Assembly: GCA_013215285.1 (NCBI GenBank)
Contig: JABSRD010000001.1
Span: 306,587 to 370,586 of the forward strand
DNA length: 64,000 nt
Direction of reading: 5' to 3'
DNA from: Candidatus Nitrosopumilus sp.
GTDB lineage: Archaea > Thermoproteota > Nitrososphaeria > Nitrososphaerales > Nitrosopumilaceae
Position numbers and translations under genes: made by a program. Below the pieces are notes generated by a model that saw only the letters and a list, made by a program, of their open reading frames with translations, was not told the DNA's origin and did not search any database. Below, piece after piece: positions 1 to 64,000 of the stretch; within the stretch, counting starts at the first letter, position 1, and every line of letters starts with the position of its first letter.

Positions 1-431
1 GCAACTTCTTCTTCCATAGTTTCTTCCATGACTTCTTCAGCTGCTGCTTCTACTAGGATTGTACCTGCCATCCAAGGATGAATCATACAGAAGTAAGGAA
101 ATTTACCTAAAGTATCTGGAGTCCATTCAGATGAATCTCCTGCCGGTAACAAACTGCTATCGAATATTTCCATTATATCATCACCACCTGGGGTTCCTGA
201 CGTGAATGTATGTGCTACAGTATCAGTATTTGAGAATATCACAACTTCGCCAACAACAACTGTTACTTCTGCTGGACTGTAACATCCATCTGAGGAATCT
301 TCACATCCTAGGACATCAGAACCTGCTACTGGTTCAATTGTAACTTCGGCAAAAGCAGCTGGTGTAATTGCACCTATTCCAGCTACAATAGCAAATAGTA
401 CGAAGAAAGAATAAACTGTTTTAGTTCTCAA
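1..431 (-). CDS. Plastocyanin-like secreted copper protein (C-terminus cut by window edge)
   Basis: Partial gene reading leftward off the window. From a TTG at 431 it begins MRTKTVYSFFVLFAIVAG, a signal peptide ending near AFA-E. The mature part carries a cupredoxin fold with a type 1 copper set: a His in DTVAHTF, then FCMIHPWM giving Cys, His and Met ligands. This is the plastocyanin/amicyanin pattern; thaumarchaea use many such blue copper proteins for electron transfer outside the membrane instead of cytochromes c. After the domain the protein runs into a Glu-rich segment (EEVMEETMEEEV), probably a linker to more sequence beyond base 1. An ATG slightly upstream is closed by a stop, so the TTG start is preferred. 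The exact redox partner is unknown. Confidence 0.85.
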   Translation of the reverse strand, partial: MRTKTVYSFFVLFAIVAGIGAITPAAFAEVTIEPVAGSDVLGCEDSSDGCYSPAEVTVVVGEVVIFSNTDTVAHTFTSGTPGGDDIMEIFDSSLLPAGDSSEWTPDTLGKFPYFCMIHPWMAGTILVEAAAEEVMEETMEEEV

Positions 432-488
432 TATACCGAATACTTGTATGGATACATAAAAACTTCACTAGTATTCCAAAAATTAGCA

Positions 489-1298
489 TTAATTTCTTCT
501 AATCTGGTATATCTTTACAAGTCCCAATAATGGAATTCCAACATACATTCCTGCATTTAGTATAATTAGAGAGATTCCATATCCTAGCATCTCTTCTTCT
601 GAATCAATATCTACATAATTCAGTAAAGATAATGATGATAACATTGGAGTTAGTGTTAGTTTTACAACTTCTTTAAAGATTGGACTTTGACGTTCTAAAT
701 CAGCTACTACTGGTGAAAATGAATAATAGAATTGATTAAATCCTGACATAAATGCAGTTCCAGACTCTGTTGATAAAATAGTATTATCTCTAAGTTCTCT
801 TAATTGTTGTACTTGTGGTGCTAATTCTGAACCAAATGCTGCAGTAGCTATTAGACAACCACCATTTTCTTCATTATCTGGTAATGTAACTGGTTGTGCA
901 TAAGCGTCACCTACTAGGATATCAAAAGAAACTGTTTCAGGTGGAACTGGTGAAAATAAAATCCCCTCTACATCTATACTCATTGTATAAGATCCATCTT
1001 CAGGAAATTCAACTTTTAATCCTTTTACTACACCTTCAGATGTATGAATTAGATTAGGAGTTTGAAATACATTTTCTCCAGATTTTGTTATCAAAATTTT
1101 ATAATCAATATGAATTTGAATTTTTTCTGTTTGAGGATTGATAAATTCAATTAATAATCTAGTTAATTCACCTGGAACAACATCCTCATGTGATAATTTT
1201 ACATTTAGTGTTCCTTTTTCAGTTGGTAGAGTTTGAGATTCCGCAAAAGCTGGAATTGTTAAAAGTGGAATAATTAATAATGCAAATAAAAATTTCAT
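489..1298 (-). CDS. Secreted CFI-box-CTERM domain protein
   Basis: 269 aa. Signal peptide MKFLFALLIIPLLTIPAFA, an extracellular beta-rich region of about 110 residues, then a Cys-containing segment GGCLIATAAFGSELAPQVQ followed by LRELRD. That segment matches the CFI-box-CTERM domain (C-[FL]-IATAA[YF]GS plus LRxxRD), thought to be a surface-anchoring or sorting tail in bacteria and archaea. A hydrophobic stretch near the C-terminus (GYGISLIILNAGMYVGIPLLGLV) followed by KIYQIRRN would hold it in the membrane with a basic cytoplasmic end. It lies just downstream of the plastocyanin gene on the same strand order (stop 58 bp from the next start), so both may serve the cell surface. Substrate or partner unknown. 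Confidence 0.75.
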   Translation of the reverse strand: MKFLFALLIIPLLTIPAFAESQTLPTEKGTLNVKLSHEDVVPGELTRLLIEFINPQTEKIQIHIDYKILITKSGENVFQTPNLIHTSEGVVKGLKVEFPEDGSYTMSIDVEGILFSPVPPETVSFDILVGDAYAQPVTLPDNEENGGCLIATAAFGSELAPQVQQLRELRDNTILSTESGTAFMSGFNQFYYSFSPVVADLERQSPIFKEVVKLTLTPMLSSLSLLNYVDIDSEEEMLGYGISLIILNAGMYVGIPLLGLVKIYQIRRN

Positions 1299-1406
1299 AT
1301 TTCATATTTCATCATGATGAATAAAAATTGTACTCTATTTTTATAAAAAAATTATCACGCGTAGAAATACTATGCCAGCTTTAAATATGGATTACACATA
1401 ATTTTT

Positions 1407-2969
1407 TTGTTGTATACTAAACTTTCATTACTTTTTACAATTATTGGTGTTTTTTCAATTTCTCTTATTCTTCCAGATGCATTTGGACATGGATTAGGTG
1501 GAGATCAAGCAGAACCAATTTCGTTTGATGGGATGGAGGTAACTGTTCGTACACAACTAACTCCATCTGATATTACCGTGGGTGAAATTGATTCTGCAAA
1601 TATGCAGATACGTTTCTTTGATACGTTAACTGACAAGAATCTTGACAAAGTAACATACCGAATTGACTTATATCAAAATGGTGAACTTTTAGCTGGGAAT
1701 TTTTGGTATGATGATGATGGCAGACTAGATGTTAAACTAAAACCAAAAGCTGGATGCGATGAAATTAGACTTATAGATTGTACAACTTATGGTGGTTCTG
1801 AACATGTCAGTGCCCCTGGAGCATTATATGTACAAGGAGCAGCATGCACTGATGATAATTTAGAAATTTGTGGACGAACATCTATCACTGGTCCAATATT
1901 TGTACAAGGTGGTTTATACAAAATTAAAATTGAAATTGTGGCAGCTACTAGTCCAAGAACTTTGCTTGTTCAAAATCTAATTTATGAAACTTTTGTCAGT
2001 GTTGCACAGGAACAAAACTTTTTCTTTAAGACTGCAAATGCTGAGGTTCCAGTTATTGTAAAAACTTACTATGATGAAGTTGATAATTTCAAATTTGATC
2101 AATCAGATAATTCAATTTCATTTGATATGCCATTTGATTGGAGTCCAGATTATGTTAATTTAGTACAAGTAGTACATGAAGAAATTAGAGTTCCAAAATC
2201 ATTTGCACCATATGCTGAAGGAAAACAATTCAAAGGATATGTGAATGGTGTTGAAATTGATCAAAGAGCATTACTTAATGATCCTTATACATATGAAGAC
2301 ACAAACATTGTTCATTTTCTAATTACTAAAAATGAATTACAAAAAATTAATGATTCATTGGGACCCGATAATTACGATAACAAAAAAATGGACTTGAAAC
2401 TAGTTCCATTAAGTGAAGTATCTAAAAGTTCAACTGAATTTTATCTAGTTGATATTACAAACTTTGAACAAATTCCAACTACAGTAAACATCTCATGGGA
2501 TGGAAATTATGGTTCAGGTGATGAAGTACCTTTTGAAATAACATTCTTTGATGAAAACAGAGATTTGATTAAAGATATCAGATATGCAATTATCTTAAAA
2601 GATGAAAATAATCAAGAACTAGCAAAATTTTCAGGTAATGATTCTCAAAATCTTGGTATTGTTGCAGTAGAAGGAATTGATATACAAAAAATCTATATTC
2701 CATCTCAAGGACGATATCAAATTGATATTCTAGTTTATGGAACAGGATTAGATTATAATCCAAAGTATGCTGGAATTGGTTCAGGAATTATTGAGATTGG
2801 TTCAGGTTCACCTGGTATTATTACACCACCTGTATCTGAGAAAACACAAATCCCCTCTTGGATTAAAAATAATGCAGGCTGGTGGGCTGATGGTTCAATA
2901 GATGATGACTCCTTTGTTCAAGGAATTCAGTTCTTAATCAAAGAAGGAATTATGAGTGTTACATCATAG
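1407..2969 (+). CDS. Secreted protein with thaumarchaeal WWADG C-terminal motif
   Basis: 520 aa from a TTG start (a second TTG follows at 1410). A TATA-like TTTAAATA near 1380-1387 lies about 25 bp before, which fits leaderless transcription. Signal peptide [22 protein letters not shown]; the rest is beta-rich and His/Asp-containing, with four or more Cys in the first 170 residues. The C-terminus [17 protein letters not shown] and the following [18 protein letters not shown] is a short tail I recognise from many secreted thaumarchaeal proteins (often annotated as peptidase or plastocyanin). No catalytic motif is visible, so only export and the tail family are supported. It is divergent from the CFI-box gene. 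Confidence 0.7.
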
Positions 2970-3001
2970 GTTTTTAAATAAATTTTGTTAAGTGATTATG
3001 T

Positions 3002-3208
3002 ATGAAAGACATCAATGATATCATGCCAAAAATCCCCAACATGAAATGGGGAGCTTTAATGAACAAAGCACCAACCAGCGATAAAGTTGAAGAAATGAAT
3101 AAAATTTTTCCAAGTAATGGAAAATGGCATACTGTGTTTGAAGAAAAAGATCAAATCACAATTGATGGAAAAGAAATACGCAAAAAAAATCCAAACAAGT
3201 GGACCTAG
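3002..3208 (+). CDS. Small conserved-looking hypothetical protein
   Basis: 68 aa, start ATG at 3002 about 28 bp after an AT-rich TATA-like stretch (TTTTTAAATAAA). The product is hydrophilic with a mixed charge pattern (MKDINDIMPKIPNMKWGAL ... ENHGK-type turn NGKWHTVFEEKDQITIDGK). No signal peptide, membrane segment or cysteine. I do not recognise a family. It stands between a secreted protein gene and the rhomboid gene with short spacers on both sides; an antisense reading of the same stretch looks like a shadow. Coding is supported by its own promoter-like spacing and good codon usage, not by homology. Confidence 0.6.
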   Translation: MKDINDIMPKIPNMKWGALMNKAPTSDKVEEMNKIFPSNGKWHTVFEEKDQITIDGKEIRKKNPNKWT

Positions 3209-3253
3209 TCTGAATAATGTTATTATACGATTTTTATAGATGATAAACAACTA

Positions 3254-4030
3254 ATGTTTCCATTACGTGATGAAAATCCACATCCACCTGGTTTCAAACC
3301 AAGAGTAACTATAGCATTAATTATTATCAATGCAATTGTATTTTTTGCACAAGTAGCATATACTGGACAATTTTTTGATTTCTCAAATCAAAATGCGTAT
3401 GAGATGTTTTACAATTGGGGTGCAGTTCCAAATTGTGTAACTGGAGCAACATATTCATCAATACCAACTAATGTCGGCTTAATCAAACTTGATTGTCCTA
3501 CAGTACCATACGTGTCTTTACTAAGTTCAATCTTCATGCATGGTGGACTACTTCATTTTGCTGGGAACATGTGGTTCTTGTGGATCTTTGGAGATAACAT
3601 TGAACAAAAATTTGGAAAATTAAAATTTCTTGGAATTTATTTGATATGGGGAATACTTGCAGGATTACTTCATGTTTATGGTGACACATCTAGTATAACT
3701 CCTGCAGTTGGTGCATCTGGAGCAATCTCTGGTGTATTGGGTGCTTATTTGATAATTTTCCCAAGAGCTAGGATTCAGACTTTCATGATGTTAGGTTTCT
3801 TTTGGAGAATGATGCATATTCAAGCACGATGGTTCTTACCATTCTGGTTAGTTTTTCAAAACTTACTTCCATTTTTTGTAGGAGGATTTGGTATAGCAGG
3901 TGGTGGTGTTGCATATCTTGCTCATATTGGTGGATTTGCAGTGGGTTTAGCCACTGGTTATCTGTACAAAAAAACACATCGTTCTGATTCCATGTATGGT
4001 ACAAGGTATGGATACCGACCAGATTATTGA
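3254..4030 (+). CDS. Rhomboid-family intramembrane serine protease
   Basis: 258 aa, with six or more hydrophobic segments. The catalytic serine lies in GASGAISGVLGAY (about residue 155) and the partner histidine in AHIGGFAVG (about residue 224); the upstream loop has HGGLLHFAGNMWFLWIFGDNIE, the conserved His-Asn region of rhomboids. These proteases cut transmembrane helices of other membrane proteins within the bilayer. The N-terminal PLRDENPHPPGFKPRVTIALI form is typical of the bacterial/archaeal YqgP/GlpG-like group. Substrates are unknown. The 3' end is followed after 34 bp by the tautomerase gene. Confidence 0.92.
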   Translation: MFPLRDENPHPPGFKPRVTIALIIINAIVFFAQVAYTGQFFDFSNQNAYEMFYNWGAVPNCVTGATYSSIPTNVGLIKLDCPTVPYVSLLSSIFMHGGLLHFAGNMWFLWIFGDNIEQKFGKLKFLGIYLIWGILAGLLHVYGDTSSITPAVGASGAISGVLGAYLIIFPRARIQTFMMLGFFWRMMHIQARWFLPFWLVFQNLLPFFVGGFGIAGGGVAYLAHIGGFAVGLATGYLYKKTHRSDSMYGTRYGYRPDY

Positions 4031-4064
4031 AAGAATAAATCATTCAAATTATTTTCAACTAATT

Positions 4065-4241
4065 ATGCCATTGATTACAGTGTCAATGTATCCTGGAAGA
4101 TCTCAGGAACAAAAAGACGAATATGCAAAAGCAATCACAAAATCAGCCGTTGAGATTCTTAAAACAAAAGAAAATCATGTAATTGTTGTTTTTGAAGATA
4201 ATCCTAAAGAAAATTGGTTTTTGGCAGGAAACCAACTTTAA
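4065..4241 (+). CDS. 4-oxalocrotonate tautomerase family protein
   Basis: 58 aa when started at ATG 4065, which gives MPLITVSMYPGRSQEQKDE. In this family the initiator Met is removed and Pro at position 2 becomes the catalytic base, so this start is required; longer upstream reading (from about 3996) overlaps the rhomboid gene and would destroy the active site. Length and the ITKSAVEILKTKENHVIVVFED core fit 4-OT monomers (about 60 aa) that assemble as hexamers. The physiological substrate in an ammonia oxidiser is not known. Confidence 0.88.
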   Translation: MPLITVSMYPGRSQEQKDEYAKAITKSAVEILKTKENHVIVVFEDNPKENWFLAGNQL

Positions 4242-4244
4242 TTA

Positions 4245-4252
4245 TTTTTTTT
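4245..4252 (+). terminator. Oligo-T terminator-like tract after tautomerase
   Basis: A run of eight T on the coding strand immediately after the tautomerase stop. Archaeal RNA polymerase commonly terminates at such U-tracts without a hairpin. Inferred only from base composition. Confidence 0.35.
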
Positions 4253-4314
4253 AAAATTAATTAACAAAATTTTTATGAGTTTATCCTTTTATTGCCATTT
4301 AATTAATTCATATC

Positions 4315-5121
4315 ATGAAAGTTGCAGTAGTTCAATTCAAAGCATCAACTAACAAAGAGGTTAATTTAAAAAAAATTCTTTCATACATATCAAAAGCTGC
4401 ATCTAAAAATGCAACACTTTGTGCATTTCCAGAGTTTATGATGTTTTACACAAATTCTTCTCAAACCCCAAAGCAACTTGCAGATTTAGCTGAAATGATT
4501 AAAGGAAATTTTGTTACAACTATAGCAAAAGCGGCAAAAGAAAATAAAATTCAAGTCATTGGCTCATTTTATGAGAAGAGTAGAACAAAAGACCGTGTTT
4601 ATGATACTGCATTTGTAATTGATAAATCTGGTAAAGTAATATCCACATATAGAAAAATTCATCTTTATGATGCTTTAGGATTTAAAGAATCAGATAAAAT
4701 GATTTCAGGCTCAAAAATTACAAAGCCAGTTCAAACATCTATTGGAAAAATTGGAATGATGATTTGTTATGATTTAAGATTTCCAGAGATGGCACGTTCA
4801 CTTGCTGTTTCAGGTTCTGAAGTTTTAGTTGTACCATCAGCTTGGGTTAAAGGAAATATGAAAGAAGAACATTGGATTACGATTAACAAAACACGAGCAA
4901 TTGAAAATGGGTGTTATGTAATTGCACCTGATCAAGTTGGAAACATTTACTGTGGACGAAGCTTAGTGATTGATCCATATGGAAAAATTTTACTTGATAT
5001 GAAAAAGAAAAATGGAATTGGTTATGTCAATATTGATTTGAATAAAGTAAAACAAACACGTAAAATTCTACCATTACTTAAAAACAGAAGAACTGATGTT
5101 TATTCTACTTTGAAGGCTTAA
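4315..5121 (+). CDS. Carbon-nitrogen hydrolase (nitrilase superfamily, Nit-like amidase)
   Basis: 268 aa, full length for the family. The catalytic Glu-Lys-Cys triad is visible: Glu in FPEFMMF (about residue 41), Lys in YRKIHLYD (about 113), Cys in MICYDLRFPEMAR (about 148). The overall pattern (VVQFKAS start, GSFYEKS, SAWVKG, TRAIENGCYVIAPDQVG) is closest to the Nit1/Nit2 group, whose members remove ammonia from deaminated glutathione or omega-amide keto acids. Cytosolic enzyme. Its last 17 bases overlap the convergent zinc-finger gene. Confidence 0.88.
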   Translation: MKVAVVQFKASTNKEVNLKKILSYISKAASKNATLCAFPEFMMFYTNSSQTPKQLADLAEMIKGNFVTTIAKAAKENKIQVIGSFYEKSRTKDRVYDTAFVIDKSGKVISTYRKIHLYDALGFKESDKMISGSKITKPVQTSIGKIGMMICYDLRFPEMARSLAVSGSEVLVVPSAWVKGNMKEEHWITINKTRAIENGCYVIAPDQVGNIYCGRSLVIDPYGKILLDMKKKNGIGYVNIDLNKVKQTRKILPLLKNRRTDVYSTLKA

Positions 5122-5572
5122 TCTTTCTGCTTTCACAATTAAAATTTCCACATTGTTTAGTCCATTTTTGATTTCGTGAATAACGAAAAATTATCATTGG
5201 CCATTTACATATTTCACAGGGTTTCTTTGTAGCTCTAAGTTTTGCTTTTTGTAATAACGGTGATGATGCTTTACATCCACCATAAAAGTTTGAACAACCC
5301 ATGAATCGTTTTCTTGTTGCACGTGATCTAATCACCATTAGTTCCCCAATTTTACATTGTGGACATTGCACTAGTCCATTTTTTGGAGAATTAGTTCCAA
5401 GAATCATATATTTTTTTTCTTTTGATGACCAAGAAAGAAATCCATTACTATCTAAATATTGAATAATTTCTTTTTTGAAGATACTAGTTACTGACTTTGT
5501 AGTTTTGACTACGTGTCTCATTGTGGGTTTTTTGATTTGAACAGATCTGAGACTTGTTTTCTTTGATGGCAT
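5105..5572 (-). CDS. Topoisomerase-type zinc-finger protein
   Basis: 155 aa. Two four-cysteine zinc modules of the type found at the C-terminus of type IA topoisomerases: first CPQCKIGELMVI with MGCSNFYGGCK, second CEICKWPMI with CGNFNC. The N-terminal 60 residues are basic with a possible helix (FKKEIIQYLDSNGFLSWSSKEKK). There is no topoisomerase catalytic domain, so it is a stand-alone nucleic-acid binding protein whose target is unknown. Convergent with, and overlapping by 17 bp, the amidase gene. Confidence 0.75.
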   Translation of the reverse strand: MPSKKTSLRSVQIKKPTMRHVVKTTKSVTSIFKKEIIQYLDSNGFLSWSSKEKKYMILGTNSPKNGLVQCPQCKIGELMVIRSRATRKRFMGCSNFYGGCKASSPLLQKAKLRATKKPCEICKWPMIIFRYSRNQKWTKQCGNFNCESRKIKPSK

Positions 5573-5619
5573 TTTCTATGATGAATTTACTAAAACAATT
5601 TTTATAGGGAAATGGGTCA

Positions 5620-6783
5620 GTGACATTTGTGGAAAAGGTTTGTGTTCTTGGTGCTGGTAGCACAAAATATGGAAAATTAAATGAAAGTATAGCTGATATT
5701 ACTACTCAGGCGTCAGTTTCAGCCATAGAAAGCGCAGGAATTTCTCCAAAAGATATCAAAGCATCTTACATTTCAAACGTCTTTGGAGTTGCTGATAAAC
5801 AGGTACATCTTGGTCCTGTCTTGATGAGTAGATTAGGAATTCCAGATAAACCATCATTAACAATAGAGTCTGCATGTGGAAGTGGTTCTGTAGCTTTCAG
5901 AGAAGCTTTTGCCAATGTTGCAGCCGGTTTTTATGATTGTCTTATTGTAACTGGTGTTGAAAAGGTCACTCATACAGGAACTGAATGGACAACAACTTAC
6001 TTTGCATATTGTTCAGATTTTTTTTATGAAGGTCAAGCTGGTGCATCATTTCCAGGTTTGTTTGCATCAATGGCACGAGCTTACTTGACGGAATTTGATG
6101 CAACTGAAGAAGATTTTGCAGCAGTTGCAGTAAAGAATCATGACAATGGAATACTTAATCCAAAAGCTCACATGCAAAAGAAAATTACAATTGACGATGT
6201 AATGAATTCTGCAGTTGTTGCAAGTCCTCTAAAACTCTATGATTGTTGTCCATTCTCTGATGGTGCAAGTTCAGTAATTTTATGTTCTGAAAAATTCGCA
6301 AAAGAAAATGGTAATAATTACATTGAAGTAATTGGTTCAGGTCGTGGTGGTTCACCTGCTGCATTACAAGGACGTGAACACTTGACAACAATTCCTAGTA
6401 CAAAGATTGCAGCAAAAGCTGCATATGATATGGCAGGTATCACTTCAAAAGATATAGACTTTGCAGAAGTTCATGACTGTTTTACAATTGCAGAAATAGT
6501 TGACACTGAAGACTTGGGATTCTTTGATAAAGGACAAGGTGTTCAAGCTGTTCGTGAAGGAAGAACAAAATTGAATTCTGATATTTCAATTAATCCCTCA
6601 GGTGGTCTTAAATCAAAAGGACATCCAATTGGTGCAACAGGTGTTGGACAGGTAGTAGAAGTATTTGATCAATTAACTGGAAAAGCTGGTGAAAGAACTG
6701 TTAAAAATGCAAAAATTGGTTTAACTCATAACTTTGGTGCAACAGGTGCAAGTTGTGCTGTTCACGTATTCCAAAGTGTGTAA
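5620..6783 (+). CDS. Thiolase (acetyl-CoA acetyltransferase, SCP2-type)
   Basis: 387 aa. Thiolase fold with the nucleophilic Cys in ESACGSGSVAFREAF (about residue 89), a His in EVHDCFTIAE (about 285) and the C-terminal GGLKSKGHPIGATG loop. This is the archaeal SCP2-like thiolase that condenses or cleaves acetoacetyl-CoA; in thaumarchaea such enzymes are candidates for the last step of the 3-hydroxypropionate/4-hydroxybutyrate cycle or for mevalonate synthesis. A TTTATA box at about 5601 makes the second GTG (5629) a possible leaderless start. It is followed after 1 bp by the DUF35 partner, the arrangement seen for archaeal thiolase complexes. Confidence 0.9.
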   Translation: MTFVEKVCVLGAGSTKYGKLNESIADITTQASVSAIESAGISPKDIKASYISNVFGVADKQVHLGPVLMSRLGIPDKPSLTIESACGSGSVAFREAFANVAAGFYDCLIVTGVEKVTHTGTEWTTTYFAYCSDFFYEGQAGASFPGLFASMARAYLTEFDATEEDFAAVAVKNHDNGILNPKAHMQKKITIDDVMNSAVVASPLKLYDCCPFSDGASSVILCSEKFAKENGNNYIEVIGSGRGGSPAALQGREHLTTIPSTKIAAKAAYDMAGITSKDIDFAEVHDCFTIAEIVDTEDLGFFDKGQGVQAVREGRTKLNSDISINPSGGLKSKGHPIGATGVGQVVEVFDQLTGKAGERTVKNAKIGLTHNFGATGASCAVHVFQSV

Positions 6784-6784
6784 A

Positions 6785-7150
6785 ATGACTGTTGAAGAAG
6801 AACTTATTGAATATGCCAAACAAGGTAAGCTACTAACTCACAAATGTACTGAATGTGGTTATCTTCATTTGTCTACAGCCTATTATTGTCTAAAATGTGG
6901 TAGTAAGGGATTTGAGGATGTAGTTTTAGATGGTACAGGTTCAGTTAGTACGTATACCATCATTACAGTTGCTCCTGCAGGCTTTGAAAAATATACTCCA
7001 TATGCGTTTGTTGTACTTCAACTAGACAATGTAGATTTGAGAATTTCTGGATTTATGGCAGGAATTGCTTCCCCTGAAGAACTACCAGTTGGAACAAAAG
7101 CCAAAATTACTGGTTTTGATGATCGTGGTATCATCATTAAAAAACAGTAA
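6785..7150 (+). CDS. DUF35 / Zn-ribbon OB-fold partner of thiolase
   Basis: 121 aa from ATG 6785, directly after the thiolase stop. Zinc ribbon HKCTECGYLH ... YYCLKCGSKGF (CxxC about residues 21-24 and 36-39) followed by an OB-fold half (GTGSVSTYTIITVAP ... VGTKAKITGFDDRGI). In methanogens DUF35 proteins bridge thiolase and HMG-CoA synthase into a channelling complex, so this one probably binds the thiolase encoded before it. HMG-CoA synthase is not in the window. A longer in-frame reading upstream overlaps the thiolase and lacks the normal N-terminus. Confidence 0.9.
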   Translation: MTVEEELIEYAKQGKLLTHKCTECGYLHLSTAYYCLKCGSKGFEDVVLDGTGSVSTYTIITVAPAGFEKYTPYAFVVLQLDNVDLRISGFMAGIASPEELPVGTKAKITGFDDRGIIIKKQ

Positions 7151-7220
7151 AATAATTTGCTTGAATAATTAAAAAAAATCAAAATCGATTCTTAATAATT
7201 TTGTGCAATTAATCATTTTC

Positions 7221-7382
7221 ATGTCTGTAGAAGTTACATGTGGTAAATGTGGAGAAAAGATCACAAACATGAAAATGTTAAAATCTCTTAAAGATGTAAT
7301 GAAACCTTATGATGGAAAATGTCCATCATGTGGACAAAAGCTTTCCATATCTGAGTTTTCATTAGATGTTCAAGAAAACTGA
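7221..7382 (+). CDS. Small zinc-ribbon protein (53 aa)
   Basis: Short gene from ATG 7221 giving 53 residues. Two CxxC knuckles (CGKC at 7-10 and CPSCG at 34-37) separated by 23 residues form a complete rubredoxin-like zinc site. The middle is basic (KMLKSLKDVMKPYDGK). No known partner; small zinc ribbons of this kind are abundant in thaumarchaea and are often missed because of their length. Spacing from the previous stop is 70 bp. Confidence 0.7.
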   Translation: MSVEVTCGKCGEKITNMKMLKSLKDVMKPYDGKCPSCGQKLSISEFSLDVQEN

Positions 7383-7516
7383 TCTGACAAGATCTATTTT
7401 TCTATTTTAAAAAATTTGATCTTAGAAATTATTTTATGTTATAACAAATTTGATCGAAAATTATCTAAAATAATCTAGTCATAAGTCTTATTTACCTCTA
7501 TTTTCATGAAAAGTGC

Positions 7517-9610
7517 ATGGAATTAAGTGAAGAGATAGAAGAACCACAGAGAGGCGGTATCTTACAATCTACTTCAAAACGTGTCAGAATGATCTTTTCT
7601 GTCATGGCAAGTCCAAATAGAATTGATATTCTGAGAATTCTAAATTCTAAAGGTCCTCTGACTTATTCTGAACTAAAATCTCTAGCAGGATTCAAATCAA
7701 AAAAAGAGAGTGGTAAATTTGCATATCATTTGAGAAAATTATTGAGACAATCACTTGTTGCACTAAATAAATCTGAAAGACGTTACACTATTACAAATCT
7801 TGGAAAATTAGTTTTAAGTCTAGCACGACAAATTGAAGAAAGATCAATTATTGAAAGTGGAAAAATGTATGTACGAACATCACATCAATCTATTGAGGAA
7901 TTTAATTCACATAAAATTATTCAATCACTAGTTCGTGAAGGAAGTCTTCCATTAGAATTAGCACAAAAAATTACTGAAGAAGTTGAAAACAGAATTTACA
8001 AATATCAGATTACCTATCTTACAGGTGCACTCATACGAGAAATGGTGAACTCTGTTCTTTTAGAACATGGTCATGAGGAATATCGAAATAAACTTGCACG
8101 CCTGGGTCTGCCTGTTTATGACGTTCAAGAAATGATTTCTAACCTAGATAATGTGGATAATGGTGCTGAGGGTCTTTTGTCTAATACTGGGCAACAAGTA
8201 TTTGCTGAGCATTTACTTACTAACGTATTACCAAAAGATGTAGCAGATTCTCATCTTTCTGGAGATTTACACATTACTAATCCTGGAGTTTGGTCTATGA
8301 TTCCTGATACAATATTTGTTAATGTTAAAGAATTGATTGAAGATGGAATTGACCTTGGTGGAAAATATTTAGATGTTTCAAGAATTCCTGCATCAAAACA
8401 ACTTGATGAAATTACAAATTCATTGTCTGTTATAATTTCTCTTCTCTCCAAAGAAGCTTCACAAGAAATTGTTCTTGATGGATTAGTTCAATTGTTTTCA
8501 AAACATTCAAAATCTCTTCCAGAGCTTGAACAAAAATTAACTAATGCATTTGCAACTGCATCTACAACTTCAAAATATAGTAAAACAAATACTATTGTCT
8601 CAATTAGATTACAATTAGGAACTGATACAAAAATTATTAATTCAATAATTAATGCATACAAAAATTATACAAAAATAACACCAATACCAAAGATTGGTTT
8701 GATTATAGATCAAGATAAAGGAAAACTTACTGATGTTTCAGGATCATTATCTGAAATAATTTCTTTTGGTGGAAAGGTAATGTTTGCAAAAGGACAAATG
8801 TCTAGTCATGGTATAACAAATGGATCTACAAAGAGTACAGGACCACTTTCAATAGTACTACAATCTGTTTCCATAAATCTTCCAAGATTAGCTTTTGAAT
8901 CAAATAAAGATGAAACTTACTTTAGAGCAAGACTTGCATTACTAATGAAACCTGCTCTTGTTTCAATGGCATTGAGAAAAAAAGATATCTCTGATCTTAC
9001 TAGAAGAGGATTAAACCCAATTCTTGCAAAGAATACTCAATACATGCAAAGAAGTTCTGTTACTCTTGTTGTAAATTTGGTGGGGCTTAAAGAAGCAGTC
9101 TTTAACATACTTGGATTCAAAGATAACAAAGACGGTCGTGCAATTCTTCATAAAGTAATTGAAACTGCAGTTGATGTTGGTGCCAAAAAAGGTAAAGAAT
9201 TAGGTGAGACTGTGGCTATTTGCATGACTGAAACTGAGGGTTCTACCCGTTTTGTACGACTAGATGGTGAAAAATATGGTAAAAACTCTGCACTAAATTC
9301 AATGGATGGTGACTCTTATTCTGAAGGAGTAGTGATTAATGCTTCTGAACTTTCTGGCTATACTGCTAAAAGTGAACACATCTCTGAGTGTAACAAACTC
9401 TCAAAATTGTTTAATGGTGGATTGCTTGTGACATTAGAAATTGACAAGCATGCAAATACTAATGAAATCAAAAAATCAATAGAGAAAACATCTACCTTGA
9501 TACATTCTTTCAAACTTGTTAGGCCTACTGCAATATGTGGTGAATGTGGTTTCAAAGATGAACCATTTGAAGACAAGTGTCCAAAGTGTAAGTCACCATA
9601 CATTGTCTGA
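7517..9610 (+). CDS. HTH-ATP-cone-NrdD-like fusion without catalytic residues; candidate RNR regulator
   Basis: 697 aa in four parts. Residues about 20-105: winged HTH of ArsR type (SPNRIDILRILNSKGPLTYSEL, then FAYHLRKLLRQSLV). About 115-205: ATP-cone (VRTSHQSIEEFNSHKII ... ALIREMVNSVLLEHG). About 215-620: homologous to anaerobic ribonucleotide reductase NrdD (SVSINLPRLAF, VVNLVGLKEAVFNILGF). End: zinc ribbon CGECGF..CPKCKSPYIV. The protein stops there, with no glycyl-radical RxxGY loop, and there is no cysteine at all before about residue 600, so thiyl-radical chemistry is impossible. Bacterial NrdR also joins DNA binding to an ATP-cone and controls RNR genes; nrdJ is the next gene. A nucleotide-sensing regulator is my inference. 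Confidence 0.75.
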   Translation: MELSEEIEEPQRGGILQSTSKRVRMIFSVMASPNRIDILRILNSKGPLTYSELKSLAGFKSKKESGKFAYHLRKLLRQSLVALNKSERRYTITNLGKLVLSLARQIEERSIIESGKMYVRTSHQSIEEFNSHKIIQSLVREGSLPLELAQKITEEVENRIYKYQITYLTGALIREMVNSVLLEHGHEEYRNKLARLGLPVYDVQEMISNLDNVDNGAEGLLSNTGQQVFAEHLLTNVLPKDVADSHLSGDLHITNPGVWSMIPDTIFVNVKELIEDGIDLGGKYLDVSRIPASKQLDEITNSLSVIISLLSKEASQEIVLDGLVQLFSKHSKSLPELEQKLTNAFATASTTSKYSKTNTIVSIRLQLGTDTKIINSIINAYKNYTKITPIPKIGLIIDQDKGKLTDVSGSLSEIISFGGKVMFAKGQMSSHGITNGSTKSTGPLSIVLQSVSINLPRLAFESNKDETYFRARLALLMKPALVSMALRKKDISDLTRRGLNPILAKNTQYMQRSSVTLVVNLVGLKEAVFNILGFKDNKDGRAILHKVIETAVDVGAKKGKELGETVAICMTETEGSTRFVRLDGEKYGKNSALNSMDGDSYSEGVVINASELSGYTAKSEHISECNKLSKLFNGGLLVTLEIDKHANTNEIKKSIEKTSTLIHSFKLVRPTAICGECGFKDEPFEDKCPKCKSPYIV

Positions 9611-9670
9611 AATTCGTAAATGAAAAACTAGTAACGATCATTTCACAAAACTTTTTGTTCTGATTCAGAT

Positions 9671-9689
9671 GTGGCGATCATCGTCGCAC
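9671..9689. promoter_or_regulatory. Imperfect palindrome upstream of nrdJ, possible operator
   Basis: GTGGCGATCATCGTCGCAC is an imperfect inverted repeat (GTG-CGA / TCG-CAC) in the spacer between the HTH-ATP-cone gene and nrdJ, about 85 bp before the nrdJ TATA-like box. Its GC content is higher than the surrounding spacer. A binding site for the neighbouring regulator is conceivable; nothing else supports it. Confidence 0.3.
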
Positions 9690-9772
9690 ACTTTGATGTT
9701 ATGCCTATATGAACTTCATAGTAGCGGTGTCAACATTATTGAACCGAATTTTACAACTTTTTTGCAGAATCA

Positions 9773-9807
9773 TTTATACCCCATCTTCTTCTTACTTTGT
9801 CGGGGAG
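9773..9807 (+). promoter_or_regulatory. Putative nrdJ promoter and ribosome binding site
   Basis: TTTATA at 9773-9778 is a plausible TATA box; transcription would start about 9800-9803. GGGGAG at 9802-9807 is a Shine-Dalgarno-like sequence 6 bp before the TTG at 9814. Together they favour 9814 over the upstream ATG at 9709 as the nrdJ start. Confidence 0.45.
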
Positions 9808-9813
9808 ATATTA

Positions 9814-12465
9814 TTGGACAATTCACAACTAGAAAATACTATAATTGATATTCGTAAGCGCAGTGGCGCAGTAACGGCTTTCGATAAAGATAAAATTTCA
9901 AATGCCATATTTGGGGCATTGGCTGCCACCTCTAAAGCCGATCGTGGTCTAGCCGATCAACTAGCAGGAAATGTTGTTAACAAACTAGTAGAACAAGGAT
10001 TTACAAGTTTTAGGGCACCTACTGTTGAAGACATTCAAGATATTGTAGAATCAACTTTAATCGATAGCGGCAATAGCGATATTGCAAAAGCATACATCGT
10101 TTACAGACATGAAAGAAGAAAATTAAGAGACCAAAAAATGAAGGTCTTAAATCTAAAGTCTCTTGATCCAGTTTCTAAAAAGTTTGATTTGAATTGTCTG
10201 AGAGTTTTAGCATCAAGATACCTTTTCAGAAATGGAAAAAATGAGATTATTGAATCTCCAACTCAAATGTTTGAACGAGTTGCAATTCTAGTAGGAATTG
10301 GTGATATTCTATATGACGCACAGATATTTGACAAATCAGGCAATATCACACAGGATATTGGTGAGGCACAATCTTATCTTGAAAAACTAGATGCATTTGA
10401 TTATAAATTCAAAGTAGGAGATTATTTCTTCAACAAATGGCATCTAAGATCTTTAATCAATCACTATGTGGCCCTTGCAAATCAAGGTCAAATGAAAATA
10501 AGTTTCAAAAGTCTTTTGACATTACTAGCAGCAAAGAAACTTGATAGTTATGCTGACAAAATAACTGAATACTTTGAGATGATGACTCAACAAAACTTCT
10601 TACCAAATTCACCTACAATGATGAATGCTGGTGGAAGATTGGGACAACTTTCTGCATGCTTTGTACTTGGCATGGATGATGGTATGGAACAAATCATGAA
10701 AACAACTTCTGATGCAGCATTAATTTTCAAATCAGGCGGAGGAGTTGGAATTAACTATTCCAGTCTTCGTGAAGAAGGTGACATTGTAGCATCAACTTCT
10801 GGTGTTGCATCTGGTCCAGTATCATTCATGAATATCATCAATACTGTAACTGAAGTTATCAAACAAGGAGGAAAAAGACGTGGTGCAAACATGGGAATCA
10901 TTGAGGCATGGCATCCTGATATTGAAAAATTCATTACAAACAAAACAGAAGCAGGTGTTTTAGAAAATTTTAACGTCAGTGTTGGAATTTGGGAAGACTT
11001 TTGGCATGCACTTGTTAATACTACTGATGGTAACTATGTCTTACGTAGTCCACGTGACAATAAACCAGTTAAAGAAATCAATGCACACCAACTAATTGAT
11101 TTGATTGCACTATCTGCATGGAAGAGTGCAGAACCTGGATTGATCTTCTTTGATCAAATTAACAAGTACAATGTATTTGCAAAAGCTAGACAAGCACCAC
11201 TAAAAGCAACAAACCCTTGTGGTGAACAAAGTCTTTATCCATACGAATCATGTAATCTAGGTTCTATCAATCTAGTGAATATTGTAAAGAGGCAAGCAGA
11301 TGGAACTTATGAATTTGATTGGCAAAGATATGAAGAAACAATTAGAAAAACAACAAGATTCTTGGATAATATTATTGATGTCAATACCTATCCAGTAAAA
11401 GAAATTACTGTAGCATCAAAAGAATCTAGAAGAATTGGATTAGGTGTAATGGGAGTAGCTGATCTCTTGTACAAACTAAGAATTCCATACAATTCTAAAG
11501 AAGGATATGAATTACAAGGCAAATTATCTGAAGCCCTAACATACTATTCAATGGAAGAAAGTGTTGCCCTTGCTAAATCTCGTGGTGAATTCCCACTTTG
11601 TTCAAAAACAGAATTTCCTGAAGGAAAGATTCCAATAGCAGGATATTATGAAAAATCAAAAGAATCGCATTCTTATGAATGGGGTGCACTAATTGAGAAA
11701 ATTAAAACATATGGAATTAGAAATGTTTTGACTACTACAGTAGCCCCAACTGGAACACTTGCTATGATTGCAGATTGTTCAAATGGAATGGAACCTGCAT
11801 TTGCTCTTGTATTTGAAAAGAGAGTTACTGTTGGACGATTCTTTTACACAAATAAAATAGTTGAAGAAGCTCTCAAAGAAAATGGTCTTTACAGTGATGA
11901 AATTATTGAAAAGATTGCAGATAACTATGGTTCATTGAAAGGACTTGCTGAAATCCCACAATGGATGCAGGATGTATTTGTAACTGCAATGGATATTCAC
12001 TGGGCTGATCATCTTATGGCTCAAAGCGTATGGCAAGACTGGATTGGAAATGCAATTTCAAAAACAATCAACATGCCATATGATGTTACAGTAGAAGATG
12101 TAAAATCTGCATATCTATTGGCACATGAATTGGGATTAAAAGGAATGACTGTTTATCGTGACGGTTCTAGACATACACAAGTTCTTCACATGACAAGTGA
12201 AAATGCAACTAAGACATTTGAAGTTACTCCAAGTGAGTATATTACAAAATATGTGCTAGCAAATATTACAAATCCATACATCAAAAAACAAGTAAACACC
12301 TCACTAGCACTAAAAGTCCATGACGAAGAAATTAAAATTGAATCTCCACAAATAGAACAAGTTTCAGAAGATCGTCTTTGTCCAACATGTAAAAACAATC
12401 TAATCTTTGTTGAGGGATGTAGTATCTGCATTGAATGTGGATACAGTGGTTGTACTTCTGGATAA
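9814..12465 (+). CDS. nrdJ: Class II (adenosylcobalamin-dependent) ribonucleotide reductase
   Basis: 883 aa from TTG 9814 (an in-frame ATG at 9709 would add 35 unlike residues). Order: ATP-cone (IIDIRKRSGAVTAFDKDKI) at about 1-95; RNR barrel with LPNSPTMMNAGGRLGQLSAC (redox Cys), the active-site loop NPCGEQSLYPYESCNLGSIN with N-C-E catalytic residues, TTTVAPTGTLAMIADC (second redox Cys); C-terminal zinc/Cys tail CPTCKNNL..CSICIECGYSG. Makes deoxyribonucleotides using the 5'-deoxyadenosyl radical of coenzyme B12, independent of oxygen. The cofactor assembly operon lies at 47.1-51.3 kb. The gene before it is the NrdD-like candidate regulator. Confidence 0.95.
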   Translation: MDNSQLENTIIDIRKRSGAVTAFDKDKISNAIFGALAATSKADRGLADQLAGNVVNKLVEQGFTSFRAPTVEDIQDIVESTLIDSGNSDIAKAYIVYRHERRKLRDQKMKVLNLKSLDPVSKKFDLNCLRVLASRYLFRNGKNEIIESPTQMFERVAILVGIGDILYDAQIFDKSGNITQDIGEAQSYLEKLDAFDYKFKVGDYFFNKWHLRSLINHYVALANQGQMKISFKSLLTLLAAKKLDSYADKITEYFEMMTQQNFLPNSPTMMNAGGRLGQLSACFVLGMDDGMEQIMKTTSDAALIFKSGGGVGINYSSLREEGDIVASTSGVASGPVSFMNIINTVTEVIKQGGKRRGANMGIIEAWHPDIEKFITNKTEAGVLENFNVSVGIWEDFWHALVNTTDGNYVLRSPRDNKPVKEINAHQLIDLIALSAWKSAEPGLIFFDQINKYNVFAKARQAPLKATNPCGEQSLYPYESCNLGSINLVNIVKRQADGTYEFDWQRYEETIRKTTRFLDNIIDVNTYPVKEITVASKESRRIGLGVMGVADLLYKLRIPYNSKEGYELQGKLSEALTYYSMEESVALAKSRGEFPLCSKTEFPEGKIPIAGYYEKSKESHSYEWGALIEKIKTYGIRNVLTTTVAPTGTLAMIADCSNGMEPAFALVFEKRVTVGRFFYTNKIVEEALKENGLYSDEIIEKIADNYGSLKGLAEIPQWMQDVFVTAMDIHWADHLMAQSVWQDWIGNAISKTINMPYDVTVEDVKSAYLLAHELGLKGMTVYRDGSRHTQVLHMTSENATKTFEVTPSEYITKYVLANITNPYIKKQVNTSLALKVHDEEIKIESPQIEQVSEDRLCPTCKNNLIFVEGCSICIECGYSGCTSG

Positions 12466-12481
12466 ATAACAGAATCACAAC

Positions 12482-12503
12482 TTTTTTACTTTCTTTTATT
12501 TTT
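12482..12503 (+). terminator. Oligo-T terminator-like tract after nrdJ
   Basis: T-rich tract (several runs of four to six T) between the nrdJ stop and the next start. Fits an archaeal U-tract terminator; based on composition only. Confidence 0.35.
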
Positions 12504-12511
12504 GATTTGAT

Positions 12512-13633
12512 ATGGATAAGAAGATTTTAGGCGTCGTTGCAAGCATAATAGTAGTAATTGCAATAACTGGTATCGCTTTGAGTTTACCTGGTGATGACAT
12601 TATTGTTACACCTCAAAAAACAAATGAAAAAATTGGTCTTGTGATAAATTCTCCAAAACAAGCTACAACTCTACAAGATTTGGATGAAATTTATTCAAAA
12701 GCTGCGAGCACTGGAATTGGTAGAAGTAATGTCTATCTTTTTTGGAATCTAGTTGAACCAGTACGTGGTGAATTTGATTGGAAACAATCAGATGCATTGA
12801 TGAGTCTTAACAAAAAAAATAATCTACAAGTTACACTTTACTTTTCTATTATTAATGGAGAAACATTGGGACCATTCCCTAGTTGGATTGGAAAACCACC
12901 AATCCAATCTCTAGGGGAAGATAGAGTGGTAAGTGTTCTTGATGCTATATTGACAAGATATGATATTGTGGATACTGTAATTCTTGCAGGTGATACAGAA
13001 TCACAATTTAGATTTCATGAACAAAATATTTCAGTCTACAAAGAACTATTCAATAGAATTTATGATACAATCAAAGAAAAACATCCTGATGTGAAAATAG
13101 GAAATGCTTTTGCATTACATCAAGTAATTAACAAAAATCTACGATACATTGTAACTGATTTAGCAATTGGTGATTTTGTAGCATTTTCATATTCACCAGT
13201 TGACACACTAAATGATATTGTTAAAACTCCACAACAAGCAAAAGAAGAATTGCAGCAAGTATTTGATTTAGCAGGAGATAAAAAAGTTGGAATTTTTGAG
13301 ATTAGCTGGAGTACATCTAATTTTGTGGGTGGAAATGAAGAATCACAAGCAGAATTTGTAGAAAAAGCATTTGAGTTTTATAATGAAAATGAGTCTGAAT
13401 TAGAATTTTTTACTTGGTATAGGCAGCATGACAAGCCTGAAGGAACGTGTGTGTTTGAGGAGCAAGAAATTGGTGATAGTACTCTAAATGTTGGAGGTTC
13501 TGGATTTGGAACTAGTGAGTATGTAATTGAAAGATTAAACAATTACATCTGTAATTCTGGATTAATTGATATCAATAATACTCCTAAGCAGAGTTGGAAT
13601 GTATTTAAAAATCAAATTCAAATGATTGACTAA
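12512..13633 (+). CDS. Membrane-anchored TIM-barrel (glycoside-hydrolase-like) protein
   Basis: 373 aa. N-terminal uncleaved-looking membrane anchor MDKKILGVVASIIVVIAITGI, then an extracellular barrel-like domain. IGRSNVYLFWNLVEPVRGEF and the later FEISWSTSNF segment resemble the first strand and the C-terminal nucleophile strand of clan GH-A glycosidases (W-x-x-x-E-P..G..F..D pattern). An acidic residue pair typical of retaining enzymes is not certain. Probably acts on cell-surface or extracellular sugars if it is active. The stop overlaps nothing; nep1 starts 1 bp later, so they may be co-transcribed. Confidence 0.6.
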   Translation: MDKKILGVVASIIVVIAITGIALSLPGDDIIVTPQKTNEKIGLVINSPKQATTLQDLDEIYSKAASTGIGRSNVYLFWNLVEPVRGEFDWKQSDALMSLNKKNNLQVTLYFSIINGETLGPFPSWIGKPPIQSLGEDRVVSVLDAILTRYDIVDTVILAGDTESQFRFHEQNISVYKELFNRIYDTIKEKHPDVKIGNAFALHQVINKNLRYIVTDLAIGDFVAFSYSPVDTLNDIVKTPQQAKEELQQVFDLAGDKKVGIFEISWSTSNFVGGNEESQAEFVEKAFEFYNENESELEFFTWYRQHDKPEGTCVFEEQEIGDSTLNVGGSGFGTSEYVIERLNNYICNSGLIDINNTPKQSWNVFKNQIQMID

Positions 13634-13634
13634 A

Positions 13635-14303
13635 ATGATTTCTGTAATACTAGTAGAATCTGCATTAGAACTTATTCCATCTGAACTAAAACATCATCCA
13701 TCAGTAGTTTCACATGCAAGAAAATTAGGAAAGTATTCTTCAGAAATTTTACTAGATAATTCTTGGCATTTTGCAGCCATGAAAGGAATTGAAAATGAAA
13801 TGAAAAGAGGACGACCAGACTTGGTTCACTTTTCAATACTTGAAGCTACTACAATTCCATTGTACCTACAACATAAAATGAAATTATATGTTCATACAAT
13901 TGAAGATAAAGTTATTTCATTTGGTCAAAATGTACACATTCCAAAATCATATCATAGATTTGCAGGTGTAATTGAAAAATTGTATCGAGAAAAACAAGTT
14001 GTAGCAAATGATGATGTATTACTAGAAATTAAAAATCAAACATTTTCTGAACTATTACATCAAATTAATCCATCAAAAGTAATTGGGTTTTCTACTAAAG
14101 GTAAAATGAGTTCATATGAAAAAATTGCAGCAGAAATTTCAGATGATGCTTGTATTGTACTTGGAGGATTCCAAAAAGGACATTTTTCTGATTTAATTGA
14201 AAATAAAATTAGTGATTTGTATTCTGTTGGAAATGACTCTTTTGAAGGTCATGTTGTAGTTGCTAGAATGCTCTACGAGTACGAAAAAACCATTTTTATG
14301 TAG
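13635..14303 (+). CDS. nep1: Ribosome biogenesis 16S rRNA pseudouridine N1-methyltransferase Nep1
   Basis: 222 aa from ATG 13635 (a TTG at 13626 is less likely since it overlaps the previous gene). SPOUT-class protein: ILVESALELIP start, RGRPDLVHFSIL (the conserved RPD-x-H segment), LYVHTIEDKVI, and the C-terminal knot VLGGFQKGHFSD. Emg1/Nep1 methylates N1 of a pseudouridine in the small-subunit rRNA decoding region and assists 30S assembly. Length agrees with archaeal Nep1. The tRNA-Gly gene follows 22 bp downstream. Confidence 0.93.
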   Translation: MISVILVESALELIPSELKHHPSVVSHARKLGKYSSEILLDNSWHFAAMKGIENEMKRGRPDLVHFSILEATTIPLYLQHKMKLYVHTIEDKVISFGQNVHIPKSYHRFAGVIEKLYREKQVVANDDVLLEIKNQTFSELLHQINPSKVIGFSTKGKMSSYEKIAAEISDDACIVLGGFQKGHFSDLIENKISDLYSVGNDSFEGHVVVARMLYEYEKTIFM

Positions 14304-14325
14304 GAACTAAAGTTTGCATTTTATT

Positions 14326-14399
14326 GCAGTCATAGTATAGCCTGGTTAGTATTCGGGGTTTCCAACCCTGTGACGCGGGTCCGAATCCCGCTGACTGCA
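14326..14399 (+). tRNA. tRNA-Gly (anticodon UCC)
   Basis: Folds as a full cloverleaf: acceptor GCAGTCA paired with TGACTGC and discriminator A; D arm GTAT/GTAT (with G-U pairs); anticodon stem CGGGG/CCCTG with loop TTTCCAA giving anticodon TCC; T arm GCGGG-TCCGAAT-CCCGC. CCA is not encoded (the A is followed by C). No intron. GC content is far above the flanks. Reads GGA (and possibly other GGN) glycine codons. Confidence 0.95.
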
Positions 14400-14451
14400 C
14401 TTTTTCATTATAATGAGAACCAATTTTTAGATCTTACTTTCAGATATCACT

Positions 14452-14754
14452 GTGAAGGCTACAGTTAGAAAAATTGCAATGGAGAGAATGGAAATTCTCA
14501 TTGAAAATGCAATTACTAATGCAAAAACAAATCCTGAATTATCTCAACGTCAAGCTTTTCTTGCTCGTAGAATTAGTACTAGACATAAAATTCGCATGCC
14601 TTATAATCTTAGAATGGTTTTCTGTAAAAAATGTAAATCCTTTATCGTACCTGGAATCAATTCTAGAATTCGTCTAGGTAGAGCATCTGTCAAGTCGATC
14701 AGAATCTCTTGTTACTTGTGTGGGCATACTTATCGAAAAATAATACCTCAATGA
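14452..14754 (+). CDS. rnp4: Ribonuclease P protein component 4 (Rpp21/Rpr2)
   Basis: 100 aa from a GTG start. Two N-terminal helices rich in Arg/Lys (RKIAMERMEILIENAITNA, then QAFLARRISTRHKIRMP) followed by a zinc ribbon FCKKCKSFIVPG ... ISCYLCGHTYRKI with four Cys. This is the Rpp21/Rnp4 layout; the protein pairs with Rpp29 on the specificity domain of RNase P RNA for tRNA 5' processing. It lies next to a tRNA gene and nep1, an RNA-processing neighbourhood. In-frame product starting later in another frame is a shadow. Confidence 0.9.
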   Translation: MKATVRKIAMERMEILIENAITNAKTNPELSQRQAFLARRISTRHKIRMPYNLRMVFCKKCKSFIVPGINSRIRLGRASVKSIRISCYLCGHTYRKIIPQ

Positions 14755-14810
14755 TGAATGACTATATCGGAAAACAGAAGGTTTTTCAAATCTGAATCTA
14801 CTGATCAGTT

Positions 14811-15026
14811 ATGGTAAAATGTACAAAGTGTGGAAATGAAAAATGGGCAAGAATTTCGGATGTTACTATTACAGATAATTATCTAAAAGCCATGAAAGAG
14901 AATTTACCACCATACCAATATGGTATTGAACATCCAGAGTGGGCGAATATTGCAAGAGTAGGAAATTACATCATAGGATATCAATGCAAGAAGTGTAATT
15001 TCATAGTGCCTGAACTTTGTTATTGA
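14811..15026 (+). CDS. Small zinc-ribbon hypothetical protein
   Basis: 71 aa: MVKCTKCGNEKWARISD at the N-terminus and YQCKKCNFIVPELCY at the C-terminus provide two CxxC pairs about 50 residues apart, a likely single zinc site, with a middle segment of about 40 residues (NLPPYQYGIEHPEWANIAR). I do not recognise the family. It follows the RNase P subunit by 56 bp and could be in the same transcript. Confidence 0.65.
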   Translation: MVKCTKCGNEKWARISDVTITDNYLKAMKENLPPYQYGIEHPEWANIARVGNYIIGYQCKKCNFIVPELCY

Positions 15027-15172
15027 ATCCATTCAGATTCATCTTGATTTTGTAGACCAGAAAATATTCCCTTAATTTTATAATTGGATCTTAAGACCAA
15101 CAACGATTAGTTGTTTGGTGATAGTTCCAATTTTGCTAAATCGTTTTGTATCTCTTAAGCGTATTATTATTG

Positions 15173-15412
15173 ATGGCAAACCAAGTCACTGTAAATTTAA
15201 AAACAACGAAGGGGGATTGGGAAACGACCTTTCAGAAATCAACTCGTGTAAAAGACGTTATACTTGCGTTAAAGGTACATTTTAGATTGCCAAAAGATAG
15301 TAAATTTACGTTATACAAACAAACATTGCCAAAGATTGATTTTGAACCAGATCGAGCATTGATAAATTATAATGTAAAAGACGGAGATATTTTGGTTCTA
15401 AAGCAAGTATGA
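15173..15412 (+). CDS. Ubiquitin-fold (beta-grasp) small protein
   Basis: 79 aa from ATG 15173. Pattern of a beta-grasp domain: two starting strands (QVTVNLKTTKGDWETTFQ), the helix (TRVKDVILALKVHFRL), then KFTLYKQTLPKIDFEPDRALINYNVKDGDILVLKQV. The final 'DGDILVL' strand is typical of ubiquitin-like folds. The tail ends in KQV without Gly-Gly, so it cannot be conjugated like SAMP/ubiquitin and is not a MoaD/ThiS sulfur carrier. A longer upstream reading (15146) adds an unlikely hydrophobic stub. Role unknown. Confidence 0.6.
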   Translation: MANQVTVNLKTTKGDWETTFQKSTRVKDVILALKVHFRLPKDSKFTLYKQTLPKIDFEPDRALINYNVKDGDILVLKQV

Positions 15413-15428
15413 AAGTCCAATTTCATAA

Positions 15429-15893
15429 TCATTTCAAATTCTTTTTTTTATAAGTAAGAATCTTAGCAAACTTGTCCATTACTTCATTGATACTTTTTTC
15501 GATTTCCCTCTTAGCAAAAAAGCCTAAAAGAATCAATGCACCTGCTAACTTGAAGTCACCTTCAACAATTATTTTTGTTCCCTCACTAGTTTCTTCATAA
15601 CTTTCAACGATATGGCTACCCTTTGCATCTCCTTCAAGAATAAAGACTTCATGTTTTTCTGTGGGTTGGATTACATGTTTTACCTTTTGTGTAATATCTC
15701 TTCTAGCCATTCTTACAAACTCTTCAGTTATGATGGAATTACCTTCTCGTGAGATAATCTTTACAGATTTGAATATTTGAGGAAGTTTTGATGGAAGGTT
15801 TTCAAAGTCTGTTATAGTGAAAAAAACTTTATCTTTTTTAGCTTTGATAATTTTCTCTACTTTTACTTTTAGCACATTATCTTTTAGATACAC
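15429..15893 (-). CDS. SRPBCC/START-like ligand-binding protein
   Basis: 154 aa. Reads as a polyketide-cyclase/START fold: opening strand (VEKIIKAKKDKVFFTITDFENLP), the FKSVKIISREGNS segment, several strands (HEVFILEGDAKGSHIVESYEET), and a long C-terminal helix (LILLGFFAKREIEKSINEVMDKFAKIL). Such proteins bind hydrophobic ligands in a cavity; no catalytic set is evident. Convergent with the ubiquitin-fold gene (16 bp apart) and divergent from the repeat-flanked region at 16.0 kb. Confidence 0.7.
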   Translation of the reverse strand: MYLKDNVLKVKVEKIIKAKKDKVFFTITDFENLPSKLPQIFKSVKIISREGNSIITEEFVRMARRDITQKVKHVIQPTEKHEVFILEGDAKGSHIVESYEETSEGTKIIVEGDFKLAGALILLGFFAKREIEKSINEVMDKFAKILTYKKKNLK

Positions 15894-16017
15894 TTTCTAT
15901 AAATCTAAACCCGAAAAAATGATTGATTTTAAAATAATCTATTTTTAATTAATACTAACAAATCAGAATAAATTCATTCTTGAATTAACAACAATTAGGA
16001 CAAACAGCGATCTTAGA

Positions 16018-16067
16018 AATTTACGCTGAATTATGTTTAACAAACTAGACACCATACCTCAATGATT
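16018..16067 (+). repeat. 50-bp direct repeat, copy 1
   Basis: Matches copy 2 (17844-17893) at 49 of 50 positions; weaker similarity extends about 14 bp further upstream (GCGATCTTAG against TCGATCTGTG). It lies in the spacer before the calcium-repeat protein gene. Each copy contains the mini reading frame MFNKLDTIPQ followed by TGA; the single difference (CTA/CTT) is synonymous in that frame. Confidence 0.9.
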
Positions 16068-16164
16068 AAAATTCTATTTGATAAATCAGGTACAGTTCTA
16101 ACCACTTATGCCATTGAAATAATTTTTAGAAATTTATTTATGTTGATAATGATATTTTGTGATT

Positions 16165-17724
16165 ATGAAAAATGCAGTAAAGGCACTTACTGTAGTTGTT
16201 CCATTTTTAATATTATCTGTTTTAGGATTTGGATTACTTTTTTTTAATGATGCAGATGCTGACGGTGTGATAAATTCATTTGATAACTGTCCCAACATAG
16301 TAAATCCCACTCAATCTGATTTTGATAGTGACAAAATAGGTGATGATTGTGATATAGATGATGATAATGATGGAGTAGTTGATGCAATAGATGCCTTTGA
16401 TACTGATCCTTCTGAATGGTCAGACTTTGATTCTGATAAAATAGGAGATAACGCAGACATAGATGATGATAATGATGGAGTAGTTGATGCAATAGATGCC
16501 TTTGATACTGATCCTTCTGAATGGTCAGACTTTGATTTTGATGGTATTGGTGCAAACCAAGATCCAGATGATGACAATGATGGAATTTTAGATCTTGTGG
16601 ATAAAACCCCAATTTTACCTACTGAACAACTAGCTATAGAATATCTAGAAGAGATTCAAAACTGTTCATTAGAAGGCACAGAGAAACTCAGCACAACATG
16701 TTATTCTCAGTTGTTTCAAAAAATAATAGCACAAGAAGAATCTACCTTACACCCAATAGATCTATCCATAACCTTATCCAAACTTGGTGCTATTGATGAT
16801 TGTCATTTTACAACACATGCAATGGCACATGCATCTTTCAACGAGAATCCAAACATAATTGAAACTTTGAGTGGTTTGGATGGTTCTTTGTGTAGAGGTG
16901 CGTTTTACCATGGTTCTATTGCATCATATTTTGACATGCTAAAAGATGAAGGTAAATTCAATCTTACTTCACATATTGAATTATGTGATTCATTTTCTGG
17001 TACTTCAAACTATCAAGATTGTGTACATGGATTAGGTCATGGATTTGTTCTTTTTTATTTTGATGAACTAATGCCATCTGTTAATTCATGTAATCAAATG
17101 TCATTTTATCAAAATCAAATTTGCATTAAAGGAGTGATGATGCAATATACCACTGATAAAATGAATCAATATGGTATAACAAGTGAAAACATTTCAAATA
17201 TGTGTCCAAACTCAGAATTAAGCAGTCAAGATTATCAGCAATGTGTAATGTCTATTGGTACAACTTTTGCATTCCAAAATTTTCATAATTTTGATGAAGC
17301 ATCAAAGTTTTGTGAGTTAATGGATGATGAAAAAGATCAAAATATGTGCATTCAAGGATTGGAATTAGAAATTCAAGACTCTGAAAAATACAAAGTATCT
17401 CCACTAACCCAAGATATTAGAGAAAAGTTTCAACCACAATCCATTGAAGGTACATCCAAAATAATTGATATTCGAAGCCCTGCAATAATTTCTAACTTTG
17501 AATTTATTCCTAAAGTGGGCATAATTTCATTTTCTATTGACCGACCACAATATGTGATATTGTACATTCCAAATGAATTTGTTACATCAAAAATGATAGT
17601 GACAGTAAATGGTCAACTCCCAAGCGAATCATATGGAGAAAATAATATTTTTGGAGAAGAAATTGCCATGATTAGATTTATTCCAAAGGATGCAGGGTTT
17701 GTAATGGTTACTCCATTACCCTAG
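16165..17724 (+). CDS. Secreted thrombospondin type 3 (calcium) repeat protein with Cys/His-rich domain
   Basis: 519 aa from ATG 16165, about 30 bp after a TTTATTTA box. Signal peptide or anchor [20 protein letters not shown]. Residues about 30-145: TSP3-type repeats ([39 protein letters not shown] and two near-identical 35-residue units) which bind calcium through Asp clusters. Residues about 160-400: unknown domain with many Cys and His, including [31 protein letters not shown] and C-(about 40)-C spacings, reminiscent of a metal or heme site but not recognised. A beta-rich tail follows. The gene sits between two 50-bp direct repeats and looks inserted in front of rps19e. Confidence 0.8.
16354..16537 (+). 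repeat. Internal coding duplication (79 bp identical, period 105 bp)
   Basis: Bases 16354-16432 and 16459-16537 are identical over 79 bp, offset by 105 bp (35 codons). They encode the [20 protein letters not shown] unit twice. Identity at silent positions points to a recent duplication or gene conversion within the calcium-repeat region. Confidence 0.9.
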
Positions 17725-17843
17725 TAATACAGTCAACAGTTTCTTCAATAATAATTTCATATTTTGTATTACAAAATTTGTATCGATACCTATTCTCTTT
17801 TAAAACACAAGAAGATTTTTCAAAAAATAAACATCGATCTGTG

Positions 17844-17893
17844 AATTTACGCTGAATTATGTTTAACAAACTTGACACCATACCTCAATGATT
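17844..17893 (+). repeat. 50-bp direct repeat, copy 2
   Basis: Second copy, 1826 bp downstream of copy 1, with one mismatch. Its 3' end touches the TATA box of rps19e (TTTATA at 17892-17897), so this copy probably represents the original upstream region of the ribosomal gene, with copy 1 created when the calcium-repeat gene entered. Confidence 0.9.
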
Positions 17894-17897
17894 TATA
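17892..17897 (+). promoter_or_regulatory. TATA box of rps19e
   Basis: TTTATA centred about 28 bp before the ATG at 17923, the spacing for a leaderless archaeal transcript. Confidence 0.5.
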
Positions 17898-17922
17898 AGA
17901 CGATTCTCAATTTTTTGACTTT

Positions 17923-18375
17923 ATGGCAAAGGTCTATGATGTACCAGCAGATGTCTTAATTGTAAGATTAGCAACTATTCTAAAGTCTGAAGATATCCCA
18001 GCACCTTCTTGGACCCCATTTGTCAAAACAGGAGCTCATGCTGATAAACCTCCACAAGATAGAGAGTGGTGGCATACACGATGCGCTTCAGTAATGAGAA
18101 AAATTTACCTTTATGGCCCAATTGGAATTAATGAATTAAGAAAAGATTATGGTGGTGGTAAACCATCTGGATATGGAGCTGCACATCACAAATCCGCTAG
18201 TGGTGCAATTATTAGAAATGCCATTCAAGGATTAGAAAAACTTGGCTATGTTGAAAAAGTTGAGAAGAAAGGTCGTGTTATTTCTAAACAAGGAATGCAA
18301 AAACTCGATAGATTAGCAACAGAAATTCTTAAAGAACTAGTTGTTGTAAATCCCCAACTAAAAATATACACTTAG
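17923..18375 (+). CDS. rps19e: 30S ribosomal protein S19e
   Basis: 150 aa, normal length. Conserved S19e features: KVYDVPADVLIVRLATILK at the N-terminus, PPQDREWWHTRCASVMRKIY in the middle (the WWxxRxAS segment that contacts 18S-type rRNA), YGGGKPSGYGAAHH and a winged-helix C-terminal part (NAIQGLEKLGYVEKVEKKGR). A small-subunit protein shared by archaea and eukaryotes. It is followed 7 bp later by the PDCD5-like gene, a pairing common in archaea. Confidence 0.96.
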   Translation: MAKVYDVPADVLIVRLATILKSEDIPAPSWTPFVKTGAHADKPPQDREWWHTRCASVMRKIYLYGPIGINELRKDYGGGKPSGYGAAHHKSASGAIIRNAIQGLEKLGYVEKVEKKGRVISKQGMQKLDRLATEILKELVVVNPQLKIYT

Positions 18376-18382
18376 ATTCAAA

Positions 18383-18664
18383 ATGAGTTTTCCTGAATCT
18401 GATGATCTGCCTCAAGATAATAATCAAAATGAACATGCTGCACAAAAAGATCAAATCCTAAAACAAATTCTTTCTCCTGAAGCTAGAATGAGATTAAACA
18501 ATATTAAAATGGTAAAATCAGAATTATCCGATCTAGTTGAACAATATCTAATTGGAATGGCAACTCAAGGGAAAATCCATGGTCAACTAACTGATGAACA
18601 ACTAAAGCAAATTTTGCTCTCTATTCAGCAACCAAAACGTGATTTTAAGATAAATCGAATATAA
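18383..18664 (+). CDS. PDCD5/TFAR19-family DNA-binding protein
   Basis: 93 aa. The core QKDQILKQILSPEARMRLNN, then IKMVKSELSDLVEQYLIGMA and GKIHGQLTDEQLKQILL is the compact helix bundle of PDCD5 homologues, which in archaea are small DNA-binding proteins. A disordered acidic N-terminus (SFPESDDLPQDNNQ) precedes it and a basic tail (KRDFKINRI) follows. Co-directional with rps19e, 7 bp gap, so likely one transcript. Confidence 0.88.
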   Translation: MSFPESDDLPQDNNQNEHAAQKDQILKQILSPEARMRLNNIKMVKSELSDLVEQYLIGMATQGKIHGQLTDEQLKQILLSIQQPKRDFKINRI

Positions 18665-18705
18665 TTCAGATAAAATATAATTATGGGCAAAAAGTTGATT
18701 TAATC

Positions 18706-19785
18706 ATGAAAGCCGTTGTATACACTGAATATGCACCAGATGATAATTATGCTAAAATCCTCAAAGTCCAGGATATAGATGAACCAAAAGCAAAAGCAGA
18801 TCAAGTAATTTTCAAAGTAAAATCTACTTCTCTAAATTATAATGATATTTGGGGTATGAGAGGAAATCCAGTTCCTGTGCCATTACCACATGTATCTGGA
18901 TCTGATGCAGCAGGAGATGTAATTGCAATCGGTGAGGATGTTAAAAATATCAAAGTTGGAGATAGAGTTGTTTCCCATTCAAACATGTCTTGCAGAGTTT
19001 GTAAAGCATGTACTGATGGTAGAGAATTTGATTGTACTAAGAGAACCATTTGGGGATTCCAAACTGGTCCAAATTGGGGAGCATTTTCTGAAGTAACTCA
19101 TTTACCTGAAGTTAATATTTCAAAAATTCCAGAAGGTGTTTCATATGATGATGCAGCTGCTGCATCAATGACTCTTTTGACATCATGGCACATGTTAGTT
19201 GGAAGAGCCAAAATTACACCAGGACAAACTGTCTTAATTATGGGTGGAGGTTCTGGAGTAGGTAGTTTTGGTATTCAAATAGCAAAGCTATACAATTGTG
19301 ATGTTATTGCAACAGCAAGTCCAGATAAACTAGACAAATGTCTTGAACTTGGAGCAGATTTTGCAGTTGATCATAGAAAAGATGATTGGCATAAAGAAGT
19401 TAGAGCAATCACTAAAGGTATTGCAAAGAAGAAGGGTGAAGCACCTGGAATCGATGTTTCTTTTGATCACATTGGTGAAACACATTGGAACAAACAACTA
19501 ACTTTGCTCAAATACGGTGCAACACTTGTTTCATGTGGTGCAACAACTGGATATAATGCACAAACTGATCTAAGACATGTTTTCTTTAAGGGAACTAACA
19601 TTTTGGGTTCAACACAAGGAACAAAAGCTGAACTAGATCAAGGTTTGTATTGGATGGGTCAAGGCAAAATTAAAGCTGCAATTGATTCAACTTTTACCTT
19701 TGAACAAGCAGCAGAGGCACACACAAAAATGTTAAACGGAAAAGGTCTCTTTGGCAAAATCTTATTGAAGCCAGAGGGCGTCTAA
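18706..19785 (+). CDS. Zinc-dependent alcohol dehydrogenase / quinone-reductase-like oxidoreductase (MDR family)
   Basis: 359 aa. GroES-like N-terminal domain (residues about 25-150) with the structural zinc cysteines CRVCKACTDGREFDC, and a Rossmann domain with GGGSGVGSFGIQIAK (about 180-195). The usual catalytic Cys is replaced around YNDIWGMRGNP, so it resembles the zinc-binding but reductase-type MDR enzymes. Sulfolobales acryloyl-CoA reductase belongs to this family, so a role in the 3-hydroxypropionate/4-hydroxybutyrate cycle is possible but unproven. Followed after 7 bp by a CitE-like lyase, suggesting joint CoA-ester metabolism. Confidence 0.8.
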   Translation: MKAVVYTEYAPDDNYAKILKVQDIDEPKAKADQVIFKVKSTSLNYNDIWGMRGNPVPVPLPHVSGSDAAGDVIAIGEDVKNIKVGDRVVSHSNMSCRVCKACTDGREFDCTKRTIWGFQTGPNWGAFSEVTHLPEVNISKIPEGVSYDDAAAASMTLLTSWHMLVGRAKITPGQTVLIMGGGSGVGSFGIQIAKLYNCDVIATASPDKLDKCLELGADFAVDHRKDDWHKEVRAITKGIAKKKGEAPGIDVSFDHIGETHWNKQLTLLKYGATLVSCGATTGYNAQTDLRHVFFKGTNILGSTQGTKAELDQGLYWMGQGKIKAAIDSTFTFEQAAEAHTKMLNGKGLFGKILLKPEGV

Positions 19786-19792
19786 CCATTTA

Positions 19793-20650
19793 ATGACACA
19801 GCTTTTTCGTAGCCTTATTTTTGTTCCTGGTAATAATCCTAGATTTCTAGAAAAAGCAAAAAAAATTCAAGCTGATATTGTTTGCTTTGATTTAGAAGAC
19901 TCAGTTCCAGATAATGAAAAAACAAATGCAAGAAAACTCATCAAATCTGCATTAAAATCTAGAAAATTATACGCATCTTCTATTTTTGTTCGTACTAATT
20001 CACCCACATCTGGGAAAATTCCTTCTGATCTTAAGGAAGTAATTCAAAAAGGTATTGATGGAATTGTTATTCCTAAAGTGAATAACATTCAAGAACTTGA
20101 AAAAATTGAAAAAATTTTATCTAAATTAGAAAAGACAAAAAATCTAAAACCACTTCAGATAATCCCATCTATTGAATCTGCAGAGGGGGTGGTTAACACA
20201 TTTACTATTGCATCTTTTGGAAAAAGAGTTTCTGCTGTAGTTTTTGGTGTTTTTGATTTGTTAAATGATTTGGGAATTGAATACACAAAAGAATCTGAAG
20301 GTGCAAAGTATTCCAGAGCAAAAATTCCTGTTGATGGACATGCAGCTGGTGTTGCAGTAATAGATGCAATTTGGCAAGATCTTAAAGATGTTAAAGGATT
20401 AGAAAAAGATTGTAAAATTGGTAAAAGTCTTGGATATACTGGAAAAAGTATCATACATCCAGATCAAATAAGTATCGTACACAAATTATTCCATCCAAAT
20501 AAAAATGAAATTTTATGGGCAGAAAGAGTTTGTAAAATTTATCTTGAATCAACAAAGAAAGGAACAGGTGCTACAACCGTTGATGGGAAAATGATAGATG
20601 AGGTACATTTCAAGCAAGCAAAAGCATTACTTGAACTTGTAAAACAATAA
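19793..20650 (+). CDS. CitE-like (HpcH/HpaI family) CoA-ester lyase
   Basis: 285 aa. RSLIFVPGNNPRFLEKAKK and DIVCFDLEDSVPDNEK are hallmark CitE/malyl-CoA lyase segments (Mg2+-binding Asp/Glu); PSIESAEGVVN and GVFDLLNDLGIE follow, and SLGYTGKSIIHPDQI near the C-terminus binds the CoA substrate. Likely cleaves or forms a C-C bond in a hydroxyacyl-CoA (malyl-, citramalyl- or similar). No CitF/CitD partners are near, so it is a stand-alone enzyme. In an operon with the preceding dehydrogenase. Confidence 0.88.
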   Translation: MTQLFRSLIFVPGNNPRFLEKAKKIQADIVCFDLEDSVPDNEKTNARKLIKSALKSRKLYASSIFVRTNSPTSGKIPSDLKEVIQKGIDGIVIPKVNNIQELEKIEKILSKLEKTKNLKPLQIIPSIESAEGVVNTFTIASFGKRVSAVVFGVFDLLNDLGIEYTKESEGAKYSRAKIPVDGHAAGVAVIDAIWQDLKDVKGLEKDCKIGKSLGYTGKSIIHPDQISIVHKLFHPNKNEILWAERVCKIYLESTKKGTGATTVDGKMIDEVHFKQAKALLELVKQ

Positions 20651-20667
20651 TTTAGTTCTAATTGAGT

Positions 20668-21279
20668 CTAGACAAATGTTTCTAAAATTGATTTCATACT
20701 AGTACTTTTTTCAAACATTTTTTGAGATACAACTCCTTTAACTACAATTCTTTCTTTTTTCATATCTAGATTAATTTTTTGGAAAATACATTGCAGTTTG
20801 AAAATCTTTTTACTTTCACTGAGTATTTTTCCAGATTCAATAATTATTCCATTAATTATTAAATTTTCAATTTTTCTATATCCTGAAGTTTTAGGAACTT
20901 TAGATTCTTTAAGAATTTGAGGAATTGTAAATTCTTTTTCTAAAAGAGATGAAATTATTTTCCTTGTTTCTATATCTCCAAATAATTCTAAAACTAAATT
21001 AGATAAATTTGAATTAATTATAGTTAAAATATATTTATCATTATTTTTTTTAATTTTGATAATTTTATTGATACATTCCCTCTCAAATTTTTTGACATTT
21101 ACATTGGAATTTTTTTTAAGAACACTTGTAAATTTATGAAAATGTTCAATTGAAAGTTTTATTGACATACCATGTTCTAAAAATAATTCACGTTCAACTT
21201 TTTTTAGAACATCCAAACTTATTTTCTTTTTAATTTCAGTAGATAATGCGTTTGAGATTAATCTATCAATACCACTCAT
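20668..21279 (-). CDS. HTH transcriptional regulator, divergent from response regulator
   Basis: 203 aa when started at ATG 21279; the longer reading to 21507 runs into the divergent response regulator and is rejected. N-terminal about 100 residues are helical (IKKKISLDVLKKVERELFL, HFHKFTSVLKKN) and the second half looks like a winged HTH (ETRKIISSLLEKEFTIPQIL, VPKTSGYRKIENLIING). The KEFTIPQILKESKVPKTSGYR part has the form of an ArsR/MarR-like recognition region. Likely controls itself and the divergent receiver gene, 58 bp away; that link is inferred from arrangement only. Confidence 0.7.
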   Translation of the reverse strand: MSGIDRLISNALSTEIKKKISLDVLKKVERELFLEHGMSIKLSIEHFHKFTSVLKKNSNVNVKKFERECINKIIKIKKNNDKYILTIINSNLSNLVLELFGDIETRKIISSLLEKEFTIPQILKESKVPKTSGYRKIENLIINGIIIESGKILSESKKIFKLQCIFQKINLDMKKERIVVKGVVSQKMFEKSTSMKSILETFV

Positions 21280-21337
21280 GCAGAAGTTAAAAATAATGGA
21301 AAATATTAAAGCACTGATTTTATTATTATAACTTGAG

Positions 21338-21688
21338 ATGACTAAATCTGTAATTGTAATAGATGATGATGAAGATACTGTAAGATTATTCAGTGAATTT
21401 CTTGAAGAACATGACATTAATGTAATTGGAAATGGTTTTGATGGCGTTACTGCAGTTAAATTATTCAAAGAAACAAAACCTGATGTTGTCTTAATTGATC
21501 TAAACATGCCTAATGGTAGTGGATTTTATGCCATCAAAAAAATTCAAGCGATTGATCCCAAAGCAAAAATTATTGCAGTTACTGCAGATGGAGGTTATTC
21601 TACTGAGGAAAAATTAGAGAAATTAAACATACCTCTAATTCAAAAACCATTCAAGATGGATAAGGTAATTTCTTTTATTAACAATTAA
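21338..21688 (+). CDS. CheY-like single-domain response regulator
   Basis: 116 aa, a bare receiver domain. Acidic pocket DDDED at residues about 8-12, phospho-acceptor Asp in VLIDLNMPNG (about residue 53), Thr/Ala in AVTADGG (about 82), and Lys in IQKPFKM (about 104). No output domain. Such proteins relay phosphate from histidine kinases, several of which occur in thaumarchaea, though none is in the window. Divergent from the HTH gene. Confidence 0.92.
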   Translation: MTKSVIVIDDDEDTVRLFSEFLEEHDINVIGNGFDGVTAVKLFKETKPDVVLIDLNMPNGSGFYAIKKIQAIDPKAKIIAVTADGGYSTEEKLEKLNIPLIQKPFKMDKVISFINN

Positions 21689-21758
21689 TGCATTTCCCAT
21701 TTTTGGGACTTTTCATATAGTATTATATTATAATGTTCATAAATAATAAATGATTAAA

Positions 21759-21902
21759 ATGAGTAAACGTGTTACAATCATGATTGATGATGATCTTGAT
21801 AAAAAGCTTAGATTTCGTCAAGCAAAATTAATTCAACAAGAACAATCATCATACAGTTATTCCAAAGTGTTGAATGAAACACTTCGTAAAACTTTGAAAT
21901 AA
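21759..21902 (+). CDS. Small ribbon-helix-helix-like DNA-binding protein (47 aa)
   Basis: Starts at ATG 21759 (an in-frame ATG 9 bp earlier is possible). Begins MSKRVTIMIDDDLDKKLRFR, which has the strand-helix form of CopG/Arc repressors, followed by a second helix (SYSYSKVLNETLRKTLK). A likely small dimeric DNA binder; target unknown. Too short to be found by long-ORF screens. Confidence 0.65.
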   Translation: MSKRVTIMIDDDLDKKLRFRQAKLIQQEQSSYSYSKVLNETLRKTLK

Positions 21903-21912
21903 TCAAAACATC

Positions 21913-21920
21913 TTTTTTTT
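21913..21920 (+). terminator. Oligo-T terminator-like tract
   Basis: Eight T in a row on the coding strand 11 bp after the stop of the ribbon-helix-helix gene; consistent with an archaeal U-tract terminator. Confidence 0.35.
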
Positions 21921-21976
21921 AAATTTATTTATTAGAATAGGTTAAAGATAATGAATTATTATTATATTATAGTGAA

Positions 21977-22681
21977 ATGGTGAATCTTCTTGATCCCACA
22001 AATGTGATTACTAGAATGTTTAATGCTGGAAAATATGATGAAATGTATGATTATTGTAAAGATCTACATGAAAAAATTCCTAATGACATGGTTGGACTTC
22101 AGAATATCTCACTATCTTTAATTAATCTACAAAAATATTTTGAGGCTATTGTTTATTGTGATAAAGTTTTAGAAATAAAAAATTTAGATATCTATGCATT
22201 AAAAAATAAAATTTATGCTCTTGAAAGTCTAAATCAACATAAGCAAGTTTTAGAATTATGTACTCTACTTCTTTCTACAAATTCTCAGGATACATGGGCA
22301 TTAAACAGCATGGGTTTGTCTTTAAATGAATTAAATCAACACAATGACGCTCTTGAGTATTATGACAAATCTCTTCGAATAGACCCCAATGATGTGACTG
22401 CTTTAATGAATAAGGCCATTTCTCTTAGTCATTTAGGTAACTACAAAGATGCAATAAATTACTATGATATGGCACAAATAATTGATTCCAGTTTAAAAGA
22501 AATACCTCTTGCTAAATCAAGATTATTTGAAAAATTGAATATGCCGGATGATGCATTTTTGGCAGCACAAGGTGTGTTAAATAAAAATATGGAAAAAATT
22601 AAGACTGATGCTAATAAAAACAAATGTTCTATTTTTCATCAATTCTGTGAAGATGAATTTGAAAAATCAAATTCAAAATAA
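21977..22681 (+). CDS. Tetratricopeptide-repeat protein
   Basis: 234 aa with about five TPR units. The clearest are WALNSMGLSLNELNQHNDAL, EYYDKSLRIDPNDVTALMNK and AISLSHLGNYKDAINYYDMA, each with the W/L-G-Y-A-P spacing of the 34-residue repeat. No signal peptide, no enzyme domain. TPR solenoids mediate protein contacts; the partner is unknown. The C-terminal about 40 residues (NMEKIKTDANKNKCSIFHQF) lie outside the repeats. Confidence 0.85.
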   Translation: MVNLLDPTNVITRMFNAGKYDEMYDYCKDLHEKIPNDMVGLQNISLSLINLQKYFEAIVYCDKVLEIKNLDIYALKNKIYALESLNQHKQVLELCTLLLSTNSQDTWALNSMGLSLNELNQHNDALEYYDKSLRIDPNDVTALMNKAISLSHLGNYKDAINYYDMAQIIDSSLKEIPLAKSRLFEKLNMPDDAFLAAQGVLNKNMEKIKTDANKNKCSIFHQFCEDEFEKSNSK

Positions 22682-22716
22682 TTCCTAATTTTTAAAAAAA
22701 GAAAAATAAAGTTTTT

Positions 22717-22908
22717 CTAAAACTCGATTACAGAACCTGCTGAAATCGTATATTTTTGACTTTGTTGTTCTCCGTGAACGTCATACCATGCAACATTCAG
22801 ACTTACTTTGTTTCTGAGTGCAGACTATATTGTAATGTGGCTTGCCTGTCTTAATCTATCTTGTATTGGTTTTTCTTGTACTGTTGTTTCTTGTATTAAT
22901 TTTTCCAT
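22717..22908 (-). pseudogene. Small gene broken by one in-frame TAG
   Basis: From ATG 22908 an open frame of 64 codons runs to TAG at 22717-22719, interrupted only by a TAG at codon 28 (22825-22827). The reading is MEKLIQETTVQEKPIQDRLR QASHITI, stop, SALRNKVSLNVAWYDVHGE QQSQKYTISAGSVIEF. Both halves look protein-like and stay in one frame, so a single CAG-to-TAG (Gln to stop) change explains it. No internal start is available for the second half. Thaumarchaea are not known to decode TAG as pyrrolysine. Family not recognised; a sequencing error cannot be excluded. Confidence 0.55.
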
Positions 22909-23045
22909 ATTGTATGATTAACAATAATGATTTAGCATCAAGAGTAAAAATTAATTTTTGATCGCTTGACAACTTTTGACAAACTCACTGTTAGAATATC
23001 TGTAAACCAAAAATATTGAGGTTCTAAATCTTTAATAATATTTTT

Positions 23046-23696
23046 CTATAACTCTGCAAGTGAATCTGCAGATGCCATGATACTATCTGTACTAGTTGGA
23101 ACTGATGGGAATTTCTCACCAATCTGTGTTCCTGCAACTGCTGCTGCCTCTTGTAGAATTGAATTTGTCTCTTGATTTGCTCCAGATTCTGCAGATGAGA
23201 AATCCTCACCAATAGATCCTGGCATCATATCTCCAAGCATATTGCCCATAGATTCAACCTCCCCACTTGCTTGAGACATTACATTACTCATTGCAGGAAC
23301 AACTACCTTCATTGTATCTACTGCAGGTCTCATGGCAACTATGGTATCACCTACAGAATTTGCAGTAGTGAGTCTAAGTTGAGTTTTTTCTATAGATAAT
23401 CTCATATTTCCTATCATTGAACTAGTTTTTCGCATCTGTGCTAGTTCATTTGCGAGAGCTTTTGCTGTACGAATATCGCCATTTTGCTTTGCTTGAACGA
23501 TTCTGTTAAATATTTTCTGTTCTTTTTCTGATAATTGATTTGATGTTCTGTTTAATTTTGATATTGGACTGTTTAACTCCTTGATGGTATTTTCTATTCT
23601 TGGTTTTAGAGGCTGTTCTTTTTTTACCAAACCTTGGAATTTCTCTGAAATACCACTATTGGACTGTTTGTTCCAGTCTTGTCCAAAGTTTGTCAT
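23046..23696 (-). CDS. ESCRT-III-like cell division protein (CdvB family)
   Basis: 216 aa. The basic helical N-terminal half (KEQPLKPRIENTIKELNSPI, LSEKEQKIFNRIVQAKQNG) and the long helical core (TAKALANELAQMRKTSSMIG, LRLTTANSVGDTIVAMRPAV) are the Snf7/ESCRT-III fold; the second half carries the acidic, Met/Gly-rich region (GEVESMGNMLGDMMPGSIGE). No clear C-terminal winged helix or MIM2 proline motif, so it is likely a CdvB paralogue (CdvB1/B2 type) rather than CdvB itself. These proteins polymerise at the division neck. Divergent from tfb, with a perfect inverted repeat in the shared spacer. Confidence 0.85.
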   Translation of the reverse strand: MTNFGQDWNKQSNSGISEKFQGLVKKEQPLKPRIENTIKELNSPISKLNRTSNQLSEKEQKIFNRIVQAKQNGDIRTAKALANELAQMRKTSSMIGNMRLSIEKTQLRLTTANSVGDTIVAMRPAVDTMKVVVPAMSNVMSQASGEVESMGNMLGDMMPGSIGEDFSSAESGANQETNSILQEAAAVAGTQIGEKFPSVPTSTDSIMASADSLAEL

Positions 23697-23752
23697 GAAA
23701 TGAAATCTTAAAATCTTGACTTAGACTCAGGAGCCAAATAAAATCAACAAAT

Positions 23753-23772
23753 GTGATCAGATTAATGATCAC
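23753..23772. promoter_or_regulatory. Perfect inverted repeat between cdvB-like gene and tfb
   Basis: GTGATCA-gattaa-TGATCAC, two 7-bp arms with a 6-bp centre, in the 155-bp spacer between two divergent genes. The form suits a dimeric repressor site that could act on both; no regulator is identified. Confidence 0.4.
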
Positions 23773-23851
23773 TACTCATGGATAATTTCTATTTTGTATC
23801 TTAAATCAGTTATATGAGTTGATTTTGAATATTAAAAAATAGGTGAGAAAT

Positions 23852-24769
23852 ATGGGTTTTGATTCAAATTCCAACTGTTCACGTTGTGGAAAAAAATCCA
23901 TGTTAATTGATGAAGTTACAGGCGAACAATTTTGCGGAAAATGTGGTTATGTGATTTCTGAAAAAGTAGATGAATCCGGACCCGAGCGGAAATCATATTC
24001 AACCCCGGGAGGAACTGATACTTCAAGAACTGGTGCCCCAACATCTCTCACAAGACATGATAAAGGACTATCAACTGTAATCAATCCCCTAAACAAAGAT
24101 GCTTCTGGAAGACCTCTATCCGCCTCAATGAAAAGTACCATTACAAGACTTCGAACCTGGGATAGTAGAAGTCAATCACATGCTTCTGCAGATAGAAATC
24201 TTAGATTGGCTCTTAGTGAGTTGGATAGACTAAAAGATAAACTAACAATCTCTTCAATTACACTTGAAAAAGCAGCTTACATTTACAGAAAAGCACTAGA
24301 AAAAAAATTGGTTCGGGGCAGATCTATTTCTGCTATGATTGCTGCATCACTTTATGCTGCCTGCAGAGATACAGAAATTCCTAGAACACTAAAAGATGTT
24401 ACAGAAGCTTCTAATGTTAAACGAAAAGATATTTCACGATGTTATAGAATATTACATCAAGAATTAGAATTAAAAATGCCCGTAGTTGATTCAGTTCAAT
24501 GTATTGCAAAAATTTCAAGTAAAGTAAAGATGACAGAAAAAACAAAACGACATGCAATTAAAATTATTAAAGAAATACAAGAGCAAAATGAATCTGCAGG
24601 AAAAGATCCTATGGGACTAGCTGCATCAGCATTGTATTTGTCATGTGTACAAACTGGAGTACATATTACTCAAAGAGATATTGCAGAAGCGGCAGGAGTT
24701 ACAGAAGTTACCATAAGAAATCGTTACAAGGGAATAAAAGAAATGTATCTATCAGAATCAGATTTGTAA
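23852..24769 (+). CDS. tfb: Transcription initiation factor IIB
   Basis: 305 aa from ATG 23852, which follows a GGTGAG ribosome-binding sequence; a GTG at 23843 would add three residues. N-terminal zinc ribbon CSRCGKKSMLI...QFCGKCGYVI, the B-reader/linker region (ESGPERKSYSTPGGTDTSRTG), then two cyclin repeats (SSITLEKAAYIYRKALEKKL ... and AIKIIKEIQEQNESAGKDP ...) and the BRE-reading HTH VTEVTIRNRYKGIK at the end. Bridges TBP-DNA and RNA polymerase. Thaumarchaea usually have several TFBs; this is one of them. Confidence 0.95.
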   Translation: MGFDSNSNCSRCGKKSMLIDEVTGEQFCGKCGYVISEKVDESGPERKSYSTPGGTDTSRTGAPTSLTRHDKGLSTVINPLNKDASGRPLSASMKSTITRLRTWDSRSQSHASADRNLRLALSELDRLKDKLTISSITLEKAAYIYRKALEKKLVRGRSISAMIAASLYAACRDTEIPRTLKDVTEASNVKRKDISRCYRILHQELELKMPVVDSVQCIAKISSKVKMTEKTKRHAIKIIKEIQEQNESAGKDPMGLAASALYLSCVQTGVHITQRDIAEAAGVTEVTIRNRYKGIKEMYLSESDL

Positions 24770-24800
24770 TGTAGTTATTTTTGGCAACATTAGCCTAAAA

Positions 24801-24814
24801 TTTTCTTTTTTTTT
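24801..24814 (+). terminator. Oligo-T terminator-like tract after tfb
   Basis: TTTTC followed by nine T, 31 bp after the tfb stop; a typical archaeal U-tract terminator by composition. Confidence 0.4.
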
Positions 24815-24858
24815 AAACTGACGATATATCTGCACAACACAAGACTGGTAAATTAGGC

Positions 24859-25014
24859 ATGAATTCTTTAGATACTCTCATGTTTTTAATGATGGCAAAT
24901 GAAAAAGGGATTTTAAACAAAGATGAATCTTTGAAAGGATTAAAAATATTGGAAGAAATTGGTTTCAGATTTCTAAATGGAATAAAAACTGATTATATTA
25001 AACGATTAAAATAA
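24859..25014 (+). CDS. Small hypothetical protein (51 aa)
   Basis: ATG 24859 to TAA 25014. The product MNSLDTLMFLMMANEKGILN with KDESLKGLKILEEIGFRFLN is amphipathic helical and resembles a truncated HTH or regulatory peptide: 'LFLMMANEKGIL..DESLKGLKILEEIGFR' has the shape of a helix-turn-helix pair. No cysteines. It stands alone between tfb and the riboflavin cluster. Coding is supported by its length, start and codon choice only. Confidence 0.5.
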   Translation: MNSLDTLMFLMMANEKGILNKDESLKGLKILEEIGFRFLNGIKTDYIKRLK

Positions 25015-25080
25015 TTTCAAATTTAGTTTACATCCATTTTTTGAATTGTTTATACAAACAATATAATTTATCTAAATGAT

Positions 25081-25086
25081 TTTATA
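25081..25086 (+). promoter_or_regulatory. TATA box of ribE
   Basis: TTTATA centred about 26 bp upstream of the ATG at 25110, which fits leaderless transcription of riboflavin synthase. Confidence 0.45.
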
Positions 25087-25109
25087 CAAAGAATTTATAG
25101 TAATTTTTA

Positions 25110-25700
25110 ATGTTTACAGGAATTATTGAAGGTGTGGGAAAAGTTGAAAAAATTTCTAAAAATACAAAAAATAGAAGCGCTATTCAAATGACTATTAATT
25201 TAGGAAGACATTCTAAGGGATTAAAAATTGGACAGAGTGTTGCTCTTAACGGTGTTTGTCTTACTGCAACAAAACTATCTAAAACCAGTTGTATTTTTGA
25301 AATGATTGAAGAAACTACAAAAAAAACAGATCTTGGTAATCTAAAAGTTGGAGGAATTGTAAATATTGAACGAAGCTTAAAGGCTGGTGATAGATTAGAA
25401 GGGCATTTTGTTTTGGGTCACGTTGATGGTGTGGCAACTATCAAAAAAATTCTGAAAAAACCTAAAGAAGTTCAAATTTGGTTTGAAGTACCAAAGAAAT
25501 TATCAAAATATGTTGTGAAAAAAGGTTCTATTGCTATGGATGGAATCAGTTTAACTGTTGTTGACATAAAAAATACACTTGCATCAGTTTCAATAATTCC
25601 TCATACACTTGAAGTTACAAATTTTAAAACCAAAAAAATAGGCGATAAAGTTAATATTGAAACTGACATTCTTGGAAAATATATTTTAAAACAGGATTAG
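25110..25700 (+). CDS. ribE: Riboflavin synthase, bacterial (two-barrel) type
   Basis: 196 aa, made of two homologous six-strand barrels. First: MFTGIIEGVGKVEKIS, VALNGVCLTATKLSK; second: LEGHFVLGHVDGVATIKKI, IAMDGISLTVVDIKN. Trimeric enzyme that dismutates two 6,7-dimethyl-8-ribityllumazines to riboflavin. Many archaea use instead a pentameric lumazine-synthase-like riboflavin synthase, so the bacterial type here suggests replacement by transfer at some point. It opens the riboflavin cluster, with ribB 73 bp downstream. Confidence 0.94.
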   Translation: MFTGIIEGVGKVEKISKNTKNRSAIQMTINLGRHSKGLKIGQSVALNGVCLTATKLSKTSCIFEMIEETTKKTDLGNLKVGGIVNIERSLKAGDRLEGHFVLGHVDGVATIKKILKKPKEVQIWFEVPKKLSKYVVKKGSIAMDGISLTVVDIKNTLASVSIIPHTLEVTNFKTKKIGDKVNIETDILGKYILKQD

Positions 25701-25704
25701 TTAT

Positions 25705-25748
25705 TTACCATTTCAGTGGTAATTACCATTTTTTTAGTAAACTTTATA
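25705..25748 (+). promoter_or_regulatory. Inverted repeat plus TATA box upstream of ribB
   Basis: TTACCA-TTTCAG-TGGTAA (25705-25722) is a perfect 6-bp inverted repeat; TTACCATT is repeated at 25723-25730, and TTTATA (25743-25748) is 28 bp before the ribB ATG. The repeat next to the BRE/TATA position could be an operator for riboflavin control (archaeal RbkR is a precedent) or the ribE terminator hairpin. Not distinguishable by eye. Confidence 0.4.
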
Positions 25749-25773
25749 ATTAGTTTAGTAACAATTTTTGTGT

Positions 25774-26439
25774 ATGTCTCTTGAATCTGCATTAGAATCC
25801 CTAAAACATGGAGAATTTGTTTTATTGTTTGATTCAGCTGGACGAGAAAATGAAATTGATATGGTAGTAGCTGCAGAATTTGTTACACCTGAACATGTTG
25901 CAAGAATGCGTCAACATGCAGGTGGATTGTTATGTATTGCAATAGATCATAATTTTGCAACATCTCTTGAATTACGATATATGCATGAAATTCTTGCTGA
26001 TTCACCCATTTCAAACAAAGAGATGATTATGGGTTTAGCACCATATGGAGATCATCCAACTTTTTCACTATCTGTTAATCATTATCAAACTTATACTGGA
26101 ATCACTGACAATGATAGAGCATTAACCATTAGAGAAATGGCAAATATTTTTAAAATTGAAAATAAACAGAAAAAATTTGCTTCATCATTTAAAACTCCAG
26201 GACATGTTCCTTTATTGATCGCATCAAAAAATTTGTTGGCTACACGTCAAGGACATACTGAAATGTCTGTTTATTTAGCTCAAACTGCAGGTTTAATTCC
26301 AGTTACTGCAATTTGTGAAATGATGGATGCTGAGACATATGCTGCATTATCTGTAGATAAAGCAGAAAAATATGCAAAACAAAATGGAATCCCTTTGATT
26401 GATGGGAAAGAACTTTTAGAATACGCTAAGGTGCATTGA
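25774..26439 (+). CDS. ribB: 3,4-dihydroxy-2-butanone 4-phosphate synthase
   Basis: 221 aa from ATG 25774; a TTG two codons earlier is less likely given the TATA spacing. Active-site segments: DSAGRENEIDMVVAAEFV (Mg2+-binding Glu), RQHAGGLLCIAI, TGITDNDRALTI and GHVPLLIAS (equivalent to the GH..L.A motif), QGHTEMSVYLAQTAGL. Makes the four-carbon unit of riboflavin from ribulose 5-phosphate. No fused GTP cyclohydrolase II domain, which agrees with the archaeal ArfA route encoded two genes on. Overlaps ribH by 4 bp. Confidence 0.94.
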   Translation: MSLESALESLKHGEFVLLFDSAGRENEIDMVVAAEFVTPEHVARMRQHAGGLLCIAIDHNFATSLELRYMHEILADSPISNKEMIMGLAPYGDHPTFSLSVNHYQTYTGITDNDRALTIREMANIFKIENKQKKFASSFKTPGHVPLLIASKNLLATRQGHTEMSVYLAQTAGLIPVTAICEMMDAETYAALSVDKAEKYAKQNGIPLIDGKELLEYAKVH

Positions 26440-26858
26440 TTTTGAATATTGCTGTAGTGGTTTCGGAATTTAATGAGGAAGTGACATCTAGAATGCTTGC
26501 TGTAGCTCAAGAAAAAGCGAGTTCTTTGAAACTAAAAATATCCTATGTCTGTATGGTTCCTGGTGCCTATGATATGCCAATAGTTGTGGATGCTTTATTG
26601 AGGAAAAAAAATATCGATGCCGTGGTTACTTTGGGTGCTATAATTAAGGGGCAAACAAAACATGATGAAGTAATTTTCCACTCTGTTGCTAGAGCCTTTA
26701 CTGATTTATCGCTAAAATATCAAAAACCTGTTTCTTTAGGAATATCTGGTCCTGGAATGCAAGAAAGACATGCTTATGCTAGAATAAGACCTGTTGCAGA
26801 ACGTGCAGTTGAAGCAGTGGTAAAAATTTCTAAAGAACTCAAGAGAATACAAAAATGA
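26436..26858 (+). CDS. ribH: 6,7-dimethyl-8-ribityllumazine synthase
   Basis: 140 aa from a TTG start that overlaps the ribB stop (TTGA); another TTG lies at 26442. Family segments: IAVVVSEFNEEV, VPGAYDMPIVVDALL (substrate loop), VTLGAIIKGQTKHDEVIFHS with the catalytic His, and VSLGISGPGM. Joins the ribB product to 5-amino-6-ribitylaminouracil. The stop overlaps the arfA ATG by 4 bp, so translation is likely coupled. Confidence 0.93.
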   Translation: MILNIAVVVSEFNEEVTSRMLAVAQEKASSLKLKISYVCMVPGAYDMPIVVDALLRKKNIDAVVTLGAIIKGQTKHDEVIFHSVARAFTDLSLKYQKPVSLGISGPGMQERHAYARIRPVAERAVEAVVKISKELKRIQK

Positions 26859-27607
26859 TTCAACTTAGTATCTTGAAAATTAGTGAATATGGTCCTTGGA
26901 CATTGACATTAGGAAGTGATAGAGAACATGAACTTCAAATGTTGCAAGCGTCACTTTACAAAGAAGTACAAAAATTATTTTCTGAAAAGAATTGTTTGGT
27001 TTTTCTTAATCGCGCAGATGAATTTTTTGTAGTTTCAAATGGTCTTGAGTTAGAAGATCATATTCAAATTCAAAAATCACTTGAAAAATTATTTGATATA
27101 CGTATGACTATTTCAATAGGTTATGGCGAATCTCCATTTGAAGCAAACTTAAACGCATATGAAGGAAAGAAAAATGAAACCATTTTAAATAAAGAACATA
27201 ACATTTTCGGTTTTGTCAATGGTAAATCTGACTTTAAAGTTTCAATTATGCATTTAGATGTAGATAATCTTACTTCAAAAATAAAAACAATTTCTCCTTA
27301 TGAAATTTCATCAATAATTTTTGAAATATTTTCAAAGATGTCTAAATTCTTTCTAGAAAGAAATTCTCTTACTTTTTTTATGGGTGGAGATAATTTTATG
27401 GTAATTGCAAGTGATGATGCAAAAAATTCTGTACAAAATTTTATTGACATGATTAAAAATGACGATAAAATTTCTTTGAATTGTGGAATTGGTAACGGTG
27501 TTACTTCTAGAGAAGCTGTAAAATTAGCCACAAAATCTCTTGATACTATCCGAAAAATTCGAGATTCAGGTAAGGAAAAACCTGAAGTTTATGAATTGTC
27601 ATGTTAA
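26855..27607 (+). CDS. arfA: GTP cyclohydrolase III (IIa)
   Basis: 250 aa, the size of archaeal ArfA. Two ferredoxin-like/nucleotidyl-cyclase-like halves: first ISEYGPWTLTLGSDREHELQ and FLNRADEFFVVSNGLE, second MHLDVDNLTSKIKTISPYEI and FFMGGDNFMVIASDD, with a closing LNCGIGNGVTSREAVKLAT. Catalyses the first archaeal step of riboflavin/F420 synthesis, opening GTP to a formamidopyrimidine (FAPy) nucleotide that keeps the formyl group. That product then needs a deformylase. The downstream gene overlaps by 7 bp. Confidence 0.93.
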   Translation: MIQLSILKISEYGPWTLTLGSDREHELQMLQASLYKEVQKLFSEKNCLVFLNRADEFFVVSNGLELEDHIQIQKSLEKLFDIRMTISIGYGESPFEANLNAYEGKKNETILNKEHNIFGFVNGKSDFKVSIMHLDVDNLTSKIKTISPYEISSIIFEIFSKMSKFFLERNSLTFFMGGDNFMVIASDDAKNSVQNFIDMIKNDDKISLNCGIGNGVTSREAVKLATKSLDTIRKIRDSGKEKPEVYELSC

Positions 27608-28791
27608 TTAAAAATGTCAGTATACTATCTGGTCCAGAATTATATTTTGTTTCAAACATTGATGTAAAAATTCAAAATAAAATTTTCAAAAAAATTCAAC
27701 CGCGGATTAAACCTAGTATTAAAGAGGAAGTTTTAGATTGTGAAGGACTTTTATTAATTCCTGGATTCATAAATGCCCACACTCACATAGCTGATTCAAT
27801 TGGAAAAGATGTAACCCTAAATAGTTCTGTTGATGAAAAAATTCATCCTGTTTTTGGAATTAAATCAAAAATTCTAAAAAATACATCTCAAGAACATCTA
27901 TCTAATTTTATGAAAAATACATGTCATTCAATGATACGAAAAGGAATTACTACATTTGTTGATTTTAGAGAGGGAGGTATTGATGGTGTTGTTTTACTCA
28001 AAAAAGTATTATCTGATGTTCCTTTACGATCAATTATTTTAGGTAGGGAAGAATTCTACCAAACACCCTCTGAAATTAGAAAAAATTCTCCTTTCCCTAG
28101 GGAAAAAATTAAAGATCTCAGAATACTACTCAAAAAATGTGATGGGCTTGGTATTAGTGGGGCCAATGAGAATAGTACATCAGTACTAAATTATTATTCA
28201 AAAACAGCAAAACTTAGAGTTATTCATTCTTCTGAAACTAAACAGAGTGTTTCCACATCAAAAAAAATTACTGGAAAATCTGAAACAATTCGTGCTTTAT
28301 CACTAAAACCTCATTTTTTAGTTCATATGACTTATGCTTCAAAAAATGATCTTAATGTTGTAGCAAAAAAAACTCGAGGAATCGTAATCTGTCCAAGAGC
28401 TAATTCATCTCTAGCTGAGGGAATACCTGACATTGAATTGATGCAGAAAGCAGGATGTGTGATTGCTTTAGGTACAGATAATGTAATGATTAATTCTCCT
28501 GATATGTTTAGAGAAATGGATTTTATTTGGAAAGTTACTATGGGAATTCATAAAAAAAGAATCAATCCTAAAGACATTCTTAAGATGGCTACAGTGAATG
28601 GAGGAAAAATTTTGAAAAAGAATATTGGAATTGTTGAAACTGGAAAAATTGCTGATTGCATTTTTCTTGATAAACATGCATTAGATTTAGAACCAATGCA
28701 TAATCCGTATGCATCAATTGTTCATAGAGCATCTGAATCTACAATTAAAGCAGTTATGATTGGAGGAAAAATTGTATATGGAAAAATCTAA
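27601..28791 (+). CDS. Amidohydrolase in the riboflavin operon; candidate FAPy deformylase
   Basis: 396 aa metal-dependent hydrolase of the TRZ/ATZ (chlorohydrolase, SAH/guanine deaminase) branch. Metal ligands: HTH in GFINAHTHIADSIG (about 60-62), His in VIHSSETKQS (about 211), His in FLVHMTYAS (about 242), Asp in ALGTDNVMINSPD (about 297). Embedded in the riboflavin operon, overlapping arfA by 7 bp and arfC by 14 bp. The ArfA product must lose a formyl group before ArfC acts; the known deformylase ArfB is a creatininase-like protein and is not in the cluster. I infer that this protein may do that step; a nucleoside deaminase role is the main alternative. Confidence 0.7.
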   Translation: MLIKNVSILSGPELYFVSNIDVKIQNKIFKKIQPRIKPSIKEEVLDCEGLLLIPGFINAHTHIADSIGKDVTLNSSVDEKIHPVFGIKSKILKNTSQEHLSNFMKNTCHSMIRKGITTFVDFREGGIDGVVLLKKVLSDVPLRSIILGREEFYQTPSEIRKNSPFPREKIKDLRILLKKCDGLGISGANENSTSVLNYYSKTAKLRVIHSSETKQSVSTSKKITGKSETIRALSLKPHFLVHMTYASKNDLNVVAKKTRGIVICPRANSSLAEGIPDIELMQKAGCVIALGTDNVMINSPDMFREMDFIWKVTMGIHKKRINPKDILKMATVNGGKILKKNIGIVETGKIADCIFLDKHALDLEPMHNPYASIVHRASESTIKAVMIGGKIVYGKI

Positions 28792-29434
28792 ACCTTATGT
28801 AATTTTAAGTGCTGCAATATCAGTTGATGGGAAAATTGCTACTAAAACAGGTGATTCAAAACTATCTTCAAAACAAGATAGTGTGAGACTTCATAAGATA
28901 AGATCTAAAGTTGATGCAATTCTAGTTGGGAAAAATACTGTTTTACGAGATGATCCTTTACTAACTGTACGATACACTAAAGGCAAAAACCCAATTCGAA
29001 TAATTTTAGATTCTCATGGTACAATATCTAAAAAATCAAAAATTTTACAAACAAGTGATAAAGTTCCAACAATAATAGCTGTATCAAAAAAAATCTCTAA
29101 ATCCAATCTTGAGAAATTACATAAATTTCCTGTAGAAATAATAATTGTAGGAAAAAATAGTGTAAATATAAAATTATTATTAAACAAACTCTACGATAGA
29201 AAAATTAAAACAATTCTTGTTGAAGGTGGTGGAACTGTTAACTGGGAATTCATTAAACATGAACTTTTTAATGAATTAATGATTACTCTATCACCATTTC
29301 TAATTGGAGGAAATAATGCAATATCGCTTGTACAGGGACAAGGTTTTAAAAAAATCACTAATTCACCTAATCTTCGCCTCAAGTCATTCAAGAGGCTCAA
29401 GAATCATCTTGTTTTATGCTATGTCAAAGTGTAA
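28778..29434 (+). CDS. arfC: 2,5-diamino-6-ribosylamino-pyrimidinone 5'-phosphate reductase
   Basis: 218 aa from ATG 28778; the reading from 28760 overlaps too much. RibD C-terminal reductase domain: YVILSAAISVDGKIAT, HKIRSKVDAILVGKNTVLRD, DPLLTVR, ILVEGGGTVNWEF near the C-terminus (NADPH loop), SPFLIGGNNA. No deaminase domain, as expected for the archaeal order in which reduction precedes deamination. Completes the cluster ribE-ribB-ribH-arfA-amidohydrolase-arfC. Confidence 0.92.
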   Translation: MEKSKPYVILSAAISVDGKIATKTGDSKLSSKQDSVRLHKIRSKVDAILVGKNTVLRDDPLLTVRYTKGKNPIRIILDSHGTISKKSKILQTSDKVPTIIAVSKKISKSNLEKLHKFPVEIIIVGKNSVNIKLLLNKLYDRKIKTILVEGGGTVNWEFIKHELFNELMITLSPFLIGGNNAISLVQGQGFKKITNSPNLRLKSFKRLKNHLVLCYVKV

Positions 29435-29470
29435 GTTATTATACTTAATTTAAAATAAAGTTACAAGAAA

Positions 29471-29737
29471 TTGGCAGCAAAAAAGAAAACTACAACAAAA
29501 AGAAAGACTACAACGAAAAGAAAAGTTGCAACAAAAAAGAAGGTTGCAACAAAAAAGAAGGTTGCAACAAAAAAGAAAGCTAAATCAAAAAAACCAGCAT
29601 TTGGTGGATATGCAATCAATTTTGCAGGTCGTCAAGAAACTGTAGAACAAGTTTTTGGTAAAAAACCAATTGCACCAAGTGAAATGACCAAAAGAATCTG
29701 GATATTTGTAAAAGCACAACACCTTGCTAATCGTTAA
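29471..29737 (+). CDS. Lysine/alanine-rich tail protein with small conserved domain
   Basis: 88 aa from a TTG start. Residues 4-42 are a histone-H1-like basic tail made of six-residue units (TTTKRK twice, VATKKK three times). Residues about 45-88 (AFGGYAINFAGRQETVEQVF, then PIAPSEMTKRIWIFVKAQHL) form a small domain whose last part resembles the helix of SWIB/MDM2 domains (TEV-KK-W-YIK-NL pattern). The tail strongly suggests DNA or RNA binding; a chromatin role is my inference. Ends in a palindromic sequence that may terminate transcription. Confidence 0.7.
   Translation: MAAKKKTTTKRKTTTKRKVATKKKVATKKKVATKKKAKSKKPAFGGYAINFAGRQETVEQVFGKKPIAPSEMTKRIWIFVKAQHLANR
29489..29578 (+). repeat. Five 18-bp tandem coding units
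   Basis: Five consecutive 18-bp units encode T/V-T/A-T-K-R/K-K. The last three units (29525-29578) are nearly identical (GTTGCAACAAAAAAGAAG), differing by one base. Copy number is likely to vary by slippage among strains. Confidence 0.85.
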
Positions 29738-29765
29738 GACTACAAGTTAACGATTAATCGTTAAC
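29728..29765. terminator. Nested palindromes at the end of the basic-tail gene
   Basis: TAATCGTTAA (29728-29737, containing the stop codon) pairs with TTAACGATTA (29747-29756) as a 10-bp hairpin with a 9-nt loop; GTTAACGATT/AATCGTTAAC (29746-29765) is a perfect 20-bp palindrome. Either a terminator hairpin or a binding site; the two structures exclude each other. Confidence 0.4.
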
Positions 29766-29835
29766 TAATTTCTATCTTTTAATTATTTTTTTAAAATAAA
29801 TAAGATATAGATATTAGGTTTTCTCTAAAATTATT

Positions 29836-30393
29836 ATGTCTACTACATCATTAAGACGTGATCACGAATTAATTGAAAAAGTTATCAAATCAATGGAATC
29901 TACTATTCAATTATTAAATAATAATACACAAATTCCTGAATCTATTTTACTTCCAGTAATTGACTTCACAAAAAATTTTACAGACGTATGTCATCATAGT
30001 AAAGAAGAAAAATCATTATTTCCTGCGTTAGAAAAAGCTGGATTACCCAGTAACATGGGCCCCATCGCAATGATGTTAATGGATCATCAACGTTCTAGAG
30101 AAATTGGAACTCAAATGGAGGAATCCGCAAAAGATTACCTTTCATCTGGAAATTCTACAAAATTGATTAGTGATATGCAACTGTATGTTGAACATATTAC
30201 TGAACATCTTTGGAAAGAGAATAATAAATTATTCATGATGGCTGAAGCACGTTTGCAAAATGTTTCAGAACAAATCGATAAAGAACTTAATGAAATAGAA
30301 GCATCAAAACTCAAAGACATAGGAAAATCTAGAGAACATTATGAACAATTGGCTGAAACTCTTACAAAAGATGTGTCTCAACAAGGTAACTAG
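29836..30393 (+). CDS. Hemerythrin HHE-domain protein
   Basis: 185 aa four-helix bundle. Iron-binding residues: His in LRRDHELIEK (about 10), HHSKEEKSLFPAL (His and Glu, about 54-58), MDHQRSRE (about 81), and VEHITEHLWKENNKLF (about 116-124). Such domains hold a di-iron site and sense or store O2, NO or iron; in an ammonia oxidiser, NO sensing is plausible but not shown. The C-terminal 40 residues are a charged helix. The next gene starts 3 bp after the stop. Confidence 0.88.
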   Translation: MSTTSLRRDHELIEKVIKSMESTIQLLNNNTQIPESILLPVIDFTKNFTDVCHHSKEEKSLFPALEKAGLPSNMGPIAMMLMDHQRSREIGTQMEESAKDYLSSGNSTKLISDMQLYVEHITEHLWKENNKLFMMAEARLQNVSEQIDKELNEIEASKLKDIGKSREHYEQLAETLTKDVSQQGN

Positions 30394-30395
30394 AT

Positions 30396-30686
30396 TTGTC
30401 TTATAGCTTATTTGGACAAGTAATGGGAGTTAGAAAATTTACTAATGGTGATATTGAGGTAGATTTTTACCATGAAGATGAAATTACTGAATATAGATTT
30501 TCTTCAGATTCTAGTAGACTAGGTAATTTTCCTCAAGTATTGATAGAAACTTTAGCATCTACTTTAGCCACCAATATCTGCATTGAGATTTACTTTGGTG
30601 AAGATGGTAATCCTACACATGTTGAATTAGAAGAATGCGATGATGACGAGGATGATGATTCTAATGACCTTGAAATTTCTCAATAA
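30396..30686 (+). CDS. Small acidic hypothetical protein
   Basis: 96 aa from a TTG start directly after the hemerythrin gene. Compact beta-rich body (YSLFGQVMGVRKFTNGDIEV, EYRFSSDSSRLGNFPQVLIE) and a very acidic tail (ECDDDEDDDSNDLEIS). No recognised family. The 3-bp spacing implies one transcript with the hemerythrin. Confidence 0.65.
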   Translation: MSYSLFGQVMGVRKFTNGDIEVDFYHEDEITEYRFSSDSSRLGNFPQVLIETLASTLATNICIEIYFGEDGNPTHVELEECDDDEDDDSNDLEISQ

Positions 30687-30722
30687 TTCATATCTTTAAA
30701 AATTTTCTAATCTTGAATAAAT

Positions 30723-32114
30723 TTATTCTACGTAGTGATGATGTGTAAGATTATCGTAAAACCTAACTGCTTTCAAATTTATAAATTCTAGCATTCCATA
30801 TCTTGATAATTCTCTTCCAAATCCACTATGTTTTATTCCCCCAAATGGAATTCTAGGATCTGAAATTACCACATTGTTAACACTCACAATTCCTGATTCA
30901 ATTCGTCTAGACATTTTATCTGCTTTTGCCAGATCTTTTGTCCAAATACTTGCACCTAAACCAAATTCACTATCATTAGCTAATTTGATTGCCTCACTTT
31001 CATTTTCCACTATTGTAATTGGTGCAACTGGACCAAATGTTTCTTCTTTTGCAATTCGCATATTTGGTTTTACATTTGTAAGAATTGTTGGTTTATAGAA
31101 AAATCCTTTTCCATCCACTTCAGAACCTCCTAAAAGAATTTCTGCACCTTTTTCTTTTGCATCTTCTACTATTCCAGAAATCGTTTCTAATCCTTCTTTA
31201 CTTGCAAGTGGCCCAATATCAGTTTCCATAGACATAGGATCACCAATTTTAAGTTGTGATGCTTTTTTGATAAATAATTCAATGAATTCTTTTGCAATAT
31301 TTTTTCCAACAAAAAATCTTTTTGAGGCTACACAACTTTGTCCACAATTGATGAATCTTCCTTTTACTGCCCCTTCTGCAGCTTTGTCAATTATGGCATC
31401 ATCTAATACTATGAACGGATCACTTCCTCCTAATTCCAATACACATTTTTTCAAATTTCTTGCAGCTCTTTCTCCTACTTTTGCTCCTGCACTTGTACTT
31501 CCAGTAAAAGTTACAGCATTAACATCTGAATCAATCAAAGAGTTTGCAGCATCTACACTTCCTATTACTGTCTGAAATATTCCATCTGGCATACCTGATT
31601 CAGTAAATGCTTTTTCAATTTCAATTCCTGATTGCATTGTTACTCTGGATGGTTTCATCACAATTACATTTCCTGCCATTAAACATGGAGCTGCAAATCT
31701 TAATGCTTGCCAATAAGGAAAATTCCAAGGCATTATGGAACCAATCACTCCTAATGGTTCAAAAGATAGAAAACTCTTTCTTGCATCTGTGTTTAATACT
31801 TCATCAGAAAGAAAACTATCCCCATGATCAGCATAGAACTCTAGTGCCCATGCACATTTTTCAACTTCTCCTATTGATTCTTTGAGAGGTTTACCCATTT
31901 CAGATGTTGCAACTTTTGCAAGATTTGTTTTATTTTTTCTAAGATATTCTACTAAATTGTAAATGTAACTCCTACGTTCCTCATAATCTTTTTTCCATTC
32001 TGGATATGCTCTTCTTGCTTTTTTTACTAGTCCAAATACTTGGTTTTTATCCATTGTTGAAAAAGTTGTAATTTCTTCACCTGTAGTTGGATTTACTGTA
32101 GTTATTTGGCCCAA
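30723..32114 (-). CDS. NAD(P)-dependent aldehyde dehydrogenase (succinate-semialdehyde type)
   Basis: 463 aa from TTG 32114. Aldehyde dehydrogenase fold: SIMPWNFPYWQALR (cofactor), FTGSTSAGAKVGERA, catalytic Glu in LELGGSDPFIV (about 233) and Cys in NCGQSCVASKRFF (about 267), then EETFGPVAPI and PFGGIKHSGFGRELS. Closest by eye to succinate-semialdehyde/lactaldehyde dehydrogenases. Oxidises an aldehyde to an acid; in the 3HP/4HB cycle the reverse CoA-linked step is needed, so a direct role there is not assumed. Confidence 0.88.
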   Translation of the reverse strand: MGQITTVNPTTGEEITTFSTMDKNQVFGLVKKARRAYPEWKKDYEERRSYIYNLVEYLRKNKTNLAKVATSEMGKPLKESIGEVEKCAWALEFYADHGDSFLSDEVLNTDARKSFLSFEPLGVIGSIMPWNFPYWQALRFAAPCLMAGNVIVMKPSRVTMQSGIEIEKAFTESGMPDGIFQTVIGSVDAANSLIDSDVNAVTFTGSTSAGAKVGERAARNLKKCVLELGGSDPFIVLDDAIIDKAAEGAVKGRFINCGQSCVASKRFFVGKNIAKEFIELFIKKASQLKIGDPMSMETDIGPLASKEGLETISGIVEDAKEKGAEILLGGSEVDGKGFFYKPTILTNVKPNMRIAKEETFGPVAPITIVENESEAIKLANDSEFGLGASIWTKDLAKADKMSRRIESGIVSVNNVVISDPRIPFGGIKHSGFGRELSRYGMLEFINLKAVRFYDNLTHHHYVE

Positions 32115-32152
32115 GGATCTTCACCAGAATTTCTCCTATTTAATTTAGTAAC

Positions 32153-32557
32153 TTATTTTTCAAAATCAATCATAAAATTGGCAAGTGTTTTAGAATATGA
32201 GTTCATCATTGTGTGTACAAATTGATCGTATGATTTCATGCCTGAAATTCTCATTTGAGCATACCATTTTAAATAATTATCATAATTTTCAATTTGATTA
32301 ATACCAATCCCTGTAAAATAATTTGTAAATGTTTCAATATTTTTCATTAAATTTTTATCTATTTTCATTTTATCAAAAAATTCTTTTTCAGATAAAATAC
32401 ATGTTCCAAAAATATCATCTATTACATGAAGATACTCCTTATACATGTCCGAATAAATTTGAAAATGTGATGGTATTTGCATTTCCAATTTTTTAATTAC
32501 TTTTGATGTGTTATCTTTGAAAATATCACAAACTGAAATTGAATTATTTGTGGACAT
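32153..32557 (-). CDS. Hypothetical all-helical protein
   Basis: 134 aa. Predicted almost wholly helical (ICDIFKDNTSKVIKKLEMQ.., YLKWYAQMRISGMKSYDQFV). Contains aromatic-rich helices similar in style to the phasin-like proteins at 41.0 and 43.5 kb, but no shared motif that I can define. Lies between the aldehyde dehydrogenase and tfe in the same direction. Function unknown. Confidence 0.55.
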   Translation of the reverse strand: MSTNNSISVCDIFKDNTSKVIKKLEMQIPSHFQIYSDMYKEYLHVIDDIFGTCILSEKEFFDKMKIDKNLMKNIETFTNYFTGIGINQIENYDNYLKWYAQMRISGMKSYDQFVHTMMNSYSKTLANFMIDFEK

Positions 32558-32603
32558 AATGTAAATATTCTAATTTTCTATTTATCGTTATTCCCAGATT
32601 TAA

Positions 32604-33119
32604 TTAAAATATTTGTTGCATATCTTTTTTAATTTCATCAATTTTCTTTGAAAATGCTTTTTTTGCCTTATCGTTCTTTTTCAGATTTAATACATTTCCA
32701 CATGTTGGACATTTGAACATGCCTTCAAGTGAATCTTCGAATGTTACTCTTGGACAATCTTCATTTCCACAATGATAAAAATCACCAAAATTTTCAAAAT
32801 CAAATCTTTGTTGTAGTCTTTCTGTAATTTTCTTTTTTTGATTTTCAATAAAGTGTTCAACTTCTTCTCTTCTAGTTCGCCATCGATACACAAACCATCC
32901 TTTTCTTTCATCTTTTACTCTAATTCCAGTAATGAGGGATTTTCCAAATAGATCATACAATACTTTTCTTACCATATTGATCCTAAGGCCTGTAGAACTT
33001 GCAATTTCTTCATCAGTTGCATCCTCAGCTTTTAGTAGAGATCTTGCAACTTTGAGATATTCATCTCCTCCAATCATTGAAGCAATTCTTACAAAAGGAT
33101 CTTCGTATTTGTCTACCAA
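32604..33119 (-). CDS. tfe: Transcription initiation factor E, alpha subunit
   Basis: 171 aa. N-terminal extended winged helix (residues about 5-90: FVRIASMIGGDEYLKVARSL, ATDEEIASSTGLRINMVRKV), then a coiled linker and a zinc ribbon HCGNEDCPRVTF ... FKCPTCGNVL. Binds RNA polymerase clamp and the upstream DNA fork, helping open-complex formation. Length fits archaeal TFE. Followed by the hypothetical gene above on the same strand. Confidence 0.93.
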   Translation of the reverse strand: MVDKYEDPFVRIASMIGGDEYLKVARSLLKAEDATDEEIASSTGLRINMVRKVLYDLFGKSLITGIRVKDERKGWFVYRWRTRREEVEHFIENQKKKITERLQQRFDFENFGDFYHCGNEDCPRVTFEDSLEGMFKCPTCGNVLNLKKNDKAKKAFSKKIDEIKKDMQQIF

Positions 33120-33145
33120 TGTTTATTATTCCTAATTTTCTATTA

Positions 33146-33679
33146 TTAATCCCTTGTTTCTTTTACTTGTACATTTTTGCCATTTTTTGTAGGCATAATC
33201 TTCCTTTCTGCATTGGGAAATGATTTTTCAAATTGCTCTCCTTTTTGAATACGATCTAAAAGTATTGCCAATGCGCTAATCTCTGAATGTGGTTGATTTC
33301 CCACTCCTACATTGAAATCAGCTAATTCATAAATTTCTCTTGGTACTTTTTCAGCACCTACAACAACTAGTAAATTTTTTTCTTTTTGAAGTTGCTCTTG
33401 TACCTTATTGATACTTTCTCCATACATTGTTAGATGAATAATTTTAAAATTTTCTTCTTTTTTCTTTTTTACAATTGGTTTCCATTTGTCTATAAATTCA
33501 ACTGTAAAATTCCCCCCCCAAGTTTTATTGATCTTTGCCAATGTATCTTTAATCTCCGGATTAACTTCAGTCATGAATATTTTTTCTGCCCCAAACGCCC
33601 TGGAAACTAGTGCTACATGTGTTGTAACTCTGTCATCTCTTACTAGACGTTGTCCTATTCTAATTACTTCAATTACCAA
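33146..33679 (-). CDS. trm56: tRNA (cytidine-56-2'-O)-methyltransferase
   Basis: 177 aa from TTG 33679, which gives [20 protein letters not shown], the conserved start of aTrm56; longer readings to 33751 lie inside hflX. Key segments: [25 protein letters not shown] and the SPOUT knot [20 protein letters not shown] followed by [20 protein letters not shown]. Methylates C56 in the T-loop of archaeal tRNAs. Overlaps the end of hflX by 11 bp, indicating co-transcription. Confidence 0.88.
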
Positions 33680-34790
33680 ATGTTTTTTCAACCTCTTCCC
33701 AAGAATTTTTCTTTGCTTTGATTGAATAGTCATTTTCTGTGATTTTTTCAATTAATTCTTTAAGTTGTTCCACATTTTTTCCAGTTTTTGCAGAAACAGA
33801 AATCACTTTTTCATTATCAGTTAAATTAAGTATGTCTATTTTTCTTTTAACATCTTCAATTTTCACCAAATCTGATTTATTTAATGCGTAAATCATTATT
33901 TCATTTTTAATTTCTAATTCATCTAGTGTTCTCATACAACTTGAAAATTTCTTTTTTAACTCAAATATTGAATCACTTATGTCAATCACAACAATTATGA
34001 CATTTGTATGTTTTAATTCCTCTAATGTTGATTTGAATGCATCAATCATGTATGCAGGTAATTTACTGATAAAACCTACTGTATCTGAAATTAAGAAAGG
34101 TTCTTGATTGATAGTTACCCTTCGTGTAGTTGTAGTTAGTGTTGTGAAAAGTTCTTTACTTTGAGCTTTTGTTTCCCCTGTCATTTTGTTAAATAATGTT
34201 GTTTTTCCAGATGATGTGTATCCCGCCAATGAAATTATCTTGAATCCCATTCTTTTTCTTCCTTGTCTGTGGAGTTCTCTTTGTTTTCCAGCTTTTTCTA
34301 GTTTCGATCTTACTGTTTGCATTCTATGTTTAATGTCATTATAGTAAACATCAACTTCGAATTTTCCAATTCCCATAAACCCTGGCTGTTCCCCCATGTT
34401 TGAAAGACGTACTTTTTCTTTAGCTCTGGACATTTCATATCTTAATTGTGCTAATTTCACTTGTAACTTGGATTCTGTACTAGATGCTCTACTTTCAAAA
34501 ATTTCAAGAATTAATGCTTCCCTGTCTAAAACTTCTCTATGTAAAGCTGATGCAAGATTATAGTTCTGACTTGGTTTTAAAATCTCATCAAATACAATTA
34601 CATCTGGTCTAAGTTTTTCTGATAACTCTTCAAGTTTTTCTAAAACTCCTCCACTAATTCCATATTTTCGCTTTTGTAGAAAGTTTTGTGTTATTGTATG
34701 AACTACTTGATATCCTGCAGCATCACATAATCCTTTAGCCTCATTTATCGCATCTTCTCTATCATAAGTGATTAAAATTGCTGAATTCAT
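33669..34790 (-). CDS. hflX: HflX-type ribosome-associated GTPase
   Basis: 373 aa. N-terminal HflX domain (about 1-165) with the Gly-rich, coiled region ([35 protein letters not shown]). G domain: G1 [15 protein letters not shown]2 [14 protein letters not shown]3 [11 protein letters not shown]4 NKSDLV, G5 SVSAKTG. HflX binds the 50S subunit and splits stalled ribosomes. Overlaps trm56 at the 3' end. Confidence 0.93.
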
Positions 34791-34851
34791 TTTAATTCAA
34801 TATTTTCCATATAATCCAAGTTAAAGATTCTACCTGTTCTGATAAATTATG

Positions 34852-35892
34852 TCATTTTTTTAACGCTTTTTCTATATTCATATTTAGCACAATTTCTGCT
34901 ATATCACTAGCATATTCAGATACTCTTCTAATATTTTCAGTCATTCTTCTAATTCTGTAAATCTCCTCTTCGTTTTTTAGTGATTTTGAAGCATCTCTCA
35001 CTTTTTTTTCATATTTGAGAATTTCATTTATTTTTACAATGGTTTTTTCTGCCTGTATGTAATCTTCTTTGAATAATGCCAAACATGAATCATCTAATAC
35101 AGATAGACAAAATTCATTCATTTCTTCAAGTTTTTCTAAAATTTCTTTTTTAACTGGTTTTTTGAACTCTAAAAGATCTTTTGCAATAAATGCTGCATGA
35201 TCTCCTGTTCTTTCTATATTTTTTACAATTAGTCTATATCCTAAGCAATTTCTAGCATTTCTAAAACCCATCTCTTTTAGCATATGTTCATTTTGTATTG
35301 CTATCTTCAATTGACGAATTATGTAAAATCCAAATTTATCTACTTCATCATCTGTATTAATTACCTCTTGAGCCAGTTCTAGATTATTTTCTTTTACTGC
35401 TAAAATTGCATCACTTGACATTGATTTAGCTAAGTGAATCATTCTTTTGAATGCCCCATTTACTGATAACTCCAATAAATTGACAAGAACTTGTATTGTA
35501 ATTCCTCCACTTGAATCTGAGATAATTTCAGTACCCATTAACATTCGTTTAACTGCCCCCTTCACAGCATTCCTTTGAATTGGATTCAATCTTCCAGTTT
35601 TTGATTTAACATGTATTGTTTTAAATCCCAAAAAATACAGTGAAATTAATTTTCTAATAATTGATGATGATTCTTCTTCAATATTGATCTCTATTGTAGC
35701 ATCCTCTTTTTTTTGGATACGAGATTCAAATTTTGGCGGATAAAGTTCTAACGTTGATGATCCTTTTCTAACTATTCTAATTTCATCTCCTTGTTTTAGA
35801 CCTAACTCCATAATCCATTTTTTTGGTAATGAAACAATGTATGATGATTTTCCAGTAAATTGAATTTTTCTTGTTTCCCCTCTTTCTTCCAT
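34852..35892 (-). CDS. PhoU-like phosphate-uptake regulator with AbrB-type DNA-binding domain
   Basis: 346 aa. N-terminal SpoVT/AbrB domain (about 7-50: RKIQFTGKSSYIVSLPKKWI, GLKQGDEIRIV) that could bind DNA, then two PhoU three-helix repeats (about 125-340; EVINTDDEVDKFGFYIIRQL, IVKNIERTGDHAAFIAKDLL, RRMTENIRRVSEYASDIAEI) with the acidic DDEVDK and ERTGD metal-binding segments. Archaeal fusions of this kind are thought to regulate phosphate transport genes; no Pst genes are in the window. Confidence 0.85.
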   Translation of the reverse strand: MEERGETRKIQFTGKSSYIVSLPKKWIMELGLKQGDEIRIVRKGSSTLELYPPKFESRIQKKEDATIEINIEEESSSIIRKLISLYFLGFKTIHVKSKTGRLNPIQRNAVKGAVKRMLMGTEIISDSSGGITIQVLVNLLELSVNGAFKRMIHLAKSMSSDAILAVKENNLELAQEVINTDDEVDKFGFYIIRQLKIAIQNEHMLKEMGFRNARNCLGYRLIVKNIERTGDHAAFIAKDLLEFKKPVKKEILEKLEEMNEFCLSVLDDSCLALFKEDYIQAEKTIVKINEILKYEKKVRDASKSLKNEEEIYRIRRMTENIRRVSEYASDIAEIVLNMNIEKALKK

Positions 35893-35982
35893 AATCTAAA
35901 GAGAAAAAACTATTCTATATAGTTTGAGGCTTTTAATATATGCAAACATTTAGCTAATATTTAGAAAAAATTGTATCTGTTT

Positions 35983-36456
35983 ATGGATCATGTTCTAAAA
36001 CTTCAATATTCACTTGATGCATTATTTGGAACTGGTGTTTCAAAATATTTACCAAAAAATGTTGAATTTACCTTTTCACGAAAAACTGGAAGAATTAGAA
36101 CTGTTTCGCATAATGGAAAATTACTTTGTACTTTGAGAATTGATGGAAGTTTAGCAATTAGTACTCATTTTGCACAAATTTTACTAAAAAGTAAAACATT
36201 CAAAGAAAACTGTATTGAAATTAATAAAGACGCTGTCCCCTTTGTAATGGAAGGCAGATCTGTATTTTGTAAACATGTTGTATGGTGTGGAAAAACAGTA
36301 CGTATTGCTGCTGACACTCCTGTTCTATTCAAAAACAAAGTCATTGCAGTTGGTAGGGCAATTCTCTCAGGTGAAATGATTTCCGATTTTAATAGGGGTG
36401 TAGCAATTAAGGTCAGAGATAGTTTAAAAAGTCGTAATGATGAAATGAAATCATGA
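35983..36456 (+). CDS. PUA-domain RNA-binding protein
   Basis: 157 aa from ATG 35983 (a TTG at 35971 adds four residues). C-terminal PUA domain, about 80-155: INKDAVPFVMEGRSVFCKHV, VRIAADTPVLFKNKVIAVGR, AILSGEMISDFNRGVAIKVR. The N-terminal half (LFGTGVSKYLPKNVEFTFSR, GRIRTVSHNGKLLCTLRIDG) matches the small domain that often precedes PUA in archaeal tRNA-guanine transglycosylase relatives. RNA target unknown. Overlaps the NAC gene by 4 bp. Confidence 0.83.
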   Translation: MDHVLKLQYSLDALFGTGVSKYLPKNVEFTFSRKTGRIRTVSHNGKLLCTLRIDGSLAISTHFAQILLKSKTFKENCIEINKDAVPFVMEGRSVFCKHVVWCGKTVRIAADTPVLFKNKVIAVGRAILSGEMISDFNRGVAIKVRDSLKSRNDEMKS

Positions 36457-36794
36457 TGCGAGGAGGAAATCGCGAAATGCGAAGAATGATGGATAAAATG
36501 GGTCTTGATATGAATGAAATTCCAAATGTCCAAGAGGTAATAATTAAGACTGATAAAAAAGAAATTATTGTTACAAAACCATCTGTCACTGAAATGAAAG
36601 CAAAAGATAATTCTATTTTTACAGTAACTGCAGACAGCTATGAAGAACGAGAATTAGAGGTTCCAATTTTCTCAGAAGAAGACATTCAACTTGTGAGTCA
36701 ACAAGCTGGTGTAGACGAAGAAAAGGCTAGAACTGCTTTAGAAGAATCTGAAGGCGATCTAGCAAGAGCAATATTGCTTTTAACTGCTGGATAA
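36453..36794 (+). CDS. nac: Nascent polypeptide-associated complex protein
   Basis: 113 aa. NAC domain (about 20-65: VQEVIIKTDKKEIIVTKPSV, NSIFTVTADSYEERE) and a UBA-like helical end (EEDIQLVSQQAGVDEEKART, ESEGDLARAILLLTAG). Archaeal NAC forms a homodimer at the ribosomal exit and shields emerging chains. The ATG overlaps the stop of the PUA protein, so both are translated together. Confidence 0.94.
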   Translation: MMRGGNREMRRMMDKMGLDMNEIPNVQEVIIKTDKKEIIVTKPSVTEMKAKDNSIFTVTADSYEERELEVPIFSEEDIQLVSQQAGVDEEKARTALEESEGDLARAILLLTAG

Positions 36795-36878
36795 TTCATT
36801 TACATTTGCCAGTTTCGTGCCTAAAAATTAACCAAAAATGAATGATTTAAGTAATGGAATGCTGAATTTTTTAGTATA

Positions 36879-37214
36879 ATGTCTAGTATGGCTGAATCTA
36901 AGGTTACTGGAATAATCAAGTCTTTGAATATGTTAGAAGATGATTTAGATTCTCTAAATGGCAAAGTATCTGACATGAAAAAACAATTATCAATTAAAGC
37001 ACAATCTGAAATTGATATCTTATTAGAAAAAATACGAGAAATGGCTACAAAAGAGGCTGAAGCAATTATTAACACATCTAAAGAAAAAGCAACTACAGAA
37101 TCTGCAAAAATTATTCAAGAAGGTGAAACTCAATTATCTGAATTACAGTCTAAAATTGACGCTAATTTTGATGAAGCAGTAAGCCATGTTGTATCAACTG
37201 TTTTGAAAGCATAA
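36879..37214 (+). CDS. Coiled-coil protein resembling A/V-type ATP synthase subunit H
   Basis: 111 aa, almost entirely one charged helix with heptads (VTGIIKSLNMLEDDLDSLNG, KVSDMKKQLSIKAQSEIDIL, EKIREMATKEAEAIINTSKE). Size and the alanine/glutamate-rich middle resemble AhaH/NtpF peripheral-stalk subunits. No other ATP synthase genes are close, so the assignment is tentative and a generic coiled-coil protein is possible. An in-frame ATG at 36888 is an alternative start. Confidence 0.55.
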   Translation: MSSMAESKVTGIIKSLNMLEDDLDSLNGKVSDMKKQLSIKAQSEIDILLEKIREMATKEAEAIINTSKEKATTESAKIIQEGETQLSELQSKIDANFDEAVSHVVSTVLKA

Positions 37215-37268
37215 TCCTAAAACTTAACATTTAATCTTGTAAAATATTGTTCATATGGTGATCGATAC

Positions 37269-37436
37269 ATGAATTTTCTGATAATTATTTCTATATCATT
37301 TGTTTCATTTTTTATAGTAATTTTTTTAATTCCATTTATTGATGAGTTTGAAACATTTAACTGTATTACCGCTCCATGTGATATGCCAAAAATAACAATT
37401 GTCGAAAAAATTCAGCAGTTATTTCATGGAAATTAG
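37269..37436 (+). CDS. Small single-span membrane protein (55 aa)
   Basis: ATG 37269 to TAG 37436. Begins MNFLIIISISFVSFFIVIFL, one strong transmembrane helix, then an outside segment with two cysteines (FETFNCITAPCDMPKITIVE) that may form a disulfide. No family recognised. Reads as a real small gene because the hydrophobic and polar parts are cleanly divided. Confidence 0.5.
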   Translation: MNFLIIISISFVSFFIVIFLIPFIDEFETFNCITAPCDMPKITIVEKIQQLFHGN

Positions 37437-37502
37437 TTCTAAATTTTCCTTTATTACTACAATAACCCTCTCTTTTAGGCTTGATTAATTGTAATTACTA
37501 GT

Positions 37503-37608
37503 CTCATGATCTGCAATATACTTGGATGTAACTCAGAAGCTTATGCTAATGTGATGTTCTATCACTTTGAACGGGGAGTTCAAAATCTTATTGTCGACAG
37601 ATCATGAG
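37503..37608 (+). ncRNA. Candidate structured RNA (106 nt, unknown class)
   Basis: CTCATGATCTG at the 5' end pairs perfectly with CAGATCATGAG at the 3' end (11 bp). Directly inside, CAATA pairs with TATTG (5 bp), leaving a 4-nt TCGA bulge on one side. Between them are two more hairpins, GTGAT-GTTCT-ATCAC and TTTGAAC-GGGGA-GTTCAAA (7 bp). The region is near 38% GC in a much more AT-rich spacer and has no plausible ORF. It is not a tRNA and I see no 5S, SRP or known riboswitch consensus. Strand is uncertain because the stem is symmetric; + is a guess. Confidence 0.5.
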
Positions 37609-37674
37609 GTTTTGCGTTAACCATGCTATACAAATTTCAAATAATGATAATTTAATTCGGATTCAAGTGTTACA

Positions 37675-37839
37675 TTGAGAAAGATTCGGATTGAAATTAA
37701 AGATCAAGATTATCTTGATTTTCTTTCAATTTGTATTGATGAAGAATTAACAGTTGAAGCTAAACTCAAAAATATTATTCAATATCATTTGATAATTTAT
37801 CGAAATAGAAAAAAGATGAAAAATAAAAAACTATTGTAA
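37675..37839 (+). CDS. Small hypothetical protein (54 aa)
   Basis: TTG 37675 to TAA 37839. The product starts MRKIRIEIKDQDYLDFLSIC and continues in basic helical sequence (LKNIIQYHLIIYRNRKKMKN). Strand-then-helix form with a basic end hints at a ribbon-helix-helix DNA binder, but the match is weak. It lies 66 bp after the structured RNA, and could be controlled by it. Confidence 0.4.
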   Translation: MRKIRIEIKDQDYLDFLSICIDEELTVEAKLKNIIQYHLIIYRNRKKMKNKKLL

Positions 37840-38202
37840 TTTGAAATGTTGAAATTATTGTAGAATTTCTAAAAAATTCGCTAAAATAATTCATTTCTGC
37901 TGTTTTTATTAATTATTTTAGAGAACTTGATGATGATAGTATGAAAATATTATAAATTTTTCATATTTTTTTGAAAAAAATGAAATTTTTAGTCAAACAA
38001 CTATATTACTACATGTCAATATTTCAAGAAAAACGATATTCAAACAAGCTATACATATTTATTGATGATTTTTAGGTTTTATTTGAAACAAATAACTTTG
38101 ATCGCCATATACTATAAAATATTTTCATCTTTTTGTGATTTTTCATATAGATTTTATCGATCCATGCTTATATAGTTATGAATTCTATATGATACTACCA
38201 AG
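37840..38202. other. 363-bp gene-free AT-rich stretch with promoter at its end
   Basis: Very AT-rich, with no ORF above 31 codons that looks coding on either strand. Its only clear element is the TATA box near the right end. No tRNA-like or strong hairpin structure was found. Confidence 0.5.
38168..38174 (+). promoter_or_regulatory. TATA box of the zinc-finger/basic protein gene
   Basis: TTATATA centred 32 bp before the ATG at 38203, fitting a nearly leaderless transcript. Confidence 0.5.
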
Positions 38203-38673
38203 ATGACTTGTAAAGGAATTTGTGTAAGATATAAGGCTCAAAAGCCTGTTGGAACCGGAAGATATGCTTCAGGACAACGTCGATGTCAAATTTGTGAAAT
38301 ATTCATCAAATGGGAAGGACTTTGGTGTCCATGTTGTGGATATAGATTAAGAACAAAACCACGTAATCTAAAATACAAAGCAAAATTACGTGCTAGAGTA
38401 GAAGCTGATTCTATTGAAGCTAAAGCAACTGCAGAAACTCAACAAGAAGTTGAAGTTGATGCAATCGCAGTAAAAGCAAAATCTAAAGCTAAAACTGTAA
38501 AAGCTAAAACCACAAAATCCAAAGCAACTACAAAAAGTAAAGTAAAGACTCCTTGCAAATTCTGTGAGAAAATGTTTGTCTATCCTGATAAACATGAAAA
38601 GAACTGTAAGAAGAATACACATACTGAAGTTGTGGATTCCCCAAAAAGTGAATCAATAGCAATAAAAGCATAA
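38203..38673 (+). CDS. Zinc-finger protein with Lys/Ala-rich linker
   Basis: 156 aa. N-terminal zinc module with six or more Cys (MTCKGICVRYKA, RRCQICEIFIKWEGLWCPCC), a basic KSKAKTVKAKTTKSKATTKS linker of about 50 residues, and a C2HC-like finger at the end (PCKFCEKMFVYPDKHEKNCK). The first part (MTCKGICVRYKAQKPVGTGR) is a form I associate with thaumarchaeal DNA- or RNA-binding proteins. Probably a chromosomal or RNA-associated protein; partner and target unknown. Its own TATA box lies upstream. Confidence 0.7.
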   Translation: MTCKGICVRYKAQKPVGTGRYASGQRRCQICEIFIKWEGLWCPCCGYRLRTKPRNLKYKAKLRARVEADSIEAKATAETQQEVEVDAIAVKAKSKAKTVKAKTTKSKATTKSKVKTPCKFCEKMFVYPDKHEKNCKKNTHTEVVDSPKSESIAIKA

Positions 38674-38690
38674 GACTCGTTCGTAGCTTA

Positions 38691-39032
38691 TTGAACTCAC
38701 CAAATGGATTTTTCCAGAAAATGGTACATTTGGAGGGCCGCAGTTTTTTTTTACAGATTCAAAAATTTGAAAACGGATATTTTGTTTCCGTCACAGAAGG
38801 ATCCAATAAAATAGGTTCTATGGTAGTTTCTTTATCTACTGGACAGACGCCTGTTACAACTACTATAATTCCATCCAGAAATGAATCTCTTTTTCTCAAA
38901 CTTGTAGCTGAACAAATTAGTACCAGAATAAGGGGCATTGCATTAGTTTCCACCTTTATTCAAAAAGAATTAGAACCTAGTACTGCAAAAGCCTTAATGT
39001 CAGAAATAATAGAGATTATTGGTAATGACTGA
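38691..39032 (+). CDS. Proteasome-assembly-chaperone-3-like protein
   Basis: 113 aa from TTG 38691 (ATG 38721 is an alternative start). Pattern: strand (GRSFFLQIQKFENGYFVSVT), KIGSMVVSLSTGQTPVTTTI, SRNESLFLKLVAEQISTRIR, GIALVSTFIQKELEPSTAKA. The order 'K-[IM]-G-[ST]-[ML]-V-SL ... P-V-T-T ... L.LVAEQIS' resembles eukaryotic PAC3 (PSMG3), which guides alpha-ring formation of the proteasome. This is a by-eye fold-level resemblance, not proof. Overlaps the UbiD gene by 8 bp. Confidence 0.5.
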   Translation: MNSPNGFFQKMVHLEGRSFFLQIQKFENGYFVSVTEGSNKIGSMVVSLSTGQTPVTTTIIPSRNESLFLKLVAEQISTRIRGIALVSTFIQKELEPSTAKALMSEIIEIIGND

Positions 39033-40356
39033 TTTACGGAATTATATTTCACAAATAAAAAAAATTAAAGAACTTAAAATTGTAAAAACAAAAGTTTCTA
39101 CAAAATATGAGATTGCAGGAATTACTGCAAAAGTAGATGGGTTAGATGCTGTTTTATTTGAAAATATTAAAGAAAGTAATTTCCGTTTAGTTGCTAATTT
39201 AGTGGGAACTCGAAAAAGATTTGCTTTAGCAGTTGGAGGTACAGAAAATAATATTCATGAAAAAGTTATTTCAGCAATTAAAAAAGCTAAACCACCAAAA
39301 CTCATTTCATCTGGAAAATTCATGGAAAACAAGTCAAAAAACCTTCTTTCTATGCCTATTGTAACTCATTTTGAAAAGGAATCTGGTCCATTTATCACAT
39401 CATCAATTGCTTATGCTAAAAATCCTGAAACTGGAAAACAAAATTCGTCATTCCATCGATTAATGCCTATTGATAAAACTCATCTTTCTATTAGAATGGT
39501 TGAAGGACGTCATCTTCACAGATGTTTTATTGATGCAAAAGAGCATGGTGAGGATCTAAAAATTGCAATTACTGTTGGTGTCCATCCTGCAATCTCAATT
39601 GCTGGTGCATATCAAGCTGAATGGGGAAAAGATGAGATTGATATAGCAAATTCTCTTCTTAATGGAAAATTAACTTTGGCAAAACTTTCTTCATCAGGGT
39701 TGAATGTACCATCTGGTGCTGAAATTGTGATGGAAGGAAAAATACTTCATGATAAAACTCATCCCGAATGGATGGTTGAAATGCTTCAAACATATGATCA
39801 CAAAAGATCTCAACCTGTTTTTGAACTTGAAAATCTTTATTTTAGAAATAACCCAATTTTTCATGATGTTTTATCTGGTTATTCTGAACATAGATTACTA
39901 ATGGGAATGCCAATTGAATCTAAGATAAATGGAGAATTAAAGAAATCTTTCTCTCAAACACAACAAGTTTCAATGACTAATGGTGGTTGTAATTGGTTAC
40001 ATGCTGTTGTACAAATTAAAAAGAAAAACGAATCTGATCCTAAAAAAATAATCCAAAAAACATTTGATTCACATCGTTCACTAAAACAAGTAACTGTAGT
40101 TGATGATGATATAGATCCTAACAGTGCAGAATCCGTAGAATATGCTATGGCTACTAGATTTCAAGCAGATAAGGATCTTGTAATTCTTAAAAATGTCCGT
40201 GGTTCTAGTTTAGATCCTTCAAGTAATCAACAAAAACTGCAAACCGCAAAAATGGGTATTGATGCAACTCGGTCATTATCCAAACGTCCAGAAGGATTTG
40301 AATTAGCAAAAATTCCAAAAATCAATAAAATCAAACTAAAGAAATATTTCAAATAA
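39025..40356 (+). CDS. UbiD-family decarboxylase
   Basis: 443 aa from ATG 39025. Prenylated-FMN decarboxylase features: the IRMVEGRHLHRCFIDAKEHG segment, ITVGVHPAISIAGAYQAEWG, NVPSGAEIVMEGKILHDKTH (the E-x-x-R-equivalent region and metal-binding loop) and YSEHRLLMGMPIES. Acts on aromatic or unsaturated carboxylic acids and needs prenyl-FMN made by UbiX, which is not in the window. In thaumarchaea a role in quinone (menaquinone-type) synthesis is possible. 5' end overlaps the PAC3-like gene. Confidence 0.87.
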   Translation: MTDLRNYISQIKKIKELKIVKTKVSTKYEIAGITAKVDGLDAVLFENIKESNFRLVANLVGTRKRFALAVGGTENNIHEKVISAIKKAKPPKLISSGKFMENKSKNLLSMPIVTHFEKESGPFITSSIAYAKNPETGKQNSSFHRLMPIDKTHLSIRMVEGRHLHRCFIDAKEHGEDLKIAITVGVHPAISIAGAYQAEWGKDEIDIANSLLNGKLTLAKLSSSGLNVPSGAEIVMEGKILHDKTHPEWMVEMLQTYDHKRSQPVFELENLYFRNNPIFHDVLSGYSEHRLLMGMPIESKINGELKKSFSQTQQVSMTNGGCNWLHAVVQIKKKNESDPKKIIQKTFDSHRSLKQVTVVDDDIDPNSAESVEYAMATRFQADKDLVILKNVRGSSLDPSSNQQKLQTAKMGIDATRSLSKRPEGFELAKIPKINKIKLKKYFK

Positions 40357-40379
40357 TCAAAATCATTAAATTAAATTAG

Positions 40380-40898
40380 ATGAGCCTAGAAATTATTGAG
40401 AGATTAAAAATGTCATCAGAAAATCCTAATATTCGTGAAAAAAGTCCTTCTGAATCACATGCAGAAGTAATTGTTAGGATGTTTCCTTCAGATGCAAATC
40501 CTGCAGGAAATGTGTTTGGTGGTGAAATTTTAAAACATATTGATATGGTTGCAGGAATTGTTGCTCAACGACATTCTCAATCAAATGCAGTTACAGTCTC
40601 TATGGATAGTGTAAATTTTTTGAAACCTGTTTTTGTAGGTAATGTCCTTACATTAAATGCTAGAATAAATTATGTTCATAACTCATCGATGGAAATTGAA
40701 GTCAAAGCAGAATCTGAAGATATTATAACTGGAATAAGAACTGTTACTGGAACTGCTTTTGTTACATTTGTTGCTCTTGATAAAAATGGAAAACCAATGA
40801 GTGCCCCTAAATTGTCTCTAAAAACAGATGAAGATAGAACAAAGTTTGAAGAAGGTAAAACTAGAATGGAAAAACGATTAAAAAATCGTCAAAAATAG
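40380..40898 (+). CDS. Acyl-CoA thioesterase (hotdog fold)
   Basis: 172 aa. YciA/BACH-type hotdog domain: MFPSDANPAGNVFGGEILKH with the catalytic Asn-x-x-Gly-x-x-Phe-Gly-Gly motif, IDMVAGIVAQRHSQSNAVTV, VNFLKPVFVGNVLTLNARIN. An Asp in the ILKHIDMVAG helix is the probable base. Hydrolyses acyl-CoA; forms hexamers in relatives. A shorter start at MSSENPN is possible. Follows ubiD by 23 bp. Confidence 0.88.
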   Translation: MSLEIIERLKMSSENPNIREKSPSESHAEVIVRMFPSDANPAGNVFGGEILKHIDMVAGIVAQRHSQSNAVTVSMDSVNFLKPVFVGNVLTLNARINYVHNSSMEIEVKAESEDIITGIRTVTGTAFVTFVALDKNGKPMSAPKLSLKTDEDRTKFEEGKTRMEKRLKNRQK

Positions 40899-40952
40899 TA
40901 AATCTGATTTTTCATAGATCCATTTAAGAATAATGATAACTGTCTTTAGTTA

Positions 40953-41366
40953 TTGTCTGAACAAGAAAAAAATAATGAATGGGATTCATTATGGCAAGAA
41001 TATACAAAATCTCTTGAAAGCTGGAAATCACTTTTTGAACAAATTCAAAATGCCAGTAATGATATGCAAACAAAATTCAATGACGTCTGGGAAAAAGCTA
41101 CTGCTGAATCTAGTGCTGAAACCATGAAATTATTTGGAGAAAATTGGCAAAAATCCCTGAATGAAGTAGGAATGAATTCTTTCAAAGGATTTAGTGAAAA
41201 TTGGCAAAAAGCTCTTAATGATACCAATGCTTCTGTCTTCAAGCAATTTGCTGAAAATTGGCAAAAGACTCTTAGTTCATCTGGATTAGAACAAATGAAT
41301 GCTTATGGTGAAATGATGAAAAAATTCGCCGAAACTTGGACTTCAATGTGGCCACAACCCAAATAA
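40953..41366 (+). CDS. Phasin-like helical repeat protein
   Basis: 137 aa from a TTG start. A helix carries three repeats of about 24 residues with the core F-x-E-N-W-Q-K (FGENWQKSLNEVGMNSF, FSENWQKALNDTNASVF, FAENWQKTLSSSGLEQM), preceded by SLWQEYTKSLESWKSLFEQI. Regular Trp spacing and amphipathic character resemble polyhydroxyalkanoate granule phasins. The gene at 43480-43953 is a paralogue on the other strand. No PHA synthase is in the window; the true partner is unknown. Confidence 0.65.
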   Translation: MSEQEKNNEWDSLWQEYTKSLESWKSLFEQIQNASNDMQTKFNDVWEKATAESSAETMKLFGENWQKSLNEVGMNSFKGFSENWQKALNDTNASVFKQFAENWQKTLSSSGLEQMNAYGEMMKKFAETWTSMWPQPK

Positions 41367-41375
41367 TTAATTGAA

Positions 41376-41600
41376 TTGAGAGAAAAACTTCTCTTTTTTT
41401 GTACTTGTACTGTATTAGAAATAATGACTGCTATTGGAGTAACTGGTTATTTGTTTTATCTTGGTGAATCTATCTTAGCTTTGATTTCAATGGTTGTTTT
41501 TGGTAAACTAATCGTCTTTCATTTTATTATGGAGTACTTTGACAGAAAAAACCCTAAGAAGCAAAAAAATAATCAAAATATGGAAAGAATAAAAATATGA
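41376..41600 (+). CDS. Small membrane protein (two spans)
   Basis: 74 aa from a TTG start 10 bp after the phasin-like gene. Two hydrophobic segments (LLFFCTCTVLEIMTAIGVTG, SILALISMVVFGKLIVFHFI) and a basic, hydrophilic tail (DRKNPKKQKNNQNMER). No family recognised; likely in the same transcript as its neighbour. Confidence 0.55.
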   Translation: MREKLLFFCTCTVLEIMTAIGVTGYLFYLGESILALISMVVFGKLIVFHFIMEYFDRKNPKKQKNNQNMERIKI

Positions 41601-41618
41601 TCAATTCATAATTTTTTA

Positions 41619-42284
41619 ATGTCAATTACTCAGAATGAATGCTTTATTGAATTATCATGTTTTGATGATTTAGCAAGATATGCTTGTGCATTTCAAGAAT
41701 ATCCTAAACGAGTATATTCTCAAGAATTAGACGGTTCAAGAATTGTTTCAAGTAGTTTGACACTGGCAAATACTTTGTTAATTTTTTATGTACAAATGCC
41801 AAAATCTGGTAGATATATTTCATATCAAGTTACAGCAGGAAAAGAAATTTGTGATATTGTGGAATCTACAAAAAATATCTCGCACTATGCACCTATTGTA
41901 CATATGGAATCTGAAATTTCACCATTATCTGCAAAATCAAAAAAAATAACCGATCAATTCCATCCAATCAAAGTAAAAGATTTGGGAAGTTTAGCACGAT
42001 TAACATATGATCCTGAATTTCCAGATGAAACAAATCTCACTTTGTATGCACTTCCACACAAAAAATCTTGGGTTGTGGGTTACATTACATCCTTAGAAAT
42101 GGATGAAGTATACTATAATTTCAATTATGTTGAATTAGATTCTGAGCCTATCAAACATTTCATAAAATATCAAGGAAATCAAGGAAAAGATCCAGAATTT
42201 TCTAACAGTTTTGATCATGGTTATTCTTATTTGCCGATCATTAAAATCAAAAATGAACATTCTATATTTGGATTCTCAGATTAA
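41619..42284 (+). CDS. Hypothetical protein
   Basis: 221 aa, soluble, mixed alpha/beta. Starts MSITQNECFIELSCFDDLAR; includes strand-rich segments (SLTLANTLLIFYVQMPKSGR, HKKSWVVGYITSLEMDEVYY) with no catalytic or cofactor motif that I can name. No signal peptide or membrane span. Convergent with the two unknown genes at 42291-43375. Confidence 0.6.
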   Translation: MSITQNECFIELSCFDDLARYACAFQEYPKRVYSQELDGSRIVSSSLTLANTLLIFYVQMPKSGRYISYQVTAGKEICDIVESTKNISHYAPIVHMESEISPLSAKSKKITDQFHPIKVKDLGSLARLTYDPEFPDETNLTLYALPHKKSWVVGYITSLEMDEVYYNFNYVELDSEPIKHFIKYQGNQGKDPEFSNSFDHGYSYLPIIKIKNEHSIFGFSD

Positions 42285-42290
42285 TTTTTT

Positions 42291-42971
42291 TTAATACACT
42301 GTCAATTCTTTAATTGTTTTTCTTGATTCTTCAACTAATCGTTTCAAAACTGGAATGTAAATTTCAGCTGCATAAATAATTTCAATATCATTATGTTCTT
42401 CAATATCTAAAAATGCAGATGCAATTACCTGATTTTCTTTTACTTTTGGTTCATTTTTTTCATTTCTTTTATAATTTATAATTTCTAAAAATATTGGTAA
42501 CTGTCTTTTAATTTCAATTTTTAATTCTTCTTTTGAACGTATTTTTTGTTGACTGTAATTAATCTTAATTTGCTGATTTACATCATCCTTGTATCTATCT
42601 GACGCTCTAATCATGACTTTAATTTTGGGTAGTTTTTGTGATTTATTTTTAAGTTGACAGATTTTTTTTATAAAATTTGGATATGGATTTTTATGTTCTT
42701 GATTGTATTTTGTTAAATACCATTCTGAAAATTTTATTGCATTTTGATCATTCTTCTTTTTAGCTTTTTCATAAAATTCTATCTGTGAAATTTTTCCTAA
42801 AATAAATAATCCAAAATCTCTATTTGCCTCTTCAAAAATTCCGTTAAACGTATCATTTATGGAATTAATGTATTTATCAAAAAAATAATTTACGTAAAAA
42901 GGATCTGGATCATATTGTCTTATCTGTTTTAGATACACTTCACAGTTTTTTATTGAATCTTCAATATTCAT
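42291..42971 (-). CDS. Hypothetical protein, paired with upstream unknown gene
   Basis: 226 aa, Lys/Glu-rich and mostly helical (IEDSIKNCEVYLKQIRQYDP, YFFDKYINSINDTFNGIFEE), with a central basic segment (KSQKLPKIKVMIRASDRYKD). Its start shares one base with the stop of the next gene upstream (42971), so the two are probably translated together. No domain recognised. Confidence 0.6.
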   Translation of the reverse strand: MNIEDSIKNCEVYLKQIRQYDPDPFYVNYFFDKYINSINDTFNGIFEEANRDFGLFILGKISQIEFYEKAKKKNDQNAIKFSEWYLTKYNQEHKNPYPNFIKKICQLKNKSQKLPKIKVMIRASDRYKDDVNQQIKINYSQQKIRSKEELKIEIKRQLPIFLEIINYKRNEKNEPKVKENQVIASAFLDIEEHNDIEIIYAAEIYIPVLKRLVEESRKTIKELTVY

Positions 42972-43375
42972 TAGTCTTTTCTAGATTCAGGATTTAGATA
43001 TTTTGATTGTGTTTTCAAACTGGTTGCTAATTTTTTGAAAATTTCATTTACACTAACATCTACTAGATTTATAGTTGCATTTTCTTTAACAATTTGTTTT
43101 TCAAATTTCTCTTTAATTGCAAATGATACTGATGACCAATGTAAAATTCCTTTCAACTGTTCTTCAACACTAACATTTGTTATGGGAAAATTTGTTGGTG
43201 AAAAAACAACTCCATTTGTCCATTGCATTGTAGGAATTCCACCTCCTGATGATTTTGTACTAAATGCTATTTGTTTTACCCAATCATCAAACTTGTATTC
43301 AATTACTTCATGAATAATCAACTTTTTCCATGGTTCTATAGAAATTTCCATTTGATTAAATTTCTCTAAAACCAA
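42971..43375 (-). CDS. Hypothetical protein, first gene of an unknown pair
   Basis: 134 aa. Contains ISIEPWKKLIIHEVIEYKFD, a Gly-rich turn (STKSSGGGIPTMQWTNGVVF) and a helical end (EKFEKQIVKENATINLVDVS). No known family, no membrane segment. Couples to the 42291-42971 gene by a 1-bp overlap. Confidence 0.58.
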   Translation of the reverse strand: MVLEKFNQMEISIEPWKKLIIHEVIEYKFDDWVKQIAFSTKSSGGGIPTMQWTNGVVFSPTNFPITNVSVEEQLKGILHWSSVSFAIKEKFEKQIVKENATINLVDVSVNEIFKKLATSLKTQSKYLNPESRKD

Positions 43376-43479
43376 TTATATTCTTATTTGAGGGAAATTT
43401 TCTATTTTTTTTGTTCCAGGCATCATTTATTGATAAATTAAACTTCTTTGCGATACTGTGTGAAAATTTAGAATTTAAG

Positions 43480-43953
43480 TTACATTTGTCCTGATTGCCA
43501 TGCCTGATTGAATTTTTTTATAGCTTCTTGGTATGCTATAATCGAATCATCACCTGATGTGTTAAGAAATTTTTCCCATTGTGAATTGAATTTTTTTATT
43601 GCATCAATATTCGTCTCTTTGAAAATATTTTCAAACATCTTTGTTTGTTGTTTGATATATTCGGGACCGATCTCTTCCCAAGTACTTTCCCAACTTGAAC
43701 TAACTTTTTTCAATAACTCTGCATCCGATTCCATTGCTTTTTGACATGCGTCATTATATGTCGTTAGAGTTTCATTTGTAGCTTTTTGCCATTGTGCAAG
43801 AGATTCTTTCCAACCAGTTAGCGCGGAATTGTATTCTTTCCATGCTTTTTCAAATTCAGGTTTTTTTGATGAAGATTTTACTCGTTTTTTTGGTTTAGAA
43901 GTTGTTTTTTTAATTGATTTTCTTTTAACAGTACTTTTTTTCTTAACGGCCAT
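43480..43953 (-). CDS. Phasin-like protein with Lys-rich N-terminal tail
   Basis: 157 aa from ATG 43953. Basic tail of about 30 residues (MAVKKKSTVKRKSIKKTTSK), then three Trp-rich helical units (KAWKEYNSALTGWKESLAQW, SSSWESTWEEIGPEYIKQQT, KFNSQWEKFLNTSGDDSIIA) similar to those of the protein at 40953-41366. The basic tail adds nucleic-acid or anionic-surface binding. In phasin-like families this arrangement would link granules or complexes to DNA; untested here. Confidence 0.62.
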   Translation of the reverse strand: MAVKKKSTVKRKSIKKTTSKPKKRVKSSSKKPEFEKAWKEYNSALTGWKESLAQWQKATNETLTTYNDACQKAMESDAELLKKVSSSWESTWEEIGPEYIKQQTKMFENIFKETNIDAIKKFNSQWEKFLNTSGDDSIIAYQEAIKKFNQAWQSGQM

Positions 43954-44019
43954 ATATGATAATTTGAAAATGGTAGATGTTAAATCTTTCAATAACTTTC
44001 TAGTTTAAGAATATCTGAT

Positions 44020-44184
44020 CTATTTTAATTGAAATTTTGAAGCTTTGGTGAATTTTGAATGATATTTCTCATCCTTATTTTTGAATAATTCATAGTGATT
44101 TTTGCATAGATTTCTAGTTTCTTTAAAACTGATTTTTACCGTCTCTATTGCTTTTAACTTACATTCGGATATGCTACATTGCAA
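44020..44184 (-). CDS. Small C3H-type zinc-finger protein (54 aa)
   Basis: TTG 44184 to TAG 44020, with a short AGG before the start. Sequence starts MQCSISECKLKAIETVKISF and continues KETRNLCKNHYELFKN. Cys3, Cys8, Cys27 and His30 make a plausible zinc site of C-x4-C-x18-C-x2-H form. Ends in a basic tail (KFTKASKFQLK). It is an unlabelled small gene in a spacer between two longer genes. Confidence 0.5.
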   Translation of the reverse strand: MQCSISECKLKAIETVKISFKETRNLCKNHYELFKNKDEKYHSKFTKASKFQLK

Positions 44185-44274
44185 TATGCCTAATACTTGC
44201 TATTTACTAATAAAACTTTGAAATTATGTTATTACCTTTGCTATCTTTTTATCATTGAATGATATCCAAAAATT

Positions 44275-44481
44275 ATGGATGATGATGAAAAAGGGAAACA
44301 ATTTTTAAAATTAATTAATGATCAAAACAATCTTCAATGGAATATTGTGTCAAAATTGTCTTCTTTAATTACCTCAAAATGGAATTCTACAGAATTGCAA
44401 AAAGAACTTGAAACATTATCTGAAGAGCATTCTATAATTACTAAAGAACTTAACAGTCTTGATGATAATAGTATTTTATAA
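44275..44481 (+). CDS. Small helical hypothetical protein
   Basis: 68 aa. MDDDEKGKQFLKLINDQNNL followed by WNSTELQKELETLSEEHSII, likely two helices forming a hairpin. No domain known. Its last 6 bp overlap the stop of the convergent ctaB gene. Confidence 0.5.
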   Translation: MDDDEKGKQFLKLINDQNNLQWNIVSKLSSLITSKWNSTELQKELETLSEEHSIITKELNSLDDNSIL

Positions 44482-45405
44482 TGCCGAGTCTACCATTAAT
44501 GCAATAAATAGCACTGCCAAATATGGACTGGAAAATTTAAACAAAGTCCATGCTGCTTGTTCTTTTGGTTTAATTATCACCCATATTGATAATGCAATCA
44601 TTAATGCACCTGATGCAATTGCAGTCCATAGATATACTCCTCCAACCATATCATCACCACTTTCAGTTGTTAAGAAAAATGGTACAATTGAAAATAACAC
44701 CATGATTAGTGTTGAACCTGCAATAACTCTCGCTGAAGTTTTTTCAGATTGTACTGCAGTTAACATTGGAACATTTACTTTGTTATAATCGTCTTTGAAA
44801 TGTAATGTCAAAGCCCAAATATGCATTGGAATCCAAATAAACACTAATCCTGCCATTGCAAGACCCATAGTCCATAAATCTGTCATAGTTACAGCTACCC
44901 ATCCAATCAAAGGAGGCGCACCTCCACACAAACCTCCTAAAATTATGTTTGTCCTTGATCTTCGTTTTAACACATACGAGTAAACTAGAATATTATCTAT
45001 TAATGCAAATGCAATGAATGTAGTTGCCCAAGCACCTTGTTCTAATGTCGTAGTGAATGAAATTCCAAATGCTAAAACTAATGATATTCCAGCTAATACT
45101 AATCCAAAATTTCTTGCTTTTACTGCTGGATAGATTCTTTTTGATGGGAGAGGTCTATCTTTTGTTCTTTCCATAATTGCATCGATGTCTCTATCGTGAT
45201 AGTTTGTCAAAGTATTAGCAGCTGCTGAACCTGCTGCAACTGAAAATAACATTAGTAGCCATGTTGCTGGAGAAATTTCAATACTGTAAATATTAGATGC
45301 TGTTAATGCTGCCCCAAATGCAGTAAATACTAGTAAATACCAAATCTTTGGTTTTGTTAATTCATAATATACTGCAACACGAGATTCAGATTTTTGCTTC
45401 TGCAT
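44476..45405 (-). CDS. ctaB: Protoheme IX farnesyltransferase (heme O synthase)
   Basis: 309 aa, UbiA-family membrane enzyme with about eight or nine spans. The prenyl-diphosphate motif is NYHDRDIDAIMERTKDRPLP (N-x3-D-x3-D, about 68-80); a second loop LTLHFKDDYNKVNVPML carries the DxxKD-type acidic residues. Adds the farnesyl group to heme B for terminal oxidase heme O/A. Transcribed after the Lrp-type gene with a 2-bp gap. Confidence 0.95.
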   Translation of the reverse strand: MQKQKSESRVAVYYELTKPKIWYLLVFTAFGAALTASNIYSIEISPATWLLMLFSVAAGSAAANTLTNYHDRDIDAIMERTKDRPLPSKRIYPAVKARNFGLVLAGISLVLAFGISFTTTLEQGAWATTFIAFALIDNILVYSYVLKRRSRTNIILGGLCGGAPPLIGWVAVTMTDLWTMGLAMAGLVFIWIPMHIWALTLHFKDDYNKVNVPMLTAVQSEKTSARVIAGSTLIMVLFSIVPFFLTTESGDDMVGGVYLWTAIASGALMIALSIWVIIKPKEQAAWTLFKFSSPYLAVLFIALMVDSAL

Positions 45406-45407
45406 TA

Positions 45408-45875
45408 TTAGTCACTGCCTTTTGTTGGCATATATGGCATTGCTTTAGTTCTTGACTTCATTTCAATAAATGATTCTGAAGATTGAATTCCTTCAATTCG
45501 ACCAATTCGTTCTGAGACCATTTTATGCATTTGATCTAATGATTTTGAATACATAGTTACTAGAATATCAAATCTACCTGTAACTTCTGCAACTTCTCGA
45601 ACTCCGTCAATCTTGAATAATTCTTCAATTATATGATCGCGTTTTTTTGTATCCATATTAATTCCAGTTAATGCTTTTACATCGTATCCGAGTTCAGCAT
45701 CATTTACAACAATTGTGAACCTTTCAATTAATTTTCTTTTGACTAATCTTTTGATTCTAGAATATACTACTGATGCATTAACATCTATTTTTTTTGATAA
45801 ACGTGGAACTGAAATTGATGCATCATTAGATAATTCTGATAAAATTTGTAAATCCAAATCATCTACTTTTACCAT
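45408..45875 (-). CDS. Lrp/AsnC-family transcriptional regulator
   Basis: 155 aa. N-terminal HTH (about 5-55: DDLDLQILSELSNDASISVP, LSKKIDVNASVVYSRIKRLV) and a C-terminal RAM domain (about 75-150: ALTGINMDTKKRDHIIEELF, VREVAEVTGRFDILVTMYSK). RAM domains bind amino acids or similar ligands. Possibly controls ctaB or the divergent asd region; not shown. Confidence 0.92.
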   Translation of the reverse strand: MVKVDDLDLQILSELSNDASISVPRLSKKIDVNASVVYSRIKRLVKRKLIERFTIVVNDAELGYDVKALTGINMDTKKRDHIIEELFKIDGVREVAEVTGRFDILVTMYSKSLDQMHKMVSERIGRIEGIQSSESFIEMKSRTKAMPYMPTKGSD

Positions 45876-45946
45876 TTAAAACACCCGAGACGATCTAGAT
45901 TTCTGGTTCTTATAAAGTTATTATTGTAAAAATTACAAAAAATAGT

Positions 45947-47023
45947 CTAAATCTTACCTTTTTTGTGTAACATCTCTGCTAACAAAACTGCACCTTTTGC
46001 TGAACCCATTTTCTTGTTGTGTGAGAATAATATGTATTTGAGTCCATTATCAAACAATTCTTCTTTTTCAACTCTTCCAATTGTTGTTGTCATTCCATCA
46101 CCAACAGATCTTTCCATTCTTGGTTGAGGTCTTGTAGGATCTTCATGAAATGCATAATATTTTTCTGGAGCTGATGGTAATCCTGCTACAGAAATATCTT
46201 TGTTGTATTGATTGTACATTTCTTTTGCCTTTTGAGGATCAATCTCTTTAGTAGTTTCAACAAAAACAGACTCAGTATGCCCGTCTATTACAGGAACTCT
46301 AGTGCAAGTACAACTGATTCTAATATCTGCATCTTTGATCTTACCATTCTCTAGTTTTCCTAGAATTTTTCTTGTTTCTAGTTTTACTTTTCCTTCTTCT
46401 TTTGGAATATATGGAATAATATTATCTGTAATTCCCATTGCAGATACACCTGATTTTCCACCTCCTGATATTGCCTGCATTGAAGTCATCATGACTTTTT
46501 TTACACCATATTTTTCAAGTAATGGTTTTAATGTAATTGCTAAACCTGTTGTAGTACAATTTGGTAACGGTGCTATCCAACCTTTCCAATTTCTATTTTT
46601 CTTTTGAATTTCAAGTAATTCAATTTGTTCATCATTAATTCCTGGAATAAGTATTGGTACATCTTCTTCATATCTATAAGCAGAACTAGTTGAAACAACT
46701 GGCACATCAGCTGCCATTTTACTTTCAATATCTTTAGCAGCTTCTGATTCTACTGCAGAAAATACTAAATCTAATTGAGAAACATCTAATCCGTCAACTG
46801 TTTTAACTTCCATTTCTTTGATATATTCTGGAATTTCACCCCCTACATCCCATGCTATAATTCCACTTGGATCTCTTATGGCATCAACGTATTTTTTACC
46901 AGCAGATCGTTCAGATGCTGCAATTTGAGTTACTTGGAACCAAGGATGATTCTCTAATGATAGTACAAATTCCTGACCTACAGAGCCTGTAACGCCAATA
47001 ATTGCAACTCTTTTCTTATCCAT
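45947..47023 (-). CDS. asd: Aspartate-semialdehyde dehydrogenase
   Basis: 358 aa. NADP-binding start AIIGVTGSVGQEFVLSLENH, phosphate-binding FSAVESEAAKDIE, active-site Cys in PLPNCTTTGLAITLKPLL (about 155) and His in VIDGHTESVFVETTKEIDPQ. Reduces aspartyl phosphate to aspartate semialdehyde for threonine, methionine and lysine. Belongs to the archaeal/fungal subtype. Divergent from the cobalamin operon, 82 bp apart. Confidence 0.95.
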   Translation of the reverse strand: MDKKRVAIIGVTGSVGQEFVLSLENHPWFQVTQIAASERSAGKKYVDAIRDPSGIIAWDVGGEIPEYIKEMEVKTVDGLDVSQLDLVFSAVESEAAKDIESKMAADVPVVSTSSAYRYEEDVPILIPGINDEQIELLEIQKKNRNWKGWIAPLPNCTTTGLAITLKPLLEKYGVKKVMMTSMQAISGGGKSGVSAMGITDNIIPYIPKEEGKVKLETRKILGKLENGKIKDADIRISCTCTRVPVIDGHTESVFVETTKEIDPQKAKEMYNQYNKDISVAGLPSAPEKYYAFHEDPTRPQPRMERSVGDGMTTTIGRVEKEELFDNGLKYILFSHNKKMGSAKGAVLLAEMLHKKGKI

Positions 47024-47105
47024 AATTTGATATTTGATCGCCTCAATTAATAATCGTTTTCTGGATTACCACAACATACTAAATCGTCCAATTCTATTTG
47101 GAACT

Positions 47106-48188
47106 GTGAAAATACAAACAAAATCATCAATTATTCAGCATATTCCAGTAACGCATGGTGGAAAAAATTCAATAAAAAATCTTGATCCCAATGTAATTGA
47201 TTTTAGTGTAAATACTACCCCTATTGGAATTCCATTATCCGTAAAGGCTACTCTCAAAAAAAATTTGAATAGTATTCAAAATTACCCTGATTTTCATTCT
47301 ACAGAATTAATTTCAAGCCTAAAAAAATACACAGGTTTACCAAAATCAAATCTAATGGTTGGAAATGGTGCAATTGAAATAATCTATAATTTCTCTTTTG
47401 CATTTCTATCACAAAAAACTAAAGTCTTGATACCCATTCCTACATTTCAAGAATACGAAACAGTAGCAAAACTTAACGATTGTAAGATTTCATTTTTTAA
47501 AACAATGAATTTATCTAAAGATATAGATTCATTTATTTCACAAATTCCACGAAATGGATGTGTATTTCTTTGTAATCCAAATAATCCTACAGGAAAATTA
47601 TTATCGAAAGAACAATTAAATTTAATTATACAAAAAGCAAAAAAATATTCTTCAATTGTATTTGTTGATGAATGTTTTATTGAATTAGTTCCAGAATCAA
47701 ATGAATCTATTATATTATATGTAAAAAAATATGATAATCTTTTTGTTTTACGTTCTTTAACAAAATCTTTTGGATTGGCTGGAATACGAATTGGATATGC
47801 TGCAGCATCAAAACAATTAATTGAAATTTTACAAAAAATAAAAATTCCTTGGAGTGTTAATTCACTTGCACAAAATGCTGCAAAAATAGCTATAAAAAAT
47901 AATTCTCATTTGACAAAATCAAAATTAGTAATAAAAAAAGAATTAATTTATTTAAAAAATAAGATTTCTCAATTAGATGGATTTGAGTGTAATGATTCAT
48001 CTACAAATTTTATTTTAATTAAAACAAAATATGATTCAACAAAACTACAACAAAAATTACTTAAACATAAGATCTTAATTCGTGATTGTAAAAATTTTAG
48101 AGGGTTAGATAATCAATATTTCCGTATAGCTGTAAAATCTCATAAAGATAATGTAAAATTAGTAAAAGCGTTGGAGAAAATCACATGA
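47106..48188 (+). CDS. cobD: Threonine-phosphate decarboxylase / histidinol-phosphate aminotransferase-like enzyme
   Basis: 360 aa from GTG 47106 (a longer reading from 47034 adds an unlike stub). PLP fold type I: NPNNPTGKLLSKEQLNL, IVFVDECFIELVP, and the PLP lysine in LRSLTKSFGLAGIRIGYA. It resembles HisC, but the gene is the first of an overlapping cobalamin operon, which fits CobD making aminopropanol phosphate for the nucleotide loop. HisC activity remains the alternative. Overlaps cobQ by 4 bp. Confidence 0.85.
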   Translation: MKIQTKSSIIQHIPVTHGGKNSIKNLDPNVIDFSVNTTPIGIPLSVKATLKKNLNSIQNYPDFHSTELISSLKKYTGLPKSNLMVGNGAIEIIYNFSFAFLSQKTKVLIPIPTFQEYETVAKLNDCKISFFKTMNLSKDIDSFISQIPRNGCVFLCNPNNPTGKLLSKEQLNLIIQKAKKYSSIVFVDECFIELVPESNESIILYVKKYDNLFVLRSLTKSFGLAGIRIGYAAASKQLIEILQKIKIPWSVNSLAQNAAKIAIKNNSHLTKSKLVIKKELIYLKNKISQLDGFECNDSSTNFILIKTKYDSTKLQQKLLKHKILIRDCKNFRGLDNQYFRIAVKSHKDNVKLVKALEKIT

Positions 48189-49024
48189 AATCCTTAATGA
48201 TCCAAGGAACATCTTCAGGTGCTGGAAAAACAACATTAGTTGCAGCTCTCTGTAGAATTTTTTCGGACAAGGGCTACCGTGTAGCACCATTCAAATCACA
48301 AAATATGTCTAATTTTGCGTATATTACACCCGATTTTGAAATTTCTCGTGCTCAAGCTATTCAAGCTATTGGTGCAAGATGTGATATTGTCTCTGATTTG
48401 AATCCAATTTTACTCAAACCTCTTGGAAATTATTACAGTATGGTGTATCTAAATGGTAAGCGTTACAAGAAAATGCATGCAAAAAGCTATTATGAAAAGT
48501 TTGTAAATACTGATGGAATAAAAATAGTATCAAAATCTCTAAAAACTTTACAGAAAAATTATGATTTTATAATTTTAGAAGGTGCAGGTTCTCCAGCCGA
48601 AATTAATTTACAAAAATTTGATATTGCAAATATGAGAGTTGCAAAAAAGGCCAATGCTTCTGTATTGTTAATATCTGATATTGATAAAGGTGGTTCATTT
48701 GCAAGTATTATTGGAACAATGTCACTAATTGAACAAAAATATCAAAAATTAGTTAAAGGTTTTATCTTTAACAAATTTAGAGGTGACATTAACGTATTAA
48801 AGCCTGGATTTCAAAAACTTAAGAATATTACAAAAATTCCTGTACTTGGTACTATACCAATGATTTCATTAAACTTACCAGAAGAAGATTCTCTAAATGC
48901 TAAACCTAAAGAAATTATCTGGACCAAGAAGAATATTTTAAAAATTGATAATGAATTAAATAATTTAGCAAAAATTGTAGAATCAAATATTGATATCAAA
49001 TTCATAGAGAATCTGTTGAAATGA
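48185..49024 (+). CDS. cobQ: Cobyric acid synthase, synthetase domain only (amidotransferase domain absent)
   Basis: 279 aa. P-loop synthetase domain of CobQ/CbiP: IQGTSSGAGKTTLVAALCRI, FKSQNMSNFAYIT, ILEGAGSPAEINL, DIDKGGSFASIIGT, GFIFNKFRGDINVLKPGF. Ordinary CobQ is about 480-500 aa and continues into a class I glutamine amidotransferase; here the frame stops at NIDIKFIENLLK and cbiB begins at once by a 4-bp overlap. So a separate glutaminase or free ammonia must supply nitrogen, which is plausible in an ammonia oxidiser. The gene is intact otherwise. Confidence 0.85.
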   Translation: MKSLMIQGTSSGAGKTTLVAALCRIFSDKGYRVAPFKSQNMSNFAYITPDFEISRAQAIQAIGARCDIVSDLNPILLKPLGNYYSMVYLNGKRYKKMHAKSYYEKFVNTDGIKIVSKSLKTLQKNYDFIILEGAGSPAEINLQKFDIANMRVAKKANASVLLISDIDKGGSFASIIGTMSLIEQKYQKLVKGFIFNKFRGDINVLKPGFQKLKNITKIPVLGTIPMISLNLPEEDSLNAKPKEIIWTKKNILKIDNELNNLAKIVESNIDIKFIENLLK

Positions 49025-49992
49025 TATTTGAATCTATTATGATTATCGGAATTGCAATATTTGTTGATTTAATATTTGGTGATCCTAAAAATAAATATCA
49101 TCCAACTGTTTGGATTGGGGGATTAATTGCAAAACTAACACCTATTGCAAAAAATCAAAATCCTATTTTAGAGAAACTTGGGGGAATTTTAATTATTTCA
49201 ATTACTTCTGGAATTGTAGTTTTACTACTTTTCATATTAAGTACTGTACTATCTCTAATTGTAATTGATTATGTTTCATTAATTGTATCTGTAATTGTTG
49301 GTGGATTATTACTCAAAACTACTATTGCTATACATGGGATGGAAAAACATGCTAAATCAGTATTGGAATCACTTGATCAAGATAATCTTGAAATGGCTAG
49401 AACTAATTTATCTATGATTGTAAAGAGAAATACCAAAAATTTGGATAAAAGTCACGTGATTTCAGGCGTGCTTGAGAGTATTAGTGAAAATACTGTTGAT
49501 GGTATTGCTGGACCTCTATTCTATTTTGCATTTTTTGGATTACCTGGAGCATTTGTGTATAGAGTAATCAATACTGCAGATTCAATGATTGGATACAAAA
49601 CTGATATTTTCAAAAATGTTGGATGGTTTGGAGCAACTTGTGATACAATTGTAAATTTTATTCCGTCTAGACTTACAGGATTAATAATGGTATTTTCTGC
49701 TGTAATTTTAAAAAATAATTGGAAAGAATCATACAAAGTTATGATGAGAGATGGTACAAAAACTGAAAGTCATAATGCCGGATACCCTATGGCTGCACTT
49801 GCAGGTGCACTTGAAACAAAATTTGAAAAAATAAATCATTACAAATTAGGTGATGGAGAAATTACATTAACACATGATCATATTTACTCTGCAATTACAA
49901 TAATGAAGCTTACTGCAATTCTTTTCTTTGGACTTGTAACTATTCCAATAATTATTATTTTATCATTAGTTGGATGGTGGATTCATGTTTAA
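49021..49992 (+). CDS. cbiB: Adenosylcobinamide-phosphate synthase (CbiB)
   Basis: 323 aa membrane protein with several spans. Family segments: FVDLIFGDPKNKYHPTVWIG (the DP...HP motif), VSGVLESISENTVDGIAGPL, VYRVINTADSMIGYKTDIFK. Joins aminopropanol phosphate to cobyric acid. Overlaps cobQ by 4 bp and the cobS start by 8 bp, giving tight coupling. Confidence 0.94.
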   Translation: MIFESIMIIGIAIFVDLIFGDPKNKYHPTVWIGGLIAKLTPIAKNQNPILEKLGGILIISITSGIVVLLLFILSTVLSLIVIDYVSLIVSVIVGGLLLKTTIAIHGMEKHAKSVLESLDQDNLEMARTNLSMIVKRNTKNLDKSHVISGVLESISENTVDGIAGPLFYFAFFGLPGAFVYRVINTADSMIGYKTDIFKNVGWFGATCDTIVNFIPSRLTGLIMVFSAVILKNNWKESYKVMMRDGTKTESHNAGYPMAALAGALETKFEKINHYKLGDGEITLTHDHIYSAITIMKLTAILFFGLVTIPIIIILSLVGWWIHV

Positions 49993-50710
49993 AGAAATAG
50001 GATCTGTTTTTTCTTTTTTAATAATTTTTCCATCCTCAAATTCAACTTTAGATAATGTTGCAAAATACATGTACATTTTTCCTATTGTTGGAATTGTAAT
50101 AGGGCTTTTAATTGGATCATTTGGTTTTGGATTATCTTTCTTTTTAGATCCATTACTAGTTAGTTTGTTAGTTGTTGCATCTATTGTAATAATAACTGGA
50201 ATTCATCATGCAGATGGTTTAGCTGATTTTGCTGATGGACTTATGGTAAAGGGTAGTAAAGATAGAAAACTTAAAGCAATGAAAGATCTTTCCACTGGTT
50301 CTGCAGGTATTGTTGCGATTGTCTTGTATCTTATTGGATTAGTTATTGCAATTTCTCTTACTAGTGGATTTGATTTGTTTAAAGCAATTTTAATTAGTGA
50401 AATTTTGGCAAAATTCTCGATGGTTTTAATGGCTAGTTTAGGAAATTCAGCATCACTAGGCTCAAATTCCCCTTTTGTTAAGATAATGAAAGATAAGAAA
50501 AAACTTGCAATTGCTTTTCTCATAATGATAGTTCCTGTAATCCTAATTGGTGAAACCACTGGATTGGTTATGTTTGGTGTAACTGTTACTTTAACGATAT
50601 TTCTTCTAGTCTTATCCACTCGTAGTTTTGGTGGAATTACTGGTGATGTGCTTGGTGCTACTAATGAATTTACAAGATTGGCTTCTTTGATGGTATTTGT
50701 ATCGATATGA
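49985..50710 (+). CDS. cobS: Adenosylcobinamide-GDP ribazoletransferase (cobalamin synthase)
   Basis: 241 aa from ATG 49985, an alternative 15 bp upstream lies inside cbiB. Membrane protein: IHHADGLADFADGLMVKGSK carries the conserved D-G-x-A-D-x-x-D-G motif, then DLSTGSAGIVAIVLYLIG. Joins alpha-ribazole to adenosylcobinamide-GDP as the last step of adenosylcobalamin assembly. Stop overlaps the cobY start by 4 bp. Confidence 0.94.
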   Translation: MFKEIGSVFSFLIIFPSSNSTLDNVAKYMYIFPIVGIVIGLLIGSFGFGLSFFLDPLLVSLLVVASIVIITGIHHADGLADFADGLMVKGSKDRKLKAMKDLSTGSAGIVAIVLYLIGLVIAISLTSGFDLFKAILISEILAKFSMVLMASLGNSASLGSNSPFVKIMKDKKKLAIAFLIMIVPVILIGETTGLVMFGVTVTLTIFLLVLSTRSFGGITGDVLGATNEFTRLASLMVFVSI

Positions 50711-51291
50711 TTGGTATTGTAATGGCTGGTGGTAAAGGGTCTCGCATGAGTTTAGATGGTGAAAAACTTTTACTAAAATACAAAAAACCTGTAATTCTCC
50801 ATGTTGTTGATTCATTAAAAAATTCAAATTGTTTTTCAAAAATTTTTACAATCACTAGCTGTAATTCCCCTAAAACAAAAAAATTATTACAAGAAAATAA
50901 TATTGAAATTTTTGATACTCCTGGAATTGGTTACGTAGAAGATCTTAATTTGGTATTACAAATTATTCATGATGTGGTTTTAGTAACTTCTGGAGATTTA
51001 CCACTATTAGATCAACAAATTATACAAAAAATTGCACATCAATATGATTCTCAAAATATTTGGACTAGCATTCTTGTTACAAATAAATTCTTAACTAGTT
51101 TAGGAATTCATTCTGATTACTCTGTAAATTTTAATAATCAAAAATGTAATTTTACAGGAATTTCTTTAATAAATGCAGATAAAATCTCTTCATTTGAAAA
51201 TATGGTTGAAAATTATATTATTATTGATGACAAAAGAATTGCATTTAATCTAAATACAAAGCAAGATTACGATTTACTCAGCACTACCTAA
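50707..51291 (+). CDS. cobY: Adenosylcobinamide-phosphate guanylyltransferase (CobY type)
   Basis: 194 aa. Nucleotidyltransferase start MIGIVMAGGKGSRMSLDGEK, then LKYKKPVILHVVDSLKNS and LVTSGDLPLLDQQIIQKI (metal site). The archaeal CobY replaces the guanylyltransferase of bacterial CobU and lacks the kinase. Supplies adenosylcobinamide-GDP for CobS. A phosphatase for ribazole phosphate is not in the window. Its last 18 bp overlap the convergent rps27e. Confidence 0.87.
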   Translation: MIGIVMAGGKGSRMSLDGEKLLLKYKKPVILHVVDSLKNSNCFSKIFTITSCNSPKTKKLLQENNIEIFDTPGIGYVEDLNLVLQIIHDVVLVTSGDLPLLDQQIIQKIAHQYDSQNIWTSILVTNKFLTSLGIHSDYSVNFNNQKCNFTGISLINADKISSFENMVENYIIIDDKRIAFNLNTKQDYDLLSTT

Positions 51292-51471
51292 AATTTTACC
51301 GTTTATTTTTGCTTTTGAACCTGATGGTTCTGCTATATTATTTCCACAGGAATTACATGCAACTACTGTTGATGCATGAGAATACACAACTTGAATTTCA
51401 CCACATTCATCACAGTTGACTTTTTGAAATCTACTGGATGGTTTTGGAATTTCAATATGATCTTTTTTCAT
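51274..51471 (-). CDS. rps27e: 30S ribosomal protein S27e
   Basis: 65 aa, zinc-ribbon protein of the usual size. PKPSSRFQKVNCDECGEIQV then ASTVVACNSCGNNIAEPSGS (four-Cys zinc site) and the basic GSKAKINGKIL end. Follows rpl44e with a 4-bp overlap, an arrangement common in archaea. Confidence 0.95.
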   Translation of the reverse strand: MKKDHIEIPKPSSRFQKVNCDECGEIQVVYSHASTVVACNSCGNNIAEPSGSKAKINGKILGSAE

Positions 51472-51749
51472 GCTGCAATCAACTCAAACTTTTTTATTCT
51501 AACCCCTTTTTTATTGTATTTCTTTTTACACACAGTACATGTCATAATAGCAGTAACTTTCTTAGTAACTTTTGCTGGTTTTGCTAGTTTTGGGAACTTT
51601 TGTCCACCATATCCATGTTTACGTTCTGCGTGTCGACGTTCACCTCTAGCAGAGCCACGTCTTTTCCCAGCTTTGTAAATGGAGACTTTTTGTTCAGTAT
51701 GTATTTTACATTTTGGACAATACTTTCTCATTACCTTGGGAATGTTCAT
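51468..51749 (-). CDS. rpl44e: 50S ribosomal protein L44e
   Basis: 93 aa. RKYCPKCKIHTEQKVSIYKA, GKRRGSARGERRHAERKHGY, GYGGQKFPKLAKPAKVTKKV and MTCTVCKKKYNKKGVRIKKF are the conserved L44e segments, with four Cys forming a zinc finger. Binds the ribosomal E site in archaea and eukaryotes. Overlaps rps27e by 4 bp. Confidence 0.96.
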   Translation of the reverse strand: MNIPKVMRKYCPKCKIHTEQKVSIYKAGKRRGSARGERRHAERKHGYGGQKFPKLAKPAKVTKKVTAIMTCTVCKKKYNKKGVRIKKFELIAA

Positions 51750-51819
51750 ATCAACAAAACCTCGTCAACCGTAATTTAAGCATTGAATCTATAATAGGTG
51801 TAAATCCCAATTAACAATC

Positions 51820-53583
51820 GTGACTTCAAGCCTATCAAATTCTATTCTTTCTTTGAATTCTGTAGCAATGGGTGACAAAAAAGCTGATCTTGTTTTAAAA
51901 AATTGTAATCTGTTGTCAGTGTATACTGGCGAAATTATTCCAAAAACCCAGATTGCAATAATTCATGATAGAATTGCATATGTTGGTCCTGATGCTTCTC
52001 ATACAGTAGGCCCAAAAACAATATCTATTGATGTAAAAAATAAATACGTAAGTCCAGGTTTTGCAGATCCTCATTTACATATTGATCAATTTGTATTACC
52101 ATCAGAATTTGTAAAAAAAACACTTCTTTGTGGTGTCACTTCTTTATTTTCTGATCCAATTGATATTGTTAGTGTAGCAGGATACAAAGGATTCAAAGAA
52201 TTTCTTAAACTTGGAGAAGATTTACCTGTAAGAATTTTTCAAGTTGTACCTGGAGGTCTTCCAGTTGATGCAAAATTTAGTAACAGTAACACTCTTTCAC
52301 TATCTCAAGAAAAATCTGCAATAAAACATCCACATGTTCTTGGTATGGGTGAAGTTTTTTCATGGACTAAAGTAACTAATCGTGAACCTAAAACTATGAA
52401 ATCACTTTCATCCATGTTAGAGTGTGATTGTATAATTAATGGACATACTGCTGGTGCTAGTGAAAAAAAACTAAATGCATATGTTTCATCTGGAATACTC
52501 TCTTGTCATGAACCAGTTAATTTTGATCAAGTTTTAGAAAGATTACGTCTTGGAATGTGGATAATGATTAGAGAAGGCTCCATAAGACGTGATTTAAAAG
52601 AAATTATTCCTCGTGTTTTATCTCATGGAACGTATCTTAATCGATTAATGTTTTGTTCAGATGGTATTGATCCTTTAGATATGACGAAATTCGGTCACAT
52701 TGATCATTGTATCAGAGAATCAATCAAACTTGGTCTAAAACCAATTGATGCAATTTCTATGGCATCTAAAAATAATTTTGATTATTATAATATGGGAAAA
52801 GATCTTGGTGGACTAGCACCTGGAAAACTAGCAGATATTCTAATTTTTGATGATTTGAAATCATTTAAACCAAACAAAGTCTTTGTTGGTGGAAAACTTG
52901 TAGTTTCAAATGGAAGTATTGTAACTCCTATCAAGAAAAAAACAATATCACCTTGGATTAAAAAAACTGTTAAACTAAAAAAATTCTCTGCAAATGATTT
53001 TCTTATAAAATCAAAAAAGAAAGATATTATTGCAAATACTATTTTTATGCAAACTGAAATAATCACAAAAATTGGTTCAGCTGAACTCCATTCAAAAAAT
53101 GGTCATGTTTCAGCTTCTTTAGATTCTGATGTATGGAAAGTTGCAGCATTTGATAGAATTCATGGAACAAACAGACACTCTATTGGTTTTCTTGAAAATT
53201 TTGGAGCTAATCTAGGTGCATTTGCTTCCACTTGGAGTTTTCATGAAAATGATATGATCGTTATAGGTTCTAATGACTCTGATATGGCAGTTGCATCTAA
53301 TCACTTAATCAAGAATCAAGGTGGAATTGTCGTAGTTAAATCTGGTAAAATATTAGCTTCTTTACCATTACAATTTGCAGGAATAATTTCAACAGATTCT
53401 TTTGAAAAGGTTTCATTAAATTTTGAGAAAATTAATAATTCCATTGTAGATTTAGGTTGCAAATTTTCTAAACCTCATCTTATTCCATTATTTTTGCCCT
53501 TCTTGGCTTTACCATCTGTTAGAATTCTTTCAGGTGGAATAGTTGATGTGAAAAAACGAAGTTACATCCAACCGATCAACTAA
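51820..53583 (+). CDS. ade: Adenine deaminase
   Basis: 587 aa from a GTG start. Amidohydrolase fold: metal site PGFADPHLHIDQFVLPSEF, HAGASEKKLN, MWIMIREGSIRRD, FCSDGIDPLDM (Asp ligand), and the C-terminal domain with PLFLPFLALPSVRILSGG. Hydrolyses adenine to hypoxanthine for purine salvage. A prokaryotic Ade is about 580-600 aa, so it is complete. Separate from the purine genes guaA and guaB further right. Confidence 0.92.
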   Translation: MTSSLSNSILSLNSVAMGDKKADLVLKNCNLLSVYTGEIIPKTQIAIIHDRIAYVGPDASHTVGPKTISIDVKNKYVSPGFADPHLHIDQFVLPSEFVKKTLLCGVTSLFSDPIDIVSVAGYKGFKEFLKLGEDLPVRIFQVVPGGLPVDAKFSNSNTLSLSQEKSAIKHPHVLGMGEVFSWTKVTNREPKTMKSLSSMLECDCIINGHTAGASEKKLNAYVSSGILSCHEPVNFDQVLERLRLGMWIMIREGSIRRDLKEIIPRVLSHGTYLNRLMFCSDGIDPLDMTKFGHIDHCIRESIKLGLKPIDAISMASKNNFDYYNMGKDLGGLAPGKLADILIFDDLKSFKPNKVFVGGKLVVSNGSIVTPIKKKTISPWIKKTVKLKKFSANDFLIKSKKKDIIANTIFMQTEIITKIGSAELHSKNGHVSASLDSDVWKVAAFDRIHGTNRHSIGFLENFGANLGAFASTWSFHENDMIVIGSNDSDMAVASNHLIKNQGGIVVVKSGKILASLPLQFAGIISTDSFEKVSLNFEKINNSIVDLGCKFSKPHLIPLFLPFLALPSVRILSGGIVDVKKRSYIQPIN

Positions 53584-53628
53584 GTAAATGTTAAAAAGGG
53601 GGATTTAGGGGATTGAATCTGAATCTTA

Positions 53629-55248
53629 ATGGCATCAATTCAACAAGGACCAAATGGACCTGTTTTAGTTCTCAAAGAGAGCGCTTTACAACAAAAAGGT
53701 AAAGATGCACAAGAAAATAACATTGCTGCAGCAAAATTAGTTGCAGAATTGGTTAAAAGTAGTCTTGGACCACGTGGTCTTGATAAAATGCTAGTTGATT
53801 CCTTAGGCGATGTTACTATTACAAATGATGGAGCAACAATTCTAAAAGAAATCGATGTTCAACACCCCGCAGCCAAAATGATGGTTGAAATTGCTAAAAC
53901 AGTTGATAATGAAGTAGGCGATGGAACAACATCTTCTGTTGTTTTTGGAGGTGCATTATTGGCTAGAGCAGAAGATCTTCTTAAAAAAGACGTTCATTCA
54001 TCAACTATTGTTGAGGGCTATCAAAATGCCGCTGAAAAAACTCTAGAAATTTACTCAACCTTATCAAAGAAAATTAAACCTGATGATAGAGATTCACTTC
54101 TTAAAGTTGCCACTACTAGTATGCAATCAAAATTAATTTCTGAAGATAGTGGAATTTTATCAAAAATTGTTGTTGATGCAATTCTAAATATTGCAATTAA
54201 GAAAGGTGATGAATATTCTGTTGATCTTGAAAATCTTAAAGTTGAAAAGAAATCTGGTGGTTCAATTCAAGATACACAAATCATAAAAGGTATTGTTTTA
54301 GATAAAGAAATTGTTCATAGTGGAATGCCTACTAAAATTGAAAAGGCACACATTGCATTAATTAATTCAGCATTAGAAATTGAAAAAACTGAGATGAGTT
54401 CAGAAATTAGAATCACTGACCCAACACAAATGCAGATGTTCTTAGAAGAAGAAAATAGGATGCTAAAAACTATGGTTGATAAATTACACGATGTAGGAGC
54501 TAATGTTTTGGTTTGTCAAAAAGGAATTGATGACATTGCACAACATTATCTTGCAAAACATGGCATTATGGCTATTCGTCGTGTTAAAGAAAGTGATATG
54601 ATTAAACTTACTAAAGCAACAGGTGGACGTGTAATTAATAATCTTGATGATCTTTCAGAAAAAGATCTTGGCTATGCTGATTTGGCTCAACAAAAGAAAA
54701 TTGAATCTGATAAATGGGTATTCATTGAAGGTTGTAAACATCCACAGTCTGTTACTTTGCTAATTCGTGGAGGCTCACAAAGAGTAATTGATGAAGTTGA
54801 TCGTTCTATTCATGATGCGTTAATGGTAGTAAAAGATGTAATTGAAAAACCTGAAATTGTTGCAGGTGGTGGAGCACCAGAAGCATTTGCAGCATCACAA
54901 CTTAAAGAATGGGCCAATAATTTTGATGGAAGAGAACAACTTGCAATTAAAAAATATGCTGAAGCACTAGAAACTATTCCATTGACAATTGCGGAAAATG
55001 CAGGAATGGATCCAATTGATACTATGGCCACTCTAAGATCAAAACAAAATCAGGGTCAAAAATGGACTGGTATTGATGCTAGAAATACAAAGATTGCTGA
55101 TATGTTAGCAATTGATGTTGTAGAACCAATTGTTGTTAAAGAACAGATCATTAAATCTGCAACAGAAGCAGCATGCATGATTCTTAGAATAGATGATGTA
55201 ATTGCAGTATCTGGTGGTTCAGGTGGCGGCATGCCTCCAATGGGATAA
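53629..55248 (+). CDS. Thermosome subunit (group II chaperonin)
   Basis: 539 aa. [20 protein letters not shown] (nucleotide pocket), [16 protein letters not shown] (GDGTT ATPase loop), [20 protein letters not shown] and the Gly/Met-rich end [11 protein letters not shown]. Apical helix region [20 protein letters not shown] is also intact. Forms an eight- or nine-membered double ring that folds proteins without a GroES. Thaumarchaea often have two such genes; only one is here. Confidence 0.96.
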
Positions 55249-55289
55249 AATTTTAGTTAAAACTAAAACCTTCTAATCTTCATACATCA

Positions 55290-56159
55290 TTGTTGTACAA
55301 AATAGGTGTTGATTTAGGTGGCACTAAAACCGAATCTATTCTGTTAGATGAAAATTTAATTGTTCTAGAAAGAAAAAGAATTTCAACTCCACAAAATGAT
55401 TATCAAGAAATTGTTAAAACAATTTCATCTTTAGTTTTAGATATTTCTAAAAATATTTCAGATTTCTCTGTAGGTGTTTGTACACCTGGTACAATTTCTA
55501 AACAAACTGGATTGATAAAAAATAGTAATACTCAATGTTTGATTGGACGATCATTTAAAGAAGATCTAGAGAAAAATTTAGGAAAAAAAATATCTATGGA
55601 AAATGATGCTAATTGTTTTGCAATGGCTGAATCTACAATGGGTGTTGCTAAAAAATTTAATTTAGTTTTTGGTGTAATTATGGGTACTGGTGTTGGTGGT
55701 GGAATTGTAATTGATGGGAAACTTCATCGTGGTAGAACTAACATTGGAGGTGAATGGGGGCATCATACTTTACATCGAAATGGAAATCTTTGTTATTGTG
55801 GTAAAACTGGGTGTACTGAGACCTACATCAGTGGACCATCTTTGGAAAAACGATGGACTATGTTAACTGGAAATTCTTTATCTCTCCCTGAAATTCTTTC
55901 TAATCTTGATAGTGAGATTGGACAAAAATGGAAAGATGAATTTTTAGAAAATTTTGGATACGGACTAGCTAATGTAATTGATATTTTAGATCCTGATGCG
56001 ATTGTTCTTGGAGGAGGGTTATCAAATATTGATTTTCTGTATACCGAAGGAAAACAATCAGTGTATAGTAAAGTTTTTTCAGATTTAGCTGATACACCAA
56101 TTATCAAAAATAAGTTAGGTGATTCTGCTGGTGTGTTTGGTGCTGCGTTATTAAATTAA
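55290..56159 (+). CDS. ROK-family sugar kinase
   Basis: 289 aa from TTG 55290. Phosphate-binding loop IGVDLGGTKTESILLDENLI, ENDANCFAMAESTMG (catalytic Asp), IMGTGVGGGIVIDGKLHRG, EWGHHTL and the zinc-binding C-Y-C-G-K-T-G-C motif, CYCGKTGCTETYISG. Likely a glucokinase or N-acylhexosamine kinase; the sugar cannot be told. Some ROK proteins are repressors, but no HTH is present. Confidence 0.9.
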   Translation: MLYKIGVDLGGTKTESILLDENLIVLERKRISTPQNDYQEIVKTISSLVLDISKNISDFSVGVCTPGTISKQTGLIKNSNTQCLIGRSFKEDLEKNLGKKISMENDANCFAMAESTMGVAKKFNLVFGVIMGTGVGGGIVIDGKLHRGRTNIGGEWGHHTLHRNGNLCYCGKTGCTETYISGPSLEKRWTMLTGNSLSLPEILSNLDSEIGQKWKDEFLENFGYGLANVIDILDPDAIVLGGGLSNIDFLYTEGKQSVYSKVFSDLADTPIIKNKLGDSAGVFGAALLN

Positions 56160-56168
56160 ACTTGAAAA

Positions 56169-56534
56169 CTATTCACAATATTTATTTTTAATTTTTAAAA
56201 TCTTTTCAACTATATTATTTACATCCGCATCTAATTCTGTACTAATTAGAACTAAACCCGCGCCACCAACAGGAATAGTTATTCGATAAATTTTTTCATA
56301 TTTTGCTAATGCAAAAATTGGTTTTCCAATTTTCTCTGATGTTTTTTTCCGTGTTGACCATCTATACACTGCATGAGATAACGATAATTCTGTTTCTTCT
56401 CTTGATAAGTAACTTTTCAATCCTGAACGCATCTTATCGTAAAGTTCACCATAATCATATACGCCCACATATCTAATTTTTTTATCACATTCTAAAATTT
56501 CATCACAAATTTTTTCATATTCCAAATTTATCAC
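56169..56534 (-). CDS. Conserved hypothetical protein (DUF6659-like)
   Basis: 121 aa. YEKICDEILECDKKIRYVGV, REETELSLSHAVYRWSTRKK and TIPVGGAGLVLISTELDADV give an alpha/beta body with a roadblock-like look. I recall similar proteins in thaumarchaea (DUF6659). The start adjoins the guaA stop, so it probably follows guaA in the same transcript. Function unknown. Confidence 0.6.
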   Translation of the reverse strand: MINLEYEKICDEILECDKKIRYVGVYDYGELYDKMRSGLKSYLSREETELSLSHAVYRWSTRKKTSEKIGKPIFALAKYEKIYRITIPVGGAGLVLISTELDADVNNIVEKILKIKNKYCE

Positions 56535-58057
56535 TACTGTGGTTCAATGGTTGCAGGTGGTTTACTTGAAATTGTATAAGTCACCCATGTAACATCTTCA
56601 ATTTCATTTGTAATTCTATTACTCATTTTTTCTAATAGTCCATGTGGTAATCTAGTCCAATCTGCAGTCATTGCATCTATTGAATCTACAACTCGTATCA
56701 TTACTATGTTTCCATATCTTCTCTCATCACCAACAACACCTACCGCACGATCATCTCCTACTGCTGCATATGCTTGCCAGACTTTATCATACCAACCTGC
56801 TTCAATTAATTCTTCTTCTACAATCTTACTTGCTACTTTGGAAATTTGTAGTTTAATTGGTGTAACTTCCCCAATAATTCTTACAGCAAGTCCTGGACCT
56901 GGAAATGGATGTCTCATGAAAAGTTTTTCTGGTACTTCAAGAATTTTTGCTATTTCTCTTACTTCATCTTTGTATAATTCTCTTAATGGTTCTAAAATTT
57001 CTAAGTTAAGCCAATCTGGTAATCCTCCTACATTATGATGAGATTTAATTACAGATGCTGGTCCTTTTGAAACTCCACTTTCAATTACATCTGGATAAAG
57101 TGTACCTTGAGCTAACCATTTGAAAGGTCCATTTTTTTCTGCAAATTCAGTAAAAACATGAATGAATTCTTCTCCAATTATCTTTCTTTTTCTTTCAGGA
57201 TCTTCTACTCCTTTGAGTTTTCCAAGAAAACTATCAGTTGCATTAACTGCTGTAAAATTCACCTTGAAATTGTCTTTGAACATTTCTTCAACTTCTGTTT
57301 CTTCGTTTAATCTTAACAGACCATTATTCACAAAAACACATTTGAGTCTATCACCAATTGCTTTGTGAATTAATAACGCAACAACTGTGGAGTCTATCCC
57401 TCCACTAACCCCACAAAGTACATTTCCTTCTATTTTTGAAATTTTTTCTACAGCTGTATCTATGAAATCCTTCATAGTCCAATTTTGTTTTGCTCCACAA
57501 ACTTTCAAAACAAAATTCTTAAGAATTTCAGTACCTTGTTCTGTATGGATAACTTCAGGATGAAATTGAATTCCATAAACTGATTTTTCATCTGATGCAA
57601 TTGCTGCAGATTTTGCACCTTCTGTATGTCCTATAATTTTAAATCCTGGTGGAATTTCTTCTGCTTCATCTCCATGACTCATCCATGCTCTAACTGATTC
57701 CCCTATACCACTAAGAAGATCATTGTCATTATCAATTGTAAGTAATGATGAACCATATTCTTTGTTTGCTCTTTTTACTTTACCACCATATTTGTTTACG
57801 ATTAATTGATGTCCATAACAAATTCCAAGTAGTGGTAAATTCATATCAAAAATTTTGTCATCTGGAATTGGGGCATCTGAATTATACACACTTGCTGGCC
57901 CTCCTGAAAAAATTATTCCCTTTGGATTATGTTTTTGTAATTCTTCGTAACTAATATCATAAGGAACAAGTTCTGCATAAACCGAAAATTCTCTAATTCT
58001 TCTACAAATCAAATGGCTATATTGAGATCCAAAATCTAAAACTACAATTTTGTCCAT
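56534..58057 (-). CDS. guaA: GMP synthase (glutamine-hydrolysing)
   Basis: 507 aa from ATG 58057 (MDKIVVLDFGSQYSHLICR); an ATG at 58081 adds eight residues and overlaps the gene before. Glutaminase domain about 1-190 (LLGICYGHQLIVN with the nucleophilic Cys, FHPEVIHTEQG), synthetase with the P-loop CGVSGGIDSTVVALLIH, and the dimerisation end FMRHPFPGPGLAVRI. Converts XMP to GMP. guaB, making XMP, lies at 60.3-61.8 kb. Confidence 0.94.
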   Translation of the reverse strand: MDKIVVLDFGSQYSHLICRRIREFSVYAELVPYDISYEELQKHNPKGIIFSGGPASVYNSDAPIPDDKIFDMNLPLLGICYGHQLIVNKYGGKVKRANKEYGSSLLTIDNDNDLLSGIGESVRAWMSHGDEAEEIPPGFKIIGHTEGAKSAAIASDEKSVYGIQFHPEVIHTEQGTEILKNFVLKVCGAKQNWTMKDFIDTAVEKISKIEGNVLCGVSGGIDSTVVALLIHKAIGDRLKCVFVNNGLLRLNEETEVEEMFKDNFKVNFTAVNATDSFLGKLKGVEDPERKRKIIGEEFIHVFTEFAEKNGPFKWLAQGTLYPDVIESGVSKGPASVIKSHHNVGGLPDWLNLEILEPLRELYKDEVREIAKILEVPEKLFMRHPFPGPGLAVRIIGEVTPIKLQISKVASKIVEEELIEAGWYDKVWQAYAAVGDDRAVGVVGDERRYGNIVMIRVVDSIDAMTADWTRLPHGLLEKMSNRITNEIEDVTWVTYTISSKPPATIEPQ

Positions 58058-58061
58058 ACTA

Positions 58062-58634
58062 TCACTTGTTGACATTTTCAAGCATTCGTGTTAATGACCA
58101 ACCTACAGTGTTGATTAATTCATTCACTCTTTCTTTTTGTCTATAATTCTTGATTATAATTTCTCTAATATCTGAACCATTTTTATTTATAATATAATCA
58201 ATCATTGATTCTTTTTGGATCTTCCCAGTTTCTGCTTCCTCAAAATCTTTCTTTTTCATTTCACCAATAATTCTATCTAAAAAGAATGATTTGAACGGTG
58301 GAGTATCTGCATTAATCTCAATTTCATTATCTAAAATTATGGAAACTTGTTCTGGTGTGACGTATGCATTTGCAATTATTTTACCATCATTTACTCTTTT
58401 GATTGGAATTGAATTTTCTTCATGTTTTTTTATAGATTCAATTTTATTTTCAACCTCAATTTTCTGTGTCTCTAATTGTGAGGCTTTTGTAAAACTAGAT
58501 TCTTTTAACATTAGATCTAAAGATGTGATATTTTTTGCTAACATCTCTATACCTTCTTGATGTTTGTCAATTTGTTCGATCAAACTCTCCTTCAAAGTAA
58601 CAATATCTTTCATTTGCTCCTCTGTGAATTTCAT
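58062..58634 (-). CDS. Coiled-coil hypothetical protein before guaA
   Basis: 190 aa. Long N-terminal coiled coil (FTEEQMKDIVTLKESLIEQI, QLETQKIEVENKIESIKKHE), then an alpha/beta body (DGKIIANAYVTPEQVSIILD) and a charged helical tail (YRQKERVNELINTVGWSLTR). No known domain. It lies directly before guaA on the same strand, so co-expression is likely. Function unknown. Confidence 0.6.
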   Translation of the reverse strand: MKFTEEQMKDIVTLKESLIEQIDKHQEGIEMLAKNITSLDLMLKESSFTKASQLETQKIEVENKIESIKKHEENSIPIKRVNDGKIIANAYVTPEQVSIILDNEIEINADTPPFKSFFLDRIIGEMKKKDFEEAETGKIQKESMIDYIINKNGSDIREIIIKNYRQKERVNELINTVGWSLTRMLENVNK

Positions 58635-58669
58635 AATTTGATTAATGTGGGATGTGTATTAAATGCATT

Positions 58670-59407
58670 CTAGGTAATTATGTTATTCAGTTCTTTGTAT
58701 GATATTTTTTTAAATCCTTTAATTGGTTTTGATGTGGTAAACAATTCAGATTTTGTATTAGTTGATAGCCATTCTAACAGCAATTTTCCTTTATTTAACT
58801 TCATTAATTTAATTTCTCTCTCAGTTTTTTTTGTGTTTGAATACTTTCCAATTCTGTTTCCAAAATCCATTCCAAATAAAATAATTCTTTTTGCCTCAAA
58901 ATAATTTGCTAGAAAAACTCCTCTATCACCATCTGTAAATCCCCCGAAATTCTGTATTTTACTAAATGGTTTTGATTGAGTTGTTCCAATACAATTTTTA
59001 AAATATTTTACAAGTTCCATTTTTTCTGAGTTATCACCATGTGCATGTACAACAAATATTGATTTTGTTTTTGCAATTTTTTTTAATGCTATTTCATCAC
59101 CATCTAAGTCCGTAATTACAATATCTGGAATGATATTATTTTCTAACAATATTTTGATTGAACTATCTGCAGCTATTTTTATTGATTTTTTTAAATTTTT
59201 TAATTTTGGAATGGCAGTTGATAATGAAGGTCCAGAACCTATGACAAAAACTGTTTTACCTTTCACTAAATTAACAATTTTTTCATTTACATTTGATTTT
59301 TTTAAAATTAAGTTTAAAATGACTGCAGATTCATTATCTTTTTTTTCACTATACTTGAATTCTTTTAAAATATCTGAATATTTTTTCTTCCACCCTGAAA
59401 TCATCAT
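58670..59407 (-). CDS. mptE: 6-hydroxymethyl-7,8-dihydropterin pyrophosphokinase (archaeal MptE type)
   Basis: 245 aa from ATG 59407. DUF115 fold: GKTVFVIGSGPSLSTAIPKL, IAADSSIKILLENNIIPDIV, TDLDGDEIALKKI (metal-binding Asp), HAHGDNSEKMELVKYF and FTDGDRGVFLANYFEAKRII. Phosphorylates hydroxymethyldihydropterin in pterin synthesis, replacing bacterial FolK. Head-to-head with dihydropteroate synthase across about 20 bp, which suggests a shared promoter. Confidence 0.87.
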   Translation of the reverse strand: MMISGWKKKYSDILKEFKYSEKKDNESAVILNLILKKSNVNEKIVNLVKGKTVFVIGSGPSLSTAIPKLKNLKKSIKIAADSSIKILLENNIIPDIVITDLDGDEIALKKIAKTKSIFVVHAHGDNSEKMELVKYFKNCIGTTQSKPFSKIQNFGGFTDGDRGVFLANYFEAKRIILFGMDFGNRIGKYSNTKKTEREIKLMKLNKGKLLLEWLSTNTKSELFTTSKPIKGFKKISYKELNNIIT

Positions 59408-59429
59408 ATGACTCAAATTGCATTAGTTT

Positions 59430-60293
59430 TTGATAAACCATGTGGCTAAACTTGGAAAAATAGGCGTAGGTGGAAAAAACCCTGTACGAATTATGGGTAT
59501 TCTAAATACTAGTCCTGAATCATTTTACAAAAAATCTATCAAGACCACCAAAATTCATGTAAAAAATACTGTTAATCAGATGGAAAATGAAGGTGCAGAT
59601 TTTATTGATGTTGGAGGAATGTCTACTGCTCCTTACCTATCTACAACAGTATCTGAAAAAGTTGAATCAAAAAGAATTCTTGATGCAATTAAAATAATTC
59701 AAAATATATCTAACCTTCCTATTTCTGTTGATACGTGTAGATCTAAAGTTGCTAGAGATGCTTTAGAATTTGGTGTTGAAATAATTAATGATATTTCTGG
59801 ATTAAAATATGATCCAAAAATGCAAGAGACTATTTCAAAATTTACCCCCTCTCTAATTTTATGTGCATATGATTCCAAAACTGTTTTTGGCAATACTATT
59901 GTTGCAACAAAAAAACTTCTCAAGGAAAGCTTGAAACTTGCAAAAAAATCAAATATTTCGCCTGAAAAAATTGTATTAGATCCTGCTATTGGATTTTTTA
60001 GAAATACTGGTGAAGGGCATTTTTTCACAAAAATTAAATCTAATTGGATAGATCGAGATCTTTCAGTAATCAAAAATTTAAAATCTATTAAACTGAGTCA
60101 TCCAATTTTAATTTCTGTTTCAAACAAATCTTTTTTAGGACATCTTTTAGGAAAAGAAAATCCAACTGATCGGTTATTTGGCTCAATAGCTGCTGAAACC
60201 ATATCTGTCATAAATGGTGCTGATATCATTCGTACTCATAATGTAGAAGCAACTAAAGATGCAATTACAATAGCATCAAAACTCTCAAAATAA
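59430..60293 (+). CDS. folP: Dihydropteroate synthase
   Basis: 287 aa, TTG start at 59430, GTG at 59442 also possible. TIM barrel features: MGILNTSPESFYKKS, ADFIDVGGMSTAPYL (the FSDGG/GGxS region), ISVDTCRSKVARDALEFG, IINDISGLKYDP, ILVSVSNKSFLG-like loop LISVSNKSFLGHLLGKENPT. Joins pterin diphosphate to p-aminobenzoate or another aryl amine. With MptE this forms a mixed archaeal-bacterial pterin route; the final cofactor (folate or methanopterin-like) cannot be told from two genes. Confidence 0.9.
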   Translation: MINHVAKLGKIGVGGKNPVRIMGILNTSPESFYKKSIKTTKIHVKNTVNQMENEGADFIDVGGMSTAPYLSTTVSEKVESKRILDAIKIIQNISNLPISVDTCRSKVARDALEFGVEIINDISGLKYDPKMQETISKFTPSLILCAYDSKTVFGNTIVATKKLLKESLKLAKKSNISPEKIVLDPAIGFFRNTGEGHFFTKIKSNWIDRDLSVIKNLKSIKLSHPILISVSNKSFLGHLLGKENPTDRLFGSIAAETISVINGADIIRTHNVEATKDAITIASKLSK

Positions 60294-60337
60294 CACAAGG
60301 CTTATAATCAATCTTTAGCTTTCTGAACAAGGTTTCA

Positions 60338-61768
60338 TTGGAATTCAAAGAAGGATTAACTTTTGATGATGTTCTCCTTGTACCTAAATATTCAGATATT
60401 ACAAGTAGAAGTCAAACTAATTTAGATACAAAATTATCTCGAAATATTTCAATTAACATCCCTTTTGTAAGTGCAAACATGGATACTGTCACTGAATCTT
60501 TAATGGCTGTAGCTATGGCTCGTGCTGGTGGTATAGGAATAATTCACAGATTTTTAACAATTAAAGAACAATCTAATGAAGTTCTTAAAGTAAAACGTTC
60601 AGGTAGTGTAATAATAGAAAATCCATACTCAATTTCTTCTGAGAAATCTATTCAAGATGCTTTGAATTATGCAAAAGATAAAGAAATTTCTGGTCTTTTA
60701 GTAATTGATTCTAATTCTAAATTAGTAGGAATAATTACTGAACGAGATTTACTATTTGCTAATTCAAATGGTAACATTCGTGATATTATGACAAAAGATG
60801 TTGTTACTGTAAAACCTGGTGTTACATTAGATGATGCAAAAGAAATTTTACATAAACATAGAATTGAAAAATTACCCATAGTTGATGATTCAGGAATTAT
60901 CAAAGGATTGATCACTAGCAAAGATATTACAATCAATGCTGATTTTCCAAATGCATCCAAAGATAAGAAAGGACGACCATTAGTTGGAGCCGCTGTTGGA
61001 GTAAAAGGTGACTTTTTAGAAAGAAGTGAATCTCTTTTAGATGCAGGTGTAGATGTGCTTGTTGTTGATATAGCTCATGGCCATAGTGAAAATGCAATAA
61101 ACACAGTTCGCAATATCAAAAAAGCATTTCCCGATTGTGAATTAATTGCTGGTAATATTGCAACTGCTCAAGGTGCAGAAGATTTGATAAAAGCCGGTGT
61201 TGATGCAGTAAAAGTTGGTGTAGGTTCTGGTTCCATTTGTATTACTAGAGTGATAACTGGTTCTGGTGTTCCACAATTAACTGCAGTTATGGATTGTGCC
61301 AAAATTGGCAAGGATCATGGGGTTCCAATAATTTCTGATGGTGGTACAAGAACTTCTGGTGATGCAACAAAGGCATTGGCTGCTGGTGCTTCATCTGTAA
61401 TGATAGGTAGTATGCTTGGAGGTACTGATGAATCTCCAGGTACAGTTTTAACTAAAAATGGAAAACGATTCAAAGTTTATCGTGGAATGGCATCCCTTGC
61501 TGCATCTATTGGTAGAAAAACCAAAGAAACAGGCTCATTTTCATTTGATGATGATCTAAATGACTATGTTGCAGAAGGAGTTGAGGCTATGGTTCCATAC
61601 AAAGGAACTGTAGTTGATATCTTAAAACAATTGACAGGTGGTGTTCGTTCTGGATTGAGCTATTGTGGTGCACATACCATTCCTCAAATGCAAGATAATG
61701 CAGAGTTTATCAAAATGTCAAGAGCTGGGTTTGCAGAAAGTCAGCCTCATGATGTTTCTTTAATGTAG
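60338..61768 (+). CDS. guaB: IMP dehydrogenase
   Basis: 476 aa from TTG 60338. [20 protein letters not shown] start, two CBS domains at about 95-205 ([20 protein letters not shown]), catalytic Cys loop [18 protein letters not shown], and the flap [17 protein letters not shown]. Makes XMP from IMP for GuaA. Complete length. A separate transcript from folP with a 44-bp spacer. Confidence 0.95.
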
Positions 61769-61833
61769 TTTACAATTGTTATTCTAGCTGTTAACCTCAA
61801 CTTTTTAGTAAGATTTTGTATTTTTGTTAATTT

Positions 61834-62091
61834 ATGACAGAATCAAATCTTGAAAATCTAATTTCAGACCATCTTGATTCAGTTTATGTAATATCTAATA
61901 GCAAAGCTTCAATTCGTGTCTATAGATCTGGCATTGATCATCTTGCAAAATTTGTTCAGTTCAAGTATGAAAAATCTCTAGAACAAGTAATTTCTGAACT
62001 AAAAGATGATTCTATGGACAAGTACAATGTATTCAAAGACTTTGTAATTTATTTAGATAAAGCAGGAAAGAAACCTGCATTTTATGTGTGA
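61834..62091 (+). CDS. Isolated tyrosine-recombinase N-terminal (core-binding) domain
   Basis: 85 aa. The segment SKASIRVYRSGIDHLAKFVQ, FKYEKSLEQVISELKDDSMD, KYNVFKDFVIYLDKAGKKP is the SAM-like core-binding fold of XerC/D-type integrases. The frame then ends, and no catalytic R..H-x-x-R..Y domain occurs after it in any frame. Either a small DNA-binding protein derived from an integrase or the remnant of a lost element. Ends before a 414-bp gene-poor stretch. Confidence 0.55.
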   Translation: MTESNLENLISDHLDSVYVISNSKASIRVYRSGIDHLAKFVQFKYEKSLEQVISELKDDSMDKYNVFKDFVIYLDKAGKKPAFYV

Positions 62092-62505
62092 ATATCAATT
62101 AATCCTTTGAAAAAAATGATTAGTTAGAACGATATTAGATAATCTTTCTAAACTGGATCAATTTTGATTGTTATCTTGGATGATCTAATTTTATTCCAAG
62201 TGTATTTTGCCAAATCTCATACCTTGTCAACCGTTAATGAGACTTCTCTTGATTGTATTGTTTTTGTTTTCATGATGTAACTATGTGATTTTTACTTAAG
62301 AGCAACGCGTAGAACTGATAAATCGTTCATCTATGAATTGATTTGTAATGCTTGTTAGAAATTTAATTAATAGAAACTAACTGATTGAATTCTGTAATCC
62401 CTAATTTTCAAGGCTAATTTCTTGGTTATTTGCTATAAATCAGATGGTTAATTGAAGCTAATTAATAGAAAGTTTTTATTGTTTTTTTAAACTGCATTTT
62501 GTATT
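62092..62505. other. 414-bp gene-poor stretch
   Basis: No normal ORF on either strand. It holds one possible decayed small ORF (62148-62273, listed separately) and AT-rich sequence with a promoter-like end before the MIP18-family gene. No tRNA, strong hairpin or att-like repeat was seen. Confidence 0.5.
62148..62273 (-). pseudogene. Possible small gene with one in-frame TGA
   Basis: ATG 62273 to TAG 62148, 42 codons with one TGA at codon 19 (62217-62219). Reading: MKTKTIQSREVSLTVDKV, stop, DLAKYTWNKIRSSKITIKID PV. The second half looks like a helix-strand peptide. A single CGA-to-TGA change would restore it. The length is short, so chance is a real possibility. Confidence 0.3.
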
Positions 62506-63147
62506 ATGAGTACTGTTTCTGCACAAGCAATTGAAAATTCATTAAAGCAATGCATGGATCCTGAAGTTCCACTAAACATTGTAGAGATGGGGTTAATCTA
62601 TGGAATTGATGTTGCAGAAAATAATGATGTACATATTAAAATGACAATGACTACACAAGGTTGTCCGCTTCATGAAACTTTAGTTCAAGATGCAACAAGA
62701 TATGCAAAAAAAGTTCCTGGAGTAAATAATGTTAATGTTGAAATTGTGTGGGATCCTCCATGGTCAATGGATAAAATGACTGAAGAGGGAAAAATTAAAA
62801 TTAAAAATATGGGTGCTGCTGGATTAAACACTCCTGCACCAATTAATTATGAAACAGCATTACCTCAAGGTGTTGGAAAAATAATCACACAAGAAGATGG
62901 TTCAATGGTGTTGACAAATGAACATGAACAGGGATTCATGGTGAATCAAGCAATAGTTGACTTTTGGAAATCTTGTAATGGGGAACGTAAAGTTACTGAT
63001 TTAGTAGAAGTATTTGCAAAACAAACAGGACTACAAAGAAAACAAGTTGAAAAAGAAGTAATGCAATTACTACAACAACTACGTGATGGTGGATTAATTG
63101 CAATTGCAGGTCAACCTGACACACCAAATGTAGAATTTAGAAAATAA
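62506..63147 (+). CDS. MIP18/SufT-like iron-sulfur assembly protein with PqqD-like C-terminal domain
   Basis: 213 aa. DUF59/MIP18 domain about 1-105 (SLKQCMDPEVPLNIVEMGLI, MTMTTQGCPLHETLVQDATR with the conserved Cys, EIVWDPPWSMDKMTEEGK), linker, then a winged-helix region about 130-205 (HEQGFMVNQAIVDFWKSCNG, ERKVTDLVEVFAKQTGLQRK, EKEVMQLLQQLRDGGLI) resembling PqqD-type peptide-binding domains. MIP18 proteins carry clusters to target apoproteins; the extra domain may present a client peptide. This fusion occurs in archaea but its role is unclear. Confidence 0.82.
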   Translation: MSTVSAQAIENSLKQCMDPEVPLNIVEMGLIYGIDVAENNDVHIKMTMTTQGCPLHETLVQDATRYAKKVPGVNNVNVEIVWDPPWSMDKMTEEGKIKIKNMGAAGLNTPAPINYETALPQGVGKIITQEDGSMVLTNEHEQGFMVNQAIVDFWKSCNGERKVTDLVEVFAKQTGLQRKQVEKEVMQLLQQLRDGGLIAIAGQPDTPNVEFRK

Positions 63148-63149
63148 TC

Positions 63150-63797
63150 TTAAAAAATATAGTTTGAATTAGCACCATCAAAATTTATTGTAACACCTGA
63201 TAGATATTTTACTTTATTTTCAATTATCCCTTTAACAAAATTTCCAATCTCTTCAGGTTCACCTAGTCTTTTCATAGGTAATGATTTTTTGTATTCTTCA
63301 ATATTTTTTATTAGCTCTTTAGTTCTATCGGTATTAATTGGACCTGGTGCAATGTTGATACAACTGATATTTTTTCCAGCATATTCTTTACTCAAAATTT
63401 TGAAAACTTCACTAAATGCAGCACGATAAGCTGATGAAATTATTAATTTTGGGTTTGGTTCTTTAATCACATTTGAACTGATCAAAAAGATATACCCATT
63501 ATCATTAATTTTGATATTTTGTAAAATCATACAAAATCCTAAAAATAATTGATTGTGATATAATTTCCAATCCTCCTCAGTAATATCTAAGAATTGTTTT
63601 GGAGCAGGACCACCTGTGTTTAGAATTAGAATATCTGTTTGATTATGTTTTTCTAGAAATTTTTTTACACTATCCAAATCTGATGTATCAATATCGTTTT
63701 TTGATGCAGCAAAAACATCAATTTCTAGAGATTTTAATGATTCAGAAATTGCTTTTCCTATTCCACGTGATCCCCCAAGAACAATTGCACTAGTCAT
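63150..63797 (-). CDS. Short-chain dehydrogenase/reductase
   Basis: 215 aa. Rossmann start IVLGGSRGIGKAISESLKSL (NADP-binding G-x3-G-x-G), NTGGPAPKQFL, the SSNVIKEPNPKLIISSAYRA segment with the catalytic Ser, and the catalytic pair corresponding to Y-x3-K replaced by SSAYRAAFSE, so the Lys is absent from the usual place. Ends with the GxxSGVTINFDGANSNYIF-like tail. Substrate unknown; possibly altered catalysis. Convergent with the MIP18 gene, 2 bp apart. Confidence 0.8.
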   Translation of the reverse strand: MTSAIVLGGSRGIGKAISESLKSLEIDVFAASKNDIDTSDLDSVKKFLEKHNQTDILILNTGGPAPKQFLDITEEDWKLYHNQLFLGFCMILQNIKINDNGYIFLISSNVIKEPNPKLIISSAYRAAFSEVFKILSKEYAGKNISCINIAPGPINTDRTKELIKNIEEYKKSLPMKRLGEPEEIGNFVKGIIENKVKYLSGVTINFDGANSNYIF

Positions 63798-63822
63798 GTA
63801 ATTTTAAAATATTATGTGATAA

Positions 63823-64000
63823 TTAAATTTCTTTAATTTCAGTAATTGTTCCTAGAACTGAATCCATTTGAACAATGGCTTTTTTTTCATCCCAGCCTAA
63901 TGCAACATACCAATCTCCTGCATCTCCATGGTATTTTGTTTCTAGTGTTTTGATATCATCAGGCTTTACATCATATTTTTTTGCAATTCCTGATACTGCA
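63823..64000 (-). CDS. C-terminal part of a hypothetical protein (start outside window)
   Basis: Open frame of 58 codons to TAA at 63823-63825, continuing past base 64000. It reads AVSGIAKKYDVKPDDIKTLE, then YHGDAGDWYVALGWDEKKAI and DSVLGTITEIKEI. The Trp-x-V-x-x-x-W, then I-V..D..G-x-I-x-x-I end resembles the last strands of PepSY-type domains, but too little is visible to be sure. Same strand as the short-chain dehydrogenase. Confidence 0.55.
   Translation of the reverse strand, partial: AVSGIAKKYDVKPDDIKTLETKYHGDAGDWYVALGWDEKKAIVQMDSVLGTITEIKEI

Follow-up and report, generated by a model that had tools for sequence, protein, structure and literature searches.

An NrdD-like protein without catalytic motifs, carrying a winged helix-turn-helix domain and an ATP-cone: a candidate regulator of ribonucleotide reductase genes in Thermoproteota

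The locus and its two genes

The window, that is, the entire 64,000-nucleotide stretch of Nitrosopumilus DNA that was analysed, encompasses an unusual gene located directly before nrdJ. The features of this locus, in window coordinates, are as follows.

7517-9610, + strand: protein with a winged helix-turn-helix (HTH), an ATP-cone, an NrdD-like barrel and a zinc ribbon; 697 aa, ATG start, intact open reading frame
7592-7831, + strand: winged HTH, residues about 26-105, with the almost invariant recognition-helix segment ESGKFAYHLRKL
7865-8083, + strand: ATP-cone, residues 117-189, archaeal VRTS variant
8162-9496, + strand: NrdD-like barrel, inferred to be catalytically dead, residues about 216-660 (NRDD, 2.4e-27)
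8792-8815, + strand: inferred dead active-site segment GQMSSHGI, aligned to the CC(R/A) thiyl-radical loop of NrdD
9536-9589, + strand: C-terminal zinc ribbon C674xxC677...C688xxC691, followed by the last six residues of the chain
9635-9641, no strand: CGATCAT half-site, 40 bp upstream of box 1, aligned in the genus
9675-9683, no strand: box 1, the perfect palindrome CGATCATCG
9708-9720, no strand: box 2, the palindrome TATGAACTTCATA, in the nrdJ spacer
9727-9745, no strand: GTGTCAACATTATTGAACC, the local spacer-5 version of GTCAA-N6-TTGAC; candidate operator, without binding data
9773-9779, + strand: TATA-box-like TTTATAC of the nrdJ promoter, seen in the sequence
9814-12465, + strand: nrdJ, adenosylcobalamin-dependent class II ribonucleotide reductase (RNR) with its own ATP-cone; TTG start inferred; proposed target

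The boundaries of the first gene are exactly those given in the original prediction, which was made from the sequence alone, and the succession of winged HTH, ATP-cone and NrdD-like barrel proposed there is borne out by Pfam: the winged HTH is matched by DUF7347 (2.4e-10) and HTH_20 (8.6e-8) over residues 26-100, the cone by PF03477 (1.2e-7, residues 117-189), and residues 446-693 by NRDD. Among the NCBIfam models, the top match is NrdD (TIGR02487), with a score of 87 bits where the cut-off is 326. The only cysteines are residues 569, 625, 674, 677, 688 and 691, the last four of which make up the zinc ribbon that was correctly placed at the very end of the chain; the assertion that there is no cysteine before about residue 600 was inaccurate, the first one being residue 569.

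Structure prediction, which had been proposed as a check of these assignments, yielded a class III RNR fold overall and an NrdR/ArsR-like N-terminal part. Specifically, the AlphaFold2 model of the full protein (34 homologues, mean pLDDT 83) matches class III RNRs along its full length, with 9d3x as the top PDB hit (E 4.9e-20); 9d3x and 9dca, the closest structures to the model, are those of Streptococcus thermophilus NrdD with dATP or ATP. When residues 16-205 were modelled separately (pLDDT 86), the fold search retrieved NrdR and the ArsR repressors CzrA and SmtB, with weak E values (0.002-0.04) and a probability of 1.00. A phmmer search of the PDB restricted to the cone region retrieved none of the RNR cones, whereas the structural search did find NrdR.

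The adjacent gene product is readily identified as NrdJ (NrdJ_Z, TIGR02504, 717 bits with a cut-off of 400) and contains a strong ATP-cone of its own (Pfam, 8e-21). Translation of nrdJ probably starts at the TTG at 9814 rather than at the mechanically assigned ATG at 9709: the TTG is supported by the conserved DNSQ..E N-terminus and by the purine-rich GGGGAG just upstream, and the extension from the ATG overlaps conserved regulatory elements. The genome (1.66 Mb, 99% complete) encodes a single Ribonuc_red_lgC protein, NrdJ, and has no NRDD match besides the window protein, so that the original observation that nrdJ is the only RNR gene in the window holds for the whole genome. RNR has been reported to be highly abundant under H2O2 stress in Nitrosopumilus (PMC6593220), which makes regulation of nrdJ plausible.

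A widespread family without the catalytic motifs of class III RNR

Alignment with genuine NrdDs indicates that the thiyl/CC segment of these enzymes (QCCR or MCCR) reads MSSH in the window protein and that the RPFC cysteine is gone, in line with the predicted loss of the cysteine-rich active-site region, whereas the zinc ribbon occupies the same place as NrdD's own. The glycyl-radical loop, likewise predicted to be absent, is missing, the chain stopping after the ribbon. Two findings that, according to the original prediction, would have refuted it did not materialize: no glycyl loop of the form SR(V/I)xGY could be read in the six frames of the 220 bases that follow the gene, and a genome-wide search for the activase NrdG produced nothing over the cut-off, the top match being QueE, encoded next to folE. 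Throughout the family, a catalytic motif (CC or glycyl) is present in 0 of 83 members, compared to both motifs in 8 of 8 genuine NrdDs from the clades of these members, which upholds the view that the window protein is not a working anaerobic RNR; the zinc ribbon is retained in 80 of the 83. In other classes, a degraded glycyl-loop region is still recognisable in family members. This motif comparison shows, at the level of the entire family, an apparent loss of class III RNR catalysis (RNR activity was not assayed). These proteins, whose only matches in the libraries are to RNR families, should be excluded from surveys of class III RNR.

Of 300 genomes from the class, 280 encode a family member, and the reading frame is open in nearly all of the listed loci. 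Pfam analysis of class members detected DUF7347 and the ATP-cone in 34 of 34 and HTH_20 in 33 of 34; six members from other classes combine the HTH, the ATP-cone and NRDD, with two of the cones just under the cut-off. When a profile was used, full-length proteins of around 750 aa that share this domain order turned up in many further families of the phylum, to which all our claims on the spread of the family are limited. In a phylogenetic tree of the cone and barrel, 46 family members are separated from eight NrdDs by a single branch with 100/100 support, a topology that is compatible with one origin of the family.

Conservation is distributed unevenly along the protein. With near-identical members of the genus left out, the HTH has a mean pairwise identity of 66% and the cone one of 60%, whereas the barrel and ribbon reach only 26-29% (27% for the barrel). 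The recognition helix is basic, and its segment ESGKFAYHLRKL is nearly invariant across the class. The loop of the cone reads VRTSHQ in place of the canonical VxKRDG, so ligand binding by the cone is not assured; nevertheless, the VRTS variant is also found in functional NrdDs that adjoin some family members (D_L215, D_L223 and D_L224) and is thus a feature of the archaeal lineage rather than a sign of decay.

Several loci depart from the common pattern. In one genome from another genus of the same family (locus L068, genome G088), the gene is split by a stop codon into a 492-aa part with the HTH, cone and barrel and a 184-aa C-terminal part; a second genome of that genus (G132) also gives two matches, and the split may be shared. 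Genome G494 encodes, in addition to its family member (L227) and NrdD genes, a second NRDD-like frame of 759 aa (G494:C7:73140-74651), a possible paralogue. Two loci titled Phycisphaerales bacterium (L105) and Proteobacteria bacterium (L160) are 89-90% identical to those of Nitrosopumilus and are probably misbinned or mislabelled.

Linkage to exchangeable RNR genes

nrdJ lies directly downstream on the same strand in each of the 75 Nitrosopumilaceae loci that offer enough sequence. The neighbour is again nrdJ in nearly all other orders of the class with sufficiently long contigs, in tandem orientation except for one family in which the two genes are convergent. In families f16, f19 and f20, which branch deeply within the class, no RNR is adjacent, and in other classes an RNR directly adjoins the family gene in 7 of 19 loci (six true NrdDs and one NrdJ). 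An NrdJ or an NrdD accompanies the family protein in each of the 28 genomes checked.

The adjacent RNRs are themselves diverse. The NrdJs can be sorted into five groups plus a singleton, with 58-70% identity within and mostly 26-50% between groups, and include a 1050-aa type as well as types without a cone; the true NrdDs belong to two subtypes. Within the class, identities between family members mostly lie at 34-51% regardless of which RNR adjoins, and between two loci from different classes (L218 and L074), the RNRs are 64% identical compared to only 32% for the family proteins. Judging by these identities, the RNR gene is repeatedly exchanged next to a vertically evolving partner. Adjacency that persists while the RNRs are swapped is what would be expected of a regulator of the function as opposed to a subunit of one enzyme.

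A further conserved flank is pyrB, which encodes aspartate carbamoyltransferase and is convergent over several classes (loci L214, L217, L229, L230, L231, L071, L079 and L080), sometimes with the RNR slot empty. One of the adjacent nrdJ genes (L076:4362-7811, - strand) encodes a protein of 1149 aa with an intein-like insertion (CLTKDTLVF...VSHN) in the barrel.

Upstream palindromes and the proposed regulatory role

The palindrome that was originally noted at 9671-9689 indeed contains the perfect CGATCATCG of box 1. Of the 78 Nitrosopumilaceae nrdJ spacers, 50 contain box 1 (CGATNATCG; 0.7 expected) and 41 contain box 2 (TATGAANTTCATA; 0.02 expected), the strongest two footprints in Nitrosopumilus; CGATCATCG and TATGAANTTCATA were not seen outside Nitrosopumilus and near genera. 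As a universal operator, CGATCATCG or TATGAANTTCATA was rejected, the GAANTTC core occurring at the chance level in other clades. Given that the HTH is near-invariant yet boxes 1 and 2 are clade-specific, these boxes may belong to another factor. An RNA element in the nrdJ spacer was also considered and discarded, with no noteworthy Rfam match.

When a palindromic model was built de novo for the RNR upstream regions and, independently, for those of the family genes, each from diverse genera, both sets gave GTCAA-N6-TTGAC-like sites, with scores of 91 against 62 +/- 3 for dinucleotide shuffles (RNR upstreams) and 106 against 71 +/- 3.5 (family-gene upstreams). Since the motif was discovered in the same sequence sets, only cross-trained tests count. 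In these, the tested locus was left out and the controls were other genes of the same loci with at least 80 intergenic bases upstream. The RNR-trained matrix scored above 8 in 7 of 28 family-gene upstreams but in none of the 148 intergenic controls (p 1.6e-6). Conversely, a matrix trained on family-gene upstreams and applied to RNR upstreams gave p 1.8e-4. Allowing at most one mismatch, the GTCAA-N6-TTGAC word occurs in 9 of 21 RNR upstreams, 4 of 28 family-gene upstreams and 1 of 103 controls, and the enrichment is limited to spacer 6. The motif is degenerate, being weak or missing in about half of the loci, and in other classes it is not significant (p 0.18). A regulon search of three Nitrosopumilus genomes with GTGTYAA-N5-TTRACAC and two mismatches produced 27 matches compared to 64 for the reversed control.

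The conserved linkage across RNR swaps, together with the palindrome common to the two upstream regions, supports a regulatory role at the RNR genes, as initially suggested. We consider it probable that the window protein is an RNR-derived, nucleotide-responsive transcription factor for RNR, with an origin independent of that of NrdR but a corresponding function; its DNA binding, its ligand and the sign of the response are all inferred. The evidence behind this reading is comparative, with no binding or expression data.

The same linkage would be compatible with a protein-level regulator, that is, a dead NrdD-like chain that pairs with the working RNR (NrdJ or NrdD) or with itself and controls the activity of the enzyme in trans, the HTH serving mainly for dimerisation. 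The genes are adjacent and likely co-expressed, an inactive homologue is a natural partner for an oligomeric enzyme, and several of the adjacent NrdJs, judging from their sequences, have no ATP-cone of their own. However, NrdJ of the window does possess a strong cone, a conserved interface is hard to reconcile with partners from five NrdJ and two NrdD subtypes, conservation is lowest in the barrel and highest in the DNA-recognition helix, and the palindrome common to both promoters would be left unexplained; on balance, we regard this mode of action as quite unlikely. A transcription factor with another main target, such as pyrimidine synthesis or a wider regulon, with the RNR neighbour merely inherited synteny, fits the convergent pyrB, which remains in place even where no RNR adjoins, and the deep lineages without RNR adjacency. 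Inherited synteny alone is insufficient, however, to account for adjacency kept through RNR exchange, and it is the sites learned from RNR upstreams that recur at the protein's own promoter, so a main target elsewhere seems unlikely.

The retained NrdD fold, along with the degraded but recognisable glycyl-loop region in other classes, could also point to an unconventional RNR that is still active or to an NrdD pseudogene undergoing decay. Activity is hard to reconcile with the lack of thiyl cysteines or a glycyl motif in the entire set of 83, with the absence of a detectable NrdG and with the presence of another RNR in all the genomes checked, and decay with the near-universal presence of an open frame in the class and the strong conservation of the HTH and cone; both possibilities are highly improbable.

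Under the transcription factor reading, a class III RNR would have lost its chemistry and become a DNA-binding protein, the dimeric winged-HTH head of which would bind GTCAA-N6-TTGAC-type palindromes in front of both the RNR gene and the gene for the factor itself. ATP or dATP would be bound by the cone, and perhaps also by the allosteric pockets of the dead barrel, and this binding would alter assembly or DNA affinity such that RNR expression tracks the nucleotide pool; the job of NrdR in bacteria would thus be done in these archaea with different parts. Twelve of the 16 higher-scoring sites upstream of family genes with a placed start lie 9-55 bases before the start codon (some starts are uncertain), positions that, on sequence grounds, fit those of an autorepressor; repression of its own gene by dATP is a guess. 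A point against the proposed model is that none of the sites in the window covers the TATA-like box, all being located upstream of it. The more distant sites at nrdJ would also allow activation. A more elaborate scenario, in which the specificity or substrate pockets of the dead barrel also bind nucleotides, so that several (d)NTPs are read directly, and in which the protein originated once in the phylum, stayed at the RNR locus through class II/III exchanges and fills the place of NrdR, is possible, but we hold it only tentatively.

RNR supplies every DNA precursor, its output must match the nucleotide pool, and bacteria use NrdR for this purpose; to our knowledge, control of RNR genes in archaea is an open question. 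Ammonia-oxidising archaea are among the most abundant cells in the ocean. If the proposed role is correct, a phylum-wide regulator made from RNR would answer the question of RNR gene control for these organisms and would provide a remarkable example of a metabolic enzyme that has become a transcription factor. We found no prior description of an HTH-cone-NrdD regulator in the open-access literature searched.

Like NrdR, the window protein joins an ATP-cone to a DNA-binding domain and is tied to RNR genes whatever the RNR class, with genes or sites beside them. The cone is the sole homologous part: NrdR is a protein of about 150 aa with an N-terminal DNA-binding zinc ribbon, in contrast to the about 700 aa, winged HTH, dead NrdD barrel and C-terminal ribbon of the window protein. 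NrdR senses ATP/dATP via its cone and binds upstream of RNR genes at paired boxes that are separated by about three helical turns (PMC9110341); for the window protein, such sensing is only expected. With NrdD, the cones of which bind two ATP or two dATP molecules with changes in oligomeric state (PMC11226230), it shares the cone, the barrel fold and the four-cysteine ribbon, but it has gained the winged HTH and retains neither of the active-site cysteines nor the glycyl-radical loop, its genome lacks a detectable NrdG, and its score is well below the cut-off of the NrdD model. The N-terminal fold and weak Pfam matches to HTH_5/HTH_20 resemble those of ArsR/HTH_20 repressors such as CzrA and SmtB; unlike in these, no metal-sensing role is indicated, and the HTH is a head on a large nucleotide-enzyme body. 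On present evidence, the window protein has an NrdR-like role but is not NrdR, and is a descendant of NrdD but not an RNR.

The notion of an independent archaeal solution fits the distribution of NrdR, which is rare in archaea (PMC9110341). The NrdR model TIGR00244 has no match in the genome of the window; among 200 genomes from the phylum, only 13 have a hit above the cut-off, and these belong without exception to one family of another class. By coordinates, NrdR lies just upstream of a genuine NrdD in two cases (G461:C11:243520-246049 and G300:C8:13747-17210). These two genomes belong to family f23, of another class, and also retain the HTH-NrdD protein at a different place from the NrdR-NrdD pair, which amounts to two candidate RNR regulators per genome.
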